Assembly (NCBI GenBank): GCA_019745505.1 | Contig: JAIETE010000025.1 | Span: 1-64,000, forward strand | DNA length: 64,000 bases | Source: Candidatus Obscuribacterales bacterium | GTDB lineage: Bacteria > Cyanobacteriota > Vampirovibrionia > Obscuribacterales > Obscuribacteraceae | Direction: 5' to 3' | Part shown: positions 1 to 64,000 of the stretch, piece by piece | Layout: each line of letters begins with the position of its first letter | Numbering within the stretch: position 1 is the first letter of the stretch | The notes under the pieces: model-generated | The model's database searches: none | Seen by the model: only the letters and a program-made list of their open reading frames with translations | What the model was told of the DNA's origin: nothing | Program-made: the position numbers and the translations under genes

Positions 1-195
1 CACCCGTGCTTCGGATCTCTCAGAAAAGAGGCGGTCGAGGAGGCTCACGCGGCCGGATTGAAGGTCAATGCGTGGACCATAAATACTCCTCGCGAATGGG
101 CTATGGCTGTCGATTGGGAGTTGGACGGTGTGATCACAGACGATCCGCTGATATACAAAGCCTTTCTGCAGAAGCGCAAAGCGCTTTCCACTTAG
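1..195 (+). CDS. Glycerophosphodiester phosphodiesterase family protein, C-terminal end only
   Basis: The reading frame is open from base 1 and ends at TAG 193-195, so only the last 64 residues are visible. They read VNAWTINTPREWAMAV followed by DGVITDDPL, which is the characteristic last strand and helix of the GDPD TIM barrel (VNVWTVN...DGIITDYP in known members). These enzymes hydrolyse glycerophosphodiesters to glycerol-3-phosphate and an alcohol. The catalytic HD and E-x-E residues lie outside the window. The stop overlaps the stop of the convergent antiporter gene by three bases, so no room is left for a separate terminator. The family call is fairly safe; the substrate cannot be judged. 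Confidence 0.75.
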   Translation, partial: HPCFGSLRKEAVEEAHAAGLKVNAWTINTPREWAMAVDWELDGVITDDPLIYKAFLQKRKALST

Positions 196-1910
196 GCTTC
201 TTTCGCTTTGCCGACAGTTTCTGTTTCGCCCGTGGCTTCATTGCGTGCGATTGTTTGGTTCTTCTCTTGCTCAATATCGTCTTGTGACTGGCTCGCTGTT
301 TCTTTTGTTTCTACTTCTCGTCTCATCTGGGCTGCAGTCTCAAGCTTGTGGAGATGCTCTTCTTCTTGAAAGGCAATTTCAAACATTTTTCCGTCAAGTT
401 CTGCTTGGATTTTCTCTGCCAGTTCGTGGCTGATTGTACCTTCTCGCACTAACCCTTTGATCGAGTCCTTGCGTACATCCAGGATATGCAAGCGGGCGCT
501 CTCCAGTTCGAGCTTTTTCACAGATGCATCTTCCAAGTGCAGATCTTCAATCTGATTTTGCAGTTCTTTCTGGGTTTCGATTATCTCGTTTTCCAGTTTT
601 TGAAAAATGCTTGGGGAGATGTGCCCTAATTTTTTCAGATTCTTCAATTCCGTGAAAGCCTGGCTTTCAGCTATCAGACGACCTTTCAGCGCTTGATACT
701 GTTTGAACTTCGGGTTTGCTGGGCGGATACCTAGAAGCTTTACCAGAGGTTCTATAGTTAGGCCTTGAACCAACAAAGTAAACAGTACGACACCAAATGT
801 GGTGATAATGAAGGCTTCTCTGTCGGGGAAATTGAAAGGCAAGCTAAGTGCCAGCGCCATGCAAAGCGACCCTCTTAATGCGCCCCAGAAAAGCATATGT
901 TTCCAGCGTAAAGGAATCGGATGTTTCTTAGTTGCGCATAGCGCAGTCAAAATATAAGCGACGGGAATTCGTGCGACTAGTATTGCGACAATAGCAATTC
1001 CAATTAGCGGGCTATATTTCAAGAGCAGATTCATCTTCACCTGCAACCCGATGAAGAGGAAGACCAGTGAGTTTACAACGAAAGCAGCGTATTCCCAGAA
1101 GCTGTTTACGGCAAGCCGTGTTGTCGGCGACATACCCTTGCGACCGCCGTAATTGCCCATAACAATCCCTGCCGCTACTACCGATATGACCGGTGAAACG
1201 TGCATCTGCTCTGCGACAAGAAATGACCCATAGGCAAGAATCGTCGTTAGAGTGATTTCCAACAAGTGGTCGTCGAAATACCGAGTTATGGTCGAAGCTG
1301 CCATGCCGAGGATGCAACCAACGCCGACTCCACCTGCCACTTCGACGCAAAACTGCCCTAATGTGGTGTCCAGCGATAAAGTAGATTTTGCCAGGGTTAA
1401 GGCGAGAATTAGCTTGAAAAGTACGGCTGCCGTACCGTCATTGAAAAGACTCTCTCCTTCCAGAATCATTGTCAGTCGTTTGTCGATGCCGATTTTTCTA
1501 AAAAGCGCGAGCACTGAAATAGGGTCTGTGGCTGATATCAGGGCCCCGAAGAGAAACGCTGTCCCGAGTGCCATGCCGGCAAAGCGGTTCATGATACAGC
1601 CGACGACAGCCATAGAGACAACGACACCTAGCGTGGAAAGCACGGAGACCGAGACCCAGTTAGCTCTCAATTCATCCAGATGCAAATTCCAGGAAGCTTC
1701 GAAAAGAAGCGCCGGCAGGAAAACAAGCAAGATCAGCTCAGGGGTCATTTCAATTGGCGGCGAAACCTGGCTGACACCGATTGCCAGTCCGACAATGACC
1801 AGCGCAATCGAGTATGGAACACGCACCCACTTGACGGCGATTGCGACTGCCGATGCCACCAGCAGCAGTATTACCAATATATCGACGTGGAGAGTGTGAT
1901 GAGATTCCAC
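192..1910 (-). CDS. Na+/H+ antiporter, CPA1 (NhaP-like) family
   Basis: A 572-residue polytopic membrane protein with about a dozen hydrophobic segments in residues 8-400 and a hydrophilic, charged tail of about 170 residues with coiled-coil character. The CPA1 hallmark motifs are present: ATDP at residues 127-130 and FNDGT at 156-160, containing the acidic residues used for cation/proton exchange in this family. It should exchange cytoplasmic Na+ (or K+) for external protons and act in pH and salt homeostasis. The long tail is the usual place for regulation in this family. The start is a GTG (MESHHT) without a clear Shine-Dalgarno sequence. The ion preference cannot be read from sequence. 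Confidence 0.85.
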   Translation of the reverse strand: MESHHTLHVDILVILLLVASAVAIAVKWVRVPYSIALVIVGLAIGVSQVSPPIEMTPELILLVFLPALLFEASWNLHLDELRANWVSVSVLSTLGVVVSMAVVGCIMNRFAGMALGTAFLFGALISATDPISVLALFRKIGIDKRLTMILEGESLFNDGTAAVLFKLILALTLAKSTLSLDTTLGQFCVEVAGGVGVGCILGMAASTITRYFDDHLLEITLTTILAYGSFLVAEQMHVSPVISVVAAGIVMGNYGGRKGMSPTTRLAVNSFWEYAAFVVNSLVFLFIGLQVKMNLLLKYSPLIGIAIVAILVARIPVAYILTALCATKKHPIPLRWKHMLFWGALRGSLCMALALSLPFNFPDREAFIITTFGVVLFTLLVQGLTIEPLVKLLGIRPANPKFKQYQALKGRLIAESQAFTELKNLKKLGHISPSIFQKLENEIIETQKELQNQIEDLHLEDASVKKLELESARLHILDVRKDSIKGLVREGTISHELAEKIQAELDGKMFEIAFQEEEHLHKLETAAQMRREVETKETASQSQDDIEQEKNQTIARNEATGETETVGKAKEA

Positions 1911-2071
1911 AGTTGCGCTCGGAGAAAATATTGCGATAAATTCTTTATTCCCGCTGCTCCTCGCTATGCTTAAGTGCTCCTGAACTTAGTTGCGAAGCTG
2001 CTGATATTATAAGTTTTGTGCGTCCGATAGAACTGACCGTTGCATGGAGCAAGCAGCAAGATCTAAATTGC

Positions 2072-2494
2072 CTAGCGCAGTTGCTGGCGAACAATCTTCG
2101 AGACGACGGGTATTTCTGCCTCTTTGCCCATGAGCGAGAAGACCAGCCCATAGAGCAGAAGTAAATAGCCGATTTGAACCACCCAGCCGATGGCCGTGGG
2201 CAGCCAGCCGATTAGCTGTTCTCCACCACCGGGAACCAGTTGCAGCATGCCACCGACGATATTCACGAATATGCTGGCAGTCATATTAATCAGGAGACCC
2301 ATAATGGCCAGGAGAATGCTCTGGAGAAAGTGAAAGCGGAAAAAGGTCGTGCGTGCGTAACGACCCTGGATGATCGTGTAAATCAATCCCGACAGCCCTA
2401 GGGTCAGGTAGTTGAGCCCGGCCATAATTCGCTCGAGCCCGTCGGTGTTGCTTCCGCCACCTTTGCCGAATTTGCCTGTATTGATAACGGGCAT
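2072..2494 (-). CDS. Tic20-like small integral membrane protein
   Basis: 140 residues with four hydrophobic segments. Two stretches match the Tic20 family: FFRFHFLQSILLAIM, corresponding to the conserved 'RFN-xQA-I' segment of cyanobacterial and plastid Tic20, and the C-terminal EAEIPVVSKIVRQQLR, corresponding to 'AEIPxISDAV...QVR'. Tic20 is a protein-import channel component in chloroplast inner envelopes; the bacterial homologues have no established role. The start ATG at 2494 has a good Shine-Dalgarno (AGGAGA, 6 bases upstream). It is flanked by intergenic DNA on both sides and is probably monocistronic. The family assignment is by motif reading, not by search. Confidence 0.7.
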   Translation of the reverse strand: MPVINTGKFGKGGGSNTDGLERIMAGLNYLTLGLSGLIYTIIQGRYARTTFFRFHFLQSILLAIMGLLINMTASIFVNIVGGMLQLVPGGGEQLIGWLPTAIGWVVQIGYLLLLYGLVFSLMGKEAEIPVVSKIVRQQLR

Positions 2495-2789
2495 TGCTTT
2501 TCATCTCCTGGACGAATGTCTCTACAGGCTAATTGTAACTGGAACACCCCGTCACTGCACTGCGGTTTAGGATAGGCGGCAAGGCGGGTTAGGATGGGCG
2601 GATGTGGGCGGATGTGGGCGGTGGTGGGCGGTGGTGGAGCCGCTTTGATTTGGTTGTCCGGGCTGGCGATCTCCGGAAGCCCCGTGCCTGTCGCACTAAG
2701 AGCGTAGATTAAACGCATACCTGTCGGCTGAGACCGGCTCAGAGCTTGTAATGGGATTGCTTTAGAATCCAAAGGGGCACATTGATTCT
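2495..2789. other. Intergenic region with a G-rich 10-bp periodic repeat
   Basis: Divergent intergenic region between the Tic20-like gene and the diguanylate cyclase. Bases 2586-2640 consist of a degenerate 10-bp tandem unit (TGTGGGCGGA/T) in which GGGCG recurs at 2596, 2606, 2616 and 2626. No gene is recognised. The promoter of the diguanylate cyclase must lie between this array and 2790, but I cannot point to a convincing -35/-10 pair. Confidence 0.6.
2586..2640 (+). repeat. 10-bp G-rich tandem repeat, possible G-quadruplex
   Basis: At least four direct copies of a GGGCGG(A/T)(T/G)G(T/G) unit with strict 10-bp spacing. Four or more GGG runs on the plus strand within 35 bases satisfy the simple pattern for G-quadruplex formation. 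It lies 150-200 bp upstream of the diguanylate cyclase start. Confidence 0.6.
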
Positions 2790-4532
2790 ATGTCGTCTGC
2801 CAAAGATAGCTATCTGCAACAGATTCGCCTCCTGTCCGTTCTGGACTTGGAGGAATTATCAGGCGTTGTCGCCGCCATAGCCCACGAACTCATTGACGCT
2901 AAAGCCGTAGGAGTCGTCTTGTACGACCCCGACATGGAAGCTTTGAGCGACAGGTACTGGTTTGGCGAACACAAAAAAGACTTGAGCGTGGTCGGCGAGC
3001 CTTTCTGTGAAGACTACGAGGAGAATGACGAGGACACCTTCGAGGTCAATTTCGGGGACCTCGGTATAGACCTGCCGGAGTCCATGCTGCCTGTATATTG
3101 TCACCAGGTGCGCAAGCAAGGAGAACTGGTCGCCTGCCTGCTTCTGTCCGCCCCCCGAGTGAAGTGCGAAGAGATAGGCCCTGCTTTTGCCGAGCTGCCG
3201 ATTGCCCTGGCGCTCCACAATGCCTGGACGACAATTGAGCTGAGCCGTGAAAACAGTCGTTTGCGCTCCAGCTATGAAGAAATAGAGAAGAAGACCGGCA
3301 TGCTCGAAGAGCAGACGATGAAACTCATTCACGACGTGACGATACGCGACAGTATTCGCACCAAGAATGTCGAGCGCGAACGCCTTGTTTACCTGATTTC
3401 AAATCTTGTTCGCAGTTCAATGGACATTCAGAAAGTGCTTGACACCACGGTTGAGAAAATCGGAGAAGAGTTTGCACTGAACCGCTGCATCGTACTTCGT
3501 TCGATGGATATGAAAGGGCTGGAAGTCAGCGAATTCAGAACCGAATCCGTCAAATCGATCAAAGATTTGTTCTTCTCGGAGGCTGGATTTGAGTTTGCGC
3601 ATCAGGCTCTGAGCAAGACGGCGCCGCAAGATTTCGGCGACCCCGATTCCGATGTGCATGTTGCTTACGATCGCGAGTTTCTCAAAAAACTTGGCATTCG
3701 CTCGGCACTGATTGTGCCTCTGATCATGCGTGAACGCGTTCTGGGTGTTCTGTTTCTTCAAGATTGCACGAATCCGCGCGACTGGAGCATTGACGACATA
3801 TCGACAATCGGATCGCTGGCCGACAATCTTTCCGTGGCAATTGAAAATGCCGAATTGCACCAGGAAATCGCCAGACAGGCTGTGACGGATGGCTTGACCG
3901 GAGTGGCCAATCGCCGCAGCTTCAACGAGTCTTTCAGCCGCGAGTTCGAGCGCGCCAGGCGTTATAACGAGCCTCTTTCACTGGTTATTATCGACCTCGA
4001 CTTCTTGAAGAAGATCAACGACACCTACGGTCACAAAGCCGGCGACGATGCGATTGCCAGTATCGGAAAATTGCTCAAACAATCATCTCGGGTCAGTGAT
4101 TTGCCTGCCCGGTACGGCGGTGAAGAATTCTGTCTTCTGCTCCCGAATACCGAGCTCGATATGGCCGAACAGCTTGCTGAGCGGATTCGCCGCAAGATCA
4201 ACGAAGTGCATGTCGAGGGTCCGGGTAATATTTCGGCGTCAATTGGTGTGGCTAGTTATCCGAGTCATGCGGACGATCCGGATTTGCTCTTCCAGAAAGC
4301 CGACACGGCACTTTATGCAGCCAAGCAGAGCGGCCGCAACCGCGTTCATGTGGCAAACAAGGACGACACCACGCACCTGACACATTTCACCGACAAGATG
4401 AGCGACATCATCGAGTCGGGCGCTCACGGCGAAGACGCCTCTGACAGTAAAGGAAACGGGCATTCGGAACCAAAGTCCTCGCTTCCTCCTGAAAAAAAAA
4501 GTTCAACTAAGAAGCTAGTCGATACACATTAG
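2790..4532 (+). CDS. GAF-GGDEF diguanylate cyclase
   Basis: 580 residues, soluble. The N-terminal 150 residues look like a divergent GAF-type sensor fold, followed by a coiled coil (about 150-200), a second GAF domain (about 205-355) and a complete GGDEF domain (about 365-525). The active-site motif is GGEEF at residues 443-447, and an allosteric inhibition site R-x-x-D (R434-D437) sits exactly five residues before it, so the enzyme should make cyclic di-GMP from two GTP and be product-inhibited. The C-terminal 55 residues are hydrophilic and low-complexity. This is the only one of three GGDEF proteins in the window with an intact catalytic motif. The start ATG has only a distant AAAGGGG upstream. 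The signal sensed by the GAF domains is unknown. Confidence 0.9.
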   Translation: MSSAKDSYLQQIRLLSVLDLEELSGVVAAIAHELIDAKAVGVVLYDPDMEALSDRYWFGEHKKDLSVVGEPFCEDYEENDEDTFEVNFGDLGIDLPESMLPVYCHQVRKQGELVACLLLSAPRVKCEEIGPAFAELPIALALHNAWTTIELSRENSRLRSSYEEIEKKTGMLEEQTMKLIHDVTIRDSIRTKNVERERLVYLISNLVRSSMDIQKVLDTTVEKIGEEFALNRCIVLRSMDMKGLEVSEFRTESVKSIKDLFFSEAGFEFAHQALSKTAPQDFGDPDSDVHVAYDREFLKKLGIRSALIVPLIMRERVLGVLFLQDCTNPRDWSIDDISTIGSLADNLSVAIENAELHQEIARQAVTDGLTGVANRRSFNESFSREFERARRYNEPLSLVIIDLDFLKKINDTYGHKAGDDAIASIGKLLKQSSRVSDLPARYGGEEFCLLLPNTELDMAEQLAERIRRKINEVHVEGPGNISASIGVASYPSHADDPDLLFQKADTALYAAKQSGRNRVHVANKDDTTHLTHFTDKMSDIIESGAHGEDASDSKGNGHSEPKSSLPPEKKSSTKKLVDTH

Positions 4533-4824
4533 CGGCTAGACGACGACAAAAGAGGAAACAGGACATCTCAGGCAGCCGGAATCTGCTTGGATGAGACCCG
4601 ACGGTAAGTTTTTGTCTAGGGAAAGTCCTGAGGCAATGAAAGTTCTGGTCGGTTATAAAACAAGTTATGACGCCGAGTGAAAATACAAAGCTGAAGAAAC
4701 CTATAAAGATGAGTGATCGACTGACGTTTAAGTCTATCTTGCGGGCATGAAGTCTATGATCGGGTTTTGTAGGAAGTAATAAGCAGGACTGAAACAGCCG
4801 GCAGTTTTCTAAGGAGAAGACGCA

Positions 4825-5307
4825 ATGGGATTATTAGATGACGTTGTCCAGGGGATCGGCAAAGAAGTCAGCCGTGTACAGGCACGCGGTCAGGAAATGA
4901 TGCAGAGCTTCAACTTGCAGAACCAGATTCGTGAGTTGGAGAAGAAGAAAACCGGAAAACTCCTCGAGATCGGTCGTCTGGTTACGGATAAGTATGTCAA
5001 AGGTGATGATGTCGCTGAAGACGTTCTCAAAGACAAGGCCAATGAAGTCGCCGGTTATGAAAGCGAAATGCAGATTTTGCAAGCCGAGATGGACAGCCTG
5101 AAAGTGGACACCGAAGTGCCTACATCTAAAAAAGCAGAAAAAGGTGCCGGCTTCCATACATCGCCGGGTTATGAATGTCCCAACTGTCATGCTCCTGCCG
5201 CTCGCGACAAGGCTTTTTGCCCGAGCTGCGGCGAGTCGCTGAAAAAGGCCGGCTCATCGTCGGCGCCGTCCGATGATATCGTCGATGTCGAGCCTAACGG
5301 CAACTAG
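4825..5307 (+). CDS. Coiled-coil protein with C-terminal zinc ribbon
   Basis: 160 residues. Residues 1-95 are a predicted long amphipathic helix/coiled coil, followed by a linker and a zinc ribbon of the CPNC-x(12)-CPSC type near residues 117-136, ending in an acidic disordered tail. The start ATG has a strong AAGGAG seven bases upstream. A near-palindromic hairpin with a T-rich 3' flank (5329-5360) follows as a likely terminator, so the gene seems monocistronic. I do not recognise a specific family; the combination suggests a cytoplasmic scaffold or regulatory protein. The zinc ribbon resembles that of the neighbouring M48 protease in type. Confidence 0.75.
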   Translation: MGLLDDVVQGIGKEVSRVQARGQEMMQSFNLQNQIRELEKKKTGKLLEIGRLVTDKYVKGDDVAEDVLKDKANEVAGYESEMQILQAEMDSLKVDTEVPTSKKAEKGAGFHTSPGYECPNCHAPAARDKAFCPSCGESLKKAGSSSAPSDDIVDVEPNGN

Positions 5308-5328
5308 TTCCAAACATTTCAGTTTAGC

Positions 5329-5360
5329 GTGGGGGCGCATTGCATGCGCCCTTTCTTGCT
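5329..5360 (+). terminator. Hairpin terminator and left 24-bp inverted repeat
   Basis: The 24 bases 5329-5352 contain a near-palindrome (GGGCGCAT-TGC-ATGCGCCC) followed by CTTTCTTGCT, placed 22 bp after the stop of the zinc-ribbon gene. The identical 24 bases occur in inverted orientation at 5629-5652. Confidence 0.6.
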
Positions 5361-5430
5361 ATTTATCTCTGAACAACAAATAAAGGTGCATGGCATGAAG
5401 GCTCATTGCATTGGGCAAATTGCATGAGCC

Positions 5431-5615
5431 GCTTTTGTTGTTTGGCCGCTTTTGCTGTTTGCCCACTTTGCTGTTTGGCCGCTTTTGCTGTTTGGCCGCT
5501 TTTGCTGTTTGGCCGCTTTTGCTGTTTGGCCGCTTTTGCTGTTTGCCCACTTTGCTGTTTGGCCACTTTTGCTGTTTGACCGCTTTTGCTGTTTGGCCGC
5601 TTTTGCCGTTTGGTT
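5431..5615 (+). repeat. Tandem array of eleven 17-bp repeats
   Basis: Eleven consecutive units of GCTTTTGCTGTTTGGCC. Nine are 17 bp and two (5465-5480 and 5549-5564) are 16-bp variants that lack one T and start with A. Differences are single-base (GCCC for GGCC, GACC for GGCC). The 17-bp period is not a multiple of three, so it is maintained as DNA or RNA rather than as a protein repeat. A further hairpin of about 30 bp (GGCTCAT...ATGAGCC, about 5399-5430) lies directly before the array. Confidence 0.95.
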
Positions 5616-5618
5616 CTA

Positions 5619-5652
5619 TAGAAAAATGAGGGCGCATGCAATGCGCCCCCAC
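5619..5652 (-). terminator. Hairpin terminator and right 24-bp inverted repeat
   Basis: Read on the minus strand, the GGGCGCAT/ATGCGCCC hairpin at 5629-5652 is followed by TCATTTTTC, 46 bp after the stop of the M48 protease gene. The 24 bases are identical, in inverted orientation, to 5329-5352, so the two convergent genes end at the same hairpin sequence with the 17-bp array between them. Confidence 0.6.
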
Positions 5653-5698
5653 TAAAAAACAATAGCGTTTGAATCCCCGAGACCTGCAGCAGAGCCTG

Positions 5699-6628
5699 CT
5701 ACACGCGGGAATTTTTGCCGCAATCCGGACAGAAGAAGAACGATGGGCTGATCTTCGAGCCGCAATGCGGGCACGGGCGCAGACCCAATCCTGGTTCTTC
5801 GGTCGGATAGCGACCGGCTAAAATTTCTTTGTATTGCTTGCTTTCCGACCAGAGTTTGATTTCCTTGGCGCGGTAAACCGGCACGGGGTGTGTCAACCAC
5901 AATTCGTTCAACAGTTTGAAGACTTTGTTGAGCGTGCTGTAATCGAGCTCTTCATAAGAGTCGGCTTGTTTCAAGAATTCCTTTGGATCGATTTGATCGT
6001 AGATGCACTTCGAGCCGGCAGAAAGTTTCATATGAACGTGCAAGCAAACATTGACGTCTTGCGTGACGAGAAGCTCCGCTCGGTCTGCCGACATTTCGGC
6101 TTTGCGGAACCAGTCGTACAATGCCACTGCTACTCCGGCCGATGCAATCCTCGCCAGCCCCATCGTCTTTGCCAGTTCGTAAAGTAGAACGGCGATGCTT
6201 CGATAGAGCACGTGTCCGCATTTTACGTGTCCGAGTTCATGACCGAGAACGCCCATCAACTCTTCTTCCGTAAGAAGGTCGACAAGCGCCGAGTGTATGG
6301 CGATGAAAGGGCGCTCGGCGCCGAATGTGAAAGCATTGACGTAGGGGCTGGAGACTAGGAACAAGTCCGGTTCGTGCACATCAAGGATGTCGCAAGCTTC
6401 GCGGAACATCGCGTAGATCTTTGGACACTGCTTCGGCGTCACGTGAACAGCCTGACCGATCATTTGAATACGGAAGACCTTTTCAAATCCAAGCTCGAAG
6501 AACTTGCGCAGAACGACGTCCAGGACGGGAATCTTCTTCAGGGCATCCAGCGCCGCTTTGTCGGCAGGATGTTCAAAAGCCCCTGAAGTGAGGCGCGGAA
6601 ACTTCTTTTTAGATGTAGCGGTAGTCAT
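5699..6628 (-). CDS. M48-family zinc metalloprotease with C-terminal zinc ribbon
   Basis: 309 residues. The zinc-binding HExxH motif is HELGH at residues 130-134 and the third ligand is in EMSAD (E178; D182 is the conserved downstream acid), the arrangement of M48 (HtpX/Ste24) peptidases. Unlike HtpX there are no strong membrane segments in the N-terminal 60 residues; weakly hydrophobic stretches flank residues 145-172. The last 25 residues form a CPHC-x(10)-CPDC zinc ribbon. The start ATG is preceded by GGAGG. It is likely an intracellular protease; a quality-control role is an inference from the family. Confidence 0.85.
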   Translation of the reverse strand: MTTATSKKKFPRLTSGAFEHPADKAALDALKKIPVLDVVLRKFFELGFEKVFRIQMIGQAVHVTPKQCPKIYAMFREACDILDVHEPDLFLVSSPYVNAFTFGAERPFIAIHSALVDLLTEEELMGVLGHELGHVKCGHVLYRSIAVLLYELAKTMGLARIASAGVAVALYDWFRKAEMSADRAELLVTQDVNVCLHVHMKLSAGSKCIYDQIDPKEFLKQADSYEELDYSTLNKVFKLLNELWLTHPVPVYRAKEIKLWSESKQYKEILAGRYPTEEPGLGLRPCPHCGSKISPSFFFCPDCGKNSRV

Positions 6629-6877
6629 TTAGCCTCCAGTGGCTTTATAGCTTGACCGGTCGTACGGCTTGCTCGGTATCCGTTTTGGTTGCCCTCGCGG
6701 GCGGCTCGGAATTGGTTGCCGTCTTCACTTAATAGATTGTTCTAACCCGTTTTTACCCGAAAAAGCTCGCCTTGGAGCGAGCTCAAGATAAATACATCGT
6801 GAAATCACAAAACTTCAGTCTTAACCCGGGAAACCGCCTGGGGATGAGGCAAACTAATTTCGCGGTCTAATGACCTT

Positions 6878-8203
6878 TTAGACGCTAACTGTTCTGGCTT
6901 CGGCGGAATTGGATATCGGTTCGGCGCTGGGCTCGACTGGTTGCGGGACTACCGAGTGACTGTGAACGCTCAAATTGTGATGCTCATCCCCAGAACCCAA
7001 TCCGGTCGTGCCGTCCTTTGTATCGTCGAATTCGCCTTCCCAGCGCGCAAGCACGCATGACGCCAGGCAATTGCCCAGAACGTTGACTGACGTGCGCGCC
7101 ATGTCCATCACCGTGTCGACGCCGAGAATGAGCGCAACGCCAGCCAGGGGCAGATTGAATGAGGCGAGTGTCCCGGCCAGAATCACCAGCGATGCACGTG
7201 GCACTGCTGCCACACCCTTGCTGGTCAGCATGAGCGTGAGCATCATCAGAATTTGTTGTTCGAGGGTCAGGTTTACACCGGCGGCTTGTGCGACAAAGAC
7301 AGACGCCAGCGAAAGATAGAGAGTCGTTCCGTCCAGATTGAACGTGTAGCCCAATGGCAAAACGAAGCTGACGATTTTCTTCGGCACTCCTATGGACTCC
7401 ATCGCAGTCAGCGCTTTCGGCAGCGCAGCCTCACTGGATGTCGTAGAGAAGGCAATGAAAAATGGCTCCCTGACCGCACGAGCGAATTTGCCCAGAGGAA
7501 TCCTGGCCATAGCTGCGACCGGCAGAAGCACGCAAACGATGAAAACGAAAAGGGCGAGATAAAGAGTTCCGACAAGCTGCGCAAGTTTCAAAAGCACGTG
7601 CAATCCATGCTCTCCTACGGTGGCTGCCATCGCGCATGCTACACCGATAGGGGCAAACTTCATTACGTAGCCGGTGTATTTGAACATGACATTGGCGAGG
7701 CTCTGGCAGAACTCGAGGATCACGGTCGCCCTGGTAGCGCTAACGGCCAGAGCAAATATGATTGAGAAGACCACTATCTGCAGTACATCGCCACGAGCCA
7801 TCGAATCAATGACGCTGGTTGGAAAAATATGCACAATCAAATCTGAAACCGACGGTTGCTTGGCAATTTCGCCCACTTTCGCCGCGGCGTCGAGCTGCAC
7901 TCCAACACCTGGTTTCAAAACGTTCACCAAAAGAAGCCCGATTGCCAAAGCAAATGTCGTCACCACTTCGAAATAGAGAAACGCCTTGGCGCTCAAACGT
8001 CCCAGAGAGTGTGCGCTCTCCATGCCTGCAATGCCCACTACCAAGGTCGCGAACACGAGCGGGGCGATGATGGTTTTGATCAGGTGAATGAAGATTGTCC
8101 CACCCGGTGCTATCGCCGTGCCTACTTGCGGAAATAATGCGCCGATTGCGATTCCGACTACAAGCCCGATGAATATTTGCACAGTCAGACTGGGTGCTTT
8201 CAT
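6878..8203 (-). CDS. Dicarboxylate/amino acid:cation symporter (DAACS, GltP/DctA-like)
   Basis: 441 residues with about eight transmembrane segments plus the two re-entrant loops of the family. Recognisable motifs are GYTFNLDGTTLYL, SKGVAAVPRASLV (the serine/proline-rich HP2 loop) and the substrate/Na+ region GVDTVMDMARTSVNVLGN. Members take up C4-dicarboxylates, glutamate or aspartate with H+ or Na+. The last 40 residues are a hydrophilic extension. The ATG lies 10 bases after the stop of the upstream Tat-signal protein gene and has no obvious Shine-Dalgarno of its own, so it is probably translationally coupled to it. The exact substrate is undetermined. Confidence 0.88.
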   Translation of the reverse strand: MKAPSLTVQIFIGLVVGIAIGALFPQVGTAIAPGGTIFIHLIKTIIAPLVFATLVVGIAGMESAHSLGRLSAKAFLYFEVVTTFALAIGLLLVNVLKPGVGVQLDAAAKVGEIAKQPSVSDLIVHIFPTSVIDSMARGDVLQIVVFSIIFALAVSATRATVILEFCQSLANVMFKYTGYVMKFAPIGVACAMAATVGEHGLHVLLKLAQLVGTLYLALFVFIVCVLLPVAAMARIPLGKFARAVREPFFIAFSTTSSEAALPKALTAMESIGVPKKIVSFVLPLGYTFNLDGTTLYLSLASVFVAQAAGVNLTLEQQILMMLTLMLTSKGVAAVPRASLVILAGTLASFNLPLAGVALILGVDTVMDMARTSVNVLGNCLASCVLARWEGEFDDTKDGTTGLGSGDEHHNLSVHSHSVVPQPVEPSAEPISNSAEARTVSV

Positions 8204-8213
8204 GGCGATGCGC

Positions 8214-10241
8214 TCACATTAAGGAGAGTAGTTCTAATCCGCGACCGACGACAATTGCCATGCGATCTTTTATGGAGATTGCCGAAGCCGATTCGACGAC
8301 TGGCAGTGTTGCAACTATCCGTGGTGCCGAAGGAGTGGTGAAGTCGACGATGGCAGCGATGCTCTTTCCATCCGGAGTTCTTCCGGCTGTGATGGCCCGC
8401 TTGCCCTGAACAGCTACAGCTGTGCCGTCATGGGGCAGGTCGACAGAACCGAGGACATGCATGTCCTTATTGTCTTTAGAGAGGACGAGGAAAAATCCTT
8501 TGGTTTGCTGATCTACGAATGTCCCGATCACATAATCGTCTGTCAGAGCGAAATCACGAGGCGCGAGGTTTTCAAAATGCCGTGTCGAAAATTGCTCCAC
8601 ATTGTCGGCGACGCCGTACAGGTAGAGATCGTTGAGTGCCGCGCAAAGCATGTAACCGCCCTGTGCGACTCCACGATTGACGCCCTTGGGAAGGTCGATG
8701 TTTTTCTCGACTTCCAGTTTATTGGAGTAAACTTTCACGCGCTGAGCAATCGACTTTTTCTCTTGTTCGGCGATTACGAATGCTTTTTGAATCACCGGGT
8801 CATAGCAGAGCTGGCTGCCTTGCGTTTTCAGCGTGGCTGCCACATTGCCCAGGCTGTCCATTTTTCTAAGGGCAACGCCGTCTTTGGAAAGGCACAGAAT
8901 ATAGCTGCCTGCGCCTACGATAGCCTTTAGCGAAGTGGTCAAATCTTGCGTCGAGATGAGGCTTGGTTTGTCAGGATTGGAGATGTCGTAGAGTTTTAGA
9001 TCGGAACCGCCCAGGACAACCATATTGTTCCAGCTGGCAACACCGGATGCCGGAAGGCGCGGGATCGAATAGGTATAAACGGGAGTCCAGCCTTCTTTTC
9101 CGCCGGTCAGCATCTCAACTCCCGCCCAGCCTGAAGAGACGTAGATGTTGCGGTCTTTGGCTACGATGCTGGCATGCTGACCATAGCTGCCTTTTGGCGT
9201 GGGTAGATTTACCACCTGTTCTCTGGTCAGATGCCCGGTCTTATCGGCGACTATAGAAAGCACCTTTCGCCCTTGCCTCGTTTCGCCAAGGATGAGGAAT
9301 CGGTCACGTTGAGCGGCGGCACTCAGCACTGACGTCAATGGTTCCAGTGTTAGCGATGACACCACTCGCGGTGCAGGATCGAGGAAAATGGTTCGCGCTT
9401 CGCAGGCATTTGCCAGCCTGTCGTTGATGACCGGACGTCCCGAAACTACGACTGTAGAACGAACACGCGCCAAGCGTTTGAATTCGCCCTCTAGCTTTAT
9501 CGGTTCTTTTGCCTGCGGTGAACGAGGGTAGGCGATGTTGTAAATGTCGAGTTGTGAAATCGGTGCTTGCGCAGCACAGTTGAGAACAACCAGGGTGCGG
9601 TCTTGAACATCCATGGCTGCAACCGGGTATGGAACCGAGAACGATGCAAGCAGCGCTGGTTCTGTGGCTCGACCTTTTGTGGGTGCCTGATACAGCGTCA
9701 CCAGATTCTCTCCGGACAGCGATGTTCCGGCAATACATACCAAGTCGTTGTTGGACGTTATGGAAGTAAACTCAGCGTATTCCCTCAGAGGCATCTTTGA
9801 TACCACAGACGGTGCGGCAAAATTCGTCACGTTGACAGTGACGAGATGGAGCTGCAAATCGGCTGGGTCGGAGTTGAGAGCCACGAGGGCATAGGCGCGC
9901 GGACCGAAGGACGTGAAGTCAAAGACCTTCTTGCCCAGACCGGACAATTCACCCAGAACCTTCACAGGAGTTTTGGGGTTGCCTGGTCGTCTCAAGTCCA
10001 CAGTCGACATTCTGCCGAACTCATCGCAAAAGAGCGAAAAGCCCTGCGGGTTGGCGACCGAGGCAAAATCGGGAATGATTGCCGGAGGCCACTCGGCGCG
10101 CGAAATTGTATGCGGACCAGCAACCGGCGCGACCGGCTTTGCCTTCAATTTGGGTAAACCAAAGGCGGGATCGAATAAATCGCTTGCGGCCGCCCAGCTG
10201 ATGAGCGAGCCCAAGAGGAATGACCTTCTAGTGAGCATCAC
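8214..10241 (-). CDS. Exported beta-propeller protein with LVIVD-like repeats and Tat signal
   Basis: 675 residues. The N-terminus TRRSFLLGSLISWAAA fits a twin-arginine signal (S/T-R-R-x-F-L), so a folded protein is probably exported. The rest consists of about a dozen short beta-rich repeats such as VVLGGSDLKLYDISNPDKP, typical of LVIVD-type propellers. No enzyme motif was found. It sits between yggT (32-bp gap) and the dicarboxylate symporter (10-bp gap) on the same strand, which suggests one transcript. A binding or surface role connected to the transporter is a guess from context only. Confidence 0.7.
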   Translation of the reverse strand: MMLTRRSFLLGSLISWAAASDLFDPAFGLPKLKAKPVAPVAGPHTISRAEWPPAIIPDFASVANPQGFSLFCDEFGRMSTVDLRRPGNPKTPVKVLGELSGLGKKVFDFTSFGPRAYALVALNSDPADLQLHLVTVNVTNFAAPSVVSKMPLREYAEFTSITSNNDLVCIAGTSLSGENLVTLYQAPTKGRATEPALLASFSVPYPVAAMDVQDRTLVVLNCAAQAPISQLDIYNIAYPRSPQAKEPIKLEGEFKRLARVRSTVVVSGRPVINDRLANACEARTIFLDPAPRVVSSLTLEPLTSVLSAAAQRDRFLILGETRQGRKVLSIVADKTGHLTREQVVNLPTPKGSYGQHASIVAKDRNIYVSSGWAGVEMLTGGKEGWTPVYTYSIPRLPASGVASWNNMVVLGGSDLKLYDISNPDKPSLISTQDLTTSLKAIVGAGSYILCLSKDGVALRKMDSLGNVAATLKTQGSQLCYDPVIQKAFVIAEQEKKSIAQRVKVYSNKLEVEKNIDLPKGVNRGVAQGGYMLCAALNDLYLYGVADNVEQFSTRHFENLAPRDFALTDDYVIGTFVDQQTKGFFLVLSKDNKDMHVLGSVDLPHDGTAVAVQGKRAITAGRTPDGKSIAAIVDFTTPSAPRIVATLPVVESASAISIKDRMAIVVGRGLELLSLM

Positions 10242-10273
10242 AAAACCAACGAACCACTACGGTCCTGCAGGAC

Positions 10274-10528
10274 TTAGAAGAAGTTCCTTACAGCTACCAT
10301 GATTCCTTGTAACACAAAAATGGCCACCATTGGCGACAGATCGATATTGGCAATCGGCGGGATGATACGCCTGAAGGGCGCAATGATAGGTTGCACGATG
10401 CGATCGAGAGTTCTAAAAGGTTGTTCATGCCAGTGAATGTTGGGAAACCAACTTAGCAAACACCAGATGATGATGATGAGGTTGAGGAGCTGGACTAGCC
10501 CGACGATGATATTTCCGACCGCGCTCAC
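10274..10528 (-). CDS. yggT: YggT family membrane protein
   Basis: 84 residues with two transmembrane helices separated by the conserved segment LLSWFPNI...P-RTLDRIVQPIIAPFRRIIPP...DLSPMVAIFVLQ, which is diagnostic for the YggT family. Family members in bacteria and chloroplasts (CCB3, YlmG) are linked to cytochrome maturation, cell division or nucleoid placement; the exact role here is open. It is the first gene of a minus-strand run with the Tat-exported propeller protein and the symporter. Confidence 0.88.
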   Translation of the reverse strand: MSAVGNIIVGLVQLLNLIIIIWCLLSWFPNIHWHEQPFRTLDRIVQPIIAPFRRIIPPIANIDLSPMVAIFVLQGIMVAVRNFF

Positions 10529-10782
10529 TGATTTATTCCTCTTATGCGATACCCATACTTTGGCGACACTACTTCTTAGATGACTCTTAGCTGACTTTTA
10601 ACTGATCTTCTTCAGCTTTTGAATGTCCTTTTTCCTGATTTTTCTCTTTTTCCCTTTCGCGAAGCCTTGGTCTTTGGGCTGTTTTACGCGACAGCTGGAC
10701 ATTCCTTACTGCCTGATTGTAGCATCTTATCTGTTATTAATTTTTGGTAGGCGGGGCGTTTGCTCGGGGGCAAGACAGCATC

Positions 10783-11781
10783 ATGAGAACGGCGTCTTCA
10801 TTCGCCCGACTGCTCACAGGCGAGCAGAAAATGATCGATTCAATTAAGAGTTGGGTGGGCGGCAATCTGATCGGTGACGACTGTGCAGTGCTTGCTTGCC
10901 AGACCTTAGTTTCTACTGACGCTCTGGTAGAGGGGGTTCACTTTCGGCGCGACCTAATGACTCTCGAGGAAATCGGCTGGAAAGCCGTGGCGGTCAATTT
11001 GAGCGACATCGCGGCGATGGCGGGTCGCCCCAGATACCTATTCGTTACTGTCTGCGCGCCGGCTGGATTCTCTCAGAATGACTTTCGCAGCCTTTACAAG
11101 GGTATAGGCGACTGTGCACGGCAATTCCGGGCCGTAATCGCCGGCGGCGACATAACCGCAAGCGACCAGCTTATGCTCTCTGTGACGGTCATAGGTGATG
11201 TGCATGAGAATGGCTGCCTGACCCGCTCAGGCGCCAAGCCTGGCGACGTGCTGATAGCCACCGGCGATTTTGGAGCGAGCAAGGCAGGACTCTGGCAGCT
11301 TTTGTCAGGAGAGCGCGCCGAAAAGCGAAACCAGCAGAGTGTTTCGTCTCACACTCTGGACAAGCACATTCGACCTGTACCTCGCCTGCCCGAGGCCTGG
11401 ATGCTGGTCGAGAAAACCGGCTCGAAAGGCGCGCTAATGGATGCTTCCGATGGTCTTGCCGACGCCCTCGTGCAGCTGGCCAGAACCAGCTCAGTCGGTT
11501 TGATGGTCGAGTTGGGTTCCATTCCGATACACGAGCAAACCAAGAAAGTTGCCGCGCTCGCCAATGTCGACCCCGTCGATTGGGCTCTGTATGGCGGCGA
11601 AGATTATGAACTGGTCGGATGCATCGATGCCAACGTGTGGGGAGAATGGCGCAAGGAAGGCAGTAAGGGCAATCCTTTTGTCCCAATCGGCATCGTAACT
11701 GACGGCTCCTCCATCGACCTTACCCGTCATGGCTCAGCGGCTCCCCCGCTGGATATGAGCAAGAGCTTTCAGCATCTCTAA
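10783..11781 (+). CDS. thiL: Thiamine-monophosphate kinase
   Basis: ThiL phosphorylates thiamine monophosphate to the cofactor thiamine diphosphate with ATP. The protein has the PurM/AIR-synthetase-like fold signature: GDDCAVL near the N-terminus, AVNLSDIAAMAG, GGDITAS, and ALYGGEDYELV in the C-terminal half. I chose ATG 10783, preceded by CGGGGG about 12 bases upstream, giving 332 residues, the usual length. A TTG at 10744 would add 13 residues that are not family-like. The N-terminus reads RTASSFARLLTGEQKMIDSI, somewhat longer than in Escherichia coli. No other thiamine genes are nearby. Confidence 0.88.
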   Translation: MRTASSFARLLTGEQKMIDSIKSWVGGNLIGDDCAVLACQTLVSTDALVEGVHFRRDLMTLEEIGWKAVAVNLSDIAAMAGRPRYLFVTVCAPAGFSQNDFRSLYKGIGDCARQFRAVIAGGDITASDQLMLSVTVIGDVHENGCLTRSGAKPGDVLIATGDFGASKAGLWQLLSGERAEKRNQQSVSSHTLDKHIRPVPRLPEAWMLVEKTGSKGALMDASDGLADALVQLARTSSVGLMVELGSIPIHEQTKKVAALANVDPVDWALYGGEDYELVGCIDANVWGEWRKEGSKGNPFVPIGIVTDGSSIDLTRHGSAAPPLDMSKSFQHL

Positions 11782-11902
11782 TTGTCCTTCTGGCTCACGT
11801 GGCTCCCTACAACCTTTTCCACCTACATAAATTGTTATTTGAACCGGCAAGATCGGCTCTAACGCCGTAAGCTTATGCGAGGTGACTGCGGGAGGGTGTG
11901 AA

Positions 11903-12805
11903 GTGCCGGAAGTGCTTAAAGACCAACAGGCTGCAACTCTTATGGACGGCAAGGAGCTTGCCAAGCTGGTTAAGGACGAGTTGAAAGTCAAAATCGAGCG
12001 TCACACCCGGAAGGGAAAACGCAGCCCGGGTCTGGCGGTTATTCTCGCCGGTGACGACCCGGCCAGCGCTATCTATGTCAAAAATAAAGTGAAGTCCTGC
12101 GAAGCCGCCGGCATCGAAAGTTTTTTCCACAAGTTTCCCGCTGATGTCACTGAGAAAGAGTTGATTGATTGTGTCGAGAAGCTCAATAAGGACGACAAAG
12201 TCGACGGTATTCTCGTGCAACTGCCTCTGCCCGGCAAGCTCTCGGCAGACAATGTTCTAGACCATCTTGATCCGTCAAAAGATGCCGACGGTCTGCATCC
12301 CTATAATCTCGGTTTGCTTTTTTGCGGTAAAAAAGGACCGACGCCATGCACTCCCAAGGGTGTAATGAGACTGCTCGAACAGTACAAAATAGATCCCTCC
12401 GGCAAGAACGCCGTTGTGATAGGAAGGTCCAATCTCGTCGGCAAGCCGGCGGCAGCGCTGCTTACCCAGAAGAATGCGACGGTCACTGTTTGCCACAGTA
12501 AAACAGCCAACTTGAGTGAGGTTTGCAAGCAAGCCGATATTCTCGTTGTCGCAATGGGCAAGCGTGAATTTGTTCGTGGCTCCTGGATCAAACCTGGCGC
12601 TGTCGTTATAGACGTTGGCATTCACCACTCCGAAGGAGAAGGCGGTGCCAAAGGAAAAATTGCCGGCGACGTTTGCTTTGACGAAGCGAAAGAAATCGCT
12701 TCCTTTATCACGCCCGTACCTGGTGGCGTCGGTCCTATGACCGTAGCCATGCTGCTTGCCAATACCTTTGAAAATTATGAGCGCAAAACCGGAGCAACTG
12801 ACTGA
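11903..12805 (+). CDS. folD: Bifunctional methylenetetrahydrofolate dehydrogenase/cyclohydrolase
   Basis: FolD oxidises 5,10-methylene-THF to methenyl-THF with NADP+ and hydrolyses it to 10-formyl-THF, supplying purines and formyl-Met. Motifs: AVILAGDDPASAIYVKNK (catalytic Lys region), DGILVQLPLPG, PCTPKGVMRLL, VVIGRSNLVGKPAAALL (Rossmann) and the C-terminal PVPGGVGPMTVAMLL. GTG 11903 is preferred because GGGAGGG ends six bases before it; this gives 300 residues. A GTG at 11882 is in frame but has no ribosome binding site. The next gene begins on the base after the stop codon, implying co-translation. Confidence 0.93.
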   Translation: MPEVLKDQQAATLMDGKELAKLVKDELKVKIERHTRKGKRSPGLAVILAGDDPASAIYVKNKVKSCEAAGIESFFHKFPADVTEKELIDCVEKLNKDDKVDGILVQLPLPGKLSADNVLDHLDPSKDADGLHPYNLGLLFCGKKGPTPCTPKGVMRLLEQYKIDPSGKNAVVIGRSNLVGKPAAALLTQKNATVTVCHSKTANLSEVCKQADILVVAMGKREFVRGSWIKPGAVVIDVGIHHSEGEGGAKGKIAGDVCFDEAKEIASFITPVPGGVGPMTVAMLLANTFENYERKTGATD

Positions 12806-13423
12806 GTGAAAAAAGAGAAACGGTCTTTACCGCTCTGGTCAAAATCACTGATTGCACTTGTGTTTATCGGTGTCGCCGGTTTTCTCTATGCATCTACGCA
12901 AATAATTCTCGAGTTTCGCACCATAAGCTTGCGCTCGACCGATAAGGCATACATGGCTGTGTGCGCGCAGAAGATCGCGTCATTCCCGCAGCCGCTGCCT
13001 GAAGGGTATGAGTATACGTATGATCTTGATTTCGATTGGTTCAACGTCGTACTTCTTGTTGTGGAGCATGTTCCCAACAAGCAGAAGATCTACTTTATTT
13101 GCCATTTGAATGATAGTGCGGATGCCGTCGCCGCCAAGGAATTACTAGATCGTTTTTACGATATAGGCATAACCACGGAGTCGACAACTTGCAAGTTCAC
13201 CGACGTAAAGACTAAAGGCGAGCTTGACTTGGGCTCTGAGAAAATGCTCTATATGACTGGATTGCTCAAAGATAATAACGGTAGAGTTTATGAGGGGTTA
13301 GTCGGCTGCATTCGCAATGTCGATAAGAAGAAAACTTTGCTTGTATGGTCGCTGAGCGAACCTGGAAAGAAGCTCAAGCTGGACGTTTGTACCAATCTGC
13401 TCAAAAGCCTGCCAAGTCTTTGA
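12806..13423 (+). CDS. Membrane-anchored protein of unknown function
   Basis: 205 residues: a basic N-terminus (KKEKRSLPLWSK), one transmembrane helix at about residues 13-31, then a soluble domain that should lie outside the cytoplasmic membrane. The domain has mixed alpha/beta character and four cysteines. No family is recognised. Its GTG start directly follows the folD stop (TGAGTG), so its translation probably depends on folD. Sharing a transcript with folD need not mean a shared function. Confidence 0.65.
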   Translation: MKKEKRSLPLWSKSLIALVFIGVAGFLYASTQIILEFRTISLRSTDKAYMAVCAQKIASFPQPLPEGYEYTYDLDFDWFNVVLLVVEHVPNKQKIYFICHLNDSADAVAAKELLDRFYDIGITTESTTCKFTDVKTKGELDLGSEKMLYMTGLLKDNNGRVYEGLVGCIRNVDKKKTLLVWSLSEPGKKLKLDVCTNLLKSLPSL

Positions 13424-13467
13424 GCTTGTGTGATAATCGACCTTTCAAACCAGAAAATAGGATCTGA

Positions 13468-15870
13468 ATGCTCACTGCCAACAAAGCAAAGTTCTTGCAG
13501 AAGTTGAAGCATTTTGGCATTCTCTATGGTGCTTTTACTGCTCTGTTTTTAGTCTTCTTTGCGCCTGTGGTTTTGAGAGGCAATCTGCTGGCGCCTGATG
13601 ATGATCGAATGCAGAGTCTGCCGGCTTTTCTTTCCGAAAGAACAGTCTGGTCGCCGCTTCTTGCTGCGGGCTGGCCGGTGCATGCTGATCCACTGGCACA
13701 GATTTGGTATCCGCTGTCTATCATTCTGAGCAAGTTGCCGTTGCCCTTTGGATGGAATTTGTTCATCGTGAGCGGTTACTCGCTCTGCTCTGTTTTCCTC
13801 TATTTATATGTCCGCCTGATTACCGGAAAGCGTTTCCCCTCTATCGTTGCGGCGCTCGTTTTCCCTCTCTCCGGCTCTATGCTGGGCGAATTGCGGCACG
13901 CCCCGATTATTCATTCGATGGCTTATTTGATGGCGCTCTTATTCGTTGTGGAAAAACTATCGAGGCGCTCTTCATGTGTGTGGCTGGCTGCAGGAATTGC
14001 CGCTCTGGGATTGTGCGTGCTGAATGGGCACATGCAATTGGTCGTCTATATCTTGGTAGTGATGGTTTTGTACACGGTGTTTCGTTCCCTGACGATGAAG
14101 GAGGGACAATCACGTTTTCTGCTCAAGGTCTCCACTCTAATTTGCGCAGGATTGGCTATCGGTGCGATACAGATATTGCCGACCTGGGAGCTGACCAGAT
14201 TTAGTGTGCGGAGCAAATTTGCTTTCATCGACTTCCTGTCGTATGCGTGCCATCCGATACAAGCAATCGGACTGGTTACGCCCAATGTGTTTGGCGCGAT
14301 GAACAGCTCATACTTCAAGACTCCCTATTTTGGTCTCGATTTCAGACCGCCACACTTTATGTACTTTGGCCTTTTGCCGATGATCACACTTTGCGCTGCG
14401 TTTCTTCTGATTCGCAGCAATGCCGTAACGTTGTTTTGGCTGGTGATTGGCATTATGGCGTTTTTGCTTTCTTTTGGAAGCGCTACACCGCTGGCTTGGA
14501 TCCTCTACAATATCCCACCGTTTGGTTACTTTAGGGCTCTTTCGCTTTTTTATCCTATTGCCGCAGCCTCATTTGCGATTGTCTGTGGTTGCGTGCTTTC
14601 CAGGCTGATGGACGAGAAACTGGCGCGCAGAAGAATTATTGTATTTGCTGCCACACTTTTCTGTTTGACCTGTGGAGCGATTTCTCTTTCGGTTCAAATC
14701 TTGCAGGAGGTTATTGAGCTTCCGGAGCGCGGTTCGCTCGAAGGAACACTGCCTCCTTTCTGGGAGAACCCGGCTATTCTTGTTCCTTTCTATGGGGCAA
14801 TTCTTATTCTCACAGTGTTTCTAGCCTGGTTGTACAAGCCTGATTGGCGTCCCTTGAAGGCGGCATTACTGGTGGTGGCAGTGGCCGACCTGGCATTTGT
14901 CGGCTGGTTCAATGAATGGCGAAGCGAGAAAATTCCGGTCGCTTCCATGTCGATTCCGCCCGGGCTGTCAGAATATCGCGACCAACTGAATGAAAATCAT
15001 CAGCGCTTACTTCCTGTCAGAGGCGTATCAGCGGAGAACGAAGAGTGTCCGCCGAATCTGTCGAGGCTTTGGAAAGTGCCGAGCGCCAGCGCTTTTGGAC
15101 CACTTCTTAACACGCGCTATCTGGAGGTTCTGGGAATAACGGAAGGTGGCTTTCTGCCGGTGCCGTGGACGTTTACTTCGGACTTTCGAGGCTTCGACAT
15201 TCTGGCAATCAGATACTTGGTCGTTCCCTCCGGCGACAAGCGCCTATGCGATTACCACATCGATGGTAAGCCTATCTTTGTAAAAGCTGCAGAGATAGCA
15301 AAGGCTGACATTTTTGAAAACACTCGGGCAATGCCGAGAGTCTGGATGGTTGGCGAGACGCGATTGATGGATGATGCCGATGTCGTGCGAACGATTCGCC
15401 GGGGAGAATTGCCGGACGGCGAGGTGTTCGATCCATCGAAACTCGCGCTTCTCTCGAAGGGGGGCATGAAGTCGGAGGGCTTCGTTTCGCCTCCTTCAGA
15501 GAAAAAGGTGACTAACTTTTCTGGTTCTGCAAGAGTGATATCGATTGAGAATAGAAGAGTCCTGCTTGAAGCGGAGTCGAGCGCGGGCGGTTTTCTCGTC
15601 TTGAGCGATTTGTTCTACCCCGGCTGGAAAGCAACTGTAGATGGTCAGCCCCGAGAGATCATCCGGACGAACTATGTACTTCGTGGTCTCGATTTGAATG
15701 CTGGAAAACATTCGATCGAGTTTCGCTATGAGCCGTTTTATTTGTATTTGGGTGCAGCCACCAGTTTTCTTGGTTTGCTTTTGCTGACGGCTGTTTTATG
15801 GAGAGGTTTGGCAATCTTAGCCGTCGACAAATCTGTTGCTCATCTTTTGGAACCCGGGATGAGGAGCTAG
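13468..15870 (+). CDS. YfhO-family polytopic membrane protein
   Basis: 800 residues: about 12 transmembrane helices in residues 20-480, an extracytoplasmic domain (480-750) and a last transmembrane helix near 755-780. The C-terminal segment SDLFYPGWKATVDGQPREI followed by VLRGLDLNAGKHSIEFRYEP is the signature of YfhO-type proteins, which are GT-C-like and in Firmicutes are implicated in glycosylating lipoteichoic acid. The N-terminal loop contains DDDRMQ, a possible catalytic acidic site on the first external loop. A lipid-linked sugar donor is expected but not shown. The last 54 bp overlap tail-to-tail with the minus-strand gene 15817-16299. Confidence 0.8.
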   Translation: MLTANKAKFLQKLKHFGILYGAFTALFLVFFAPVVLRGNLLAPDDDRMQSLPAFLSERTVWSPLLAAGWPVHADPLAQIWYPLSIILSKLPLPFGWNLFIVSGYSLCSVFLYLYVRLITGKRFPSIVAALVFPLSGSMLGELRHAPIIHSMAYLMALLFVVEKLSRRSSCVWLAAGIAALGLCVLNGHMQLVVYILVVMVLYTVFRSLTMKEGQSRFLLKVSTLICAGLAIGAIQILPTWELTRFSVRSKFAFIDFLSYACHPIQAIGLVTPNVFGAMNSSYFKTPYFGLDFRPPHFMYFGLLPMITLCAAFLLIRSNAVTLFWLVIGIMAFLLSFGSATPLAWILYNIPPFGYFRALSLFYPIAAASFAIVCGCVLSRLMDEKLARRRIIVFAATLFCLTCGAISLSVQILQEVIELPERGSLEGTLPPFWENPAILVPFYGAILILTVFLAWLYKPDWRPLKAALLVVAVADLAFVGWFNEWRSEKIPVASMSIPPGLSEYRDQLNENHQRLLPVRGVSAENEECPPNLSRLWKVPSASAFGPLLNTRYLEVLGITEGGFLPVPWTFTSDFRGFDILAIRYLVVPSGDKRLCDYHIDGKPIFVKAAEIAKADIFENTRAMPRVWMVGETRLMDDADVVRTIRRGELPDGEVFDPSKLALLSKGGMKSEGFVSPPSEKKVTNFSGSARVISIENRRVLLEAESSAGGFLVLSDLFYPGWKATVDGQPREIIRTNYVLRGLDLNAGKHSIEFRYEPFYLYLGAATSFLGLLLLTAVLWRGLAILAVDKSVAHLLEPGMRS

Positions 15871-16299
15871 CGAGTGCTCGGTGAGACGGCCGTTGCGTTC
15901 GACGAGAATTGTTGCGTCGTCGACTATTGCCGTACTGCCTTTAAACAGACCTTCTTCGAAGTTGACCAGAGTCGTTCCGTTCTGTCTGGTGACGACAGCA
16001 CCTTCAACTTTTCCGCCCTGCGCAAGACCGCGTACCATGTCTACAAGCGTGGGCGTTTTTTCGCTCGCTTCCACGACGTTGGCGGCTTTCGGCATTACCG
16101 CTTCCGAGCGGACGGCTGCCTCCTTTGCTGCTGCCATTGCATCGTGACTGCGCAGATTGCCCTTAATCACTTCTCCGATTGGAGTCATCTCAATAGTGTG
16201 ACCTGCATTCATGCCTCTTGCTGCGACTTGCTCGCCTTTGGGCAAAACCTTTGCACCGACGGTTGCCGCTTCATGCAATAACTTAAGATAGATGCTCAT
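15817..16299 (-). CDS. Conserved-looking small protein of unknown function
   Basis: 160 residues, hydrophilic, no signal peptide or membrane helix. It begins MSIYLKLLHEAATVG and contains an alanine-rich helical middle and a beta-rich end (GAVVTRQNGTTLVNFEEG, IVDDATILVERNG). The start ATG has AAAGGTGAT at suitable distance, supporting translation. Its 3' end runs 54 bp into the convergent YfhO gene, an unusually long tail-to-tail overlap; part of the C-terminus may therefore be constrained by the other frame. Function unknown. Confidence 0.6.
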   Translation of the reverse strand: MSIYLKLLHEAATVGAKVLPKGEQVAARGMNAGHTIEMTPIGEVIKGNLRSHDAMAAAKEAAVRSEAVMPKAANVVEASEKTPTLVDMVRGLAQGGKVEGAVVTRQNGTTLVNFEEGLFKGSTAIVDDATILVERNGRLTEHSLAPHPGFQKMSNRFVDG

Positions 16300-16474
16300 T
16301 TTTTATCACCTTTAGGGGACGCAAGTCCGGCTTCGTTGTGGTGGGGTACTTTTTAGACTATTGCTGTCAGGTGACCGCGTTGTGACATGCAGTGGGTAAA
16401 TTACGAAGCCGATTGTTTTCTAGGGTGTTGGCTGCATTATGCCGAATGCAGCGTGAATTTAGCATGAGCGCTCG

Positions 16475-18796
16475 GTGCTCTTTTGTGCCCGTCCAGGCTC
16501 CCGTGTTAGGATGGGAAAAGCGTTGTCTTTAGGTGTTGGCGTGCCGGAAGATTTCGTACCAACAACTGCAATGGAACGTGCTTTTGTGCAAGCGCGTCCT
16601 TGGCCTGCCGATCGAGCCTGGAAGCGTGCTTACACTCAGATGGCGGAAGGGCAGTTGGCGATTGGCGTCGGTATGTATCTTTCTTTGCTGGATTACTATG
16701 CTCGCCGCGATGGAATTAGAGAGCTTTTCGAGACTTGCGAATGGTTACTTGCACGTCTCGCGAGTCTGCATCCTTCTGAACGATTGAGCGTCTGCAAAGT
16801 CGTTTGCTGTATCGTCAAATCATTGAAAGAAGATGAATTTGACATCAAAGAAGCACGTTTAAAACTGATCCTTCGCATACCGCTTGCCGTAATTCTCGAT
16901 GCTGTTGCCGAGCAGCGTCTCTCTTGCGCCTTGACGGGACTACTGGAATTTTCTCGCGTATTTGAAGAATCAGTCACTCTCAAACAATGTTCCGATATTG
17001 AAGGCGATTTTCTAGGCGTCGCTCTGGCAATCGATAGAGCGATTCGAGCTGGAACCGTTCGCGACAAGGTCAAAGCGTCTGAGAAGACGCGTGCTGAATA
17101 TGACGCAGAGCGTTTGGCAGCATTAGATATGTTGGACGCGCAGAGAGACCGATTCGAAAAAGAGACGAAAGCTTTGCCGCTTTTGCCTCCAGGAGAACTG
17201 CCGACCTTGCAGCAGAATATGTCAGAATCACAATCTGTTCCTGAAAGGCAGACCAGGCGATATTTAGAGAAGACTGATCATGCCAAGGAAAATCTGGCGG
17301 CAGCACAAAAGCCTTTCGGACCAAAAACTTCCCATGTTGCTCAATCGTTGGCAACACTAATTTATCTGGGACCTGAGGGCTTCTCGCCTCTGGACGTGGA
17401 ACTTTCCGTGGAAAAGTTGCAAGAGCAAGTTGCAGACAAGACGGTTGAGATGCACTCAGTACTGCTGCAGAGAGTTCTCTCAGCAATTGGACGTTCGAAT
17501 GAGCGAATAAGTCATTTGACTACCCTCGCGGTGATTGAGAATGTGTATCAGACTAGTTGGGAAGAGCCGAGGAGATTAGCGGCGTGTCTTGGCATTATTT
17601 TGTGGCGGCTGCCTGTACTCTGGTGCCAAACAGATTCTCTACTAGAAGGAAGGGCTTATCTTGAGCTGCTGCTGAGGAAGCTTGCGTTAATTAGGAGTTT
17701 GGAAGATCCATTTGTTCGTCAGATATCTTCGGCAATTCAATTCATCTCAAGTGAGCTGGTTACAAAACAATCGAAAAGGTTTGAAGAGATTTCGATAGAG
17801 CAGCGGTCGATTACTGAATCCGCAGAATATGCTGCAATGCTAACCGCTCTAGCGATCGATCAATTGCAATACGAACGAAGTGAAAGTGTCCAACTTGTCT
17901 TGGATGAATTTGCAGGGTTCTACTCGCGTGCCGTCGGTGGCATGGGCTATTGGGCCGGAGAGATGCTATGGCTTACACAAGAGACGTCAATCCGCGGGTT
18001 GAGGGGCTTTACGCTTTCTTTGATTCGCCAGAGTCAAAGTGCTGCCTATGATCGAAATTCGAGCGAGCGCGTCGGTGTTCATGTGAGGCGCTTATTGGAT
18101 CGAGTTGAAGACTTCGATTATGCCAATGAGATATTGGCACAGTTGATCATATCCAAGCGAGACTGTAATGCTTATGACAGTTACGAGGATAGATTGTTTC
18201 AAGTGAAAAATTTACTGTCCTGGCGATTTTATCTGCGGGATTTTGAAAAAGAGTCAAGCGAAGAATTGAATAGAGCCCAAGGCGCAGATAAAGCAAAAAG
18301 ACAGCAAACTTCCAATTCGGAAGCGGTTCTTAAAAAATTGCTGCAGTTGGCGGAAGGCAAGGAGTGGAGCAAGTTTGTCTCAAACTGGCGTAAAGCATCA
18401 GACCACCTAAACATAGACGATTCCGTTTGCCGATTGGGGCAGATTGGTGTGCTGGCGCTCCGCAGCGAAGAAATTGATATCTGCGTGGACATAATTGATT
18501 TTCTTCGCGACCGTGTTCCTTACTCCTTTATGTACGTGTTTAACTACCTGTCGGAGTTGTGCGCGAATCGGTTATCGGAACGAAAGGACTATGCACGTGC
18601 ATCCGCCATATTGGAGGGGGCGCTCTCAGACAGCCATCAGCTTGGTGATTTTTGCAATATTTTTCGTTTGCAATTGGCAGAAATATATGTGGCTTTGGGA
18701 AGATTCTTTGAGGCCACAGTCCTTATTTATGAAGCGTATTCGAATATTCCCGACAGCGAATGTGGCGGAGCGCAGCAGGCTTTAGTGAGTGATTAG
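16475..18796 (+). CDS. Large helical protein of unknown function, TPR-like
   Basis: 773 residues, almost entirely alpha-helical, without signal peptide, membrane helix or recognised catalytic motif. The ends (about 40-110 and 660-770) read like degenerate tetratricopeptide helices (A-x-A-x-x-I-L-E-G-A-L, EIYVALGRFFEATVLIYEAY), while residues 190-290 are a charged, possibly coiled-coil linker. The first possible start is GTG 16475; ATG 16511 is an alternative, and neither has a convincing ribosome binding site. It stands alone between two minus-strand genes. Probably a cytoplasmic protein-protein interaction scaffold; a lineage-specific family is likely. Confidence 0.7.
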   Translation: MLFCARPGSRVRMGKALSLGVGVPEDFVPTTAMERAFVQARPWPADRAWKRAYTQMAEGQLAIGVGMYLSLLDYYARRDGIRELFETCEWLLARLASLHPSERLSVCKVVCCIVKSLKEDEFDIKEARLKLILRIPLAVILDAVAEQRLSCALTGLLEFSRVFEESVTLKQCSDIEGDFLGVALAIDRAIRAGTVRDKVKASEKTRAEYDAERLAALDMLDAQRDRFEKETKALPLLPPGELPTLQQNMSESQSVPERQTRRYLEKTDHAKENLAAAQKPFGPKTSHVAQSLATLIYLGPEGFSPLDVELSVEKLQEQVADKTVEMHSVLLQRVLSAIGRSNERISHLTTLAVIENVYQTSWEEPRRLAACLGIILWRLPVLWCQTDSLLEGRAYLELLLRKLALIRSLEDPFVRQISSAIQFISSELVTKQSKRFEEISIEQRSITESAEYAAMLTALAIDQLQYERSESVQLVLDEFAGFYSRAVGGMGYWAGEMLWLTQETSIRGLRGFTLSLIRQSQSAAYDRNSSERVGVHVRRLLDRVEDFDYANEILAQLIISKRDCNAYDSYEDRLFQVKNLLSWRFYLRDFEKESSEELNRAQGADKAKRQQTSNSEAVLKKLLQLAEGKEWSKFVSNWRKASDHLNIDDSVCRLGQIGVLALRSEEIDICVDIIDFLRDRVPYSFMYVFNYLSELCANRLSERKDYARASAILEGALSDSHQLGDFCNIFRLQLAEIYVALGRFFEATVLIYEAYSNIPDSECGGAQQALVSD

Positions 18797-18803
18797 CTTC
18801 GAT

Positions 18804-20195
18804 CTATTGGTGGGCTGATGGCGCTGCCATAGCTGCCGGCGCGTGCGAACCAGGATTTGCTGTGCGCGGTTTGCGCCTTTCCCCGTGTTCTTTTTGAGCG
18901 ACGGGCTGGCGCACGAAGAACGCGGAGACAAGCCCCAGCAAGTACACCAGGGAGACGCATGCGGCTGCCGTTCCATACGACCCGCCGAATGCCGCGATTA
19001 GTGGTCCTGTCATCAGGGCTGCCAGTCCGGCGATGATCCTGCCGAAGCTCCAGGCGATACCGGATGCGGTGCCACGTAATTCGGTTGCGAATGCATCAAC
19101 AACGTAGATTTGTAATGCAATAAATGGAATGTAAGTGGCGACTCCCACCGCAAAGGCGCAAACATTCACGGCTGGACTATAGGTCTTGATCATCGTGAAG
19201 GTGCCTAACGCGGCTATGAGCGAACCGATGAAACCGATTTTGAAAACGGTGCTGTACCTGAAGCTGCTGACCAATACAGGAAGCAAAAGGGCACCGAGGA
19301 AACCTCCGATGCTCATGCACAGAGTGGCAGTACTTCGCTCGGCGACAGCCTCGTGTCCCGTCAATTGATTGATCCAGGCAGGCATCCACGACACGCCGGC
19401 CCAGTAGCCGACGATTGCAGATGTGGCCAGCAGAGTCACAACAATAATTGAACGACGATTGCGCTTGTCGAAGGCAAGAGCGAACGGGTTTGCCATGATG
19501 TCGCGCTCATGCTGTTTCAAAAGAATCTTCGGCACGTTCTGCAAGTCGTATCGCTTCTTCTGCAGTTCTTCAAAGCATTCCGGCTCGGAAATCTTGAAGC
19601 GAATATAGAGCGTGACGATTGCCGGAATGATGCCTACTGCGAAAAGATAGCGCCATCCCAGTTCGCCGGTTCCGAAATTAAACAAGCCACAGAGCATGCA
19701 GCCAACGCCGAATGAAGTTCCAAGAGCGGCCATCGACCAGGCGCGCTGTTTTCCCGGACGAGATGTTTCGCCCAGCATGACTGCGCCCAAGGCGATTTCG
19801 CCTCCGATACCCAGCCCGACTGCAAATCTGCAAAGCGCTAGTTGCCATGTCGTCTGCACAAGAGCGCAGAGCCCGCAAGCGACGGCGTATAACAGTATGG
19901 TGAGGCAGAGCGTGTTTTTTCTTCCCAGTTTGTCGGCGATATAGCCGAAAAAGACGCTGCCGATTGCCCAGCCGAGCATGAAGCAAAATAGAATTGATGA
20001 ACCATGCCAGCCGATTTGCACGGCATCTTTGGTCGCCAGCAATTGGCTGACAGCCGGGTACATGGCTATGAAATAGATGGTCGCATCCATGGCGTCGAAG
20101 CATTCTCCGAGCCAGGTAGCAATTAACGTGGGGAAGTAAGTGCCGCGTGATTTGACCAATAGGACGCCGTGGTCTAGCAGATTGCTTGACGCCAT
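18804..20195 (-). CDS. Major facilitator superfamily transporter
   Basis: 463 residues, 12 transmembrane helices. The MFS loop 2-3 motif is GYIADKLGRKNT and the family's second-half signature includes FAVGLGIGGEIALGAVMLGE and RGTASGIAWSFGRI. The pattern places it in the metabolite:H+ symporter / sugar-transporter branch that takes up organic acids and similar solutes. ATG 20195 is chosen because GGAG lies six bases upstream within the preceding TTG-started extension (20207). The C-terminal 40 residues are disordered. Substrate unknown. Confidence 0.85.
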   Translation of the reverse strand: MASSNLLDHGVLLVKSRGTYFPTLIATWLGECFDAMDATIYFIAMYPAVSQLLATKDAVQIGWHGSSILFCFMLGWAIGSVFFGYIADKLGRKNTLCLTILLYAVACGLCALVQTTWQLALCRFAVGLGIGGEIALGAVMLGETSRPGKQRAWSMAALGTSFGVGCMLCGLFNFGTGELGWRYLFAVGIIPAIVTLYIRFKISEPECFEELQKKRYDLQNVPKILLKQHERDIMANPFALAFDKRNRRSIIVVTLLATSAIVGYWAGVSWMPAWINQLTGHEAVAERSTATLCMSIGGFLGALLLPVLVSSFRYSTVFKIGFIGSLIAALGTFTMIKTYSPAVNVCAFAVGVATYIPFIALQIYVVDAFATELRGTASGIAWSFGRIIAGLAALMTGPLIAAFGGSYGTAAACVSLVYLLGLVSAFFVRQPVAQKEHGERRKPRTANPGSHAPAAMAAPSAHQ

Positions 20196-20318
20196 ATGTT
20201 TCTCCAACTTTTCCTCGCTCGAATAAGGTAGCCAAGTGACCGTTAGGCGTCCACCCGGTTATCCGCAGTTTGGATTAATTGTCAAGCGGAGGGGCGGATA
20301 CGCTCAGCAACAAAAGTC

Positions 20319-20362
20319 CCGAAAGCCAAATTCCAAGCGTATTGGGAGGTTCGGGCTTTCGG
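20319..20362. other. Hairpin in intergenic region
   Basis: CCGAAAGCC (20319-20327) and GGCTTTCGG (20354-20362) form a perfect 9-bp stem with a 26-base loop, 110-155 bp upstream of the small membrane protein gene. It has no T run and its role is unclear. Confidence 0.4.
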
Positions 20363-20430
20363 CTCTCGGAGATTACTCACTGCTTATTCAAAGAGAAGTA
20401 GTCAGGGATGCTGTATTGGGCGGTAAGCCA

Positions 20431-20436
20431 TATAAT
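20431..20436 (+). promoter_or_regulatory. Putative -10 box (TATAAT) of small membrane protein gene
   Basis: A perfect TATAAT lies 38 bases before ATG 20475. No good -35 hexamer is seen at 16-18 bp spacing, so confidence is limited. Confidence 0.4.
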
Positions 20437-20474
20437 CTAAGGGTGGCGCGCAGCAGTTTTTAGGAGTTTCTTTG

Positions 20475-20630
20475 ATGAGTGCACCCGGACATAAAGACCC
20501 TGCCCAAGGGTGGCTGACTTTCTTCTTCGTTTGCTTCGCGATCGTTGTCTTCGGGATTGGCGTGTATGCCCAGGCCACTTATGACGTAAACGCTCCCGAA
20601 GTTCCTGCTGCCGGTGGTGGTGGACACTAA
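20475..20630 (+). CDS. Small single-pass membrane protein, 51 residues
   Basis: Translation from ATG 20475 gives MSAPGHKDPAQGW, a hydrophobic helix (LTFFFVCFAIVVFGIGVYA) and a short tail rich in Pro, Ala and Gly ending GGGGH. A TAGGAG ribosome binding site ends eight bases upstream and a TATAAT lies further upstream, so this looks like a real gene of its own. The stop TAA is followed by a convergent kinase gene 34 bp away. The size and topology recall small accessory subunits of membrane complexes, for example respiratory oxidases, but nothing nearby identifies a partner. Confidence 0.65.
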   Translation: MSAPGHKDPAQGWLTFFFVCFAIVVFGIGVYAQATYDVNAPEVPAAGGGGH

Positions 20631-20663
20631 GTCTTCTTTTTCGGTAATTTACAGCCCTTCCAG

Positions 20664-22670
20664 CTAGAACATCACTACTCGTGTGGTTGGAAGGATGTTT
20701 TGTACTTCGCTTTGTTGAGCTGCATCCACCGAGCCCCTTGAAAGCGTTAGAGTTTCGAGCTTTCTGAGATGACCAAGGCTACGGACCGTCTCATTTTCTA
20801 GGTGGCAATTTTGCAGGTCTAGATGTCGAAGATGTTCGGCTTTTGCAAGCGTCTCGATTTGTTTGCTGTCGACTGTGAGATACATCTGGATTGCCAGAGA
20901 TTGAAGATTGGGAATGGACGCTATTCTTTTATAGTCCTGGCTAGTCAGTTCGCAGCTTCGAATACTCAACTTGAGCAATTTGTTCGATTTGATAAGTGCG
21001 TCTAACAGCACGTCGATGTCGGACATCTCGCCTATTTTCAGCACCTCTATTCGTTTGAGCAGTGGTGATTTGCTCAGTTCGCCGGGAGAAAGGGTTGTGC
21101 ACGAAATCCCTAATGAACTTAGTTTTGGAAGCTTTTCCAACTTCTTCAAGTCGGAGCTGTTGAGTCGCACACTTTCAAAGGACAGTTCGTCTAAAAATTG
21201 AAATCGTTTCAAGTCTTCGAGGACAACTTTGAATTTGTCGCTGCAATTATTGAATCGAATTGCCCTTAGCTCATCGTCGCCAAATCTCTGAAACGCAGCT
21301 GGGCATGACTCGAAAATACTGGCTATAGGTTTGAACTTCCAGGGACCTTTCCACAGAATGGTTTGATTTCCTCTGGCCTCGATGGTCTTCGATGATGGAT
21401 CTGTAAGGGTGCCAATCTGAAAACGTGGAAACTCGTAATTTCTGAGTTCTTGTCCATGCTCAATCAGTTTTGACAGGAAGAACGCTTGTTTACTTTTGTC
21501 GACTTCCTCTAGATTCAAATCTTCGTCCGCTGATCCAGTCAAAGGAGAAGTGAAGGAAGGCGAGCTGTCGTATCTATTAAGCTGAATCCGATGCGATAGA
21601 GGCTCCTTTGCCTGCATCAGAAAAAATGCAATCAAGCCCACACCAATTGCGCCAAGCGCACAGATGAGAGCAAGCCTGAAATTCCTGGCAGTTTTTTCCT
21701 TTGGCTTGGGTTTGATTCTCAGCTGCTTGCTCAACTTCACTCTCATCAAATTTTCGGCAATTTGATTTGCTGATGAATAACGCTTTTGCGGGTCTTTAGC
21801 CAGCATCGTCAAGACAATGTGTTCCAGCGCATCAGGAAACTCTCGCCCCAGAGAAGCCTCGCGCAGCGATGGGACTTTTCCTTCTAAATGCAACGTCTTA
21901 GCCTCTTCCAGCGTGCTGCAAGCGAAAGGAGGTCGTGCCGTTATGGCTTCAAAGAGTGAACAACCCATCGAGTAAATGTCGCTGCTCTGATCAGTCTTCT
22001 TGGGTGTGACCTGTTCGGGGCTTATATATTGAGGATTGATGTTTGAGCGAATAAACCCCGCTTGCGGCTTTCGCCCACCCTCACTTAATTTACCCGTTGC
22101 GAAATCGAGCAGCTTGCAACTCCAATTTCCTTGCTCGCCAACCAACAATATATTGCTTGGTTTCACATTGCGATGGATAATGCCTTTCTCGTGAGCGTCT
22201 TGAAGAGCCCAGGCAAGCGGAATGAAAACTCCGAAAATGTCATCGTACGTTAGGCGTCCGCATCGCTGCAAGTAGTCGGCAAGGGTTTTACCCTCGGTTA
22301 ATTCACTAACGCAGTAGGGTTGTTTTCCGTCAATCCCTCCGAAGTCGGTTAGTTTTTCTATATTTGGATGGTCCAGGAGCGAGACTGCTTTTGCGTCGCT
22401 CTCGAAGCGCTGTATTTGACTCTCACTGAATTCCGGCTCGAAAAGCTTGAGTGCGAATTCTCGGTGTTTGTTGATATGCTCGACTTTGTAGACTACGGCA
22501 AGTTCACTTTTCCCCAGCGTCGAAACAACTTTGTATTTGTGGTCTATAAGTGTACCGGGCTCTAAGGCCTGAAGTTCCGGAACTTCAACGGGCTCGTCTG
22601 CGCCTGAATCTTGAAACAGCTTCGGTGTCGTTGAGCTCTTAAGTTTTTTCTGCGGGGCACTATCCGGCAC
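20664..22670 (-). CDS. Membrane-bound Ser/Thr pseudokinase with leucine-rich repeats
   Basis: 668 residues from the GTG at 22670, which has AGGA seven bases upstream; a TTG at 22727 without ribosome binding site would add 19 residues. Order: disordered N-terminus, kinase-like domain (about 40-310), one transmembrane helix (about 335-355), a linker and LRR-like repeats to the end. The fold is clear (ALK lysine, SPEQ, DIYSMGCSLFEA), but catalysis should be lost: HRD is HRN (Asn168, codon at 22167-22169), DFG is DFA, and the glycine loop is GKSELA instead of GKGGMG. It is a diverged tandem copy of the intact kinase immediately upstream (74-bp gap). An allosteric or scaffolding role for that kinase is inferred by analogy with known HRN pseudokinases. 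Confidence 0.85.
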   Translation of the reverse strand: MPDSAPQKKLKSSTTPKLFQDSGADEPVEVPELQALEPGTLIDHKYKVVSTLGKSELAVVYKVEHINKHREFALKLFEPEFSESQIQRFESDAKAVSLLDHPNIEKLTDFGGIDGKQPYCVSELTEGKTLADYLQRCGRLTYDDIFGVFIPLAWALQDAHEKGIIHRNVKPSNILLVGEQGNWSCKLLDFATGKLSEGGRKPQAGFIRSNINPQYISPEQVTPKKTDQSSDIYSMGCSLFEAITARPPFACSTLEEAKTLHLEGKVPSLREASLGREFPDALEHIVLTMLAKDPQKRYSSANQIAENLMRVKLSKQLRIKPKPKEKTARNFRLALICALGAIGVGLIAFFLMQAKEPLSHRIQLNRYDSSPSFTSPLTGSADEDLNLEEVDKSKQAFFLSKLIEHGQELRNYEFPRFQIGTLTDPSSKTIEARGNQTILWKGPWKFKPIASIFESCPAAFQRFGDDELRAIRFNNCSDKFKVVLEDLKRFQFLDELSFESVRLNSSDLKKLEKLPKLSSLGISCTTLSPGELSKSPLLKRIEVLKIGEMSDIDVLLDALIKSNKLLKLSIRSCELTSQDYKRIASIPNLQSLAIQMYLTVDSKQIETLAKAEHLRHLDLQNCHLENETVRSLGHLRKLETLTLSRGSVDAAQQSEVQNILPTTRVVMF

Positions 22671-22744
22671 GGCGAAGTCCTGACGGCAATATGAATCTAT
22701 TGTAGAAGCTTGGCATGCGCCCGCCAAGGTGGCTTAAAGCAAGT

Positions 22745-24805
22745 CTATTTGAAAATTACCTGGCAGTTCGGCACGAGCTCGACAATGCTTTTGCGATCTT
22801 CGGCTGAAAATTTGTGCCCAGTCAGAATCAAGGTTTTTAGATGCTTCATCTTAGCCAGTGCCGGATAGGTCTCCGGTCTCAGAAAACAATGTTGCAAATC
22901 CATCCATTCGAGAGACTTGGATTTGCACAATCCGTTAAACGCATCAGGCCCTAATTCACTTGTATCAATCTCTATCCTTGCCAATTTCGGTAGTTTGGCC
23001 AACTTTGCGAAATCTTGCTCAGTCATGATGCAAAACCTCAGTTTTAAGGTGTCCAGCTCTCCGCCTTGAAGGGCATTAATCAGGTTTGTCATCTTCGGCA
23101 TTTGTCCCAAGCACAATTTGCCGAGTTTTTTCAGTCTCTTATATTTTGCCAATCCGTCCGCGGTAACGTCTGTGGTGATGACCGAAAGTGAGCGCAGATG
23201 GGGCAATGGGTCAAGATAGATGATTCCGGCGTCATTGAAATCCGAGTCGTTGAAGGATAGCTCTTCCAAAAATTTATATGAGCGCAGATGCATTAGCATG
23301 TCATAGTGGCATTCTGTTTCCCTATCAAAGATGATCGAGAGAATCTCGTCGTCTTTGAATTTGTCGAAAAGCCCTGGAAATGCCGATACCACTTCTCTTG
23401 TGGGTTTGAAAACCAGGGGTCCTCGCCAGGGGATCTCTACGTGACCTTTAGCTTCGTATGCGAGATCTAGTTGACGATTTTTCAAAAGACCAACAGATTT
23501 TTGTGGGAAGTCGAAAACTCTTATCTCTCTTCCATTTTCGTTTCTAATTTTTGTGCAAAAAGGTTTTGAGGTCTCGGGTTCGGAACCCGATAGAGGAGAG
23601 CCGTAAAGTCCTTTCTCCGAGATTATCGAAGACCGATCGCCTCTGATTCCATCGGTTGTGCTTGCCAAATCCGGAACGTTGCCTGCGCGTCTTTCGTCTT
23701 GCAAAAGCATCCAGAAATAAAATGCGAAGCCGGTCGCTATGACGGCAATGGTGCCCAATATGTAATTTGTCAGCGTGGGACCTGTGCGATTTTGCTCGAA
23801 TAATTTTTCATCGTGAGAGGAGATCATTAGCTGTTCTCCCTGCTTTAGTCGAATTAAATTCCCGGCGACCTGCCGAGCTGAGGCAAAACGTTGATCCGGT
23901 TTTTTAGCCAACATGGAGTGAACGATACGTTCGAGATCAGCGGGAAACTCTTGACCCATGGTTGCTTCTTTGAGCGTCTGAGGTTCTTTATTGAGGTGCA
24001 TCCCGATGGTTTCTATTGCCGAGGCTCCAGTGAATGGCGGTCCACCGGTGATTGCTTCGAACATTGTGCAACCGAGCGAATAAATATCGCTTCGCCGATC
24101 TACTTTGCCGGCGCTGCATTGCTCCGGGCTCATGTACAGCGGACTTCCTACGATTTCGCCGGTTTGTGTCAGAGCAGTCTTTTCATCAGTTAGTTTGGCA
24201 ATACCGAAGTCCAGCAGTTTCGGCTGCCAATTTCCTTGCTTGCCGACCAGCATGATATTGCTGGGTTTTACATCTCGATGGACAATTCCCATCTCATGCG
24301 CATCATGAAGTCCCATGCACAATGGAATGAATACTGCAAAAATCTCTTCGTAAGAAAGTGGCCCATTCCGTCTTAAATGTTCTTCGAGGCTGATTCCTTC
24401 GACCAGCTCCATCACAAAGTATGGAGTTGAATTGTCGATGAGCCCGAAATCGCTGACCCTGACAATATTTGGATGGTCGAGTTTTGAAGTGGCTTTTGCT
24501 TCCGTTTGAAACCGCCGTGCCTGATGTTCGTTGAAAGTGCCGCCAAAAGTTTTCAGCGCAAATTCTTTCTTGAGAAAAACCTGCTCTACTTTGTAGACGG
24601 CTCCCATGCCTCCCTTGCCGATTAGCGAAATGACCCGATAGGAATCGATGAGAGTGCCTGGCGCGAAAACAGAAGCTTCAGTTTGCTTGGACCCGAAGAG
24701 CGTTATTTCTTCGTGAGTAGGGCTCTTGTCGGCAACCGGTGCATCACCGTGCAGCACCGGTACATCCGAGCTGTCATCATTTTTTTGCTGATTCTGATCG
24801 GCCAC
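22745..24805 (-). CDS. Membrane-bound Ser/Thr protein kinase with leucine-rich repeats
   Basis: 686 residues. Kinase domain about 55-320 with all key motifs: GKGGMG (63-68), ATP-binding Lys85, catalytic HRDVKPSN (176-183), DFG (199-201) and SPEQ. A single transmembrane helix (346-368) places the C-terminal part outside the cytoplasm; this contains a short conserved segment (FKPTREVVSAFPGLFDKFKDDEI) and LRR-like repeats (about 500-686). It should phosphorylate Ser/Thr in response to something sensed by the LRR domain. The GTG start lies six bases after the stop of the alpha/beta hydrolase gene, indicating an operon hydrolase-kinase-pseudokinase. No dedicated phosphatase is in the window. Confidence 0.9.
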   Translation of the reverse strand: MADQNQQKNDDSSDVPVLHGDAPVADKSPTHEEITLFGSKQTEASVFAPGTLIDSYRVISLIGKGGMGAVYKVEQVFLKKEFALKTFGGTFNEHQARRFQTEAKATSKLDHPNIVRVSDFGLIDNSTPYFVMELVEGISLEEHLRRNGPLSYEEIFAVFIPLCMGLHDAHEMGIVHRDVKPSNIMLVGKQGNWQPKLLDFGIAKLTDEKTALTQTGEIVGSPLYMSPEQCSAGKVDRRSDIYSLGCTMFEAITGGPPFTGASAIETIGMHLNKEPQTLKEATMGQEFPADLERIVHSMLAKKPDQRFASARQVAGNLIRLKQGEQLMISSHDEKLFEQNRTGPTLTNYILGTIAVIATGFAFYFWMLLQDERRAGNVPDLASTTDGIRGDRSSIISEKGLYGSPLSGSEPETSKPFCTKIRNENGREIRVFDFPQKSVGLLKNRQLDLAYEAKGHVEIPWRGPLVFKPTREVVSAFPGLFDKFKDDEILSIIFDRETECHYDMLMHLRSYKFLEELSFNDSDFNDAGIIYLDPLPHLRSLSVITTDVTADGLAKYKRLKKLGKLCLGQMPKMTNLINALQGGELDTLKLRFCIMTEQDFAKLAKLPKLARIEIDTSELGPDAFNGLCKSKSLEWMDLQHCFLRPETYPALAKMKHLKTLILTGHKFSAEDRKSIVELVPNCQVIFK

Positions 24806-24811
24806 AGCGTG

Positions 24812-25936
24812 CTATTGAACTACACGTCCGCCGACATCTTCCACGCTCTTCTTCAGTACCGCCACTCGATCTTTTCCGGAGGGGCTGTGATCTTCGATCC
24901 AGTCTCCTAACGCATCAATCGATGTTGCGCGCACGAATGAAGTTTCCAGCTGAAGGTGACCTTGCTTGCCTCTCCAGCAGAGTGTTTGATCGTCAGAGGG
25001 GACATTCATCATGAAATCGGTGACGTGTACAGGTGCTACACAGCCATCCACGCTGCCCTGGATTATCAGAAGAGGCAAGTGTGGTGCGAGCAACCTGCCT
25101 AGCTTGGCTGTTTTGTCGACGAAATCGTCTGTGGCAAGCAAGTCTTTAAGCCCGAGCTCGGTCACCATGAGAGGGTCGCTCAGCAGTTCATCAACAACTT
25201 CTTTTCTTGGGCAAACGAGCTTCGTGAGAAAGCCATGTAACTTGACCTTGTGGTTCTTGGTTACCAGTGACGCAAGTCCGGCGGTAATGTCACTCGGAGA
25301 GAGATACATTTTCGGGTTTACCTTGATGGCTGGAGCCGAGAGGACGAGTCCGTCGACGAGGTCGTTGTGCTCACCGGCGACTTTTACACAAAAGGTACAA
25401 CCCAGGCTCTCTCCAAGCAAGATTAATGGCTTGCCGGGATACTTGGCGCGTGCCGCCTGAACAATTTTGACAATGTCCTCATTGCTCTTGTTGTGCGAAA
25501 CCTTGTGGTGGTCGTCGCCGGGCGGGCTGAACTTGTTTTCCGTGTCGTAGTGGCAGCGCCCAAATCCGCGCATGTCCATGGCGATGAAACCGATGCCGCT
25601 GACAGCCATAGTGCGGGCCAGAACCCTGTAACGGCGACCGTGGAGCGTCAGCCCGTGAATACCAATGATGATTGCTTCCGGGTCTTTTCCTGCAGGCATC
25701 CATTCATAAGTCGGCAATCCCGACGCCTTAGTGAAATCGCCGTCTTCGGAATAAGTAAATTTGGAAAGAATATCTTTGCTGACGGTGTCAGACAACTGGG
25801 AAGGGATTGTGAATTCGGCTGCTTTGGCAGAGCCGGAAAATTGCATTACCGGAGCTGCCAAAAGACTCAAAAGTGCCGCTGTGACGACCTTTGCTCTTGA
25901 TTTTGCACCTTTTATGTTCATCATTAACCCGTCCAT
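24812..25936 (-). CDS. Exported alpha/beta hydrolase (S33/monoacylglycerol-lipase type)
   Basis: 374 residues with a signal peptide (basic start, hydrophobic 17-34, likely cleavage after AKA near residue 39). The alpha/beta-hydrolase core is clear: oxyanion-hole region GIHGLTLHG, nucleophile elbow GESLG with Ser177, Asp in QGSVDGCVAP and His in KQGHLQLET near the C-terminus, the normal catalytic triad. It resembles lysophospholipase/monoacylglycerol lipase proteins, so an ester substrate such as a lipid is likely. It is the first gene of an operon with the kinase and pseudokinase receptors. Two starts are possible (ATG 25936 or the ATGATG pair at 25924/25921). Confidence 0.82.
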   Translation of the reverse strand: MDGLMMNIKGAKSRAKVVTAALLSLLAAPVMQFSGSAKAAEFTIPSQLSDTVSKDILSKFTYSEDGDFTKASGLPTYEWMPAGKDPEAIIIGIHGLTLHGRRYRVLARTMAVSGIGFIAMDMRGFGRCHYDTENKFSPPGDDHHKVSHNKSNEDIVKIVQAARAKYPGKPLILLGESLGCTFCVKVAGEHNDLVDGLVLSAPAIKVNPKMYLSPSDITAGLASLVTKNHKVKLHGFLTKLVCPRKEVVDELLSDPLMVTELGLKDLLATDDFVDKTAKLGRLLAPHLPLLIIQGSVDGCVAPVHVTDFMMNVPSDDQTLCWRGKQGHLQLETSFVRATSIDALGDWIEDHSPSGKDRVAVLKKSVEDVGGRVVQ

Positions 25937-26137
25937 TATCCGACCGCGAGCGCTTCCGCCCGCCTGACCCCCAGCCTTATCGCCTTAGCGTAGCGCGTTT
26001 TATCTCGATCATGATTAAACAGAGTTTTGTAAAACGGCGCCAGGTTTGGCAAAAGGCTAAATCATTTGGTGCTTGATAACGTCGCGCCGCTAAGGAGGGG
26101 TATAGTTGAGCCAACAGTTTCTAACCTGGAGCCCAAT

Positions 26138-26860
26138 ATGGGATTCGAACTTACCAACGTCAAAGAAAACTCGATTTACGCGCTTGGAACTCTGAAAGAT
26201 TCCTGGATGCTGACTGCCAAGCAGTTTTTCCCGCTTTTTATCGGCTGGTTCTTGACTCTGGGAGGCCCGGTTCTACTGACCTGCGTCCTGTCGGCTGCAG
26301 GCTGGGGCGTCGATAAATTCTTGCTGGGCTTTCCGAAAGGAGGACCGTTTTCCTTGCTCGGTTTGCTCGTTGGCGTTCTCACCATCGGTGGGTTTTGGGC
26401 CGGCTGGGCAAAAGTAGCACTCAAGATTACACGCAACATTCCTACCAAGATGAGCGATGTTCTTTGCTCGCCCGGGCAGATGTTAGCCTCTCTGATTGCT
26501 CTTTCTCTTTCCACCATCGCGATTGGTCTTACTGGCTGGTTGGTGATTCCAGCGGCGCTGCTCTTCTTGAAGTGGCAGCTGACGCCTTATTTCATCGTTG
26601 ATCAGAATTGCGGTCCAATTGAAGCAATGAAGAAAAGTTGGCACGCAACCGACGATCAAATTTTTATTCCGCTGGCCGTTCTCGATTTGATTTTCTTTGG
26701 GTTGAGCACTGCCAGTAGTGCCATTTTTGTTGGTCCGATCATCTGCCACATGGCTCTGGCTGTAGCTTCAGCAATTGTTTATTCACGCTGGCTCACCGAC
26801 GAAGAAGCCCCATTCAACAAAGCCGATTTGTTGGAAGACCATCATGAAGTGGTTAAGTAA
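26138..26860 (+). CDS. Polytopic membrane protein of unknown function
   Basis: 240 residues from ATG 26138, which has CTGGAG seven bases upstream. Longer in-frame starts exist (TTG 26066), but the AAGGAGGGG at 26092-26100 falls inside that extension. About five or six transmembrane segments; a middle segment FKIVDQ-like PYFIVDQNCGPIEAMKKSWHAT resembles the DUF975/YciC-type family, where a conserved 'D-x-x-x-G-P-x-A-L-K-x-S' occurs between helices. The family link is tentative and the function unknown. The stop overlaps a possible 35-codon ORF. Confidence 0.7.
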   Translation: MGFELTNVKENSIYALGTLKDSWMLTAKQFFPLFIGWFLTLGGPVLLTCVLSAAGWGVDKFLLGFPKGGPFSLLGLLVGVLTIGGFWAGWAKVALKITRNIPTKMSDVLCSPGQMLASLIALSLSTIAIGLTGWLVIPAALLFLKWQLTPYFIVDQNCGPIEAMKKSWHATDDQIFIPLAVLDLIFFGLSTASSAIFVGPIICHMALAVASAIVYSRWLTDEEAPFNKADLLEDHHEVVK

Positions 26861-26951
26861 GCTCCTGGTTAGGTTGAAGATTGCAGAAAAACCCTATTCT
26901 GGCGGAAGTGAAGTTGCTTTGCCGCTTCCAAATCAGGAAGATTCCGATTAG
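26844..26951 (+). CDS. Possible short ORF overlapping the membrane protein gene
   Basis: ATG 26844 in another frame overlaps the last 17 bases of the preceding gene and yields 35 residues beginning MKWLSKLLVRLKIAEKP, a basic amphipathic start. The overlap would allow translational coupling, but there is no independent support and it may be chance. Confidence 0.25.
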   Translation: MKWLSKLLVRLKIAEKPYSGGSEVALPLPNQEDSD

Positions 26952-26961
26952 TGGTGTCTGG

Positions 26962-27567
26962 CTATTCGAAAAGTTTATCCATTTGATCGGTCAGACCAGG
27001 AGCGCTTTCTTTAAGTAGCTTTCCTGAAAAACCTGGATAGACTCCGTCTGGAGTAATGACCGATTGAAAGACAAGAAATTGCTTTCCTTGCTTTTGCGGA
27101 TAACCAGTGAACCCGAACCTCAAAGATTCCAGGGCTTTGAGTACATAGTTGTCGAATTCAGTGTTTTTGCTTGGTGCAAGAATCTCGATGTTTTCGATTG
27201 TTCGCTCTTTGAGTAGTTTGTATCTCACTTCGCAGCTCAGAGGTCCGGCTTTTTCAAATTTATGCTCAATCAATAATCGAAGTCTTGAAAAAATCGTTCG
27301 TTCGATATGAGTTTGAAACTGTGCTTCGCTCATTTCAAATTGTGGAGTCTGCTCGGAATTTTGAACTCGATGAGTGTTTTTTTGACGCCACAGGTGTGGC
27401 GGAGTGTCGCAAAGGCATGGATATCTGCCTTTTGGAATTTTGAGTGTCCAAGCGGGCTCGCCGTCCGCAAGCGATTCCGTTTTGCCGTCCGCAGCGCAAT
27501 GCGTTTGCAGTAATAATAGTGCGATAGTAATGAGTACAGGCTTGAGAATTGCGATTCTGGCTCTCAT
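26962..27567 (-). CDS. Exported protein with TonB-C-like domain
   Basis: 201 residues with an N-terminal signal peptide (MRARIAILKPVLITIALLLLQ). The second half (CEVRYKLLKERTIENIEIL, then FDNYVLKALESLRF) has the pattern of the TonB C-terminal fold, as found in energy-transducing and related periplasmic proteins, but there is no N-terminal membrane anchor beyond the signal nor a Pro-rich linker. Its start overlaps the stop of the upstream paralogue by four bases (ATGA). The two are probably tandem duplicates. Function unknown. Confidence 0.6.
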   Translation of the reverse strand: MRARIAILKPVLITIALLLLQTHCAADGKTESLADGEPAWTLKIPKGRYPCLCDTPPHLWRQKNTHRVQNSEQTPQFEMSEAQFQTHIERTIFSRLRLLIEHKFEKAGPLSCEVRYKLLKERTIENIEILAPSKNTEFDNYVLKALESLRFGFTGYPQKQGKQFLVFQSVITPDGVYPGFSGKLLKESAPGLTDQMDKLFE

Positions 27568-28055
27568 TGTGCCTTGTTCTCTGGTTCAAATAAGTCATAT
27601 GAGCCATTGCTCGGATTCCACCAGAATCTTACTTCTGAGATCTTTTGCACGTATGGTTTGGTTGAGCCTTCGGGAAAGTTGAGATTTGGACTGGATTTCA
27701 TCGAATCGACCGCCGCCCTTATGACGTCCCGAAAGAGATGTGATTGAGGTCCGTCGATTTTGAGTAGTATCACTCGACCATCAGGGTTGATCCGCCAGTG
27801 AACTTTGCCGTAGAACTCGCGTTCCGTTTCCGGTGGACCGATTTTTACTAGAAGATCTTTGATTCGGTGAAACAGCTCATCCGCTAAAACTTTGTGCCAT
27901 GCTTTCCATGTTGCTGCATCTGGTTCTGTTGAAACCTTCTGCGGAGCAGATGTTTCGATGTTCGAAGCAGTTCCGTCGGCGAAGGCTGGTGATGTTTGCA
28001 ACTGCAAAATGACAGCAGCTGCAAGAAGAGCCAGATTTAGTACTTCGTGTTTCAT
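27564..28055 (-). CDS. Exported protein with TonB-C-like domain, paralogue of the next gene
   Basis: 163 residues with a signal peptide (hydrophobic 7-25, likely cleavage at AFA-DG). The region VHWRINPDGRVILLKIDGPQ followed by FRDVIRAAVDSM matches the beta-hairpin and helix of a TonB-C-like fold. Four-base overlap with the downstream gene and a 42-base gap to the upstream gene (28098-29111) suggest a three-gene operon of exported proteins. No catalytic motif is evident. Confidence 0.6.
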   Translation of the reverse strand: MKHEVLNLALLAAAVILQLQTSPAFADGTASNIETSAPQKVSTEPDAATWKAWHKVLADELFHRIKDLLVKIGPPETEREFYGKVHWRINPDGRVILLKIDGPQSHLFRDVIRAAVDSMKSSPNLNFPEGSTKPYVQKISEVRFWWNPSNGSYDLFEPENKAQ

Positions 28056-28097
28056 CTATGACCTCTGACCCATTATATGTTGAGCTCGAGGTCTGTT

Positions 28098-29111
28098 CTA
28101 GAGTTTGGTTCCAGATAAACCGGCAACGACGTAGTTGATTGCTAAAGCTTGTCTCAGGCTAATGCCGATTGCGGGTGCAGCGTCGGGAAGTTCATTTACT
28201 TTCACGCCTTGCCCGCGATCGAAATGCGCCATCATGTGCATGACGTATCCTCGACCAAACGGAAACACCACGGCGAGTGCTCCCAGTTTGTCGGGATCTT
28301 CCTGTGCGAGTGCGTCGCTGACAGCTAAAACGCGGACCTTTTCTTTGTTGAAAATTCGAATCAGATGGCAATGAATGTCCATCTTCCACGCACCATTGGT
28401 GACGGCATGCCGAAATAGTGCAGGATGTTTTCCGACGAGGGAAGCCTCGTACATTCTTTGTTGATTTGTGGCTCCATTCCAAGCGATGAACCCAGGAAAG
28501 ACGTGTTGGTTTAACCGATCAATCATCCAGTCGGTGGTGAGCAGATAGCCACCTTTGATAACAAAGTCTCGAATCTTGATGCCACCATTCCAGGAAAGAT
28601 TGTTTGGTCCGCAGTCGATGATTACTACTTGGGCCGCGCTCAGATCGTATGAATCGAATGCCTTCTTGCTCATGATTTTGTAAGGAATATTCAGGTTTTC
28701 CAAAGTGCGCTCTGCCTGGTCGTACTTGTCGGAAATTACAACAAGACGTTCCGATTCCATTGCACTCGTTTGCAGGCTGAATTGCGGATGTGTCTGCTCG
28801 AGCCAGCCACGATAAGTTTTTGGTGGTGCCATGCTGGCGCGTCCAGGCAATGCCATTCGAGGTGTTTCAATCGGTCCGTCGAACTGTGCACGTCCTTGCA
28901 GTGGAACGCGGATTGCTGTAGGTGGATTTGGAAAGAGTGTTTCGATGGGAACGTGAGGTGCTTCGGTCGGATTCGGCAACGGCTGCAACACTGGTGTGTC
29001 ACTTGATTGTGCGAAAGCTTTTTCCAGAATGACAGTGTTGCATGCAATTGCTGTTAGGGCAAAAATGCTCCACCAGAACTTGATAGCCGAATTTTGTCGC
29101 TGCTTTGACAT
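28098..29111 (-). CDS. Exported protein with a GATase1-like domain
   Basis: 337 residues from ATG 29111 (a start 8 codons upstream is possible). A signal peptide (hydrophobic to AFAQ) is followed by a Pro-rich spacer (about 35-100) and an alpha/beta domain: LVVISDKYDQAERTLENL, QVVIIDCGPN, IRDFVIKGGYLLTTDW and GRGYVMHMMAHFD. This is the layout of glutamine-amidotransferase-like domains of the DUF4159/ThuA kind, but no catalytic Cys-His pair is visible at the expected nucleophile turn, so it may be a binding domain. It probably heads the operon 29111-26962. Confidence 0.62.
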   Translation of the reverse strand: MSKQRQNSAIKFWWSIFALTAIACNTVILEKAFAQSSDTPVLQPLPNPTEAPHVPIETLFPNPPTAIRVPLQGRAQFDGPIETPRMALPGRASMAPPKTYRGWLEQTHPQFSLQTSAMESERLVVISDKYDQAERTLENLNIPYKIMSKKAFDSYDLSAAQVVIIDCGPNNLSWNGGIKIRDFVIKGGYLLTTDWMIDRLNQHVFPGFIAWNGATNQQRMYEASLVGKHPALFRHAVTNGAWKMDIHCHLIRIFNKEKVRVLAVSDALAQEDPDKLGALAVVFPFGRGYVMHMMAHFDRGQGVKVNELPDAAPAIGISLRQALAINYVVAGLSGTKL

Positions 29112-29128
29112 GACCCCATTATATTCTT

Positions 29129-29142
29129 CGCGCACGTGCGCG
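29129..29142. promoter_or_regulatory. Perfect 14-bp palindrome CGCGCACGTGCGCG
   Basis: The palindrome lies 18 bp upstream of the start at 29111 and beside a minus-strand TATAAT (about 29118-29123). Its symmetry and position fit a dimeric repressor operator, but no regulator is identified. Confidence 0.4.
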
Positions 29143-29234
29143 AGGAGATCTGTTTGAACTTTGAATCACATAATGACCACTTTATTTTTCGTGAAATCGC
29201 GCACCGCATTTGATTCACATTTGCAAAAACACAC

Positions 29235-29262
29235 TTGCGCAATTTTGCCCGACACGTATAAT
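29235..29262 (+). promoter_or_regulatory. Sigma70-type promoter for the ABC transporter
   Basis: -35 TTGCGC (29235-29240), 16-bp spacer, -10 TATAAT (29257-29262). It lies 55 bases before the short ORF and about 150 before the transporter start. Confidence 0.6.
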
Positions 29263-29321
29263 GGTTTTACCGGTGCCAATTTTGGGCGCCGTTTTATTGA
29301 CTAAATTGTTCAGGTGGATAA

Positions 29322-29471
29322 ATGATGCGATTCCTCATCCAAATCAAGAAAACTCGTAAGGCACTGCCTGCGCAAGTTTTGCGTTTTGGACATGAGGTCA
29401 TTTCAGGTAATTATGCTGATGAAAAATCCTATCGTTTATCTACTAGTGACCGGCTGGGCTTACGCCGGTAA
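29322..29471 (+). CDS. Possible 49-residue leader ORF overlapping the ABC transporter start
   Basis: ATG 29322 has AGGTGG at six-base spacing, better than the transporter's own signal. It encodes 49 residues, basic in its first half (MMRFLIQIKKTRKALPAQV), and stops 59 bases inside the transporter gene in another frame. It could be a leader peptide controlling downstream translation, or chance. Confidence 0.35.
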   Translation: MMRFLIQIKKTRKALPAQVLRFGHEVISGNYADEKSYRLSTSDRLGLRR

Positions 29472-31251
29472 ATATCGCTCTGTAATTCTGCTCTACACCG
29501 TGATGTTCGCCTTTGCACAGGCGATGATGCTTGCCGAGCCTTATATCATCGGCAAACTCATCAACTGCATTCAGGCTGGTGTGACAGGTGTTGCAACGGG
29601 TTCCGCTACACGTGATCACCTTATGGATCAGGTGAAGATGTACCTGCTCATCTATTTCGTCACGCAGGTCGGGTTCTGGGTTTTCCACGGGCCAGGCAGA
29701 TTGCTTGAGAGATTTGTTGCGTTCAACATGAAAGCAGCATACAAGGGCAAGCTGTTTGCGACTTTGACGAAATTGCCGTTGAAGTGGCACAGAGAGCACC
29801 ATTCCGGTGACAGTATCGACAAGGTGAATAGAGCGTCTAACTCGCTTTTCGAGTTTTACGACACCTCGTTCGAAATTGCCTACATGTTCTTCAGGCTGAT
29901 CGGCAGCATGATTGTGCTAGTCATCTTCATGCCCGGAGCTGGTCTGATAGCAACTGTAGTGACAATGCTGGCAGTGGCTGTAATATTTGGCTTCGACAGA
30001 GTTCTTGTCAAAAATTACAGTACGCTCAACCGGTTCGAAAACTCAACTGCATCAGCAGTGCACGACTATATAACCAATATCATCAGCGTTATCACGTTGA
30101 GATTGGAACATAGAGTGCACGGCGAAGTGAAGCGGAGAATGCTGCTTCCGTTGTCGCTGTTCAAGTCCAACAACGCCGTCAACGAGATTAAGTGGTGCAT
30201 CACGACAGTGCTGATCGCGTCGATGATAGTCTCCGTGTTGGGCTGGTACACAGCAACAACTGTTGGTGCCGGCAAGACCATCGAAGGCGGAACTTTCTTT
30301 ACTCTCTTCGAGTATTTGAGGAGAATCGGAGATTCGTTCTATCAATTCGCATGGATTTACGGAACCGTCGTGAGACAGGCTGCTGACGTGAAGAGTGCCG
30401 AGCCGATTGCAAACGGTTTGAGTTCGCCGGAAGCTAGTGAAGAAGAGCAATACCATCTGCCTGAGCAGTGGGAAGTGCTCGAGGTCAAAAACCTCAACTT
30501 CACTTACGAAGACGACAAGCACAAAAAGCATCACCTCAAAGACATCAACCTGACCTTGAAAAAGGGAGTGTCGGTGGCCTTTGTGGGTGAGAGCGGCAGC
30601 GGCAAGAGTACATTGCTCAGTCTCCTCAGGGGTACGCAAAGTGCTCACAGTGCAAACGTCTTCGTCGACGGAGTCGAACTGCCTGGCGGTTTGAAGCACG
30701 TGGCTGATGCCACCACTTTGATGCCGCAAGATCCGGAAATCTTCTCGGATACGATCGGATTCAATCTCACTTTCGGTTTGGAAGTGGATGAAAACGAAAT
30801 CCGTGAAGCTATAAGGATGGCGAGATTCGAGCCGGTGCTCAAGCGGTTGCCGAACGGATTGGAGACCAGCATTGCCGAAAAAGGTGTAAACCTCAGCGGC
30901 GGTGAGAAGCAGAGATTGGCGCTCGCAAGGGGTATCTTCTTTGCCAGAGACAGCGAGATAATCTTGCTGGATGAGCCAACCTCGAGCGTCGACCCACAAA
31001 ACGAAAGGGTGATCTACGCCAACATACTTGGCGCATTCCCCGACAGATGCGTGGTTTCGTCTCTACACAAACTCCACCTCCTCGATATGTTCGACGTGGT
31101 CTACGTTTTTCACAACGGTGAGATCGTCGAGTGTGGCGAAGTGAGTGAAGTGCTGGCGCAAAACGGCAGGCTTTCGGAATTGTTCAACAGCTACGAAGGC
31201 GCGACGGAAATGCAGCCGGTGATGGCAACCCAAGCGGCTATAGCCGGATAA
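29413..31251 (+). CDS. ABC exporter, fused membrane and ATPase domains
   Basis: 612 residues from ATG 29413 (TCAGG upstream; a TTG at 29386 is possible). The N-terminal part has about six transmembrane helices (15-330), typical of type-I (MsbA-like) half-exporters. The nucleotide-binding domain has Walker A GESGSGKST (about 392-400), signature LSGGEKQR (about 494), Walker B IILLDEPTSSVD and the H-loop SSLHKLHLL (a His is kept). It should work as a homodimer and export a lipid, peptide or drug; the substrate is unknown. A hairpin at 31257-31282 probably ends the transcript. Confidence 0.9.
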   Translation: MLMKNPIVYLLVTGWAYAGKYRSVILLYTVMFAFAQAMMLAEPYIIGKLINCIQAGVTGVATGSATRDHLMDQVKMYLLIYFVTQVGFWVFHGPGRLLERFVAFNMKAAYKGKLFATLTKLPLKWHREHHSGDSIDKVNRASNSLFEFYDTSFEIAYMFFRLIGSMIVLVIFMPGAGLIATVVTMLAVAVIFGFDRVLVKNYSTLNRFENSTASAVHDYITNIISVITLRLEHRVHGEVKRRMLLPLSLFKSNNAVNEIKWCITTVLIASMIVSVLGWYTATTVGAGKTIEGGTFFTLFEYLRRIGDSFYQFAWIYGTVVRQAADVKSAEPIANGLSSPEASEEEQYHLPEQWEVLEVKNLNFTYEDDKHKKHHLKDINLTLKKGVSVAFVGESGSGKSTLLSLLRGTQSAHSANVFVDGVELPGGLKHVADATTLMPQDPEIFSDTIGFNLTFGLEVDENEIREAIRMARFEPVLKRLPNGLETSIAEKGVNLSGGEKQRLALARGIFFARDSEIILLDEPTSSVDPQNERVIYANILGAFPDRCVVSSLHKLHLLDMFDVVYVFHNGEIVECGEVSEVLAQNGRLSELFNSYEGATEMQPVMATQAAIAG

Positions 31252-31256
31252 ATCAG

Positions 31257-31300
31257 GGGCAGACTTTTTCGGAGGTCTGCCCTCTGAATTCGTTTTCGAT
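31257..31300 (+). terminator. Hairpin terminator after the ABC exporter
   Basis: GGGCAGAC (31257-31264) pairs with GTCTGCCC (31275-31282), a perfect 8-bp stem beginning five bases after the stop; the 3' flank is only moderately T-rich (TGAATTCGTTTTC). Confidence 0.5.
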
Positions 31301-31545
31301 TGCTTGTTTTGCGTTTTTAGACAGAACTGCATATCACGCAGGTTCAGGTGAAGTTCTTCCGCCGGTTGCGCTTAGCCGACGAATTATTTCTTGAGTGCTT
31401 TCCTAAGGTAACGGACTGGTAACGCGGATTTGATTTGATATAGGTCTCAAAACGGTCGCTGGCTTGCGTATTTCCCGCACCGGGATTCACGACCAGCTCA
31501 CGCGGTTAACTGTTTAATTGATTCAAACTTCTTTAAGCGGATTCT

Positions 31546-32985
31546 ATGTTCAAATTCGAAGATACAGACCTTGCAGATAGCCGCAAATATTCGCCGGTCG
31601 GTCTTGACGGTGCTTCGGCTGGAGAATTCGATCACAGCGGCCGGTTGGGTGCGGATATTCTTCCACCTGTTCCGAAAGAGAAAAGGTGGATTGATACAGC
31701 CGCTCAATCGGTAATGCAGACAGCTATCAATAATCCTCTGGAAACAGGGGGAACTGCTTTGTTGGCATTGCTGGCGATTAGATTTAAGACTCCAATCCTT
31801 GATGAGATGGCTAAGGCTGCGTCTGGACTTGGACCGACCGTTGGCAAGAGCGTCTCCGGAGTTCCCTTTATTCGCTCTACACGCCCTCTTGCAGAAGAAG
31901 CTGCCGCTGTTGCTGACTCGACATTTGTTTCACCGTGGGCGAAATCGGCGGCAAAGGAAGCCGGAACGCTAGGCCAGGATGCTGGAAATGTTGTCGCAAA
32001 AGGTGGTGCAGCGACAGACGATATTGCCGTCGTTGCGAAAAACGGTTCTGCAACAGACGATATCGCCGTCGTAGCGAAAGGTGGAGCTGCCAGTGATAAT
32101 GCTGCCGTTATCGTGAAGGAGGCAAAACCGCCTTCGCCTCCGGATGCCCTTACGGATAAGGTGCCTGACTTCTCCGGATTGAGGTTTGACCGATTTGCGC
32201 CTGGACAGCTTGCGCTCGATACAGCTGCGATTCCGATTATAACGGTGGATGCATTTAAGCTGGGAAAACCGTTTACGCAAGAGGCATTCAAGATTGTTCC
32301 GAAGGCTTCGGCGGAAGCGCACCTATACAGGACTTCAAAAGATGCGACTGTCAGAGTTTGGAGCAGGGATGGCGAAGGCTCAGGGTTTTTCGTCGATTCT
32401 AATCACATTGCCACTGCCAACCACGTGCTAAACGGCAGGACCGGTCGCGTAACAGTGGAATTGGCCAACGGCAAGGCTGTGCCGGCGCGTGTCGTCGCTC
32501 GGGAGGTAAACGCGGACTGGGCGCTTCTTCGAGTTGATGAGCCATTGAGCTTGGCTCGACCTTTTGAATTTGCCCGCGCTCGAGAGGTTAAAACCGGTAT
32601 GCATGGATACCTGCTTGGTCATCCACACGGCTCTCTGGAGAAAGTAATGTCCAAAGGTCGGATATCTCATTTTGGTGTTAAACCTGAAACTATGTTGGGA
32701 GCCGCTAGTCACACGGCTGAGTCCGTTTCGGGCATGTCCGGCGCTCCTCTATTACTCGAGAACAGGAGAGTTTTGGGAATTCATCGTACTGGACCCACGA
32801 GCATTGGCTCTGATTTTGCCGGCGAGGCAGTACATATACGGCACCTGAGACCAGCCCTTGATTATGTACGTAGGGTCCAGAATCCTAATGGCATCGACTG
32901 GCATACATATGCACAGATGAGCACCAATGCCCGAGGCATTCCGAAGATTTCGATTATCGGCAAGCGTGACTTGCCGCCAGCATAA
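31546..32985 (+). CDS. Trypsin-like serine protease with long N-terminal extension
   Basis: 479 residues. The C-terminal half is a trypsin/HtrA-like fold with a complete triad: His293 in TANHV, Asp324 in NADWALLRVD and Ser398 in SGMSGAPLL. No PDZ domain follows. The 260-residue N-terminal part has no signal peptide, is Ala/Asp-rich and contains three imperfect repeats of about 15 residues (VVAKGGAATDDIA type, about 145-185). Members of this fold cleave or bind proteins; where this one acts is unclear since it lacks an export signal. It is monocistronic, between the ABC exporter and cinA. Confidence 0.8.
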   Translation: MFKFEDTDLADSRKYSPVGLDGASAGEFDHSGRLGADILPPVPKEKRWIDTAAQSVMQTAINNPLETGGTALLALLAIRFKTPILDEMAKAASGLGPTVGKSVSGVPFIRSTRPLAEEAAAVADSTFVSPWAKSAAKEAGTLGQDAGNVVAKGGAATDDIAVVAKNGSATDDIAVVAKGGAASDNAAVIVKEAKPPSPPDALTDKVPDFSGLRFDRFAPGQLALDTAAIPIITVDAFKLGKPFTQEAFKIVPKASAEAHLYRTSKDATVRVWSRDGEGSGFFVDSNHIATANHVLNGRTGRVTVELANGKAVPARVVAREVNADWALLRVDEPLSLARPFEFARAREVKTGMHGYLLGHPHGSLEKVMSKGRISHFGVKPETMLGAASHTAESVSGMSGAPLLLENRRVLGIHRTGPTSIGSDFAGEAVHIRHLRPALDYVRRVQNPNGIDWHTYAQMSTNARGIPKISIIGKRDLPPA

Positions 32986-33101
32986 TTCGTCATCTAGCTG
33001 GTTGAAAAGGCTGAACCGCCTGCATTTTCGCGCGGCTAAGCTTTGTTGCTGACGGTGGTTGCAGGTGTGCGGGGGCGCTCGGCATCATATAGACTGGTTC
33101 C

Positions 33102-34403
33102 ATGGCTAATGCGGAAATACTATCCATCGGAACAGAACTCCTGCTCGGGGAGGTTCTCGATACTAATTCCAAATTCTTCGCAACAGAGCTGGCGAAGTTG
33201 GGGGTTGATTGCTATTACCGAGTCACGGTCGGCGACAATAAGGACCGTATCAAGGCGAGTTTAAAGCAAGCATTCGATCGCTCGGACATTGTTTTAACGT
33301 CCGGCGGATTGGGTCCGACGGCTGACGATCTTACAACCGAGTGCATCGCTGAGTTTCTAAAATTGCCCATGATAATGGACGAAACGGTTCTCAAAGAGAT
33401 TGAAAAACTCTTTGCCGAGCGTAATTTGAGCATGCCTGAAACTAATAAGAAGCAGGCGATGCGCCCTCAGGGATCTGCAGTATTGCCCAACCCGAGCGGA
33501 ACAGCTCCTGGAATTATGTGGATCGTGCCGGCTGATGTTTTAGCCTCGGCAGGAGTTGCGGATCCGCAAAGGAAGCGAGCAATACTTACCTTTCCGGGCG
33601 TTCCGTCTGAACTGGTGAATATGTGGAATCAGTCCGGTGCCTCATTTATCGCAGACAATTTTTTGACGGGTGCAATTTTCAGTATCGAGTTGAAACATTA
33701 TGGCATCGGTGAATCGGCGCTGGCTGAGAAGTATGCGGAATTGCTCAATGGTGTTTCACCAACTGTTGCGCCTTATGCCGGTCAGGGTGAATGCCGATTG
33801 AGGGTCGCCGCCAAGGCCGGCACGCTCGAGGAAGCTCGCGCCCTTGTGTTGCCTGTGGCTGAGCTGATTCGCAAGGAAAGCGGCAAGCTGTGCTACGGGC
33901 AGGATGAAGATACTCTAGAGGCTGTAGTCGGTCAGTTGTTGATAGCCAACAATCTCACATTGTCTGTGGCAGAATCATGCACCGGCGGTTTGGTCAGCAA
34001 GCGCCTTACGGATATAGGCGGCAGTTCGCAATATATCAAGCTGAATGCAGTGACCTACGCGAACGAAGCAAAAATGAAGGTGCTCGGCGTGCCGAAAGTC
34101 TTGCTGGATGAATTTGGCGCCGTCAGTGAAGAGTGCGCGCGTGCAATGGCCGAGGGGATCGTAAATTTATCAGGCGCAGATATCGGCTTGAGCATCACCG
34201 GTATTGCAGGGCCGACGGGCGGAACGCCCGATAAACCGGTAGGTACGGTTTACCTGGGGCTCTTCGCCAGTGGGCAGGTTGACGTAAAGCGTTTAAGCCT
34301 GGGCACGAAGCTAAACCGTCAGGAGATCAGGTTCCGGACATCGAGTGCGGCACTGAATATGGTGCGATTGCACCTGCTTTCTCGCAATCTGGTCCCCCAA
34401 TAG
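33102..34403 (+). CDS. cinA: CinA: nicotinamide-nucleotide amidase / ADP-ribose pyrophosphatase family
   Basis: 433 residues, the usual two-domain form. The N-terminal MoCF-like domain has EILSIGTELLLGEVLDTNS and SGGLGPTADDLTTE; the C-terminal amidase domain has SVAESCTGGLVSKRLTDIGGSS, EECARAMAEG and SITGIAGPTGG. CinA recycles pyridine nucleotides by deamidating NMN and is also linked to competence in some bacteria. A GC-rich hairpin with a T-rich tail (34417-34440) follows. Confidence 0.93.
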   Translation: MANAEILSIGTELLLGEVLDTNSKFFATELAKLGVDCYYRVTVGDNKDRIKASLKQAFDRSDIVLTSGGLGPTADDLTTECIAEFLKLPMIMDETVLKEIEKLFAERNLSMPETNKKQAMRPQGSAVLPNPSGTAPGIMWIVPADVLASAGVADPQRKRAILTFPGVPSELVNMWNQSGASFIADNFLTGAIFSIELKHYGIGESALAEKYAELLNGVSPTVAPYAGQGECRLRVAAKAGTLEEARALVLPVAELIRKESGKLCYGQDEDTLEAVVGQLLIANNLTLSVAESCTGGLVSKRLTDIGGSSQYIKLNAVTYANEAKMKVLGVPKVLLDEFGAVSEECARAMAEGIVNLSGADIGLSITGIAGPTGGTPDKPVGTVYLGLFASGQVDVKRLSLGTKLNRQEIRFRTSSAALNMVRLHLLSRNLVPQ

Positions 34404-34416
34404 GAGTACTGACATC

Positions 34417-34440
34417 CCGGCGCTGCGCGGTCTTTTTCTT
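34417..34440 (+). terminator. Intrinsic terminator after cinA
   Basis: An imperfect GC-rich stem (CCGGCGC/GCGCGG region) directly followed by TCTTTTTCTTT, starting 14 bases after the cinA stop. Confidence 0.55.
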
Positions 34441-34580
34441 TGACCCGCGTCCCTGTTGCCTCTCAGCCCATTTAATCTATGTATTTTTCTCTCCTGCATA
34501 AGATTGACTTTTAATTCATGGGGAATAATTTTGTTGGGTTCATACCCGCGCCCCAATACAGGTAGGAAGGCTGTTGCTTT

Positions 34581-35333
34581 ATGAGCAATAAACCGGGTCA
34601 GAGTTCTGGCAATAAAAGAGCAGATGAGTGGGTCATCAAAGATAATCTATTCCATCGCCGGGTTACTGATGTTCGCAACCAGGTAACCTGGGATTTCGAT
34701 TCAACCGAAAAGGCGATTGATATTTTGCAAACCGGCGGACCCAGCCGTTTTGGAGCCAGTGCGCAGCAGCAACCAGAATACCAGCCACTTTCCGATGAAG
34801 AAATCGAAGCATATGCTTTCTTCGATTCGACGACTCCTTGTTTGAAATTCCAGTACATGCTTCGAATGCTGCGGCGAGAGCTCAAGCGTGGAAAGCGCTT
34901 CAATCGACCGATTGCCGTGCTTGTTGTTGCAGTAGATGGTTTCCAGAACATTGTCCTGAAGCATGGACCTTCGGCGGCTGACGCGATGTTGGCTTTCGTA
35001 GGTGAGCGCTTGAACGCTGTAACGCGCAGTGATATCGACCTTGCCGGTCGTTATGTCAATGAGCGTTTCTTGATTATTCTTCCTGAGACACCCGGAAAAG
35101 GAGCCACGATTGCGGCTGAGCGTTTGCGCAAGGATGTCGAAGCAGCCGTAATGCAATGGCAATGGCATCAATTGCAAGTGACAGTCAGTATAGGTATTGC
35201 GCACCGTCCCGGTCATGCCGGGGAAGCCGAAGAATTGATTGTTCAAGCGGATATGGCATGCGAGTCAGTTGAGCGCACGGGCGGCAACAATATCGCAATT
35301 GCTCAGATGACCGAGTTTGTCGGAGCCGAGTAG
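34581..35333 (+). CDS. GGDEF-domain protein with degenerate active site
   Basis: 250 residues: an N-terminal part of about 85 residues without known fold, then a GGDEF domain. The fold is recognisable (RRELKRGKRFNRPIAVLVVAVD, ILPETPGKGATIAAERLRKDVE, VTVSIGIAH), but the signature is VNERF instead of GGDEF and the R-x-x-D inhibitory site is also absent, so cyclase activity is not expected. It may bind GTP or partner proteins. AGGAAGG lies about 10 bases before the ATG. Its stop is three bases from the convergent queA stop. It is similar in plan to 43049-43747. Confidence 0.8.
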   Translation: MSNKPGQSSGNKRADEWVIKDNLFHRRVTDVRNQVTWDFDSTEKAIDILQTGGPSRFGASAQQQPEYQPLSDEEIEAYAFFDSTTPCLKFQYMLRMLRRELKRGKRFNRPIAVLVVAVDGFQNIVLKHGPSAADAMLAFVGERLNAVTRSDIDLAGRYVNERFLIILPETPGKGATIAAERLRKDVEAAVMQWQWHQLQVTVSIGIAHRPGHAGEAEELIVQADMACESVERTGGNNIAIAQMTEFVGAE

Positions 35334-35336
35334 TAT

Positions 35337-36440
35337 CTACAGAATTAGCATCGCGTCGCCGTAGCTGTAGAAGCGATAGCGTTGCTCGACTGCTTGTGTG
35401 TACGCTCGCAAAATAGTTTGCCTGCCTGCAAAGGCAGCCACAAGCACGAGCAGGCTGGAGCCGCTCAGATGGAAGTTTGTAATCAGGCTGTCGACTATGT
35501 TGAACTTGTGACCCGGCCTGACATAGAGGCTCGTACTGCCGTCTTGCACTGCTTCCAGCCTGCCGTTTTCGCCGGCTGTCTCCAGCGCTCTCAGGCTGGT
35601 TGTTCCGACGGCGATAACGCGCGAGCCGCGTTCTTTTGCAGCATTGACCGCCGCTGCTGTAGCTTCTGAAATCGAGTAGGTCTCCGCCTCGATTGTATGT
35701 TCGTCAACGCTGGTAGATATGGGTTTGAATGTGCCGGGACCGACATGGAGCGTGATTTTGTGCATCTCCACGCCTTTATCTGCAAGCTGCCGGATCAATT
35801 CATTGGTGAAATGCAAACCCGCGGTAGGTGCTGCAACCGCGCCCGGATGCTGGGCGAAGACTGTTTGATATCGGTCGAGATCTTTATCTCTTCGAGGCTC
35901 CTCCAAATCGTCCAGGTTGTCCTTTTCCTGTTGAATGTAGGGCGGAAGCGGCGCGTATCCAACGTCTTTCAGTATTTGAAAAACCTTTTCCCTGTCGCCG
36001 AGATCGACCAGAAGTCGTTTGAAACCATCCGGTCCGGTCGTCAAATCTTTCAATATCAGAGGATAAACTTTCCCTGATGGCGAATCCAGAAGGAGTTCTT
36101 CGCCTATTTTCAGCCGCTTTATTGATGTTGCCATCGCTTCCCATACCGCGGCTGAAGCTGTAGTTGGCTTCAAAAGAAGCATCTTTAGATTGCCGCCGCT
36201 CTTTCTGCGCGGAAACAGTTTGGCTGGAATAACCTGCGTATCGTTGGCAACTATTACATCTCCAGGCTCGAGAAAATTCAATATATCTTTGAATTGAACA
36301 TGCTTGAAGGTGTTGTCTTTTCGATCGATTACAAACAAGCGCGACTCATCGCGCTTTCCCAGCGGCTCTTGAGCAATCAGTTCGGGCGGCAGCTCAAACT
36401 CGAAGTCTTTCAGTTCAAGTGCGATTTCCTGTTTTTCCAT
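35337..36440 (-). CDS. queA: tRNA ribosyltransferase-isomerase (queuosine synthesis)
   Basis: 367 residues. QueA transfers the ribosyl part of S-adenosylmethionine to preQ1 in tRNA, giving epoxyqueuosine. Family motifs: DFEFELPPELIAQEPLGKRD, VIVANDTQVIPAKLF, APTAGLHFTNEL, HVGPGTFKP and FHLSGSSLLVLVAAFAG, ending SYGDAMLIL. It is divergent from queG with a 55-bp gap, so the two consecutive enzymes of the pathway share one short promoter region. Confidence 0.95.
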   Translation of the reverse strand: MEKQEIALELKDFEFELPPELIAQEPLGKRDESRLFVIDRKDNTFKHVQFKDILNFLEPGDVIVANDTQVIPAKLFPRRKSGGNLKMLLLKPTTASAAVWEAMATSIKRLKIGEELLLDSPSGKVYPLILKDLTTGPDGFKRLLVDLGDREKVFQILKDVGYAPLPPYIQQEKDNLDDLEEPRRDKDLDRYQTVFAQHPGAVAAPTAGLHFTNELIRQLADKGVEMHKITLHVGPGTFKPISTSVDEHTIEAETYSISEATAAAVNAAKERGSRVIAVGTTSLRALETAGENGRLEAVQDGSTSLYVRPGHKFNIVDSLITNFHLSGSSLLVLVAAFAGRQTILRAYTQAVEQRYRFYSYGDAMLIL

Positions 36441-36495
36441 TACTTATTAGATTCTCTTTTGGCTCAATGCGTGCAAGCCGGGGTATTATCGAGCC

Positions 36496-37668
36496 ATGAC
36501 CTCGCAGCAACTAAAAGAAGAGATCAAGCGAATAGCTTCCGAGCTCGGCTTTCAGCGCACCGTAATCGCATCACTTGAGCCCATGGAAACTGAGCGTCAA
36601 GAGTATGAGCGCTGGCTGGCGCTTGGATACGCGGCCGGTATGGAATACCTCAAGCGCAACCCACATTTTAGAACATCTCCGCAGATGCTGTATCCGGAGG
36701 GGCGTTCGGCAATCGTTGTCTCTGTCAGCTACTATACGGAGGTCCCGGAGCCGCCGCCTGGCTTCTTCGGCAAGGTTGCCCGCTATGCCGTGGGGCTCGA
36801 TTATCACGTAGTAATTCGGGCAAAATTGAGAGAGCTTAATGCGCGTATCGAAAAATTAGCCGGACGCAAGATCCTTGCAAAGGCGTATACGGACGATGTT
36901 TCCTTGTTGGAGCAGGGCCTGGCTGCTCGTCATGGTCTTGGCTTTGCAGGGCGTCACACATTGATAATCGGACCGCAAATGATGGGCACTTACAATTTTG
37001 TGGCCGAGCTCATTACCGAGCTGGAGCTTGATGCAGATGAGGCCTACCAGGGTACTTGCGGCAAGTGTTTTCGCTGCGGTGAGGGATGTCCTACCGATGC
37101 CATCGAATATGGTGTGGGAGTAAATTCCAATCGGTGCATTTCGTATTTGACGATCGAGAATAAGGGAGGAATTCCTTTAGAGCTGAGGAAACCTCTGGGC
37201 CGGTGGGTATTCGGTTGCGACGTGTGTCAGGACGTTTGTCCGTACAACGGCCGGCCTAACTATTCGCCCTGGGAGGAATTCTCACCCGAGCGCGGTGCCG
37301 GGCATCATTTGGATTTGCTTTCGATTTTGAACCTGAAATCGGAAGAGGTATTTCGAGAGCGCTTTGTCCACACACCGTTACGGCGTCCCAAGCTTCGGGG
37401 CTTGACCCGCAATTGTCTCACCGTGATCGGTAATATCCTTGGTGATAGGAGTTCTGAAACCGCCGCCTCTGTTAGTGATGTTTGTCGAGATGATGCGGTG
37501 GCGAAGCTTTTTCAGTTTTTGGAAACAAATCCGGAAGACATGCTGAAGGAGCACGCCTATTGGGCTTTGGCACAACACGATGACTATAAGACGCGGGCGA
37601 AATTGAAGCAGGCTATCGACAGCGAAGAAGATCCGAATATTCGCAATTTGATATGCGCGTATGTTTGA
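36496..37668 (+). CDS. queG: Epoxyqueuosine reductase
   Basis: 390 residues. QueG uses cobalamin and two [4Fe-4S] clusters to reduce epoxyqueuosine to queuosine in tRNA, the step after QueA. Seen: N-terminal cobalamin-binding region, then ferredoxin-type clusters GTCGKCFRCGEGCPTDAI and FGCDVCQDVCPYN, and a C-terminal HEAT-like helical part (about 330-390). Placed head-to-head with queA. Confidence 0.93.
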   Translation: MTSQQLKEEIKRIASELGFQRTVIASLEPMETERQEYERWLALGYAAGMEYLKRNPHFRTSPQMLYPEGRSAIVVSVSYYTEVPEPPPGFFGKVARYAVGLDYHVVIRAKLRELNARIEKLAGRKILAKAYTDDVSLLEQGLAARHGLGFAGRHTLIIGPQMMGTYNFVAELITELELDADEAYQGTCGKCFRCGEGCPTDAIEYGVGVNSNRCISYLTIENKGGIPLELRKPLGRWVFGCDVCQDVCPYNGRPNYSPWEEFSPERGAGHHLDLLSILNLKSEEVFRERFVHTPLRRPKLRGLTRNCLTVIGNILGDRSSETAASVSDVCRDDAVAKLFQFLETNPEDMLKEHAYWALAQHDDYKTRAKLKQAIDSEEDPNIRNLICAYV

Positions 37669-37699
37669 TTTTGGAGTGGCAGGCTAGTGAAGAGTGGAT

Positions 37700-38935
37700 T
37701 CAATATTTCGGCGAAATTTGCGTTTCGCTCGCCTGCGGCGGTGTTTCAAATGACGTCCTGACTCGTTGCGTCGAGTCGACCGAATAGTCGCGGTCTTTCC
37801 ATTTGACTTGGCGTCCGGTAAGAAAGCAGTATGCGGAATTGATGTACATCGCACCGGTCATCACGGCGCCTAGCGGCAGGAGCAGGAAGCAGAGCGGATT
37901 CAAGCCCTTATAGAAAACAGTGCTTCGAGCGTACCAAATCACCATGCAAGAGAATTGTACGGCAAGTGAAAACCACAGAAGCGCTGGAGCAATTTGTTCA
38001 GACATGCCACTTGGATTTGCTATTGCGACTGCTAAAGTGACAAATGGAGCCAGAAGGCATAAGTTCAACATTATTACGACGCCGATCAGGCTGGGAACAC
38101 TGCAGTTGATCAGCGCAAAGGCATTTTTTGTCCAACCGCTCCATAATTCACAGAAGTTTGTGTACATCCTTACCGAATACAGCGGTCTGCCGTCGCAAGC
38201 GGTAACAGAGAAGCCCCTTTCTTTGGTGACTCTGCCTATTGAGATGTCGTCCAAAATTTGATCTTTGACCGACTCATGCCCTCCGATAGCATCATATGTG
38301 GTGCGCTTCACCATTATGTATTGACCATATGCATAGGCGCGGGCGGATTTTGGGTCGTTGATGGAATTGGTCGGATCGCCCATGAGAAAAGAGCCGATCA
38401 GTACCGGCATGATTACTCTTTCTCCAAAACTATAGAGTTCTTGTACCGGCATGAATGAAATCATGTCTACGTTATACGTTATGGCCGCGGCTACCGCGTC
38501 TCTCAAGGAATTTGGTTTGTGGAAGGTATCTGCATCGGAGAATACGAGCCATTCGCCCTTGGCGTGCGGGCTCCCATGGTCCAGCGCGTTGCACTTGCCC
38601 AGCCAGCCTTGCCTACTTTCGCGTCCTTGTATGACCTTTATGTTTGAAAATCTAGCTGCCAGCTCTGCAATAATCCGGCCGGAAGAGTCGGTCGATTTGT
38701 CATCTATGACGATAATGTCGAAGTCGGGATAGTCTTGTTGCGCAAGAGACTCCAGGCATCTTCCTACTTTGCCTTCTTCGTTTCTAACGGGCACGATGAC
38801 GCTGATTGAGGGAAGCTGTTCGTCGCTTAGCGAGCATTTCGGCACGCTGCGAAAGGTGGCGAAGAAAGATAACATCAGCGCCAGCAAAATAACCAGCAAG
38901 ACTGTGTTCAAGATGATAAACGCGGCAAAAAGCAT
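37700..38935 (-). CDS. Glycosyltransferase family 2, membrane-anchored
   Basis: 411 residues: one N-terminal transmembrane helix (5-27), a GT2 catalytic domain with ISVIVPVRNEEG, DIIVIDDKSTDSS, SDADT (the DxD metal site) and LDDISIGR with W in WSGWTKN, and three C-terminal transmembrane helices (about 280-375). This layout matches processive or lipid-directed GT2 enzymes such as those in carotenoid or hopanoid glycosylation. The acceptor is not identifiable. No polysaccharide genes are adjacent. Confidence 0.85.
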   Translation of the reverse strand: MLFAAFIILNTVLLVILLALMLSFFATFRSVPKCSLSDEQLPSISVIVPVRNEEGKVGRCLESLAQQDYPDFDIIVIDDKSTDSSGRIIAELAARFSNIKVIQGRESRQGWLGKCNALDHGSPHAKGEWLVFSDADTFHKPNSLRDAVAAAITYNVDMISFMPVQELYSFGERVIMPVLIGSFLMGDPTNSINDPKSARAYAYGQYIMVKRTTYDAIGGHESVKDQILDDISIGRVTKERGFSVTACDGRPLYSVRMYTNFCELWSGWTKNAFALINCSVPSLIGVVIMLNLCLLAPFVTLAVAIANPSGMSEQIAPALLWFSLAVQFSCMVIWYARSTVFYKGLNPLCFLLLPLGAVMTGAMYINSAYCFLTGRQVKWKDRDYSVDSTQRVRTSFETPPQASETQISPKY

Positions 38936-39031
38936 AAGGGTACATAATACACGACGGTGTTCCGCGTGCTTCCTGCGCTCTGCCGGAGCTTAACTGGCCG
39001 GGGGTGAGCAGACGAGAGGGATGTCAACGGT

Positions 39032-39052
39032 GTCCGAATTCATGATTCGGAC
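39032..39052. terminator. Hairpin after the short-chain dehydrogenase gene
   Basis: GTCCGAA (39032-39038) and TTCGGAC (39046-39052) pair perfectly around a 7-base loop, four bases beyond the minus-strand stop at 39056. There is no T run, so this may be a 3'-end stabiliser rather than a classic terminator. Confidence 0.4.
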
Positions 39053-39055
39053 GGG

Positions 39056-39838
39056 CTACATGCCGGCAGTCAGTCCGCCATCGACTGCTATGGTGGCGCC
39101 GGAAACGTAGCGGGCGTCATCGGACGAGAGGAAGAGCACAACTGAAGCAACTTCTTCCGGCATTCCTACGCGCAGCATCGGTATATTCGCTTTGACGAAT
39201 TCATCGAGAACTTCCGGACCCGATCTGCCTACGCGCGCTCCGACTTCTCTGTTGAAACGCTCGCACAAGGGGGTCTTGATGCATCCGGGGCAAACGCAAT
39301 TGCATCTCACTCCGTAGGCGCCGTAGTCGAGCGCGATTGATTTTGTAAGGTGGATGATGCCGGCTTTTGATGTGCTGTATGCGGCATTGAGCCTGATCCC
39401 TCGAAGTCCTGCGTCGGAGGCGTTGTTGGTTATGACACCGAAGCCGGTGCGCACCATGTGCTCTGCAGCAGCACGCGCGACCATGAAAGTGCCTTTCAAA
39501 TTCGTGTCGATAACTTGATCCCACTGTTCGTCAGTCGTCTCCAGAAGCGGCGCGACATACTCACAGCCGGCATTGTTGAGAACGAAGTGCAAGTCTCCGA
39601 ACTTTGAAATTGTTTCCTTTATGCTGCCGGCAACCAGCTCCGAATTGGAAATATCGCCGCTGATGGCAAGGCACTTGCCGCCCGCTGCTTCGATGGTTTT
39701 TGCCGTTTCCCCGGCGCCTTCGGCGTTGATGTCGACAATTGTCACCGCTGCGCCTTCGGCGGCGAAAGCGATTGCCGTAGCCCTGCCAATGCCTGAGCCA
39801 CCACCGGTGATGTATGCTGTTTTACCCTTGAATCGCAC
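39056..39838 (-). CDS. Short-chain dehydrogenase/reductase
   Basis: 260 residues of the classical SDR type: cofactor motif TGGGSGIG (11-18), acidic residue after strand 2 (VDIN, favouring NAD(H)), NNAG (88-91), catalytic Ser141 and Y154-x-x-x-K158, and a C-terminal DARYVSGATIAVDGG. The family oxidises or reduces alcohols and ketones; it could be a 3-oxoacyl reductase or a sugar/steroid-type dehydrogenase. It starts with GTG 25 bases after the MshEN-like gene and probably shares its transcript. No fatty-acid genes are adjacent, so a FabG role is uncertain. Confidence 0.87.
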   Translation of the reverse strand: MRFKGKTAYITGGGSGIGRATAIAFAAEGAAVTIVDINAEGAGETAKTIEAAGGKCLAISGDISNSELVAGSIKETISKFGDLHFVLNNAGCEYVAPLLETTDEQWDQVIDTNLKGTFMVARAAAEHMVRTGFGVITNNASDAGLRGIRLNAAYSTSKAGIIHLTKSIALDYGAYGVRCNCVCPGCIKTPLCERFNREVGARVGRSGPEVLDEFVKANIPMLRVGMPEEVASVVLFLSSDDARYVSGATIAVDGGLTAGM

Positions 39839-39863
39839 TTTCGAGTCTGTTGCAGCGAGGATA

Positions 39864-40172
39864 TTATTCTTCGCCTTCCTTGCCTTGTTTGCTTACCATC
39901 TCGGTGAGCGACTCGATGATTACTTGATCGCTTCTGTGTTGCCAATCGAGAGCTTTCATAAGGTCTTCGCGCGACATGATGCCTTTTGCCAAAACCAGCT
40001 CACCAAAGGGCATGCCCGATTTCTCTTGTTCTTTGATCAAATCTTCCAACTGCTTGAGTGTAATTTTGCCGTGCTTCAGAAGAATTTCGCCGAGCTTTTC
40101 AGGGCGAGTGAGAATATCCCACTTCTGCTCGTCGTTGAGGTCTTCTTCTTCTTTTTGGTCACTAGGGTCCAT
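39864..40172 (-). CDS. Stand-alone MshEN/GspE N-terminal-like domain protein
   Basis: 102 residues from ATG 40172, which has AAGGA seven bases upstream. The core RPEKLGEILLKHGKITLKQL, then LIKEQEKSGMPFGELVLAKGIMSREDLMKALDWQ, resembles the N-terminal domain of type II secretion/type IV pilus ATPases (GspE/PilB/MshE), which in MshE binds cyclic di-GMP. Here it stands alone without an ATPase domain, between acidic tails. No pilus genes are next to it, though an Flp-type prepilin is 9 kb away. A role as a small adaptor in secretion or c-di-GMP signalling is inference. Confidence 0.65.
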   Translation of the reverse strand: MDPSDQKEEEDLNDEQKWDILTRPEKLGEILLKHGKITLKQLEDLIKEQEKSGMPFGELVLAKGIMSREDLMKALDWQHRSDQVIIESLTEMVSKQGKEGEE

Positions 40173-40335
40173 GAGCAAATCCTTGGTATTGGGATTCTAG
40201 AGCGATTCAAACGAAAATCGTCTTGTCTGAGCAGCGGGCCGGGACACCAATATTCTAAATCTGATATTTCTTCTTGAAGATTCTACGAGATTTTAGCAGA
40301 GCCTTCAAAAACCGAATGTCAGAAGGGATGAAACC

Positions 40336-41304
40336 CTACGCCGCCTTCGGTTTTGGCTTTGCCCCGGAAACTCCTCTGAACTCGCGCCACATTACAAGCA
40401 AGCAACTGGCATTGAAAATGGAGGAGTAGGTTCCGGAGATGATGCCGAGGAGCATGGCTAAAACGAAGTCTTTGGTCGTCACGCCGCCCAGGAAATACAG
40501 GACGGTCAAAGTGATGACTACCGTCAACGATGTGTAGATTGAACGGGCAAGCGTCTGATTAACGCTGTCGTTGGCGACATGCCCGAAGTTTTTCTTGTAC
40601 TCGTTGCCGCTCTCGTCTGTAGCTCTGCTGCCTACATATTTGACGTTTTCTCTGACTCGGTCGAACACTACGATGGTGTCGTGAACAGAAAAACCGATAA
40701 CCGTCAGCACGGCGGAGATAAACAAGCTGTCCACCTCGGTGCCGGCAACCAGACCCAGAATGGCGAAGATGCCGCACAAGGCGATGACGTCATGCAGCAG
40801 CGCTACGATTGCGCAGATGGCATAGTCGAATTGGAATCGATAGGAGATGTACCCGACCATCATCAAGAAAGTGACCAGAAGAGCAATCAGCCCGCTGGAC
40901 AATAATTCCGGTCCAACCGTCGCGCTTACTTTGTCTACTGATAGAACTTTGAATTCGCCCAGTTTGGACGTCAGATCGCTATCCAGCTTGCGTTTTTCGT
41001 CTTCGTTGTCGATTGCCTTCGTGCGCATGACGATCACTTCTTTTCCGGAAATGAAAGCTTGCTGAACTTGCGAGCCTTCGAATCCGGATTCGGCGAGAAC
41101 CTGCCTTACGGTGTCTAGAGGCGCAGGTTTGTCGAATTGGTATTGCAGGATCGAGCCGCCGGTAAAGTCAATTCCCGGCTTGAGCGGCGAATTGTACTTG
41201 GTGGCGCAGATGATCATGGCGATTATTCCCGGCACCAGAATGACACCGGAAATGCCCAGCCAGATCCAGCGATATTTGACTAGGTCTATCTTTACGCCCT
41301 TCAC
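40336..41304 (-). CDS. secF: Protein translocase subunit SecF
   Basis: 322 residues with six transmembrane helices and a periplasmic loop after helix 1. Typical segments are PGIDFTGGSILQYQF, GPELLSSGLIALLVTFLMMVGYI and VLTVIGFSVHDTIVVFDRVREN. With SecD it forms the RND-type complex that uses the proton gradient to pull exported proteins across the membrane. It overlaps secD by four bases. Confidence 0.95.
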   Translation of the reverse strand: MKGVKIDLVKYRWIWLGISGVILVPGIIAMIICATKYNSPLKPGIDFTGGSILQYQFDKPAPLDTVRQVLAESGFEGSQVQQAFISGKEVIVMRTKAIDNEDEKRKLDSDLTSKLGEFKVLSVDKVSATVGPELLSSGLIALLVTFLMMVGYISYRFQFDYAICAIVALLHDVIALCGIFAILGLVAGTEVDSLFISAVLTVIGFSVHDTIVVFDRVRENVKYVGSRATDESGNEYKKNFGHVANDSVNQTLARSIYTSLTVVITLTVLYFLGGVTTKDFVLAMLLGIISGTYSSIFNASCLLVMWREFRGVSGAKPKPKAA

Positions 41305-42908
41305 AGCGCCTCCTCTTTCTTAGCTTCTGCTTCCTTGAAAATTTGTTGTTTCTTGATTTCGTGACCCTTCTTGTCGTACTTGTGTCCGAACATGCCCATG
41401 CTCTTCGGTATCAAGTGCAACATCGAGCGAGTAGCCGTAATGGCTGTAAACATCGAAACCGCCACACCGATCGCCAGTGTGACTGCGAAACCTTTTACGA
41501 TTGATGTGCCGCAGAGCATGAGAACGCCGCAGGCGATCATGCTGTTGACGTTACTATCAAAGATTGACGAAAATGCTCTTCCGAAGCCGTTTTCAATCGC
41601 TACGTACAAACCTTTGCCACTGTTCAATTCTTCTTTCGTTCTTTCGAAAATCAGGATGTTGGCATCGACCGCCATGCCGACTGACAGAATGAAACCGGCA
41701 ATACCGGCTAATGTCAGAGTGACGGGCACGGCCTTGAAGATGGCCAGGGTCATAATCGTATAAAGGATAAGAGCGATGTCTGCGATCAGCCCGGGAAGTC
41801 CATAGACGATGACCATGAAGACCATGACCGCGGCAATGCCGACAGCACCGGCCAGCAAGCTCTTCTGAATGGAGTCTTGTCCGAGTGTTGCACCGACCGT
41901 TCTTTCTTCCAATATTTTTACCGGCACAGGCAATGCACCGGCGTTCAGTTTGACGGCCAGGTCTACTGCTTGATCGCGGCTGAAATTACCCGTGATTTCG
42001 CCGGTGCCACCCAAAATAGGTTCGCGCACGTTGACGCCGCGATACTCGACGAGCGATACGGGTCGACCATCCTGACCTCTGTCAGTGGGCTCGCCGTCGA
42101 GGAAAATACCAATTTGTCTGCCGACCAGGCGCGATGTCATTTCGCCGAATTTCTTGGCGCCTTCCGGTTTGAATTCAAAAGAAACTCGCCACAATCCTCC
42201 CGAAACCATAGGAGAACCTTGCGCGTGTTTGAAATCCGCACCGGTCAAACCTGTTTCTTTCCAAATCGGGCCTCCGTTAGGACCGATGAGAGGTCGTCCG
42301 GCCTCGTCGTAAGCCATCTCTTTGAATTCGAGGAGGGCTGTCGTTCCGATTCGGTCTTTCGCTTGTTGCGGATCTTTGATACCGGGCATCTCAACGATCA
42401 AGCGATCTTTGCCGGATCGCTGCACGAGTGTTTCCGATACACCAAGGCTGTTGATGCGGTTGTTGATGACTGTCTCGACGCCGTTCATTACTTGCGGATT
42501 GATTTCCGGAACCAGTTTGCTGGGCAGAGCTTGCAGCAAGAGTTGGCTGCCGCCGCGCAAGTCGAGACCGAGTTTTAGTGTCGTGAAAAGCACATAGCCG
42601 TTGTAACGCTCGATGATTTGCATGTTGTTGGCCATCTGCGCATTGTCGGTTGTGCGCTTATACAAATCTTCTTTCTCGTACTCGTTCATTTTTTCGTAGC
42701 CGGGAGTCTCTTTCACCCGCTTTTCCACCTCAATCTTGAGGGCATCGGGTGTGAGTTCGGCCAACTTTTGCCAGTCGGCGACGGTTTTTTCCGGCTCGAC
42801 CTGGAAGAGAGTAACGAGCGACCAGATCAAAACGCCGATGATGGCGAATGGCTTCCAGTCTTTGATAAATGAGCCGGAGCTAACTTGCGGCTTCGACGGA
42901 GATAGCAT
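41301..42908 (-). CDS. secD: Protein translocase subunit SecD
   Basis: 535 residues. Contains KLGLDLRGGSQLLLQALP near the N-terminus, a large periplasmic domain and the C-terminal AGFILSVGMAVDANILIFERTKEEL with following helices. ATG 42908 is preferred: an in-frame TTG at 42941 directly abuts a TATAAT at 42942-42947, so transcription should start inside that extension. An AAGGA lies 12 bases before the ATG, somewhat far. secD and secF form an operon; yajC is not adjacent. Confidence 0.93.
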   Translation of the reverse strand: MLSPSKPQVSSGSFIKDWKPFAIIGVLIWSLVTLFQVEPEKTVADWQKLAELTPDALKIEVEKRVKETPGYEKMNEYEKEDLYKRTTDNAQMANNMQIIERYNGYVLFTTLKLGLDLRGGSQLLLQALPSKLVPEINPQVMNGVETVINNRINSLGVSETLVQRSGKDRLIVEMPGIKDPQQAKDRIGTTALLEFKEMAYDEAGRPLIGPNGGPIWKETGLTGADFKHAQGSPMVSGGLWRVSFEFKPEGAKKFGEMTSRLVGRQIGIFLDGEPTDRGQDGRPVSLVEYRGVNVREPILGGTGEITGNFSRDQAVDLAVKLNAGALPVPVKILEERTVGATLGQDSIQKSLLAGAVGIAAVMVFMVIVYGLPGLIADIALILYTIMTLAIFKAVPVTLTLAGIAGFILSVGMAVDANILIFERTKEELNSGKGLYVAIENGFGRAFSSIFDSNVNSMIACGVLMLCGTSIVKGFAVTLAIGVAVSMFTAITATRSMLHLIPKSMGMFGHKYDKKGHEIKKQQIFKEAEAKKEEAL

Positions 42909-42941
42909 CGATTGAGACTTTCCTTGATTTACGACCGGCAA

Positions 42942-42947
42942 ATTATA
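42942..42947 (-). promoter_or_regulatory. -10 box (TATAAT) of secDF
   Basis: Perfect TATAAT on the minus strand, 34 bases before the chosen secD ATG. No strong -35 hexamer is visible. Confidence 0.5.
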
Positions 42948-43048
42948 AGCGTGCCTGATGCTTTGTGTCCCTCAGACTGTCTTATGTTTGATATCAAAAT
43001 AGGTGCAAAAAAATGAAGAGCGTATTGCAACGTCTTTCATTGTGACAC

Positions 43049-43747
43049 TTAGACTGAGCAGACCCGGTCTCCGCCGCGTTGCATGGCCATCTCAAGTGCT
43101 TGTATGGAACGGGCAACCAGTTCGTCGTGTTCGCGAGCGTGTGCGGGGAATGCCGCCAGTCCGACGGACGCGGTGACTTTGAGGTTGTGCCAGTTGTGCG
43201 TGATTGCTTGCGAGCCAATACGCTGCCGGATGCGCTCAGCAACTATCTGAGCGCCAGAGGAGTTGGTTTCCGGGAAAATAATGGCGAATTCTTCTGCGCT
43301 GTAACGTGCCGGAATATCCACGTCTCTGACAGCTCCTTGCAAGACCGAGCCAATCACTTTAAGTACGGCATCGGATGTCAGTGCTCCGTACTGTCTGGAA
43401 ATGTCTTTAAAGTTGTCTACTGTGACCATGCAAAGAGCAACCGGGCGTTTGTAGCGCTTCGCTCTTTTCAGCTCTTCCTTAATCTCTTTGAGGAAAGTCC
43501 TCGAGTTGTAAAGCTCGGTGAGGGTGTCGAGCAACGCCAGGCGCTCGATTTCTTCGCCCTTCACCATGCTCATCTTGTTTTCTGTCGTGGTCAAAAGCGA
43601 GCGCTGCTCAAGCTCTTTGACTCTCTCTAAAACCTGACTGTCCATGTACGAACGATTGCCAAGCTGCTTGAGACGATTAGGATTGTCGAGAACTCGGCAA
43701 AACATGCATGTTCGGCCGCTGCAAATGTGATCCTGGCGTCTTTCCAT
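43049..43747 (-). CDS. GGDEF-domain protein with degenerate active site
   Basis: 232 residues. The N-terminus carries three closely spaced cysteines (CSGRTCMFC), possibly a metal or redox site, then a GGDEF fold (DTLTELYNSRTFLKEIKEEL, FPETNSSGAQIVAERIRQRI, VTASVGLAAFPA). The signature is SAEEF in place of GGDEF and the R-x-x-D inhibitory site is not conserved (RDVD lies near but with altered context). The E-E-F part is kept, so weak activity cannot be excluded. An AGGAAGG precedes the ATG by about 11 bases. It resembles 34581-35333 in size and in loss of the motif. Confidence 0.8.
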   Translation of the reverse strand: MERRQDHICSGRTCMFCRVLDNPNRLKQLGNRSYMDSQVLERVKELEQRSLLTTTENKMSMVKGEEIERLALLDTLTELYNSRTFLKEIKEELKRAKRYKRPVALCMVTVDNFKDISRQYGALTSDAVLKVIGSVLQGAVRDVDIPARYSAEEFAIIFPETNSSGAQIVAERIRQRIGSQAITHNWHNLKVTASVGLAAFPAHAREHDELVARSIQALEMAMQRGGDRVCSV

Positions 43748-43912
43748 GTTTGTTGGACCTTCCTGACTGGGCCTGACTAAGGCGCTTGGCTATTGGTTCT
43801 ATATAGATTTCGACGGCTAAGGGATACTTTCCCCTCGGGTGTTTTGGCAAAACCCCGAACTAAAGTATAGATGAATTTCAGGCTGGTGTGCGCACAGCCC
43901 GTCTCGGGTTTC

Positions 43913-45295
43913 CTAATTACGGCTCAACTTGCCTTCCGACACTACGAACTGACCGTCTACGATCAAATCGCGAAGGCGAGCGCCACCGGAGACAAGCAGA
44001 TTGTAAGGGCAGAGTGATTCTTTCTCGTCGTCCGAAAGCGGTGTGGGCGGCAGTGCAAAAACTGCTATATCGGCGCGCTTTCCTGCCTGGAGGCTGCCGA
44101 TCAAATGGTCCATTTTCAAGGCGATCGCAGCTTCCATCGTCATTGCTTCGACGAGCTGCCTGGCGGTCGGAAAGTGGTGTTCATCTTCATTTTGCTCGCC
44201 AGTTGCCGAACCGATGCGATGAGCGTTCAGAGCAAACTGGGCCTCTGCAATCAGGTTCAAATCGTCATTGGACGCCAGGCTGTCCGTTCCCAAGCCCACT
44301 GTAATGCCGTGTTCCAGCATTTTCGAGTAAGGCGCCAGGCCGTTTTTGAGTCGAGCATTGGAGCGAGGGCAATGAGCAATCTTGACGTTATGCTCGTAAA
44401 GAGTGCTCAGGTCTTCGCTGTCCGTATGAACCGCGTGGGCGGCAATCAGCCATTCATTCAGAAGGCCGTAATTCTTCAAATGCTTCACTGGTGTCAGCCC
44501 GCGTCCTGCCCAGCGAGGCTTCAGCTTTTCGGAATCGGTATCGGTGCGCATGGAAAACGATAGGAATTCATGCACTATGTCGTTGCTTTGGGCCAACCAC
44601 TGACACTCTTCGATAGACTCGGCGAGGTGTGCCATTACCGGCAGGTTGAACTTCTTGGCCCATGTGGCGGCTTTCAGCCAGAGCGACGGGCACACCGTAT
44701 ATGGTGCATGAGGAGATACAGTAAGGGTGATGGTCTGCTTGTCCAGAGCTTCTCTGAGAGGGGCAAAGTCTGTTTCGTTCAGGGCTTCGAAACGGGACAA
44801 CCAGTTGGACCAGGTGGCATCCGACTCGGCATCGCAGAGCCCGAATATCTCGAGGCCTACTACGCCTCTCAAGCCTACCTGAGCGAGGGCTTTGGCGGCT
44901 TGCCCCGAATATGATGAGTCGACTACGGTGCTGGTGCCGGTAAACGCTGCCAGTCGTGCTCCATAAAGTGCGGATTGAAGCCATTTTTCGCTTGTCCAAT
45001 CGCGTGAGCGTTTGACTAAGCCTTCTATCCATTGGAAAAACGGCTCGTCGGTGGCGAAGGCTCGCAATGCGGAATAGTCCAGATGCGAGTGAAGGTTGAT
45101 TAAGCCCGGCATGATGACGGCTTCTTTGTAATCTTCTGCTCTGGCTATCTGCTGGTTTTTATAAATGCTGTTGAACTGCGGCCTGGCGTAAACACCTTCA
45201 ATGACGCCGTTGTCGATTACCACCACGGCGTCGTGAATCGGCTCTCCTACAACAGGAATCGCCCACCTGGCGGCCAGGCAAAGTTTTTCACCCAT
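43913..45295 (-). CDS. Amidohydrolase-family deaminase (MTA/SAH or aminofutalosine deaminase type)
   Basis: 460 residues of the metal-dependent amidohydrolase superfamily: LINLHSHLDYS (first metal HxH), SPHAPYTV, AHLAESIEE, AHAVH, HCPRSNARLKNG and GLGTDSLASNDDLN. This set is typical of the branch that includes 5-methylthioadenosine/S-adenosylhomocysteine deaminase, guanine deaminase and aminodeoxyfutalosine deaminase of the alternative menaquinone route. Which nucleoside or purine is used cannot be decided. It is transcribed divergently from the yceD-rpmF-plsX-fabHD operon. Confidence 0.8.
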   Translation of the reverse strand: MGEKLCLAARWAIPVVGEPIHDAVVVIDNGVIEGVYARPQFNSIYKNQQIARAEDYKEAVIMPGLINLHSHLDYSALRAFATDEPFFQWIEGLVKRSRDWTSEKWLQSALYGARLAAFTGTSTVVDSSYSGQAAKALAQVGLRGVVGLEIFGLCDAESDATWSNWLSRFEALNETDFAPLREALDKQTITLTVSPHAPYTVCPSLWLKAATWAKKFNLPVMAHLAESIEECQWLAQSNDIVHEFLSFSMRTDTDSEKLKPRWAGRGLTPVKHLKNYGLLNEWLIAAHAVHTDSEDLSTLYEHNVKIAHCPRSNARLKNGLAPYSKMLEHGITVGLGTDSLASNDDLNLIAEAQFALNAHRIGSATGEQNEDEHHFPTARQLVEAMTMEAAIALKMDHLIGSLQAGKRADIAVFALPPTPLSDDEKESLCPYNLLVSGGARLRDLIVDGQFVVSEGKLSRN

Positions 45296-45497
45296 GTTTG
45301 CGTCTTTCTCACTTGCTCCTGAAAACTTGGCAGGAGCCCTACTTCTTGTTGTAATATTATCTTCGTTCAGTGTTTGCGTTGCACAAACCAGAAGGTTGGC
45401 TGAGTGCAGTGCATGCGCCTGTAGGCGTCCGGCTATGTAAGCTGATTGATCGCCTATGAGCGATGCTTTGACGCCAGGGGAAAGCGAGTAGAAAGTC

Positions 45498-46082
45498 GTG
45501 AAAATCAGTTATGACGAGCTGAAAGCCCTGCCGTATGGGCGGTTGGACTTTACCTTCAATGAGAATCTGGCTGGTCTTGATGCAGTTAAGCCTGTTGTAG
45601 GAGAATTGCAAGCCGGGCTGTCGGCGGCCGGCATGCGACTCAACGGCACGGTTAAAACCCTCTTAAAGTTGTCCTGCCATCGTTGTTTGAAGCCCTATTT
45701 CCAAGCGCTGACCGTTGATATAGATGAGCGCTTTGTTAACTTGGTCGAATACGCTGACTACGCCGGCGCTGAAACAAAGGAGCGGGAGCTCAAATCCGAC
45801 GACTTCTTTGAGTATCTTCCTGAAGATGGCGTCCTTGACATCAGCGATGTTGTATATCAAGCTGTTACATTGGCCACCCCGACCTATTGCCATTGCGGCG
45901 ACGAGTGTCCGGGCGTTCCTGAAAAGGAAGCCCGTACTGGTGCGGGTTCCGGGGTTTCATCCGGAACTGTGGCTCCTTCTTCCGATGCAGATTCAGAAAG
46001 ATTAGACGAAAATTCGATCGATCCGCGATGGAAGAACTTAAAGACTCTATTTCCAAAGAGTAAATCTGGCGAAGAGTCGTAG
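45498..46082 (+). CDS. yceD: YceD/DUF177 family protein
   Basis: 194 residues. The DUF177 core contains LKLSCHRCLKPYFQALTVDI and the C-terminal segment CHCGDECPG...DPRWKNLKTLF, and the gene stands directly before rpmF, the almost universal context of this family. YceD has been tied to 23S rRNA accumulation. Four Cys/His pairs could bind zinc. The start is a GTG. An insertion of about 25 Ser/Ala/Glu residues precedes the conserved end. Confidence 0.88.
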   Translation: MKISYDELKALPYGRLDFTFNENLAGLDAVKPVVGELQAGLSAAGMRLNGTVKTLLKLSCHRCLKPYFQALTVDIDERFVNLVEYADYAGAETKERELKSDDFFEYLPEDGVLDISDVVYQAVTLATPTYCHCGDECPGVPEKEARTGAGSGVSSGTVAPSSDADSERLDENSIDPRWKNLKTLFPKSKSGEES

Positions 46083-46122
46083 ATAATAGTCAATCCGCCA
46101 AGGCATGGAGGTCACGTAGGCT

Positions 46123-46314
46123 ATGGCACAGCCAAAGAAGAAAACATCGCACCAGAAGCAGCATCAAAGAAGAGCGCACTGGAAAGCTGAAGAAATCAAT
46201 ATCGCCAAGTGCAGCAACTGCGGCTCGCCCGCACGCTCGCACCAAATCTGCATCGTCTGTGGTTATTACGGCGGACGTCCTGCACGTCGTCGTGACAACG
46301 TAGTTACTGAATAG
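46123..46314 (+). CDS. rpmF: 50S ribosomal protein L32
   Basis: 63 residues. Starts AQPKKKTSHQKQHQRRAHWK and has the zinc-binding pairs CSNC and CIVCG of the C+ form of L32. The position between yceD and plsX is conserved across many bacteria and couples ribosome and lipid synthesis in one transcript. Confidence 0.95.
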   Translation: MAQPKKKTSHQKQHQRRAHWKAEEINIAKCSNCGSPARSHQICIVCGYYGGRPARRRDNVVTE

Positions 46315-46355
46315 TTTTTGAGACGAGAGTTGGCCGGGTTTACTGGGAGTCGCAA

Positions 46356-47369
46356 ATGATTCGCATTGCAGTGGACGCCATGGGTGGGGACTATGCCCCT
46401 CGCGAGGTCGTCCACGGTTCTGTAATTGGCGCACGCGAATATGGCGTTGCCGTGCAATTGGTCGGACCTCCTGATGCAATCGAGAAGGAACTGACGCGAC
46501 ACGATCACGCCGGTCTCGATATCTCGATTGTGGCGGCATCCGAAGTAGTGGCTATGGATGAGAAGCCTGGTCGCGCTATCGTCAAGAAGAAGGATTCTTC
46601 GATTGTCGTCGCGACCAAACGTGTCTCGGACGGCTTGGCCGATGGATTGGTCGCCGCGGGTTCAACCGGGGCGGCAGCAGTAGCAGCCCAGTTAGGTCTG
46701 GGCCGGATTGCCAATGTGGACCGCTCTGCCATTTGTTGCACCATGCCGGCAACAACGGGCAAGTGTCTGTTGGTAGACGTCGGCGCCAATGTCGACTGCA
46801 CTCCATATCAATTGATGCAGTTCGGCGTCATGGGTTCGATTGTTTCTGCCGGTCTTTTCGGCAAGAAGAACCCGACGGTCGGGCTTCTCAATATCGGTAC
46901 CGAAGAGACCAAGGGTAACGAGCTGGTTCAGGAAGCTTACAAGCTTTTGAAACAGCAGTCCGGAATCAACTTTATTGGATTTGTCGAAGGTCGTGATTTT
47001 CCGCTCGGGAAAGTGGACGTGACCGTGACCGACGGTTTCACAGGCAACGTCGCCTTGAAGACCGCAGAGGGCATTGCCAATATGTGCAAAATCATGTTGC
47101 AGCAAGAGTTGCTGCGCTCGACTCGCACGAAATTGGGTGCCGTTGTTATCAAGCCTGCCCTGGATGGACTCAAGAATAGAGTCGATCACAATGTTTTCGG
47201 TGGCGCCCTTCTGGTCGGCGTCAAAGGTGTTTGTGTCATCGCCCATGGTGGCTCGAAGCACACAGCAATCAAGAATGCCATTCGCGTAGCCAAGGACATG
47301 GTGGCTGCCGATATCGTCAAAAAGATTGAGAACAGCTTCAGCATGACCGCGGCTGGGAGCAAGTCTTGA
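46356..47369 (+). CDS. plsX: Phosphate acyltransferase PlsX
   Basis: 337 residues. PlsX converts acyl-ACP to acyl-phosphate for phospholipid synthesis. Family features are IRIAVDAMGGDYAPREVV at the start, AGSTGAAAVAAQLGLGRI, VGANVDCTPYQLMQF, LNIGTEETKGN and the C-terminal HGGSKHTAIKNAI. GGGAG precedes the ATG. It overlaps fabH by four bases. Confidence 0.95.
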   Translation: MIRIAVDAMGGDYAPREVVHGSVIGAREYGVAVQLVGPPDAIEKELTRHDHAGLDISIVAASEVVAMDEKPGRAIVKKKDSSIVVATKRVSDGLADGLVAAGSTGAAAVAAQLGLGRIANVDRSAICCTMPATTGKCLLVDVGANVDCTPYQLMQFGVMGSIVSAGLFGKKNPTVGLLNIGTEETKGNELVQEAYKLLKQQSGINFIGFVEGRDFPLGKVDVTVTDGFTGNVALKTAEGIANMCKIMLQQELLRSTRTKLGAVVIKPALDGLKNRVDHNVFGGALLVGVKGVCVIAHGGSKHTAIKNAIRVAKDMVAADIVKKIENSFSMTAAGSKS

Positions 47370-48430
47370 AGTTTTCGCATGGCGCCCGACTGATAGGTGT
47401 CGGAGCTGGTTTGCCCTCTGCAGTCGTGACGAATTTCGATCTTGAGAAACTCGTCGATACTTCCGACGAGTGGATAAAAACCCGCACCGGAATTTCGGAA
47501 AGGCGCATCGCTTCCGAGGAAGAGACGACCAGCCAACTGGCTATAGCTGCTGCCAAAGATGCCATTGGTTATGCCGGCATCGACCCGCAAGAGATTGAGC
47601 TTGTCGTTGTTGCGACTTCCACACCGGACAATCTCTATCCTTCTACTGCTTGCATGGTGCAGGGCGCGATCGGCGCGACACGGGCAGCCGCCTTCGATAT
47701 GGAAGCAGCCTGCACCGGCATTGTTTACGCGCTTGCGGTTGCCCAGCAATTTATCGGTTCGGGCACCTTCAAGTGTGCCTTAGTAATCGGCGTTGATATA
47801 CATTCTCGCTTTTTGAATTGGTCGGACAGAAACACTTGCATCTTGTTTGGCGATGGAGCCGGCGCATTTCTTTTGAAGGCTGACGAGAACGAAAATCAGA
47901 TGATGGGGACTTATTTGCGCGCCGATGGTACGGGCGGGCATCTTTTGCACATCCCCAATACAGGCTCGGCTTATCCACATGCGGGCGTGACGCCTCCGCA
48001 AGCGACCCATGGTTTTCTGGAAATGAATGGTCGAGCAATTTATGAATTTGCCGTCAACGCGGTACCGGAAGCAGTGCGTGCAGCCTGTGCCGACGCCGGC
48101 ATTGGTGTTGAGGATGTGGATTTTCTCATTCCTCACCAGGCCAATATGCGCATTATCAAATCCGCTGCTGAGCGTCTTGGTATGCCGCCCGAGAAAATCG
48201 TCAGCAATGTGAACGAGATGGGTAATACTTCAGCCGCCTCGATCCCACTGGCGATGTGGCAAGCATTGAGAAGAGGTCAGATCCAGGTCGGCTCGACCTG
48301 CGCGCTGGTTGGATTTGGCGGCGGATTGACCTGGGGGGCGGCAATAGTCAAATGGACGGCGGTAGATAAGCGCAAGTCAAACTCGGATGAGTGCGCGCAG
48401 AAAATTGAAGCCGAGACTTCGACAATTTAG
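47366..48430 (+). CDS. fabH: 3-oxoacyl-ACP synthase III
   Basis: 354 residues from a TTG start that overlaps the plsX stop (TTGA). FabH condenses acetyl-CoA with malonyl-ACP to start fatty-acid synthesis. The triad is complete: Cys116 in EAACTG, His257 in PHQAN and Asn287 in MGNTSAAS; the GFGGGLTWG terminal motif is present. The last 20 residues are a hydrophilic extension. Confidence 0.95.
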   Translation: MKFSHGARLIGVGAGLPSAVVTNFDLEKLVDTSDEWIKTRTGISERRIASEEETTSQLAIAAAKDAIGYAGIDPQEIELVVVATSTPDNLYPSTACMVQGAIGATRAAAFDMEAACTGIVYALAVAQQFIGSGTFKCALVIGVDIHSRFLNWSDRNTCILFGDGAGAFLLKADENENQMMGTYLRADGTGGHLLHIPNTGSAYPHAGVTPPQATHGFLEMNGRAIYEFAVNAVPEAVRAACADAGIGVEDVDFLIPHQANMRIIKSAAERLGMPPEKIVSNVNEMGNTSAASIPLAMWQALRRGQIQVGSTCALVGFGGGLTWGAAIVKWTAVDKRKSNSDECAQKIEAETSTI

Positions 48431-48519
48431 CTTTGCAAAAGATTTGTCAAATAGAGGCGTAAGACAAGGGGCACTGGTATCAGATCGATTTGAACTCGCT
48501 TGGTTGAAGGAGAAAAGAA

Positions 48520-49470
48520 ATGAGCAAGCTGGCATGCATCTTCCCTGGACAGGGCTCGCAATCAGTGGGCATGGGGAAAGATCTCGCGGAGAAGTTTCCG
48601 GAAGCGAAGAAACTCTTTGCTGAAATAGACGAAATTGCCGGGCGCTCGCTCAGTCAGTTGTGCTTTGAAGGTCCGGATACTGAACTGAAGCGTACAGTCA
48701 ATACTCAACCGACCATTCTTGCCGTTTCGATGGTGGCATGGCGTTGTTATGAATTGCAAGGCGGGCCGAAACCAGCCTATGTTGCCGGACACAGCCTGGG
48801 AGAGTTTTCCGCTCTCTATGCTGCTTGCGCATTCGATTTGCAGTCGGCAGTGAAACTTGTCGACAAGCGCTCGCAACTGATGGAAGCTTGTCCCAAGGGT
48901 GCTATGTCAGCTGTTATCGGTATGGCTGCCGATAAACTGGAAGAGATCACCAAGGAAGTTTCGAAGACTTTGGGCGAACCCAAAGTTGTCATCGTCGCCA
49001 ATTTCAACACCAAAGAACAGTTGGTTATATCCGGCGATCCGGATGCTGTCGCTGAAGCCGGAAGCCGAGCCAAGGCCGGCGGCGCTAAAGTAATTCCATT
49101 GCCGGTTGGAGGCGCTTTTCACTCACCGTTGATGAAAGCCGCCGCCGACGAGTTTGAAACACTGGTCAAGTCGATCGATATTAGAGATGCTGCATTTCCT
49201 GTGGTTCAAAACGTCGATGCAAAGCCGGAAACAAGCGGCGCTGCTTTGAAAGAAAAGCTATCTCGCCAGATGCCCAGTTCTGTTCGCTGGTGTGAAACCA
49301 TCGAATATATGCTGGCTCAAGGCGTTACCACTTTTGTTGAAATCGGACCAGGCAAAGCGCTTGCCGGGATGGTCAAGAAAATCGATCGTTCGGCTAACGT
49401 TTATAACGTATCCGATGCGCAAACTTTGGAAGAGACGCTTAATGCTTTAAAGCAAACCGCTGGTGTCTGA
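48520..49470 (+). CDS. fabD: Malonyl-CoA:ACP transacylase
   Basis: 316 residues. FabD loads malonyl groups on ACP. Motifs: FPGQGSQSVGMG at the start, nucleophile GHSLGE, and GGAFHSPLM containing the catalytic His. AAGGAG lies seven bases before the ATG. The 89-bp gap after fabH has no gene. The usual followers fabG, acpP and fabF do not come next. Confidence 0.95.
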   Translation: MSKLACIFPGQGSQSVGMGKDLAEKFPEAKKLFAEIDEIAGRSLSQLCFEGPDTELKRTVNTQPTILAVSMVAWRCYELQGGPKPAYVAGHSLGEFSALYAACAFDLQSAVKLVDKRSQLMEACPKGAMSAVIGMAADKLEEITKEVSKTLGEPKVVIVANFNTKEQLVISGDPDAVAEAGSRAKAGGAKVIPLPVGGAFHSPLMKAAADEFETLVKSIDIRDAAFPVVQNVDAKPETSGAALKEKLSRQMPSSVRWCETIEYMLAQGVTTFVEIGPGKALAGMVKKIDRSANVYNVSDAQTLEETLNALKQTAGV

Positions 49471-49578
49471 CAATCCCCGCGAAGGGTGATATTGCCAATT
49501 TGTTCAGAATGGTACAACTGTAGAAGCGGACCACAGTGTGTCTTCGCCGGGCGGATTCTTTTCAGCCGGGTCACTTGC

Positions 49579-49791
49579 ATGAACGAACGCTTGAAGAAGT
49601 CTTTGCGGCGACGGCGTATTTCCGGTCAGGGTATTACGGAGTACGCGGCAATCTTGGCTTTTGTCGCTCTCTTGGTGGCATTGGTATTCGCCTTTGCGCC
49701 TTCGACCCTTTCCGCGGCCGTCTCGGCTGCATTTTCCTCGGTAATTAGTCAGCTCAATAACATGGCCTCTGCCTCAGGATCGCCATCTTGA
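49579..49791 (+). CDS. Flp-type (class III) prepilin
   Basis: 70 residues from ATG 49579. A basic leader (NERLKKSLRRRRIS) ends in G, followed by QGITEYAAILAFVALLV: cleavage after Gly leaves Glu at +5 and Tyr at +6, the Flp prepilin signature, then a hydrophobic helix and a short Ser/Ala tail. Such proteins form tad-type pili. No tad genes, prepilin peptidase or ATPase are adjacent, so this is an orphan pilin locus. Confidence 0.75.
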   Translation: MNERLKKSLRRRRISGQGITEYAAILAFVALLVALVFAFAPSTLSAAVSAAFSSVISQLNNMASASGSPS

Positions 49792-49814
49792 TTCGATTTG
49801 TGCCGGTGCCGAAT

Positions 49815-49849
49815 GCGCCCTGCACTCCTTTTTTTGAAAGGCGCTCTCT
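49815..49849. terminator. Hairpin between prepilin and saccharopine dehydrogenase-like gene
   Basis: GCGCC (49815-49819) and GGCGC (49840-49844) with an inner CCTTT/AAAGG stem, followed on the plus strand by TCTCTTT. It may end both convergent transcripts. Confidence 0.4.
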
Positions 49850-51055
49850 TTAGCGGCAGCCGGCTTTTGCTTCGAACTTTCCTTCTACGAGCACTTCTTC
49901 GACGGTCTTGCGCATGACGATGGTTCGCTTCGCCAGCTCGTGGAAGAACTCTTTGTGAGGCACGCAGACTTCCGGCGGAATGGCACCGCGCTCCATGATT
50001 GTTCCTGCAAGCATCATATCGGCCACGATTGCCGGGGGAACACCTGTATCAAGAGCGCCGCAGGACAAACTCCACTTCTTGTGAGCAAGTACTGTAGTCT
50101 CGAGAGTTACATTTACCGGCTGACCGTTGCGCTTTCCTTTTACTTCTACGCGGACGACTTCGGCGTCGTCTGGAGCTTGATTCGATTGCGGGAATCGTTC
50201 GATCAAGTGAGCAAGAACTTTTCTGGGAGTAATTTTGCCTTCTGCAATTTCTATCTGGTTGTTGTCGCCGAAACCGAGATCGACAAGAAGTTTTAGTCGA
50301 TCGTGAAATTCAGTCGGTAAGCCGAGTCGGAAAGTAACATCGGTGCAGCCTTTGTGTTCGTATGTTTTCGGCAGAGTGAGAACTTCGGAGTGCAGAGTGA
50401 GGATGGCTTTGCATGAACCCACAGGCTCCGGCAGTTGAACTATCTTTTCCCCGGACATCGGAGGCTTGGCGCGGTATTCTCCATCTTCGAAAACCATCGG
50501 TTCTTTCGTGTATTCATCGAGGATTGTGTCGATTGCATACGGCGGTTGCAATGGGTGGTCAGTGGTGACAAAGTCGATGCAACCAACCGTGATATCAATA
50601 GATTTCACTTCGTCCAGTTCGCCTGCACCGGCGGCCGCCATGATATTTGTCATGCCTGGGGCGGCGCCCATTCCCAGGATTGCCGCCAGACCTTTTGTTC
50701 TGAACTCGTCATTCAATTCCAACTGTTTCTTGGTGACATGAAAAAGACCGCCCAGGTCCATGTAATGACAGCTGGCAGCCAGACACGCTTTCATGACGTC
50801 GACGTTGAAGTAATAGGGCGTCGAATTGATGACCAGGAATGCGTCTTTGAGTACTTCAGCAAGCGATGCCGGATCTTTCAAATCCGCGAATTGTGCTTCC
50901 AGTTTCTTGCTCTTCAAGCTGTTCTTGAGCTCTTCTGCTTTGGTCTTGTTGAAGTCTGCAATGACAATGGTGTCGAAATTACTGAATTCAGCAAGGTCTC
51001 GCACAATGACTTGTCCCATTGCTCCGGCGCCACCCAGCACTACGATTTTTTTCAT
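49850..51055 (-). CDS. Saccharopine dehydrogenase family oxidoreductase
   Basis: 401 residues from ATG 51055 (a TTG four codons upstream is possible). N-terminal Rossmann motif VVLGGAGAMGQVIVRDLA, then NSTPYYFNVDVMKACL and GLAAILGMGAAPGMTNIM, the pattern of the saccharopine dehydrogenase/lysine-ketoglutarate reductase-like family. Members act in lysine degradation, polyamine (carboxynorspermidine) synthesis or on unknown substrates. The upstream region holds repeated GTGCAC and GTCAGA motifs (51129-51228). Confidence 0.82.
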   Translation of the reverse strand: MKKIVVLGGAGAMGQVIVRDLAEFSNFDTIVIADFNKTKAEELKNSLKSKKLEAQFADLKDPASLAEVLKDAFLVINSTPYYFNVDVMKACLAASCHYMDLGGLFHVTKKQLELNDEFRTKGLAAILGMGAAPGMTNIMAAAGAGELDEVKSIDITVGCIDFVTTDHPLQPPYAIDTILDEYTKEPMVFEDGEYRAKPPMSGEKIVQLPEPVGSCKAILTLHSEVLTLPKTYEHKGCTDVTFRLGLPTEFHDRLKLLVDLGFGDNNQIEIAEGKITPRKVLAHLIERFPQSNQAPDDAEVVRVEVKGKRNGQPVNVTLETTVLAHKKWSLSCGALDTGVPPAIVADMMLAGTIMERGAIPPEVCVPHKEFFHELAKRTIVMRKTVEEVLVEGKFEAKAGCR

Positions 51056-51128
51056 GAGCTCACACAACCTATTTGTTTGCTGTACTTGGGACGAATTCGG
51101 ATTCCAACGGATGCACCAGCCAAGCCGA

Positions 51129-51228
51129 GTGCACGCCGTAAAGGTGCACTGAGGTCCTGTCAGAGGCTGTCAGAAAGAAAGCCCGTCAGAGTGCACGCAG
51201 GTGCACTAGTGTAGCAAAAGATGTCAGA
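51129..51228. promoter_or_regulatory. Cluster of GTGCAC and GTCAGA motifs
   Basis: Four GTGCAC hexamers (51129, 51144, 51191, 51201) and four GTCAGA hexamers (51159, 51169, 51185, 51223) lie within 100 bp upstream of the saccharopine dehydrogenase-like gene. The 10- to 15-bp spacings suit protein binding on one or neighbouring helical turns. Confidence 0.45.
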
Positions 51229-51284
51229 CGATAAGGGTCTGCTTTCGTACTCTATTTATGGATAGGCCATGGGCCTGTGAGCTT

Positions 51285-51851
51285 CTAGTACTTGCTGTTG
51301 GTAGTTGAGCCGGCGCCGTTGGCGGAGTCGTCTCCGTATGATGCCAGTCCATTGCGTCCGGGAATATATGGCGTCAGTTTCGGACCGCCGTTGCTGCCGC
51401 TGCTGTAACCCCCACCGCCTCGCTGGAGCACGGTCCCGGGGACATAATACTGAGCAGCTTGATGACCTAAATCGGAGCGAATCTGGTCGCCCGGCTGAGA
51501 TACGTTTGCACCCCACTTCGAGACTGGAACTTGCGGTCCGCCCTTTTTCTCAATGCGCTGAGGTGTATAGAAATTGTCTCCAGGCGTCTGAATATTCGCG
51601 CCCCACGGTACTTTCGGCAAAAGTGGGTTGGCTTGCGCGCCGCCGACTTGAAGCCCTTGGGCAGTTTTGCTTAGCGTCCCTGACGAGATGTAACTGCCGG
51701 AGGGATCCATCAAACCAATCTGGTTTTGGTTGCAGACGCGGGCGGAGCCGTTGCCGTAGTGGAAGCTGTAGCTGCTGTTCTGCGCAAAGGCAGGTGCAAG
51801 TAGAGAGGCGCAAACAGATGCTGCGCCTGCAATAAGGAGGGTTTTTTTCAT
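51285..51851 (-). CDS. Small exported Gly/Ser-rich protein
   Basis: 188 residues from ATG 51851 (an ATG six codons upstream is possible). A clear signal peptide (MKKTLLIAGAASVCASLLAPAFA) is followed by a low-complexity region rich in Gly, Ser, Gln and Pro with two similar segments containing WGANIQTPGDNF and WGANVSQPGDQI. No family is recognised. Probably a secreted or envelope protein of the lineage. Confidence 0.6.
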   Translation of the reverse strand: MKKTLLIAGAASVCASLLAPAFAQNSSYSFHYGNGSARVCNQNQIGLMDPSGSYISSGTLSKTAQGLQVGGAQANPLLPKVPWGANIQTPGDNFYTPQRIEKKGGPQVPVSKWGANVSQPGDQIRSDLGHQAAQYYVPGTVLQRGGGGYSSGSNGGPKLTPYIPGRNGLASYGDDSANGAGSTTNSKY

Positions 51852-51937
51852 AGCTTTGGTAAGGTCCATTAGGAGCGGGTACCTGGGGTGGAAGATAGGT
51901 TGCTTCTAGGTTTTATTGGTCCGCTGCAGAACTGACT

Positions 51938-52105
51938 CTAGAGGTGGGAGAGCTGGTTCAGTGCAGAAAGAAGGCTCAGGGCGAAAGCGCTGAGGAGGAT
52001 GTATATGCCGGCCTGGCGAGCTTGCGACCGAGTAATGGCCACTGCTTTTACCTTGACCTGAGCACGTTTCGAGGCGCCTGACGGCAGCCTGGTTTGCCTA
52101 TTCAT
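51938..52105 (-). CDS. Small single-pass membrane protein, 55 residues
   Basis: ATG 52105 has AGGCGG eight bases upstream. The product has a basic N-terminus (NRQTRLPSGASKRAQVKVK) and a hydrophobic helix at about 33-51. No family is recognised. Confidence 0.5.
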   Translation of the reverse strand: MNRQTRLPSGASKRAQVKVKAVAITRSQARQAGIYILLSAFALSLLSALNQLSHL

Positions 52106-52264
52106 AAAAAGTCCGCCTAGTAAGTGTTGTAGAAGCACTATAGATCAGTAGTAAAGGTAATAAAAGTTGCTACTTTACAATTTAATGTAACAGATTTAAT
52201 CTGGTTTCCGCAAGTCCCCAATACGCCAATTGCCCAGCAGGCTGGAAATACTCATCGAGAAACC

Positions 52265-52323
52265 CAAATCGTTATCGATTCGCTATTGAGACCAAGTTGC
52301 AATAGCGAATCGATAACGATTTG
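52265..52323. repeat. Perfect 24-bp inverted repeat (large hairpin)
   Basis: Bases 52265-52288 and 52300-52323 are exact reverse complements, separated by an 11-base loop; after one mismatch three or four more pairs extend the stem outward. It lies 32 bp after the stop of the GatD gene on the minus strand, yet neither side carries a T run typical of an intrinsic terminator. Confidence 0.95.
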
Positions 52324-52354
52324 AGTTCAAAGCCGCTAGCCAAGCGCTGAAAAG

Positions 52355-53071
52355 CTATGCTGGTAGGGTTAAAGCACGTTTGTGGGCTTGATTCTCGAGG
52401 GTGTCGTCTAGGGGCTCGAGTTTCACGTCGGCGTACCTGCGGCTCAGAGCCTGGCTGATTAGAAGGTCACAGAATTGCGGATTTTTCGGAAGCAGGGAGC
52501 CGTGCAAATAAGTCCCGTAGACTTTGCCGCTTTGTGCGCCTTCCGCGCCGTCTTCTCCGTTGTTGCCATTGCCGACTACAACTTTGCCGAGCGGCTGAAC
52601 ATCCTTGCCCAGGTATGTTTTTCCGCTGTGGTTCTCAAAGCCGACAAGAGTTGAGTCATCGCTGCGTTTGATGAGCACATTGCCGATCATTCGCCGGTTT
52701 CCAGCAACCGTATAAGCATCGATGAGAGAGATACCTTTCAGTTCTTCGCCTTCATGAGGTTTGTAGTAATGACCGAGAAGCTGATAGCCGCCGCATATTG
52801 TGAGAAATGCTGCGCCATTGTCGACTGCGGTTTTCAAATGTTTTGCGCGCTTGACTAGATCTTGGGCAATGATCTGCTGCTGTTTGTCTTGACCTCCGCC
52901 AATGAAGTAGAGGTCGAAATACTCAGGGTCTGCTTCCTGGTCGAGACCGATTGCACTGACTGTGACATCGATATTGCGCCACTTAGCTCTTTGTGTAAGG
53001 GCGATAATATTTCCTCTGTCACCGTAGATGTTGAGGAAGCGTGCGTATAAGTGAGCTATCCGTAATTCCAT
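52355..53071 (-). CDS. gatD: Lipid II isoglutaminyl synthase, glutaminase subunit (GatD type)
   Basis: 238 residues, a class I glutamine amidotransferase of the CobB/CobQ branch. The start LYARFLNIYGDRGNIIALTQRAKWR is typical of GatD; catalytic Cys93 lies in TICGGYQLLG and His190 in GTYLHGS. GatD supplies ammonia to MurT, which amidates D-glutamate in lipid II. In most genomes murT is directly adjacent, but here no ligase gene is found on either side. A cobyric-acid synthase-like role is less likely because the dethiobiotin-synthase domain is absent. Confidence 0.8.
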   Translation of the reverse strand: MELRIAHLYARFLNIYGDRGNIIALTQRAKWRNIDVTVSAIGLDQEADPEYFDLYFIGGGQDKQQQIIAQDLVKRAKHLKTAVDNGAAFLTICGGYQLLGHYYKPHEGEELKGISLIDAYTVAGNRRMIGNVLIKRSDDSTLVGFENHSGKTYLGKDVQPLGKVVVGNGNNGEDGAEGAQSGKVYGTYLHGSLLPKNPQFCDLLISQALSRRYADVKLEPLDDTLENQAHKRALTLPA

Positions 53072-53561
53072 AAGTGTGGCTTAACCGCTGAATTTGAAAG
53101 GCTGTCGACAATTCATTATAACGATGTGATTTTTTGATTCGCTCAATTAACATGCACCTAACTTTCGAGCACAATCAGGTATCGCTAGCCTGGCGTCACA
53201 CTTTCCGAAGCTTTCATACTTGATACCACCGGTGGGGCGCACCATATATAGTAGCGCGATTGCAAAGCGTTGAGTCTGATAAAAACAGAGTACCGCGGGA
53301 AAGATTGGGTTCTTGATAATCGGTTGCCAGGAAATAAGGCGTGCCCAGCGTCTTCGGATTTCTAACTGATATATTTTTGGTGCCACTCGCTTAAAATATT
53401 AGCGTTTTTTAAGCTCGGGTTTTTCGGCACCAGCCCTGGTTTTTCACAGATACTTTCTATACGTGTTTCAAATTGGACGTTTTACCACTACTACTGACTG
53501 GAATATGTAGGCTATGATGCTTTCGTTAGATTCAGGTCATTGCGAAGGAGTGATTACTACT
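53072..53561. other. Intergenic region without recognised gene
   Basis: About 490 bp between gatD (minus) and the SLH protein gene (plus). It includes an AT-rich hairpin (CTTAAAA...TTTTAAG, about 53390-53413) and two GGTTTTTC copies, which may belong to a promoter or leader. A minus-strand ORF of 79 codons here looks accidental. Confidence 0.5.
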
Positions 53562-54125
53562 ATGAAGAAGGGGTTTGCAACCTTACTTACCGCATTAGTT
53601 GCCGTAAGTGCGAGCACCTTAGTCAATACGTCTGCTGCTTATGCGCAGGGTGCTAGTAATGTCAGCGAACTGACTGATGTTGTTGGAAACGAATGGGCCT
53701 ACAACGCCCTCAAGGAGCTCGTAAACAGCCCTTGCCACATCCTCGTTGGTTACCCCGACAGAACTTATCGTGGACAAAAATCCACCACACGTTTTGAATT
53801 GGCTGCGGCGCTTTATAAATACGAACAGTGCATTACCGAAAGGCTTGCATTGAAAGCTGATAAAGCGGATTTGGAAAAATTTGCTGCCTTGTTGGAAGAG
53901 TTCCGTGGCGAACTCAACCACCTCAAGGCTCGCGTTGATAGCTTAGAAGCTAGAATGCGCGCTGTTGAAGAGAAGAATATCGAGCAAGACATGAGACTTG
54001 CTTATGCTGAGCGACAAAAGGGCTTCCTCTGGGAGCGCGTGGTAAAGGGAACAGCGATCGACGTACGTGATATTGGAGTCGGCGTGTACCGTGGTGCACG
54101 TGGTATCTACCAATACTTGTTCTAA
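53562..54125 (+). CDS. SLH-domain plus coiled-coil envelope protein
   Basis: 187 residues from ATG 53562 (AAGGAG 11 bases upstream). Signal peptide (MKKGFATLLTALVAVSASTLVNTSAAYA), one S-layer homology domain (NVSELTDVVGNEWAYNALKELV...FELAAALYKYEQCI, about 30-95) and a coiled coil (about 100-150) with heptad repeats. This is the N-terminal layout of cyanobacterial SLH porins, but the beta-barrel is absent and only about 40 residues follow. The SLH domain binds peptidoglycan-linked polymer, so the protein may tether the outer envelope. A strong hairpin follows (54167-54201). Confidence 0.82.
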   Translation: MKKGFATLLTALVAVSASTLVNTSAAYAQGASNVSELTDVVGNEWAYNALKELVNSPCHILVGYPDRTYRGQKSTTRFELAAALYKYEQCITERLALKADKADLEKFAALLEEFRGELNHLKARVDSLEARMRAVEEKNIEQDMRLAYAERQKGFLWERVVKGTAIDVRDIGVGVYRGARGIYQYLF

Positions 54126-54166
54126 GAACGACAAGATTCTCTCTACTCGCTTAGATCTGATCTACA

Positions 54167-54201
54167 GAAACTCCCGTCAGGAACTGACTGCCGGGAGTTT
54201 C
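54167..54201 (+). terminator. Hairpin after the SLH protein gene
   Basis: GAAACTCCCG (54167-54176) pairs with CGGGAGTTTC (54192-54201), a perfect 10-bp stem with an inner 5-bp GTCAG/CTGAC stem, 42 bases after the stop. Confidence 0.55.
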
Positions 54202-54286
54202 AGCTTAGCTATGCGCGTTTGTCAAGCGAGCGTTCTCGAAAATGGCTGCAGGCTGCCTGTAGCTTGACGATAGCTGCGATATCAAG

Positions 54287-55087
54287 ATGAGTGGATTTAA
54301 TTTCTCGATGCCTAATGTCGACACATCGCCGGAGCTTGCGTTTGCTCTTGACGTGTGTCGCCGTGCCGGCGCCGTGGCGATGCAACATTTCGACCGCAAT
54401 ATTGAGGTCGAGGAAAAGTCTGACGGGACTCCCGTTACTGCTGCTGACAAGCAATGCGAACGGCTGATTCGTGAGTCTATCGCCGAGAAATTCCCGCAAG
54501 ATGCCATCCTCGGAGAGGAGGAGGGTGGCGACGATTCGCCGCTTTTGAAAGGTCGGCGTTGGATTATCGATCCTATAGACGGCACGTACAACTATGCTCG
54601 AGCCGTTCCCATCTTCTCAACTTTGCTTTCTCTTGAAAAGGATGGCGAGATCGTTCTGGGCGTTGTGTACAATCCTGCCGCCGATGAGATTTTTTGGGCT
54701 GAGAAAGGCGGTGGAGCCTTTCGGAACGGCAAAAAGATCAAGGTCTCAGAAATCGCCGAGATAAAGAACTCTCAATTCAACTTCGGCGCTCTCAGTCGTG
54801 TTCAATCGATGGGTCTTTGGGATGTCTTTGCCGAAATTGTCAAAAGAACCGGACGCCAGAGGGGATTCGGCGATTACCTCGGCTTTGCTCATGTATTCGA
54901 AGGCAAGGCGGAGGCGCACCTTGAGGTGGGAGTGAAAGTCTGGGATCTTGCGCCCATGAAAATAATCGTAGAAGAAGCCGGGGGCGAATTCACGGATCTT
55001 GCCGGCGGAAAGTCAGTTTATACAGGCAGCTGCCTGATTTCCAATGGGCTTGTTCATTCACAATTTTTGGGCATATTAAAACGTTGA
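54287..55087 (+). CDS. Inositol-monophosphatase family phosphatase (possible histidinol-phosphatase)
   Basis: 266 residues. All metal-site motifs of the Mg2+/Li+-dependent phosphatases are present: ILGEEEGG, DPIDGTYNYARAVP and WDLAPMKIIVEEAGGEFTD. The sequence near the DPIDGT loop is like HisN-type histidinol-phosphate phosphatases, but inositol-1-phosphatase and fructose-bisphosphatase activities occur in the same family. No his genes are adjacent. The start ATG follows a weak ribosome binding site. Confidence 0.85.
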   Translation: MSGFNFSMPNVDTSPELAFALDVCRRAGAVAMQHFDRNIEVEEKSDGTPVTAADKQCERLIRESIAEKFPQDAILGEEEGGDDSPLLKGRRWIIDPIDGTYNYARAVPIFSTLLSLEKDGEIVLGVVYNPAADEIFWAEKGGGAFRNGKKIKVSEIAEIKNSQFNFGALSRVQSMGLWDVFAEIVKRTGRQRGFGDYLGFAHVFEGKAEAHLEVGVKVWDLAPMKIIVEEAGGEFTDLAGGKSVYTGSCLISNGLVHSQFLGILKR

Positions 55088-55230
55088 TAGGCATGACGTG
55101 TCACCTTTAGGTAAGCCGCATACGGCTAATTCCACTGGCGCAAACTTCCACGCTCTATTTCTTCTAACTGGCTGATTCAGCCAATTTTGACAACTGTCAG
55201 GGTAAAATTGCCTCTCTGAGGGAATTCTCA

Positions 55231-56484
55231 ATGCTTAAGGCCGAATGGACGAAATCGATGCGGGCGCGGATGACGCTCGTTATGTCTTTGTCTAGCGTCG
55301 TGCCGGTAGTGATCTGTCATTTGATTGTGGTTGGCACTAATGGAGCGAGATTCAGCGACATCGTCTGGTATCTCCCGCTGATTCCCATTCTCATTGCCAT
55401 CAACTGGTTTCTCTCGGGAATCATTCTTATCCCGCTCAGGCAGTTGTTGCAAGCGACGACGAAACTGGCGAACATGGATATTCGCCAACGTCTTGAAGTC
55501 GAGCCTAATGAGCTGCTGGAGACCGCGGAGTTGCGCAAATCATTCAACAAGTTGCTCAACCGTTTGGAAGAATCGCTCAATATTCAGTGTCAATTCGTTG
55601 CTGATGCCAGTCATGAACTGCGTACTCCGTTGACTTCGATTCAAGGTTATACAAAACTGCTTTTGCGTCGCGGACAGAGTATCGATGGGCATCTCCTTGC
55701 GGAAGCTTTGCAAACGATTTCCGATGAATCGGGTCGATTGATTCGTCTTGTTTCCGATTTGCTGCAATTGGCTCGTGCAGACGCCGGGCAAGCAATCATC
55801 AATCAGCAAGAAGTTATTGATGCTCGTGATGTTCTGGCTTCTGTTGAAGATACAGTCACAGTCATCGCTCCTGAACAGATCGAAATTCAATTCATCATGC
55901 CCAGTCAGCCGATTTTTGTTTTCGCCGACAGCGACAGGCTTAAACAAGTTTTCCTCAACCTGACAAACAACGCAATTAAAGCCACGCAAGCCGGCGGCAA
56001 AGTAACTGTCACATTGCGCATGAGCAACAACCAGGCAATCATTCGTGTCATTGATACCGGTATTGGTATTGCACCCGCTGACCAGCAGAGAATTTTCGAT
56101 CGTTTTTACAGAGTAGAACGTTCTCGAGTGAAGAGTCGCATTTACGGCGGTGGTACCGGTCTTGGTCTGGCCATTGCTTTGACGATTATCAAGGCCCACG
56201 GCGGCAGCATTGATCTGGAAAGCGAACTAAACAAAGGATCTACTTTTACTGTTCGACTGCCGGTTGCTGATGAGAAGACTGGCAAGAGTGACACGGAAAA
56301 AAAAAGAACCGCCGAGCTGGCGAGACTGGAAGCACAGGAGAAGCAGGACAGGCCGAAGGATCTTCGGGACCAGAAGGACCAAAGGGACCAGCGTGAGAAG
56401 GACAAGCCCAAAGAAACTTCGACGGTCGACTCCAATGACGGCAGCGTAAGAACAGCAACGGCCGTGCAAAAGCCTCAAGATTAG
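55231..56484 (+). CDS. Sensor histidine kinase, orphan
   Basis: 417 residues. Two N-terminal transmembrane helices (about 13-35 and 48-70) with a very short external loop, a HAMP-like segment, HisKA with phospho-acceptor His128 in DASHELRTPLTSIQGY, and a HATPase domain (NLTNNAIKAT, DTGIGI, GGTGLGLAI). A tail of about 65 charged residues (KDQRDQREK type) is unusual. No response regulator is adjacent, so its partner is elsewhere. The short external loop suggests sensing within the membrane. GAGGGA precedes the ATG. Confidence 0.9.
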   Translation: MLKAEWTKSMRARMTLVMSLSSVVPVVICHLIVVGTNGARFSDIVWYLPLIPILIAINWFLSGIILIPLRQLLQATTKLANMDIRQRLEVEPNELLETAELRKSFNKLLNRLEESLNIQCQFVADASHELRTPLTSIQGYTKLLLRRGQSIDGHLLAEALQTISDESGRLIRLVSDLLQLARADAGQAIINQQEVIDARDVLASVEDTVTVIAPEQIEIQFIMPSQPIFVFADSDRLKQVFLNLTNNAIKATQAGGKVTVTLRMSNNQAIIRVIDTGIGIAPADQQRIFDRFYRVERSRVKSRIYGGGTGLGLAIALTIIKAHGGSIDLESELNKGSTFTVRLPVADEKTGKSDTEKKRTAELARLEAQEKQDRPKDLRDQKDQRDQREKDKPKETSTVDSNDGSVRTATAVQKPQD

Positions 56485-56515
56485 CGGTCCGGCTCTTTTG
56501 CCTTTCCTCGGCGCA

Positions 56516-56545
56516 AACAAAAACGCACCGCTTGGCGGTGCGCTC
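56516..56545. terminator. Bidirectional intrinsic terminator
   Basis: CGCACCGC (56524-56531) pairs with GCGGTGCG (56535-56542) with a 3-base loop. On the minus strand it is followed by TTTTTGTTTG and serves rplY; on the plus strand by CTCTTTAAATG, so it may also end the histidine kinase transcript. Confidence 0.7.
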
Positions 56546-56570
56546 TTTAAATGTCTTTTTGTCCGAAGAA

Positions 56571-57182
56571 CTAGGAAGCGGTTGCTGCCGGCTCGGGGGC
56601 TGCGGTTTCTGCGGCTGCTGCAGCAGGACCCTCGGCTGCTTTCTTCGCGACAACGCGGGCGACGACTTCGTCTTCCGGGTTGAGGATTTTGATCTTGTCG
56701 GAGATTTTCAATTCGCCGAAGTGAAGACCTTGATCGATTTCGGTGATAAGCGAAACGTCGGCTTCGATGAAGTCAGGAATATCGCCAGGCAAGCACTCGA
56801 TTTCTGCGTCTTGGAAAACTTCGATGAGCTGTCCGCCTTCGATGGTTACTGCAGTTGAGACGCCGATGAATTTCAGCGGTACCGTCACAGTCAGTTTGCG
56901 ATCTAGAGCGACGCGATACAGTTCGACGTTGAGAACTTCGTGCGTAGTGCCTCTGCGTTGTACGTCGCGGATGATGGCGTTGATTTTGCCTTTGCCGGTT
57001 TCCAACTCAATCATGTGAGAATAGGCGCCTTTAGGCAAACGAGAAAATTCTTTCGCATCGATTTGTACGCTTTCGGACGGCTGGCCGGGACCATACAGAG
57101 TTGCTGGGATTTTTGCTTCCCTTCTCAGCTGTCTCGGTGTTTTCTCTTCGCGAGCCGCGACCGCCAACTTAATCTTGTCCAT
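56571..57182 (-). CDS. rplY: 50S ribosomal protein L25 / general stress protein Ctc
   Basis: 203 residues, the two-domain Ctc form. N-terminal L25 domain: LAVAAREEKTPRQLRREAKIPATLYG and INAIIRDVQRRG; C-terminal TL5 domain: VTVPLKFIG and EIECLPGDIPDFIEADVS. It binds 5S rRNA. The last 25 residues are an Ala/Pro/Glu-rich extension. The tRNA-Gln gene lies 72 bp upstream in the same orientation. Confidence 0.94.
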   Translation of the reverse strand: MDKIKLAVAAREEKTPRQLRREAKIPATLYGPGQPSESVQIDAKEFSRLPKGAYSHMIELETGKGKINAIIRDVQRRGTTHEVLNVELYRVALDRKLTVTVPLKFIGVSTAVTIEGGQLIEVFQDAEIECLPGDIPDFIEADVSLITEIDQGLHFGELKISDKIKILNPEDEVVARVVAKKAAEGPAAAAAETAAPEPAATAS

Positions 57183-57254
57183 GACCAGAAGATCCTTATA
57201 AATACGTAAGCCTAAAGCGGACGATAAACTCCTCTCAAAACGGAGGAGTAAGAG

Positions 57255-57326
57255 CTGGGGTGCAAGGATTCGAACCTCAGAATGGCTGGACCAAAACCAG
57301 CTGCCTTACCGCTTGGCGACACCCCA
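57255..57326 (-). tRNA. tRNA-Gln (UUG)
   Basis: Read on the minus strand the 72 bases fold into a cloverleaf: acceptor TGGGGTG/CACCCCA with G73, anticodon stem GCTGG/CCAGC enclosing TTTTGGT (anticodon TTG), and T-loop TTCGAAT. The 3' CCA is not encoded. G73 and the weak U1-A72 pair are typical for glutamine tRNA. Confidence 0.95.
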
Positions 57327-57612
57327 ATCTTAGCGTCGAAGGCCCATTTTATTTAATAGGTCCACTTTGTGTCAACGCCGAACGGTTAGTTTGGTTACAT
57401 CCTGTGCGGGTTTCATTGCTATTTCTGAACCTCGATACCTGCACTTGTTCACAATTGTCAAATTGATGGCGGAGACGCTCTGCGTCTGCCTGTCCGTCCG
57501 TCAGCTTAGCCTTCCCGTCAGCTTAGCCTTCCCGTCCGTTTGTCTGCAGCGTCCGTCCGCCTGCCGGTTTGTTCGTTTCGGTGCCGTCAGGGGGACCGTA
57601 GTTCCTGGCAAC
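57327..57612. other. Intergenic region without recognised gene
   Basis: 286 bp between tRNA-Gln and recN. It is rich in GTCC(G) motifs and holds an 18-bp tandem duplication (CGTCAGCTTAGCCTTCCC twice, about 57499-57534). Nothing else is recognised. Confidence 0.4.
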
Positions 57613-59310
57613 TCAAATCGCCGGGCGGATTTGATTGGCCTGGGCAACCAGAGCACGAGCGAAGTCCAGTGCCGCTTTCGTATCGCCTTCGCCTGATGCC
57701 ATCTTGGCTAGCTGTTTAAGGCGCTCATCACCTTTAAGCGTATTTACACTGACGCTTGTTTCCTTGGCTGTCTGGCGTTTTGCAACCTCAATATGGCTGT
57801 CTGCCACCGCCGCAATAATAGGTTGGTGGGTGATACACAGGATCTGGTGAGACTTGGAAAGCACTGCCAGCTTGTCCCTTACTGATTGCAGCGCCTTGCC
57901 GCTCATGCCCGTATCGATTTCGTCGAATATGACTGTGGGCACATGGTCTCCGGCTGCAAAAATAGATTTGACCGCCAGCATGATTCTTGAGAGCTCGCCG
58001 CCGGAGGCGATCTTTGACAAGGACTGCGCGGGCTGACCAGGATTCGGTGCTATTTGAAACTCTAGTTTGTCCACTCCCAGGGCGGTCGCCTCAGACAGGC
58101 GCTCAATCTCGATATGAAAAACGGCGCGCTCCATGCCAAGGTCTCGCAATTCTTTTTGAACTTTGGCACCCAGCTCTTCGGCCAGTTTCTTTCGTGACTC
58201 GGAAAGCTTGTCGGCTACCTTAATAAGGCGGTGATAAAGCTGCTCTGATTCTGTCTTTATCTCATCGATTTTTTCGCTGGAGCGAGTCAAATTATCGATT
58301 TCCAACTTGAGCGATTCTCGCGTTTCGATGGCGGCCTCAAGGGTCGGTCCGTATTTCTTTTTGATGCCCGTTATGACCGAAAGTCTTGTTTCCAGTTGAT
58401 TCAGGGTCTCTGGATCGCTGTCCAGCGTGTCTTTATAGCGACGCAGTTCGGCCAGGCTCTCTTCGAGGTGGAATAAACTCGTCTTGAGAGGTTCTGTGGC
58501 GGACGTGAGAGTCGGATCGAAGCGCTCAGCTTTTTCCAGTCCGGCGAGAGCTTCCTGCAGGCTGTCTATGGCAGGCTTTCCGTCACTGTCACCGTCGCCG
58601 TTCAATAATGCTCTTGCCAGATTGACCGATTCTTCAAGTGTTTGAGCGTGGGCGAGTTTGTTGTGTTCGGTGCTTAGATGTTCGTCTTCGTCCGGATCTG
58701 TAAGGTTTGCCTCGCTCAGTTCTTCCAGTTGGAACGTGGCAAAATCCAAACGTCTCGTTCTTTCCTGCTCTGAAATTTCCAGTTCGGAAAGTTCCGCCAG
58801 TAGTTCTTTTCTCTGTGCAAAGAGCGTGCGCACCTCGTCGATCACTTTTCTGTGCACGTCGCTGCCCAGGCTATCCAGCATTTCGAGCTGTGCTTGAGGA
58901 GACATCAATGTTCTGGCTTCATGCTGTGCATGAACTGTGATAAGAAGCGCACGCAATTCCTGCAGAACTGAATGGTTTACGGTCGTGCCGTTGATGCGAA
59001 CTTTAGAGCCGGTTTTTGTAATTTCGCGGCTAACAACGAGCGACTTCGAATCCTCGTCTATCAGATCTTCTTGTTTTAACCATGCTTCAACTCTTGGCGT
59101 CGGTTGAAATGTGGCTTCGATTTTGGAGCGTTCACATCCGATTCTAATGAATTGCGCTCCGACCTTACCGCCGAGCACCGCACTCAGTGCGTCCATCACA
59201 ATCGATTTTCCGGCGCCGGTCTCGCCTGTAAGGATGTTTAGACCATTTGACCAGTCAATTTTGATCTGTTCGATCAGAGCAAAATCTTTGATTTCTAGAC
59301 TTTCTAACAT
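57613..59310 (-). CDS. recN: DNA repair protein RecN
   Basis: 565 residues of the SMC-like family. N-terminal LESLEIKDFALIEQIKIDW and Walker A GETGAGKS; long central coiled coil; C-terminal ASGGELSRIMLAVKSIF (signature) and VIFDEIDTGMSG (Walker B). RecN acts early in double-strand break repair. It is monocistronic here. Confidence 0.95.
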   Translation of the reverse strand: MLESLEIKDFALIEQIKIDWSNGLNILTGETGAGKSIVMDALSAVLGGKVGAQFIRIGCERSKIEATFQPTPRVEAWLKQEDLIDEDSKSLVVSREITKTGSKVRINGTTVNHSVLQELRALLITVHAQHEARTLMSPQAQLEMLDSLGSDVHRKVIDEVRTLFAQRKELLAELSELEISEQERTRRLDFATFQLEELSEANLTDPDEDEHLSTEHNKLAHAQTLEESVNLARALLNGDGDSDGKPAIDSLQEALAGLEKAERFDPTLTSATEPLKTSLFHLEESLAELRRYKDTLDSDPETLNQLETRLSVITGIKKKYGPTLEAAIETRESLKLEIDNLTRSSEKIDEIKTESEQLYHRLIKVADKLSESRKKLAEELGAKVQKELRDLGMERAVFHIEIERLSEATALGVDKLEFQIAPNPGQPAQSLSKIASGGELSRIMLAVKSIFAAGDHVPTVIFDEIDTGMSGKALQSVRDKLAVLSKSHQILCITHQPIIAAVADSHIEVAKRQTAKETSVSVNTLKGDERLKQLAKMASGEGDTKAALDFARALVAQANQIRPAI

Positions 59311-59434
59311 GCACCGTATATAGAGTCGGCTATCTTTTGTTCGCGGGAGCCGATGCCCCCACCGGCAATATCATAGCGAATTCAGATCATCGTGCAAGCT
59401 CTTTTAAAAAGGGCGACTCGAAGAAGTCTTTCGT

Positions 59435-60130
59435 TCACTCTGCGTTATTCGGTTCGCCAGATGTGTTAGGACCGGTTTGCTGGATGTTTGGGGCGACTCG
59501 AACGCCGACCATCCAGAAGGCGATGCAGCTCGTTATCGCATTCAACAAACCAAGAAAAATCAGGCCGAGCATAGTCGCGCCCGATTTTAGCTTCACATTT
59601 GCCATTGAATCCAAAAGAGACATTTCCTTTGCTCGGATTGCTTGCACTTCCTTGCGAAGTTCGTCGGAATTGCTTCGCAAGTCTTTAGCGAGCCGGCGTT
59701 GTTTGTCTTCGTCTATTGGGGTTTTTGGGGAATCGATAAATGATTGAATTTCCTTTGCGGAGTTCAGGATTGCAGTGGAAAGTTCGCTGACTCTTATCGT
59801 TTCGTTGGTAGGCAGGGTTCCAATCAGCTCCGTCAATTCTTTCTTTCGCTTGGGCAGATCAGCCAGATTTTCTTTCAAGCGCGAACCTAATTCTTTGTCT
59901 GCATCTTTCATATATGGGAGTAGATAGAGTGCAACATCATTGCCTGATTTTGAAATCTCTTCGGCTGCCGAGGCAATTTGAATTTGTTTTTTCAGCGCAA
60001 GCAAATAGCTCCGTTGTGCTTCTGCGACTTCGATGCGGGCAAAGCCCCGGGCACCTAAGAATGTGGGTATCGAGATCGCCGTGAGAACGACAAACAATAA
60101 AATCCAAGTCTTTTTAGTAAGTTCAGGCAT
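59435..60130 (-). CDS. Membrane protein with extracytoplasmic helical domain
   Basis: 231 residues: a transmembrane helix at about 9-29, a hydrophilic helical domain (30-180) and a second transmembrane helix at about 184-207, then a short Pro/Asn-rich tail. The arrangement resembles the four-helix-bundle sensor part of chemoreceptors and histidine kinases but no signalling domain follows. It may be a truncated or stand-alone sensor that works through a partner. No family is recognised. Confidence 0.6.
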   Translation of the reverse strand: MPELTKKTWILLFVVLTAISIPTFLGARGFARIEVAEAQRSYLLALKKQIQIASAAEEISKSGNDVALYLLPYMKDADKELGSRLKENLADLPKRKKELTELIGTLPTNETIRVSELSTAILNSAKEIQSFIDSPKTPIDEDKQRRLAKDLRSNSDELRKEVQAIRAKEMSLLDSMANVKLKSGATMLGLIFLGLLNAITSCIAFWMVGVRVAPNIQQTGPNTSGEPNNAE

Positions 60131-60217
60131 GAGGACATATTAGCCCAAAAACTGAGTGGAATCGGGACGGGGAAAATTGTAGGAGTAGAATGAAGGAAGT
60201 TCGCAGGTGGTGTATAG

Positions 60218-60466
60218 ATGCAAGTTAAGGTGCTTCCGCAAATGCTTTCTGGAATCGTTTGCGCGATCGTCTTTTTTGCTTGTGGCGCGGCTGGAGGATG
60301 GTTGGTGCTAATTGCACCTGCGGAAGGTCCCAAGGGTCCGTTTGATATCGATAATGTCGAGATTCTGATGATCTGTGGACTCGTTCCGGCAGTTCTTGGG
60401 AGCGCTCTGGGTGTTATTGCCTGTCGCATCGTTGAGCGGCGAGCGCAAAATGACGTCTACAAATAA
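60218..60466 (+). CDS. Small two-helix membrane protein
   Basis: 82 residues with two hydrophobic helices (about 10-32 and 48-68) and a charged end (RIVERRAQNDVYK). AGGTGG precedes the ATG by eight bases. Function unknown. Confidence 0.55.
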   Translation: MQVKVLPQMLSGIVCAIVFFACGAAGGWLVLIAPAEGPKGPFDIDNVEILMICGLVPAVLGSALGVIACRIVERRAQNDVYK

Positions 60467-60509
60467 TTTTGACGCTTAGCAATAACCCAGGCGCTTGCAA
60501 GCAACCCGG

Positions 60510-60598
60510 ACCCCAACCCAATCCAACCCAATTCAACCCAACCCAAACCAACCCAATTCAACCCAACCCAATTCAACCCAACCCAACGCAATTCAACT
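60510..60598. repeat. CCCAA-type simple repeat
   Basis: About 88 bp made of CCCAA pentamers interspersed with ATTCA, giving a higher-order unit like CAACCCAACCCAATT. On the minus strand this is GGGTT-rich with many GGG runs, similar in pattern to telomeric repeats and able to form G-quadruplexes. Confidence 0.9.
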
Positions 60599-60638
60599 CG
60601 CGCCCCGACCAGGCGTAATTTAGGTTGAGGCCTTCAGT

Positions 60639-60660
60639 CCGAAAAAACGATTTTTTTCGG
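60639..60660 (-). terminator. A/T hairpin after mrp
   Basis: CCGAAAAAA (60639-60647) pairs with TTTTTTCGG (60652-60660). On either strand the stem ends in T-rich sequence; the distance to the mrp stop is 230 bp, so the link to mrp is uncertain. Confidence 0.3.
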
Positions 60661-60887
60661 AGAGCTGTGTGCCGAAAAGCCATGTGTAGTAACGCTTTTC
60701 AAGCTTCTGTCCGGCGCGTGCGCGTCATTGACCGCAAAACGTTGGTGCGCGGGCGATTTCGGAGACTGGCACTCCGAACAATTGCAATTTTTCGGACTAA
60801 AGGACAAGCATCAAATCAGAGATGACTTGACTGGGCATTCAAAAAATCTCTTTGACCCTCTGCTTTTGCTTTCGGTCTTTTGTTCTA

Positions 60888-61964
60888 TTAAGCTGGGGTC
60901 AATGCATGAATGCTGACTTGAGCTGCAACTTGTTTTGCGATTTCGATGAATGCTTGGGAAACAGGGTTTTCCGGGTCGGTTGCAGTAATTGGAGCACCGA
61001 GATCGCCGCCTTCGCGAATTGCCGTATCGAGCGGAATTTCGCCAAGGAACGGCACGCCGGCTGCTTCAGCGACACGCTTACCGCCGCCGTGTCCAAAGAT
61101 TTCGAAGCGCTCGGTTGAACCGGGCGGTTGGAAGTAGCTCATATTTTCGACGAAGCCCAAGACCGGCACATCCATTTGCTGGAACATAGCCAATCCTTTC
61201 TGTCCGTCCAAGAGAGCGACTTCTTGGGGGGTGGTGACGATGACGCCGCCGGAAAGTTGAGTGGCTTGAACCATCGTCAATTGCGCGTCACCAGTGCCTG
61301 GGGGCATGTCGACTATGAGGTAATCCAGTTCATCCCATTGCACATCGCGAAGGAATTGGCGAATTGCTTTATCCAGCATTGGTCCGCGCCAGATGATCGG
61401 TGTATCTCTGTTTACGAAAAACGCCATGGAAATGACTTTCACGCCGTAATTTTCGGTGGGTAGAATTCTGTTGTCTTTAGCGACGGGTTGGTAGTCGTCA
61501 ACGCCCATCATCAGAGGAACGTTTGGTCCGGTGATGTCTGCATCAAGTAGTCCGACTTTGGCGCCCAGGTGGGCAAGCGCAATGGCGAGGTTGACTGAAA
61601 CGGTTGTTTTGCCGACTCCGCCTTTGCCGGAGGTGACGGCGATAATCTGGCGAATACCTTCAACAGGTTCTTTGCCGCCCGGCAACCTTCTTTGACCTGC
61701 GACTGCGGCGCCGGATTCCATTTCCACTTCCGTCACGCCGGGAATCTTTGCGACAGCTTCTTTTGCTTCCGTTTCTAGCTTCTCTTTGACCGGGCAGGCG
61801 GGCGTCGTCAATGTCAGCTTGAAGAAGACCTTGCCTCCTTCGATTTTGATGTCGGAAATCATACCCAACGTGACTATGTCGGTATGGAGGTCTGGGTCAA
61901 TTACCGATTTAAGTGCGTTGTTTACAACTTCAGGAGTAATCGCTTCTGTCTGCGCGCTAACCAT
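60888..61964 (-). CDS. mrp: Mrp/ApbC/NBP35-family P-loop ATPase (iron-sulfur carrier)
   Basis: 358 residues from ATG 61964 (AGGTGA seven bases upstream; GTG 61973 is less likely). An N-terminal MIP18/DUF59 domain (about 5-80) is followed by a deviant Walker A ATPase: GKGGVGKTTVSVNLA, DADITGPNVP, and MPPGTGDAQLT. Canonical members carry CxxC after ENMSYF to bind a bridging Fe-S cluster; here the position reads QPPGSTERF and lacks both cysteines. It probably helps deliver Fe-S clusters, but the altered site makes direct cluster binding uncertain. Confidence 0.92.
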   Translation of the reverse strand: MVSAQTEAITPEVVNNALKSVIDPDLHTDIVTLGMISDIKIEGGKVFFKLTLTTPACPVKEKLETEAKEAVAKIPGVTEVEMESGAAVAGQRRLPGGKEPVEGIRQIIAVTSGKGGVGKTTVSVNLAIALAHLGAKVGLLDADITGPNVPLMMGVDDYQPVAKDNRILPTENYGVKVISMAFFVNRDTPIIWRGPMLDKAIRQFLRDVQWDELDYLIVDMPPGTGDAQLTMVQATQLSGGVIVTTPQEVALLDGQKGLAMFQQMDVPVLGFVENMSYFQPPGSTERFEIFGHGGGKRVAEAAGVPFLGEIPLDTAIREGGDLGAPITATDPENPVSQAFIEIAKQVAAQVSIHALTPA

Positions 61965-62141
61965 AACTGTCACCTATCCTGCCTCTGTGGCTGGTCTGGT
62001 CGTCTGAGACCGGGGATACGTCATTGGGTGCGCAACCCGGAGCGCACACCATTTCTGCCCTAGATGATAACCGCGGGCGCAGGGTCTGCCTGGCAACATA
62101 ATCAATTCTTCTTATTGAGAGAGGCTTTTCTGAGACATATG

Positions 62142-62711
62142 TTATCTCCGGTCCGCTTCGATACTCTTCTCGATGTTGGCTGAGACCACCGTTTTGAGCA
62201 GAATTTCTTCTGCCTCTTTCAGTAGAGAATCACGCCAACTCGGCTGTGTACCTGAGTGAAAGGATTTGTGAGTGGTCAAGTTCAACAAGCAAGGCATAAT
62301 GGCTGTCTGCAGGAATTGTGTCTTCAGCCCGCTGTTCTTGTCTCTTCTGTCGCCTTTCTTCAGTTTTTCAGTTTTCTCCGCTGCCAGTGCCAGCTCTCGA
62401 AAAGTAGTGTGGGTCGCAAGGCAGGGCAGAATGAGACAGCTGGAAATCATCTGTTTGGCAAGCGGCATCTGGCATGCCTTTAGCGCGTAGTCGAAACAAT
62501 CTGTTGAGAAGCGATCAAAATCGTCGGGCGATGCGGTCTTGATGTACGTAAGAAACAAATGAATGGACCGTCCTGCGAAGTGCCCTCGCTCGGCTGATGC
62601 GTAAAGACTTATTGGTCGTCCATTAGCGAGTGTGAGCTGTCGCCATATGCGAAGCTTTTCTTCTTGGAGTCTTTCATCAACTCTTTGCGCGTAGTCGTGA
62701 TATTCAATCAT
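62142..62711 (-). CDS. Helical protein of unknown function
   Basis: 189 residues, helical, with several cysteines and no signal or membrane helix. Begins MIEYHDYAQRVDERLQEEKL. Its start overlaps the TPR gene stop by four bases, so it is most likely translated together with it. No family is recognised. Confidence 0.6.
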   Translation of the reverse strand: MIEYHDYAQRVDERLQEEKLRIWRQLTLANGRPISLYASAERGHFAGRSIHLFLTYIKTASPDDFDRFSTDCFDYALKACQMPLAKQMISSCLILPCLATHTTFRELALAAEKTEKLKKGDRRDKNSGLKTQFLQTAIMPCLLNLTTHKSFHSGTQPSWRDSLLKEAEEILLKTVVSANIEKSIEADRR

Positions 62712-63979
62712 TTGCCAGCTTGGCGTTCAGCCTTTCTGCTGTCTGCAGCTCTAGAGTCGCTTGCGATCTTAAGTGCGGCTGCCGTTTCAAGGGTATCAGG
62801 ATGTTGGGCGCCCCAGCATTTTGTCTGCATTGCCAGCGCCGTCTCTAACTGCACTTTTGCAATGCTCGTGTCGCCTTGCTTCAAGCTTAACTCTCCAAGA
62901 GACGAGAGTGTTTTTGCAATGGTCGGATGTCCGGGTTTAAAAACCTTTTGGCGGGTCGCCAGGGATTTTTCCAGGAATAATTTTGCCTCCCTGAGGCTTC
63001 CTTTTTCCATCAGCAGCCTTCCCATTGTGCATTCGTCGGACGCTACATTGGGATGCTTTTCCCCAAACGCTTTGCGGTCTATCAAGAGACCTCTTTCCAG
63101 CATTTGTTGTGCCTCGTCAAATCGCCCCTCTCGCTGAAGAATCTTCGCCAGGTTTTCCATCACTTCGGCGCATTCAGGCGAATCCTTTCCTGTTTCCCTT
63201 TCCCTTATGGCAAGCGCTTTTTGGGCCGCCGTTTTGGCCTCGTCAAATTTCCCCTGCTCTCTGAGAGACCGGGCTAGCCCGTTGTAGATGGCGGCAAGCT
63301 TTGTATCGCTGTCTTTTTTGATATTTGCATTCCAGGTATCAATCGCTCTTCTGTATGCTGATTCCGCCTGCTGATACTGCCCCAGGTCGTTCAAGAGTGC
63401 TCCTTCATTGCTCAAGCTCATCGGCAATTCCTGGCGCTTTGGAAAATATTGCTGGGCAATTTCGACTGTCTCTTTGACATAGGGTGCAGCCAGCCTGTGT
63501 CTGCCCGTGCCTCGATAGACCATGCCCAGATTATTCAGAACCCTTACCATACGCGGATCTTTCACGTTTTCGGTTTTGCATTGTTCGTAGCAGAATAGGA
63601 ATTCTTTTTCTGCCTGTTCATAAAGACCTTGCTTGAAGTATGATTCGCCCTTTCCGATTGCGGCGTAGTAGGGCATTGATTTTATTGCGATGAAAATAGC
63701 CCAGGGGACAGCGATTACATAAAGCACGATACGAACTTTATTGATCGTATTTTGGTAGGGGCTGACTTGTTTCTGAAATTCTTGAACACGCCTTCTTGCA
63801 GTTTGAAACTTTCCAATCAGACCGCCAGCTCGTCCGGATGCCGCAGCGTTGGATATTTGTTCTGATTCCGACTGGTTTTCCGTCATACTCGTTGCTGGTG
63901 TGTTTTCCAAAACAAACCGGCAAAATGCTCTTGGCATTGCTGCCGCTCTGTCATTCGACATTTCTAGTAAGTGCCCCAA
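62708..63979 (-). CDS. Membrane-anchored tetratricopeptide repeat protein
   Basis: At least 423 residues. One transmembrane helix (about 82-104) follows a hydrophilic N-terminus; the C-terminal 300 residues hold about six kinesin-light-chain-type TPRs (LGMVYRGTGRHRLAAPYV, LARSLREQGKFDEAKTAA, LAKILQREGRFDEAQQML, LGELSLKQGDTSIAKVQL). TPRs mediate protein-protein contacts. The start is uncertain: TTG 63979, ATG 63961 and ATG 63886 are all in frame, none with a good ribosome binding site, and the frame is open to the window edge, so the gene may begin beyond it. Confidence 0.75.
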   Translation of the reverse strand: MGHLLEMSNDRAAAMPRAFCRFVLENTPATSMTENQSESEQISNAAASGRAGGLIGKFQTARRRVQEFQKQVSPYQNTINKVRIVLYVIAVPWAIFIAIKSMPYYAAIGKGESYFKQGLYEQAEKEFLFCYEQCKTENVKDPRMVRVLNNLGMVYRGTGRHRLAAPYVKETVEIAQQYFPKRQELPMSLSNEGALLNDLGQYQQAESAYRRAIDTWNANIKKDSDTKLAAIYNGLARSLREQGKFDEAKTAAQKALAIRERETGKDSPECAEVMENLAKILQREGRFDEAQQMLERGLLIDRKAFGEKHPNVASDECTMGRLLMEKGSLREAKLFLEKSLATRQKVFKPGHPTIAKTLSSLGELSLKQGDTSIAKVQLETALAMQTKCWGAQHPDTLETAAALKIASDSRAADSRKAERQAGK

Positions 63980-64000
63980 TGGGCAAGTGATTGCAGCGTA

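Follow-up and report, generated by a model that had tools for sequence, protein, structure and literature searches.

Retention of an LRR receptor pseudokinase and repeated loss of its kinase twin in Obscuribacterales

When a receptor pseudokinase is encoded beside an intact receptor kinase, is the pair the working unit? The question is raised by a locus within a 64,000-nucleotide stretch of a Candidatus Obscuribacterales genome (GCA_019745505.1, contig JAIETE010000025.1; hereafter the window), where a sequence-only reading had proposed a kinase/pseudokinase signalling unit co-transcribed with an exported hydrolase. The features concerned are as follows.

20664..22727, minus strand: K2, receptor pseudokinase gene; open reading frame from TTG 22727, encoding an N-terminal tail, kinase-like domain, one transmembrane (TM) helix and LRR ectodomain
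21714..22553, minus strand: K2 kinase-like domain, residues 59-338
22497..22514, minus strand: K2 degraded Gly-loop, GKSELA
22446..22448, minus strand: K2 beta3 (ATP-site) Lys, K94
22152..22175, minus strand: K2 catalytic loop, HRNVKPSN, with the Asn codon at 22167-22169
22098..22106, minus strand: K2 DFA, Asp kept and Gly lost
21612..21680, minus strand: K2 membrane helix, about residues 350-372 by sequence and 347-372 in the model
20673..21500, minus strand: K2 extracytoplasmic LRR domain, residues 410-685, from profile match and model
22745..24805, minus strand: K1, active-type receptor kinase with GKGGMG, HRD, DFG and a TQTGE activation loop; one TM helix, LRR ectodomain
23816..24658, minus strand: K1 kinase domain, residues 50-330
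24812..25936, minus strand: HYD, exported alpha/beta hydrolase (Pfam Hydrolase_4)

Architecture and active sites of the two receptors

Both receptor genes are open over these coordinates and share the layout described for them, a kinase domain followed by one membrane helix and an LRR domain; K2 contains no further domains. Pfam Pkinase scores of 125.1 bits (K2) and 168.5 bits (K1), against a curated cut-off of 31.7, assign both to the PknB-like Ser/Thr receptor kinase superfamily by fold. The nearest solved kinase domains by sequence are mycobacterial PknB and staphylococcal PknB (Stk1), which likewise join a cytosolic kinase through a single TM segment to an extracytoplasmic sensor. That sensor is PASTA in PknB/Stk1 but LRR here, and K2 additionally lacks the catalytic Asp and activation-loop Thr; both proteins stay below the PknB_PASTA_kin cut-off of 450 (198.1 and 287.4 bits), which places neither in the PASTA kinase (Stk1/PknB) subfamily. 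In the predicted models, strands and helices alternate as repeats through the LRR halves of K1 and K2, where pLDDT is 80-95 for the most part. Foldseek matched the K2 ectodomain to 7b5l (4.3 Å over 218 columns), the usable match being to the LRR only, and kinase matches of the K2 model superposed poorly; its AlphaFold kinase part, of low confidence and based on 3 sequences, was left out of the argument. Translation of K2 more likely begins at GTG 22670 than at TTG 22727, since the segment VPDxxPQKK opens the similarity to other K2 proteins and AGGA lies just upstream.

The contrast between GKGGMG/HRD/DFG in K1 and GKSELA/HRN/DFA in K2, including the Asn codon, was borne out, as was preservation of the ATP-site Lys, which is present in all seven K2 orthologues. 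K1 has the catalytic Asp, DFG and activation-loop Thr of an active kinase, a set that K2 does not retain. The description of K2 as having lost three catalytic elements is nevertheless too strong: K2 still carries K94, D208 (the Asp of DFG) and both the Lys and the Asn of the catalytic loop. It has lost the catalytic Asp, glycines two and three of the Gly-loop, and the glycine of DFG. The alphaC Glu is replaced by Asp, and the activation-loop Thr-x-Thr and P+1 Gly-Ser are missing, with QAGFIRSNINPQY found where LTQTGEIVGSPLY is expected. At the position of PknB Leu33, K2 and the whole HRN clade carry Lys. Chance is excluded as the source of the K2 motif: HRD occurs in 99 of the roughly 104 kinase domains that could be aligned in the window's genome, and four of 52 related genomes have HRN, at this locus and nowhere else. 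Where a pseudokinase is defined by sequence as missing at least one of the Lys, HRD Asp and DFG Asp, K2 falls in the class, the HRD Asp being absent from 7/7 orthologues.

Orthologues, descent and selection

K2 was found in seven of the eight genomes sampled from the genus (G000 and G002-G007), at the same hydrolase locus wherever the contigs permit checking; a scan of a contig collection with K2 returned the G004 record, a Candidatus Melainabacteria MAG, as its sole match. HRD was seen in none of the seven. HRN and DFA are conserved in four (G000, G004, G005, G006), while in the other three (G002, G003, G007) the Asp has become Gly, giving HCG or HGG, and the DFG position reads GFG in two and DFG in one; G003 and G007 lack the catalytic-loop Lys as well as the DFG Asp. 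The TQTGE activation loop is missing, and the P+1 region altered, in every case.

The seven K2s form one clade in the kinase-domain tree (support 100/100). Outside it fall K1 and G049, an LRR-kinase homologue of active type (HRD/DFG) belonging to a different genus. K2 is a tandem duplicate from the K1 lineage. A recombination chimera of the tandem copies that deleted K1 was considered and rejected, the single-copy genes being K2-like in both N-terminal tail and kinase domain. Ectodomain trees were poorly resolved and little informative.

Frames are open through the kinase-like domain in all seven orthologues, with 92 of 280 positions invariant, eight of these residues being invariant in K2 only (Y152, C156, T160, D162, A264, R265, R295 and Q314). 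Codon models in iqtree gave kinase-domain omega values of 0.053-0.062 for K2, compared with 0.035 for K1 and 0.039 for the hydrolase, and pairwise substitution counts agree with the low K2 value, synonymous sites being saturated. These values show strong purifying selection on the K2 kinase domain. Selection for a non-catalytic partner, as earlier proposed, thus stands in its non-catalytic part, with loss of the Asp common to all, open frames and low omega. That the second copy is not randomly degraded holds for the kinase domains and fails in part beyond them: the G002 gene has a long branch and a frameshift past the kinase domain and lacks TM and LRR, and that of G006 has lost both to a deletion of about 1 kb. 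There is thus some decay at the edges of the set, and constraint may locally be relaxing. Within K2, change is fastest in the ectodomain.

K1 loss and the hydrolase neighbour

Both copies are present in G000, G006 and G007, whereas K1 is absent from the other four loci (G002-G005), where the hydrolase directly abuts K2. The two genes lie about 25-170 bases apart on a single contig in each, with no K1 between, so assembly gaps were rejected as the cause. Mapped on the hydrolase tree, K1 was lost at least three times. End branches of K2 in the kinase tree are no longer without K1 (G004 0.093, G005 0.095) than with it (G000 0.14, G006 0.11), and the same holds for G003 (0.084, no K1) against G007 (0.096, K1). 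The kinase/pseudokinase pair as the conserved unit is not supported by the comparison: with K1 gone from 4/7 loci and the K2 rate unraised in its absence, an obligate K1 partnership is unlikely, as judged from these sequences.

The hydrolase adjoins the kinase genes in six genomes, and in G007 hydrolase and kinase genes both lie at contig ends; its orthologues at the genus loci are 80-92% identical. The gene order would fit co-transcription. A promoter/terminator scan found sites no more often than in shuffled sequence. A role in anti-phage defence was rejected, since the kinase domains that PADLOC matched strongly, in PD-T4-6 and models like it, are generic and carry no specific information.

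Possible roles of K2

The explanation that we favour, at about an even chance, is that K2 acts as a non-catalytic cytosolic binding module for paralogous kinases, as decoy or allosteric partner, without requiring K1. An active PknB-like LRR receptor kinase of the K1 lineage was tandemly duplicated to give K2. The catalytic Asp and the phospho-sites of its activation loop went before the seven species split, and K2 has since been retained as a non-catalytic, genus-specific receptor. Its kinase-like domain may pair with paralogous kinases or compete for their docking site, tuning their output, and could serve as dimer partner, decoy or scaffold. Possible partners are many, given 109 Pkinase matches in the window's genome; K1 may be one where present, though it would not be required. 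In the HRN species K2 probably still binds ATP in the manner of HER3 or JH2, stabilising the fold, but nucleotide binding cannot extend to every K2, given a degraded Gly-loop and, in G003 and G007, the further loss of the DFG Asp and catalytic-loop Lys. The Lys at the Leu33 position tells against a back-to-back dimer of the PknB type. ATP binding, the dimer or decoy role, the identity of the partner and the direction of effect are what we infer here. A broader form, in which K2 no longer depends on its twin and regulates the large receptor-kinase family as a whole without catalysis, as a hub or decoy like HER3 or JH2 and the first such case with an LRR ectodomain, is possible if rather doubtful.

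A close parallel is HER3 (ERBB3), also a membrane receptor with an active paralogue, in which the catalytic Asp is Asn, the alphaC Glu is altered and Lys, Asn and DFG Asp are kept, and which binds ATP at about 1 µM (PMC4718504). This residue pattern recurs in the four HRN orthologues and not in G002, G003 or G007. K2 differs in being PknB-like and bacterial, with an N-terminal kinase and LRR ectodomain, and in often having lost its active twin. The tie would be one of working rather than membership, with ATP binding and dimerisation of K2 predicted.

Several rivals were weighed against this binding-module reading. A link with the hydrolase, K2 being sensor or regulator of its product or export and the kinase fold scaffolding another cytosolic protein, is unlikely: the hydrolase is a near-constant neighbour, and further hydrolase/receptor-kinase neighbours occur in the genus (G001 C470, G001 C771 and G007 C209), but neighbourhood on its own is weak evidence, a G006 hydrolase paralogue stands without an adjacent kinase, and the ectodomain changes fastest and is absent in two genomes while the hydrolase is well conserved. 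A little less likely still is a dedicated pair, in which K2 would partner the neighbouring K1 allosterically, as HER3 does EGFR/HER2, in one signalling unit with the hydrolase. Adjacency on one strand, sister origin, shared architecture, joint presence in three genomes and the HER3-like active site would all suit it; against it stand the repeated loss of K1 with K2 retained at 7/7 loci at an unchanged rate, the G006 K2 that lacks TM and LRR beside its K1, and the Lys at the Leu33 dimer position.

Slow conversion of K2 into a pseudogene under weakening constraint is improbable. Kinase domains of G000 and G006 are 79% identical in K2 against 92% in K1, so K2 does evolve faster, and the truncations in G002 and G006, the G002 frameshift and the further catalytic losses in G003 and G007 point the same way, but seven kinase-like domains remain open despite saturated synonymous divergence, at low omega and with the invariant and K2-specific positions described. 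Least probable, and very much so, is a weak or altered ATP-dependent activity, either weak phosphotransfer as reported for HER3 and JAK2 JH2 or another transfer as in SelO and SidJ; such precedents exist (PMC4718504 and PMC12599244) and the HRN species keep Lys, DFG Asp and catalytic-loop Asn, but catalytic Asp, catalytic-loop Lys and DFG Asp are all missing from G003 and G007, and the P+1 region is changed in all.

Place among bacterial pseudokinases

Bacterial pseudokinases are already known; what is new here is an LRR receptor variant with the beta3 Lys kept. The part of the review PMC12599244 used here describes the bacterial Ser/Thr families ActPs1-3, GLW, CP1, DYD and DLHK, kinase folds of unknown function that miss catalytic residues as K2 does; the word LRR is absent from the review, and no family described in that part matches the K2 combination of beta3 Lys and DFG Asp kept, HRD Asp lost, TM and LRR. 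By these descriptions CP1 has no TM and is linked to a COG3899 domain, DYD has Arg for the beta3 Lys and a DYD motif in place of DFA, DLHK keeps the HRD Asp and has no TM, and ActPs1-3 and GLW have diverged in all three motifs, unlike the K2 of the window. EssB/YukC, the pseudokinase of type VII secretion, is also bacterial and membrane-anchored, with a scaffold role (PMC12599244), but is part of a secretion system, has all three motifs degraded and lacks LRR.

What bacterial pseudokinases do is for the most part unknown, and there are few clear natural experiments. At this locus active and dead receptor copies lie side by side, relatives have repeatedly lost the active copy, and the dead copy remains under purifying selection, so that a non-catalytic role becomes testable in isolation. 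Always kept while K1 was lost several times, K2 seems to serve a purpose independent of its neighbour, and the case tells against the default view that regulating an adjacent kinase is what a pseudokinase is there for.

Catalytic residues and layout of the receptor genes

Three genes follow one another on the minus strand in the order HYD, K1, K2:
24812-25936, minus strand, HYD, exported alpha/beta hydrolase
22745-24805, minus strand, K1, receptor with an active-type kinase
20664-22727, minus strand, K2, tandem pseudokinase duplicate of K1 (likely start GTG 22670)

The HYD-K1 gap is 6 bases, 74 bases separate the K1 stop from the likely K2 start, and a scan for a separate promoter or terminator for these genes returned no site above chance. 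K1 and K2 share one layout, as the sequence-only reading had described for kinase, membrane helix and LRR: N-terminal tail, PknB-like kinase domain, single TM helix and LRR domain. The LRR halves of both were confident in AlphaFold models (3-sequence alignments), and the Foldseek match of the K2 LRR was an LRR chain in the SCF complex structure 7b5l; the K2 kinase half was poorly modelled from its 3-sequence alignment and was excluded from the argument. Between K2 and an MFS gene, on the strand opposite to K2, lies a small ORF, MSAPGHKDPAQGWLTFFFVCFAIVVFGIGVYAQATYDVNAPEVPAAGGGGH (20475-20630, plus strand), whose DNA can also be recognised at the corresponding position of G002 and G006; its product has one hydrophobic stretch, and a Pfam search gave no match.

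Alignment bore out the earlier motif calls, including the ATP-site Lys of K2. K1 carries GKGGMG, Lys, Glu, HRDVKPSN, DFG and the activation-loop stretch LTQTGEIVGSPLY, whereas K2 carries GKSELA, Lys, Asp, HRNVKPSN, DFA and QAGFIRSNINPQY. K2 therefore has neither the catalytic base nor the phospho-sites of the activation loop, yet it retains the Lys, the DFG Asp and, in the catalytic loop, Lys and Asn. At the position aligned with PknB Leu33, which we take to lie within the back-to-back interface, Leu is found in K1 and Lys in the HRN-type K2s. Several PknB structures carry Asp or Glu in place of Leu33 (PMC8541300). The K2 residue pattern is close to that of HER3 and JAK2 JH2, both of which bind ATP together with a single metal ion (PMC4718504), making ATP binding by K2 plausible.

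Among 109 Pkinase matches in the source genome, G000, about 104 kinase domains could be aligned at the HRD site; 99 have the Asp there, K2 alone has HRN, and four others have different letters (HNE, IRC, HGS and HAA) with motifs unlike K2:
C21:3405-5294, L055, kinase-like, lacking the HRD Asp
C15:11230-12549, L119, kinase-like, lacking the HRD Asp
C15:27876-28955, L120, kinase-like, lacking the HRD Asp
C164:9510-11354, L128, kinase-like, lacking the HRD Asp

Among 52 related genomes, four had the degenerate pattern HRN[VIM]KPxN, each a single time and at the K2 locus only; the reversed pattern, run as a control, gave zero matches. Kinase-domain genes also stand in adjacent pairs on G000 contigs C1, C3, C26, C34, C53, C77, C78 and C269; many have HRDxT loops and lack a Lys where beta3 aligns, and these tandem pairs are a separate family.

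K2 orthologues and K1 loss in the genus

Across eight genomes of the genus (G000-G007), HYD orthologues were found in G002-G007 (80-92% identical). In G000 and G002-G006, K2 adjoins HYD or HYD-K1; for G007, two contig ends carry HYD and the K1/K2 genes, and G001 (77% complete) has a HYD paralogue alone, beside an active kinase from another clade. Other hydrolases adjoin active-type receptor kinases at L038 (G001 C470), L042 (G001 C771) and L045 (G007 C209), which suggests that this neighbourhood recurs. Kinase-TM-LRR receptors form a large family in these genomes, many in tandem runs (for example G000 C32, G003 C56, G004 C383, G006 C6 and G007 C479), with 23-51 K1 matches per genome at E <= 1e-60.

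HRN was conserved in part: HRNVKPSN occurs in four of seven K2s (G000, G004, G005, G006), but G003 and G007 have HCGVMPSN with GFG, and G002 has HGGVNPGN with DFG. The beta3 Lys is present in 7/7. Since the seven Asp-less kinase domains form one clade (support 100/100) that excludes both K1 and an active LRR kinase from another genus (G049), the catalytic Asp was most simply lost once, before the species split, and the site then altered further.

G000, G006 and G007 carry K1, whereas G002, G003, G004 and G005 lack it; in these four, a gap of ~25-170 bases separates HYD from K2 on a single contig. The hydrolase tree, ((G005,G002),(G003,G007),(G000,(G004,G006))), has moderate support (83-92) at some forks and requires at least three K1 losses; at least two stand on any reading, because G004 and G003 both cluster with genomes that carry K1. 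As all of this rests on MAGs that are 64-93% complete, K1 could possibly have relocated elsewhere in a genome. On the kinase tree, K2 branches are not longer without K1 (G004 0.093, G005 0.095, G003 0.084) than with it (G000 0.14, G006 0.11, G007 0.096). The proposal of a kinase/pseudokinase pair as the unit is thus not supported, and K1 is outside the conserved unit.

Selection and decay in K2

In one-ratio codon models, omega of the K2 kinase domain was 0.053 (three species) and 0.062 (seven), compared with 0.035 for K1 and 0.039 for HYD; these values are rough, as synonymous sites are saturated, but far from 1. Synonymous sites are near saturation among G000, G004 and G006, where K2 kinase domains share 79-82% identity. 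Of 280 positions in the kinase domain, 92 do not vary among the seven K2s. Eight of these are invariant in K2s only, of which Y152, C156, T160 and D162 form one stretch and A264, R265, R295 and Q314 lie further into the C-lobe. The K2s also have in common a short N-terminal motif, P...PQ.K.

The TM helix and LRR of the G006 K2 were removed by a ~1 kb deletion, with the last two dozen codons persisting out of frame; the G002 K2, whose branch in the kinase tree is long (0.54), has a frameshift directly past the kinase domain and no LRR. The kinase-like domain is open in both. Elsewhere, too, the ectodomain is the least conserved part (G000-G004, 56% vs 81% for the kinase domain).

Role of K2 and comparison with known pseudokinases

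The constant element is a cytosolic kinase-fold domain, by sequence non-catalytic, whose link is to the hydrolase locus rather than to K1. Its likeliest role is that of a non-catalytic binding module, which may act on part of the large set of related kinases as decoy, dimer partner or scaffold. The main rival, a role together with the hydrolase, is consistent with the adjacency of HYD and K2. Dependence on K1 is possible solely as an addition, in three species.

Bacterial pseudokinases as such are not new, since they are described as making up as much as 67% of some bacterial kinomes (PMC12599244). As far as that review describes its seven bacterial families, K2 fits none of them, because its TM, Lys and motif features differ: CP1 and DLHK are described as having no TM regions, DYD as having Arg in place of the Lys that K2 retains, and ActPs and GLW as divergent in all three motifs, unlike K2. 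An incomplete survey of the open literature turned up no report of LRR receptor pseudokinases from this lineage. What is unusual in K2 is its LRR receptor form, its HER3-like site and the fact that its active twin has been lost repeatedly.
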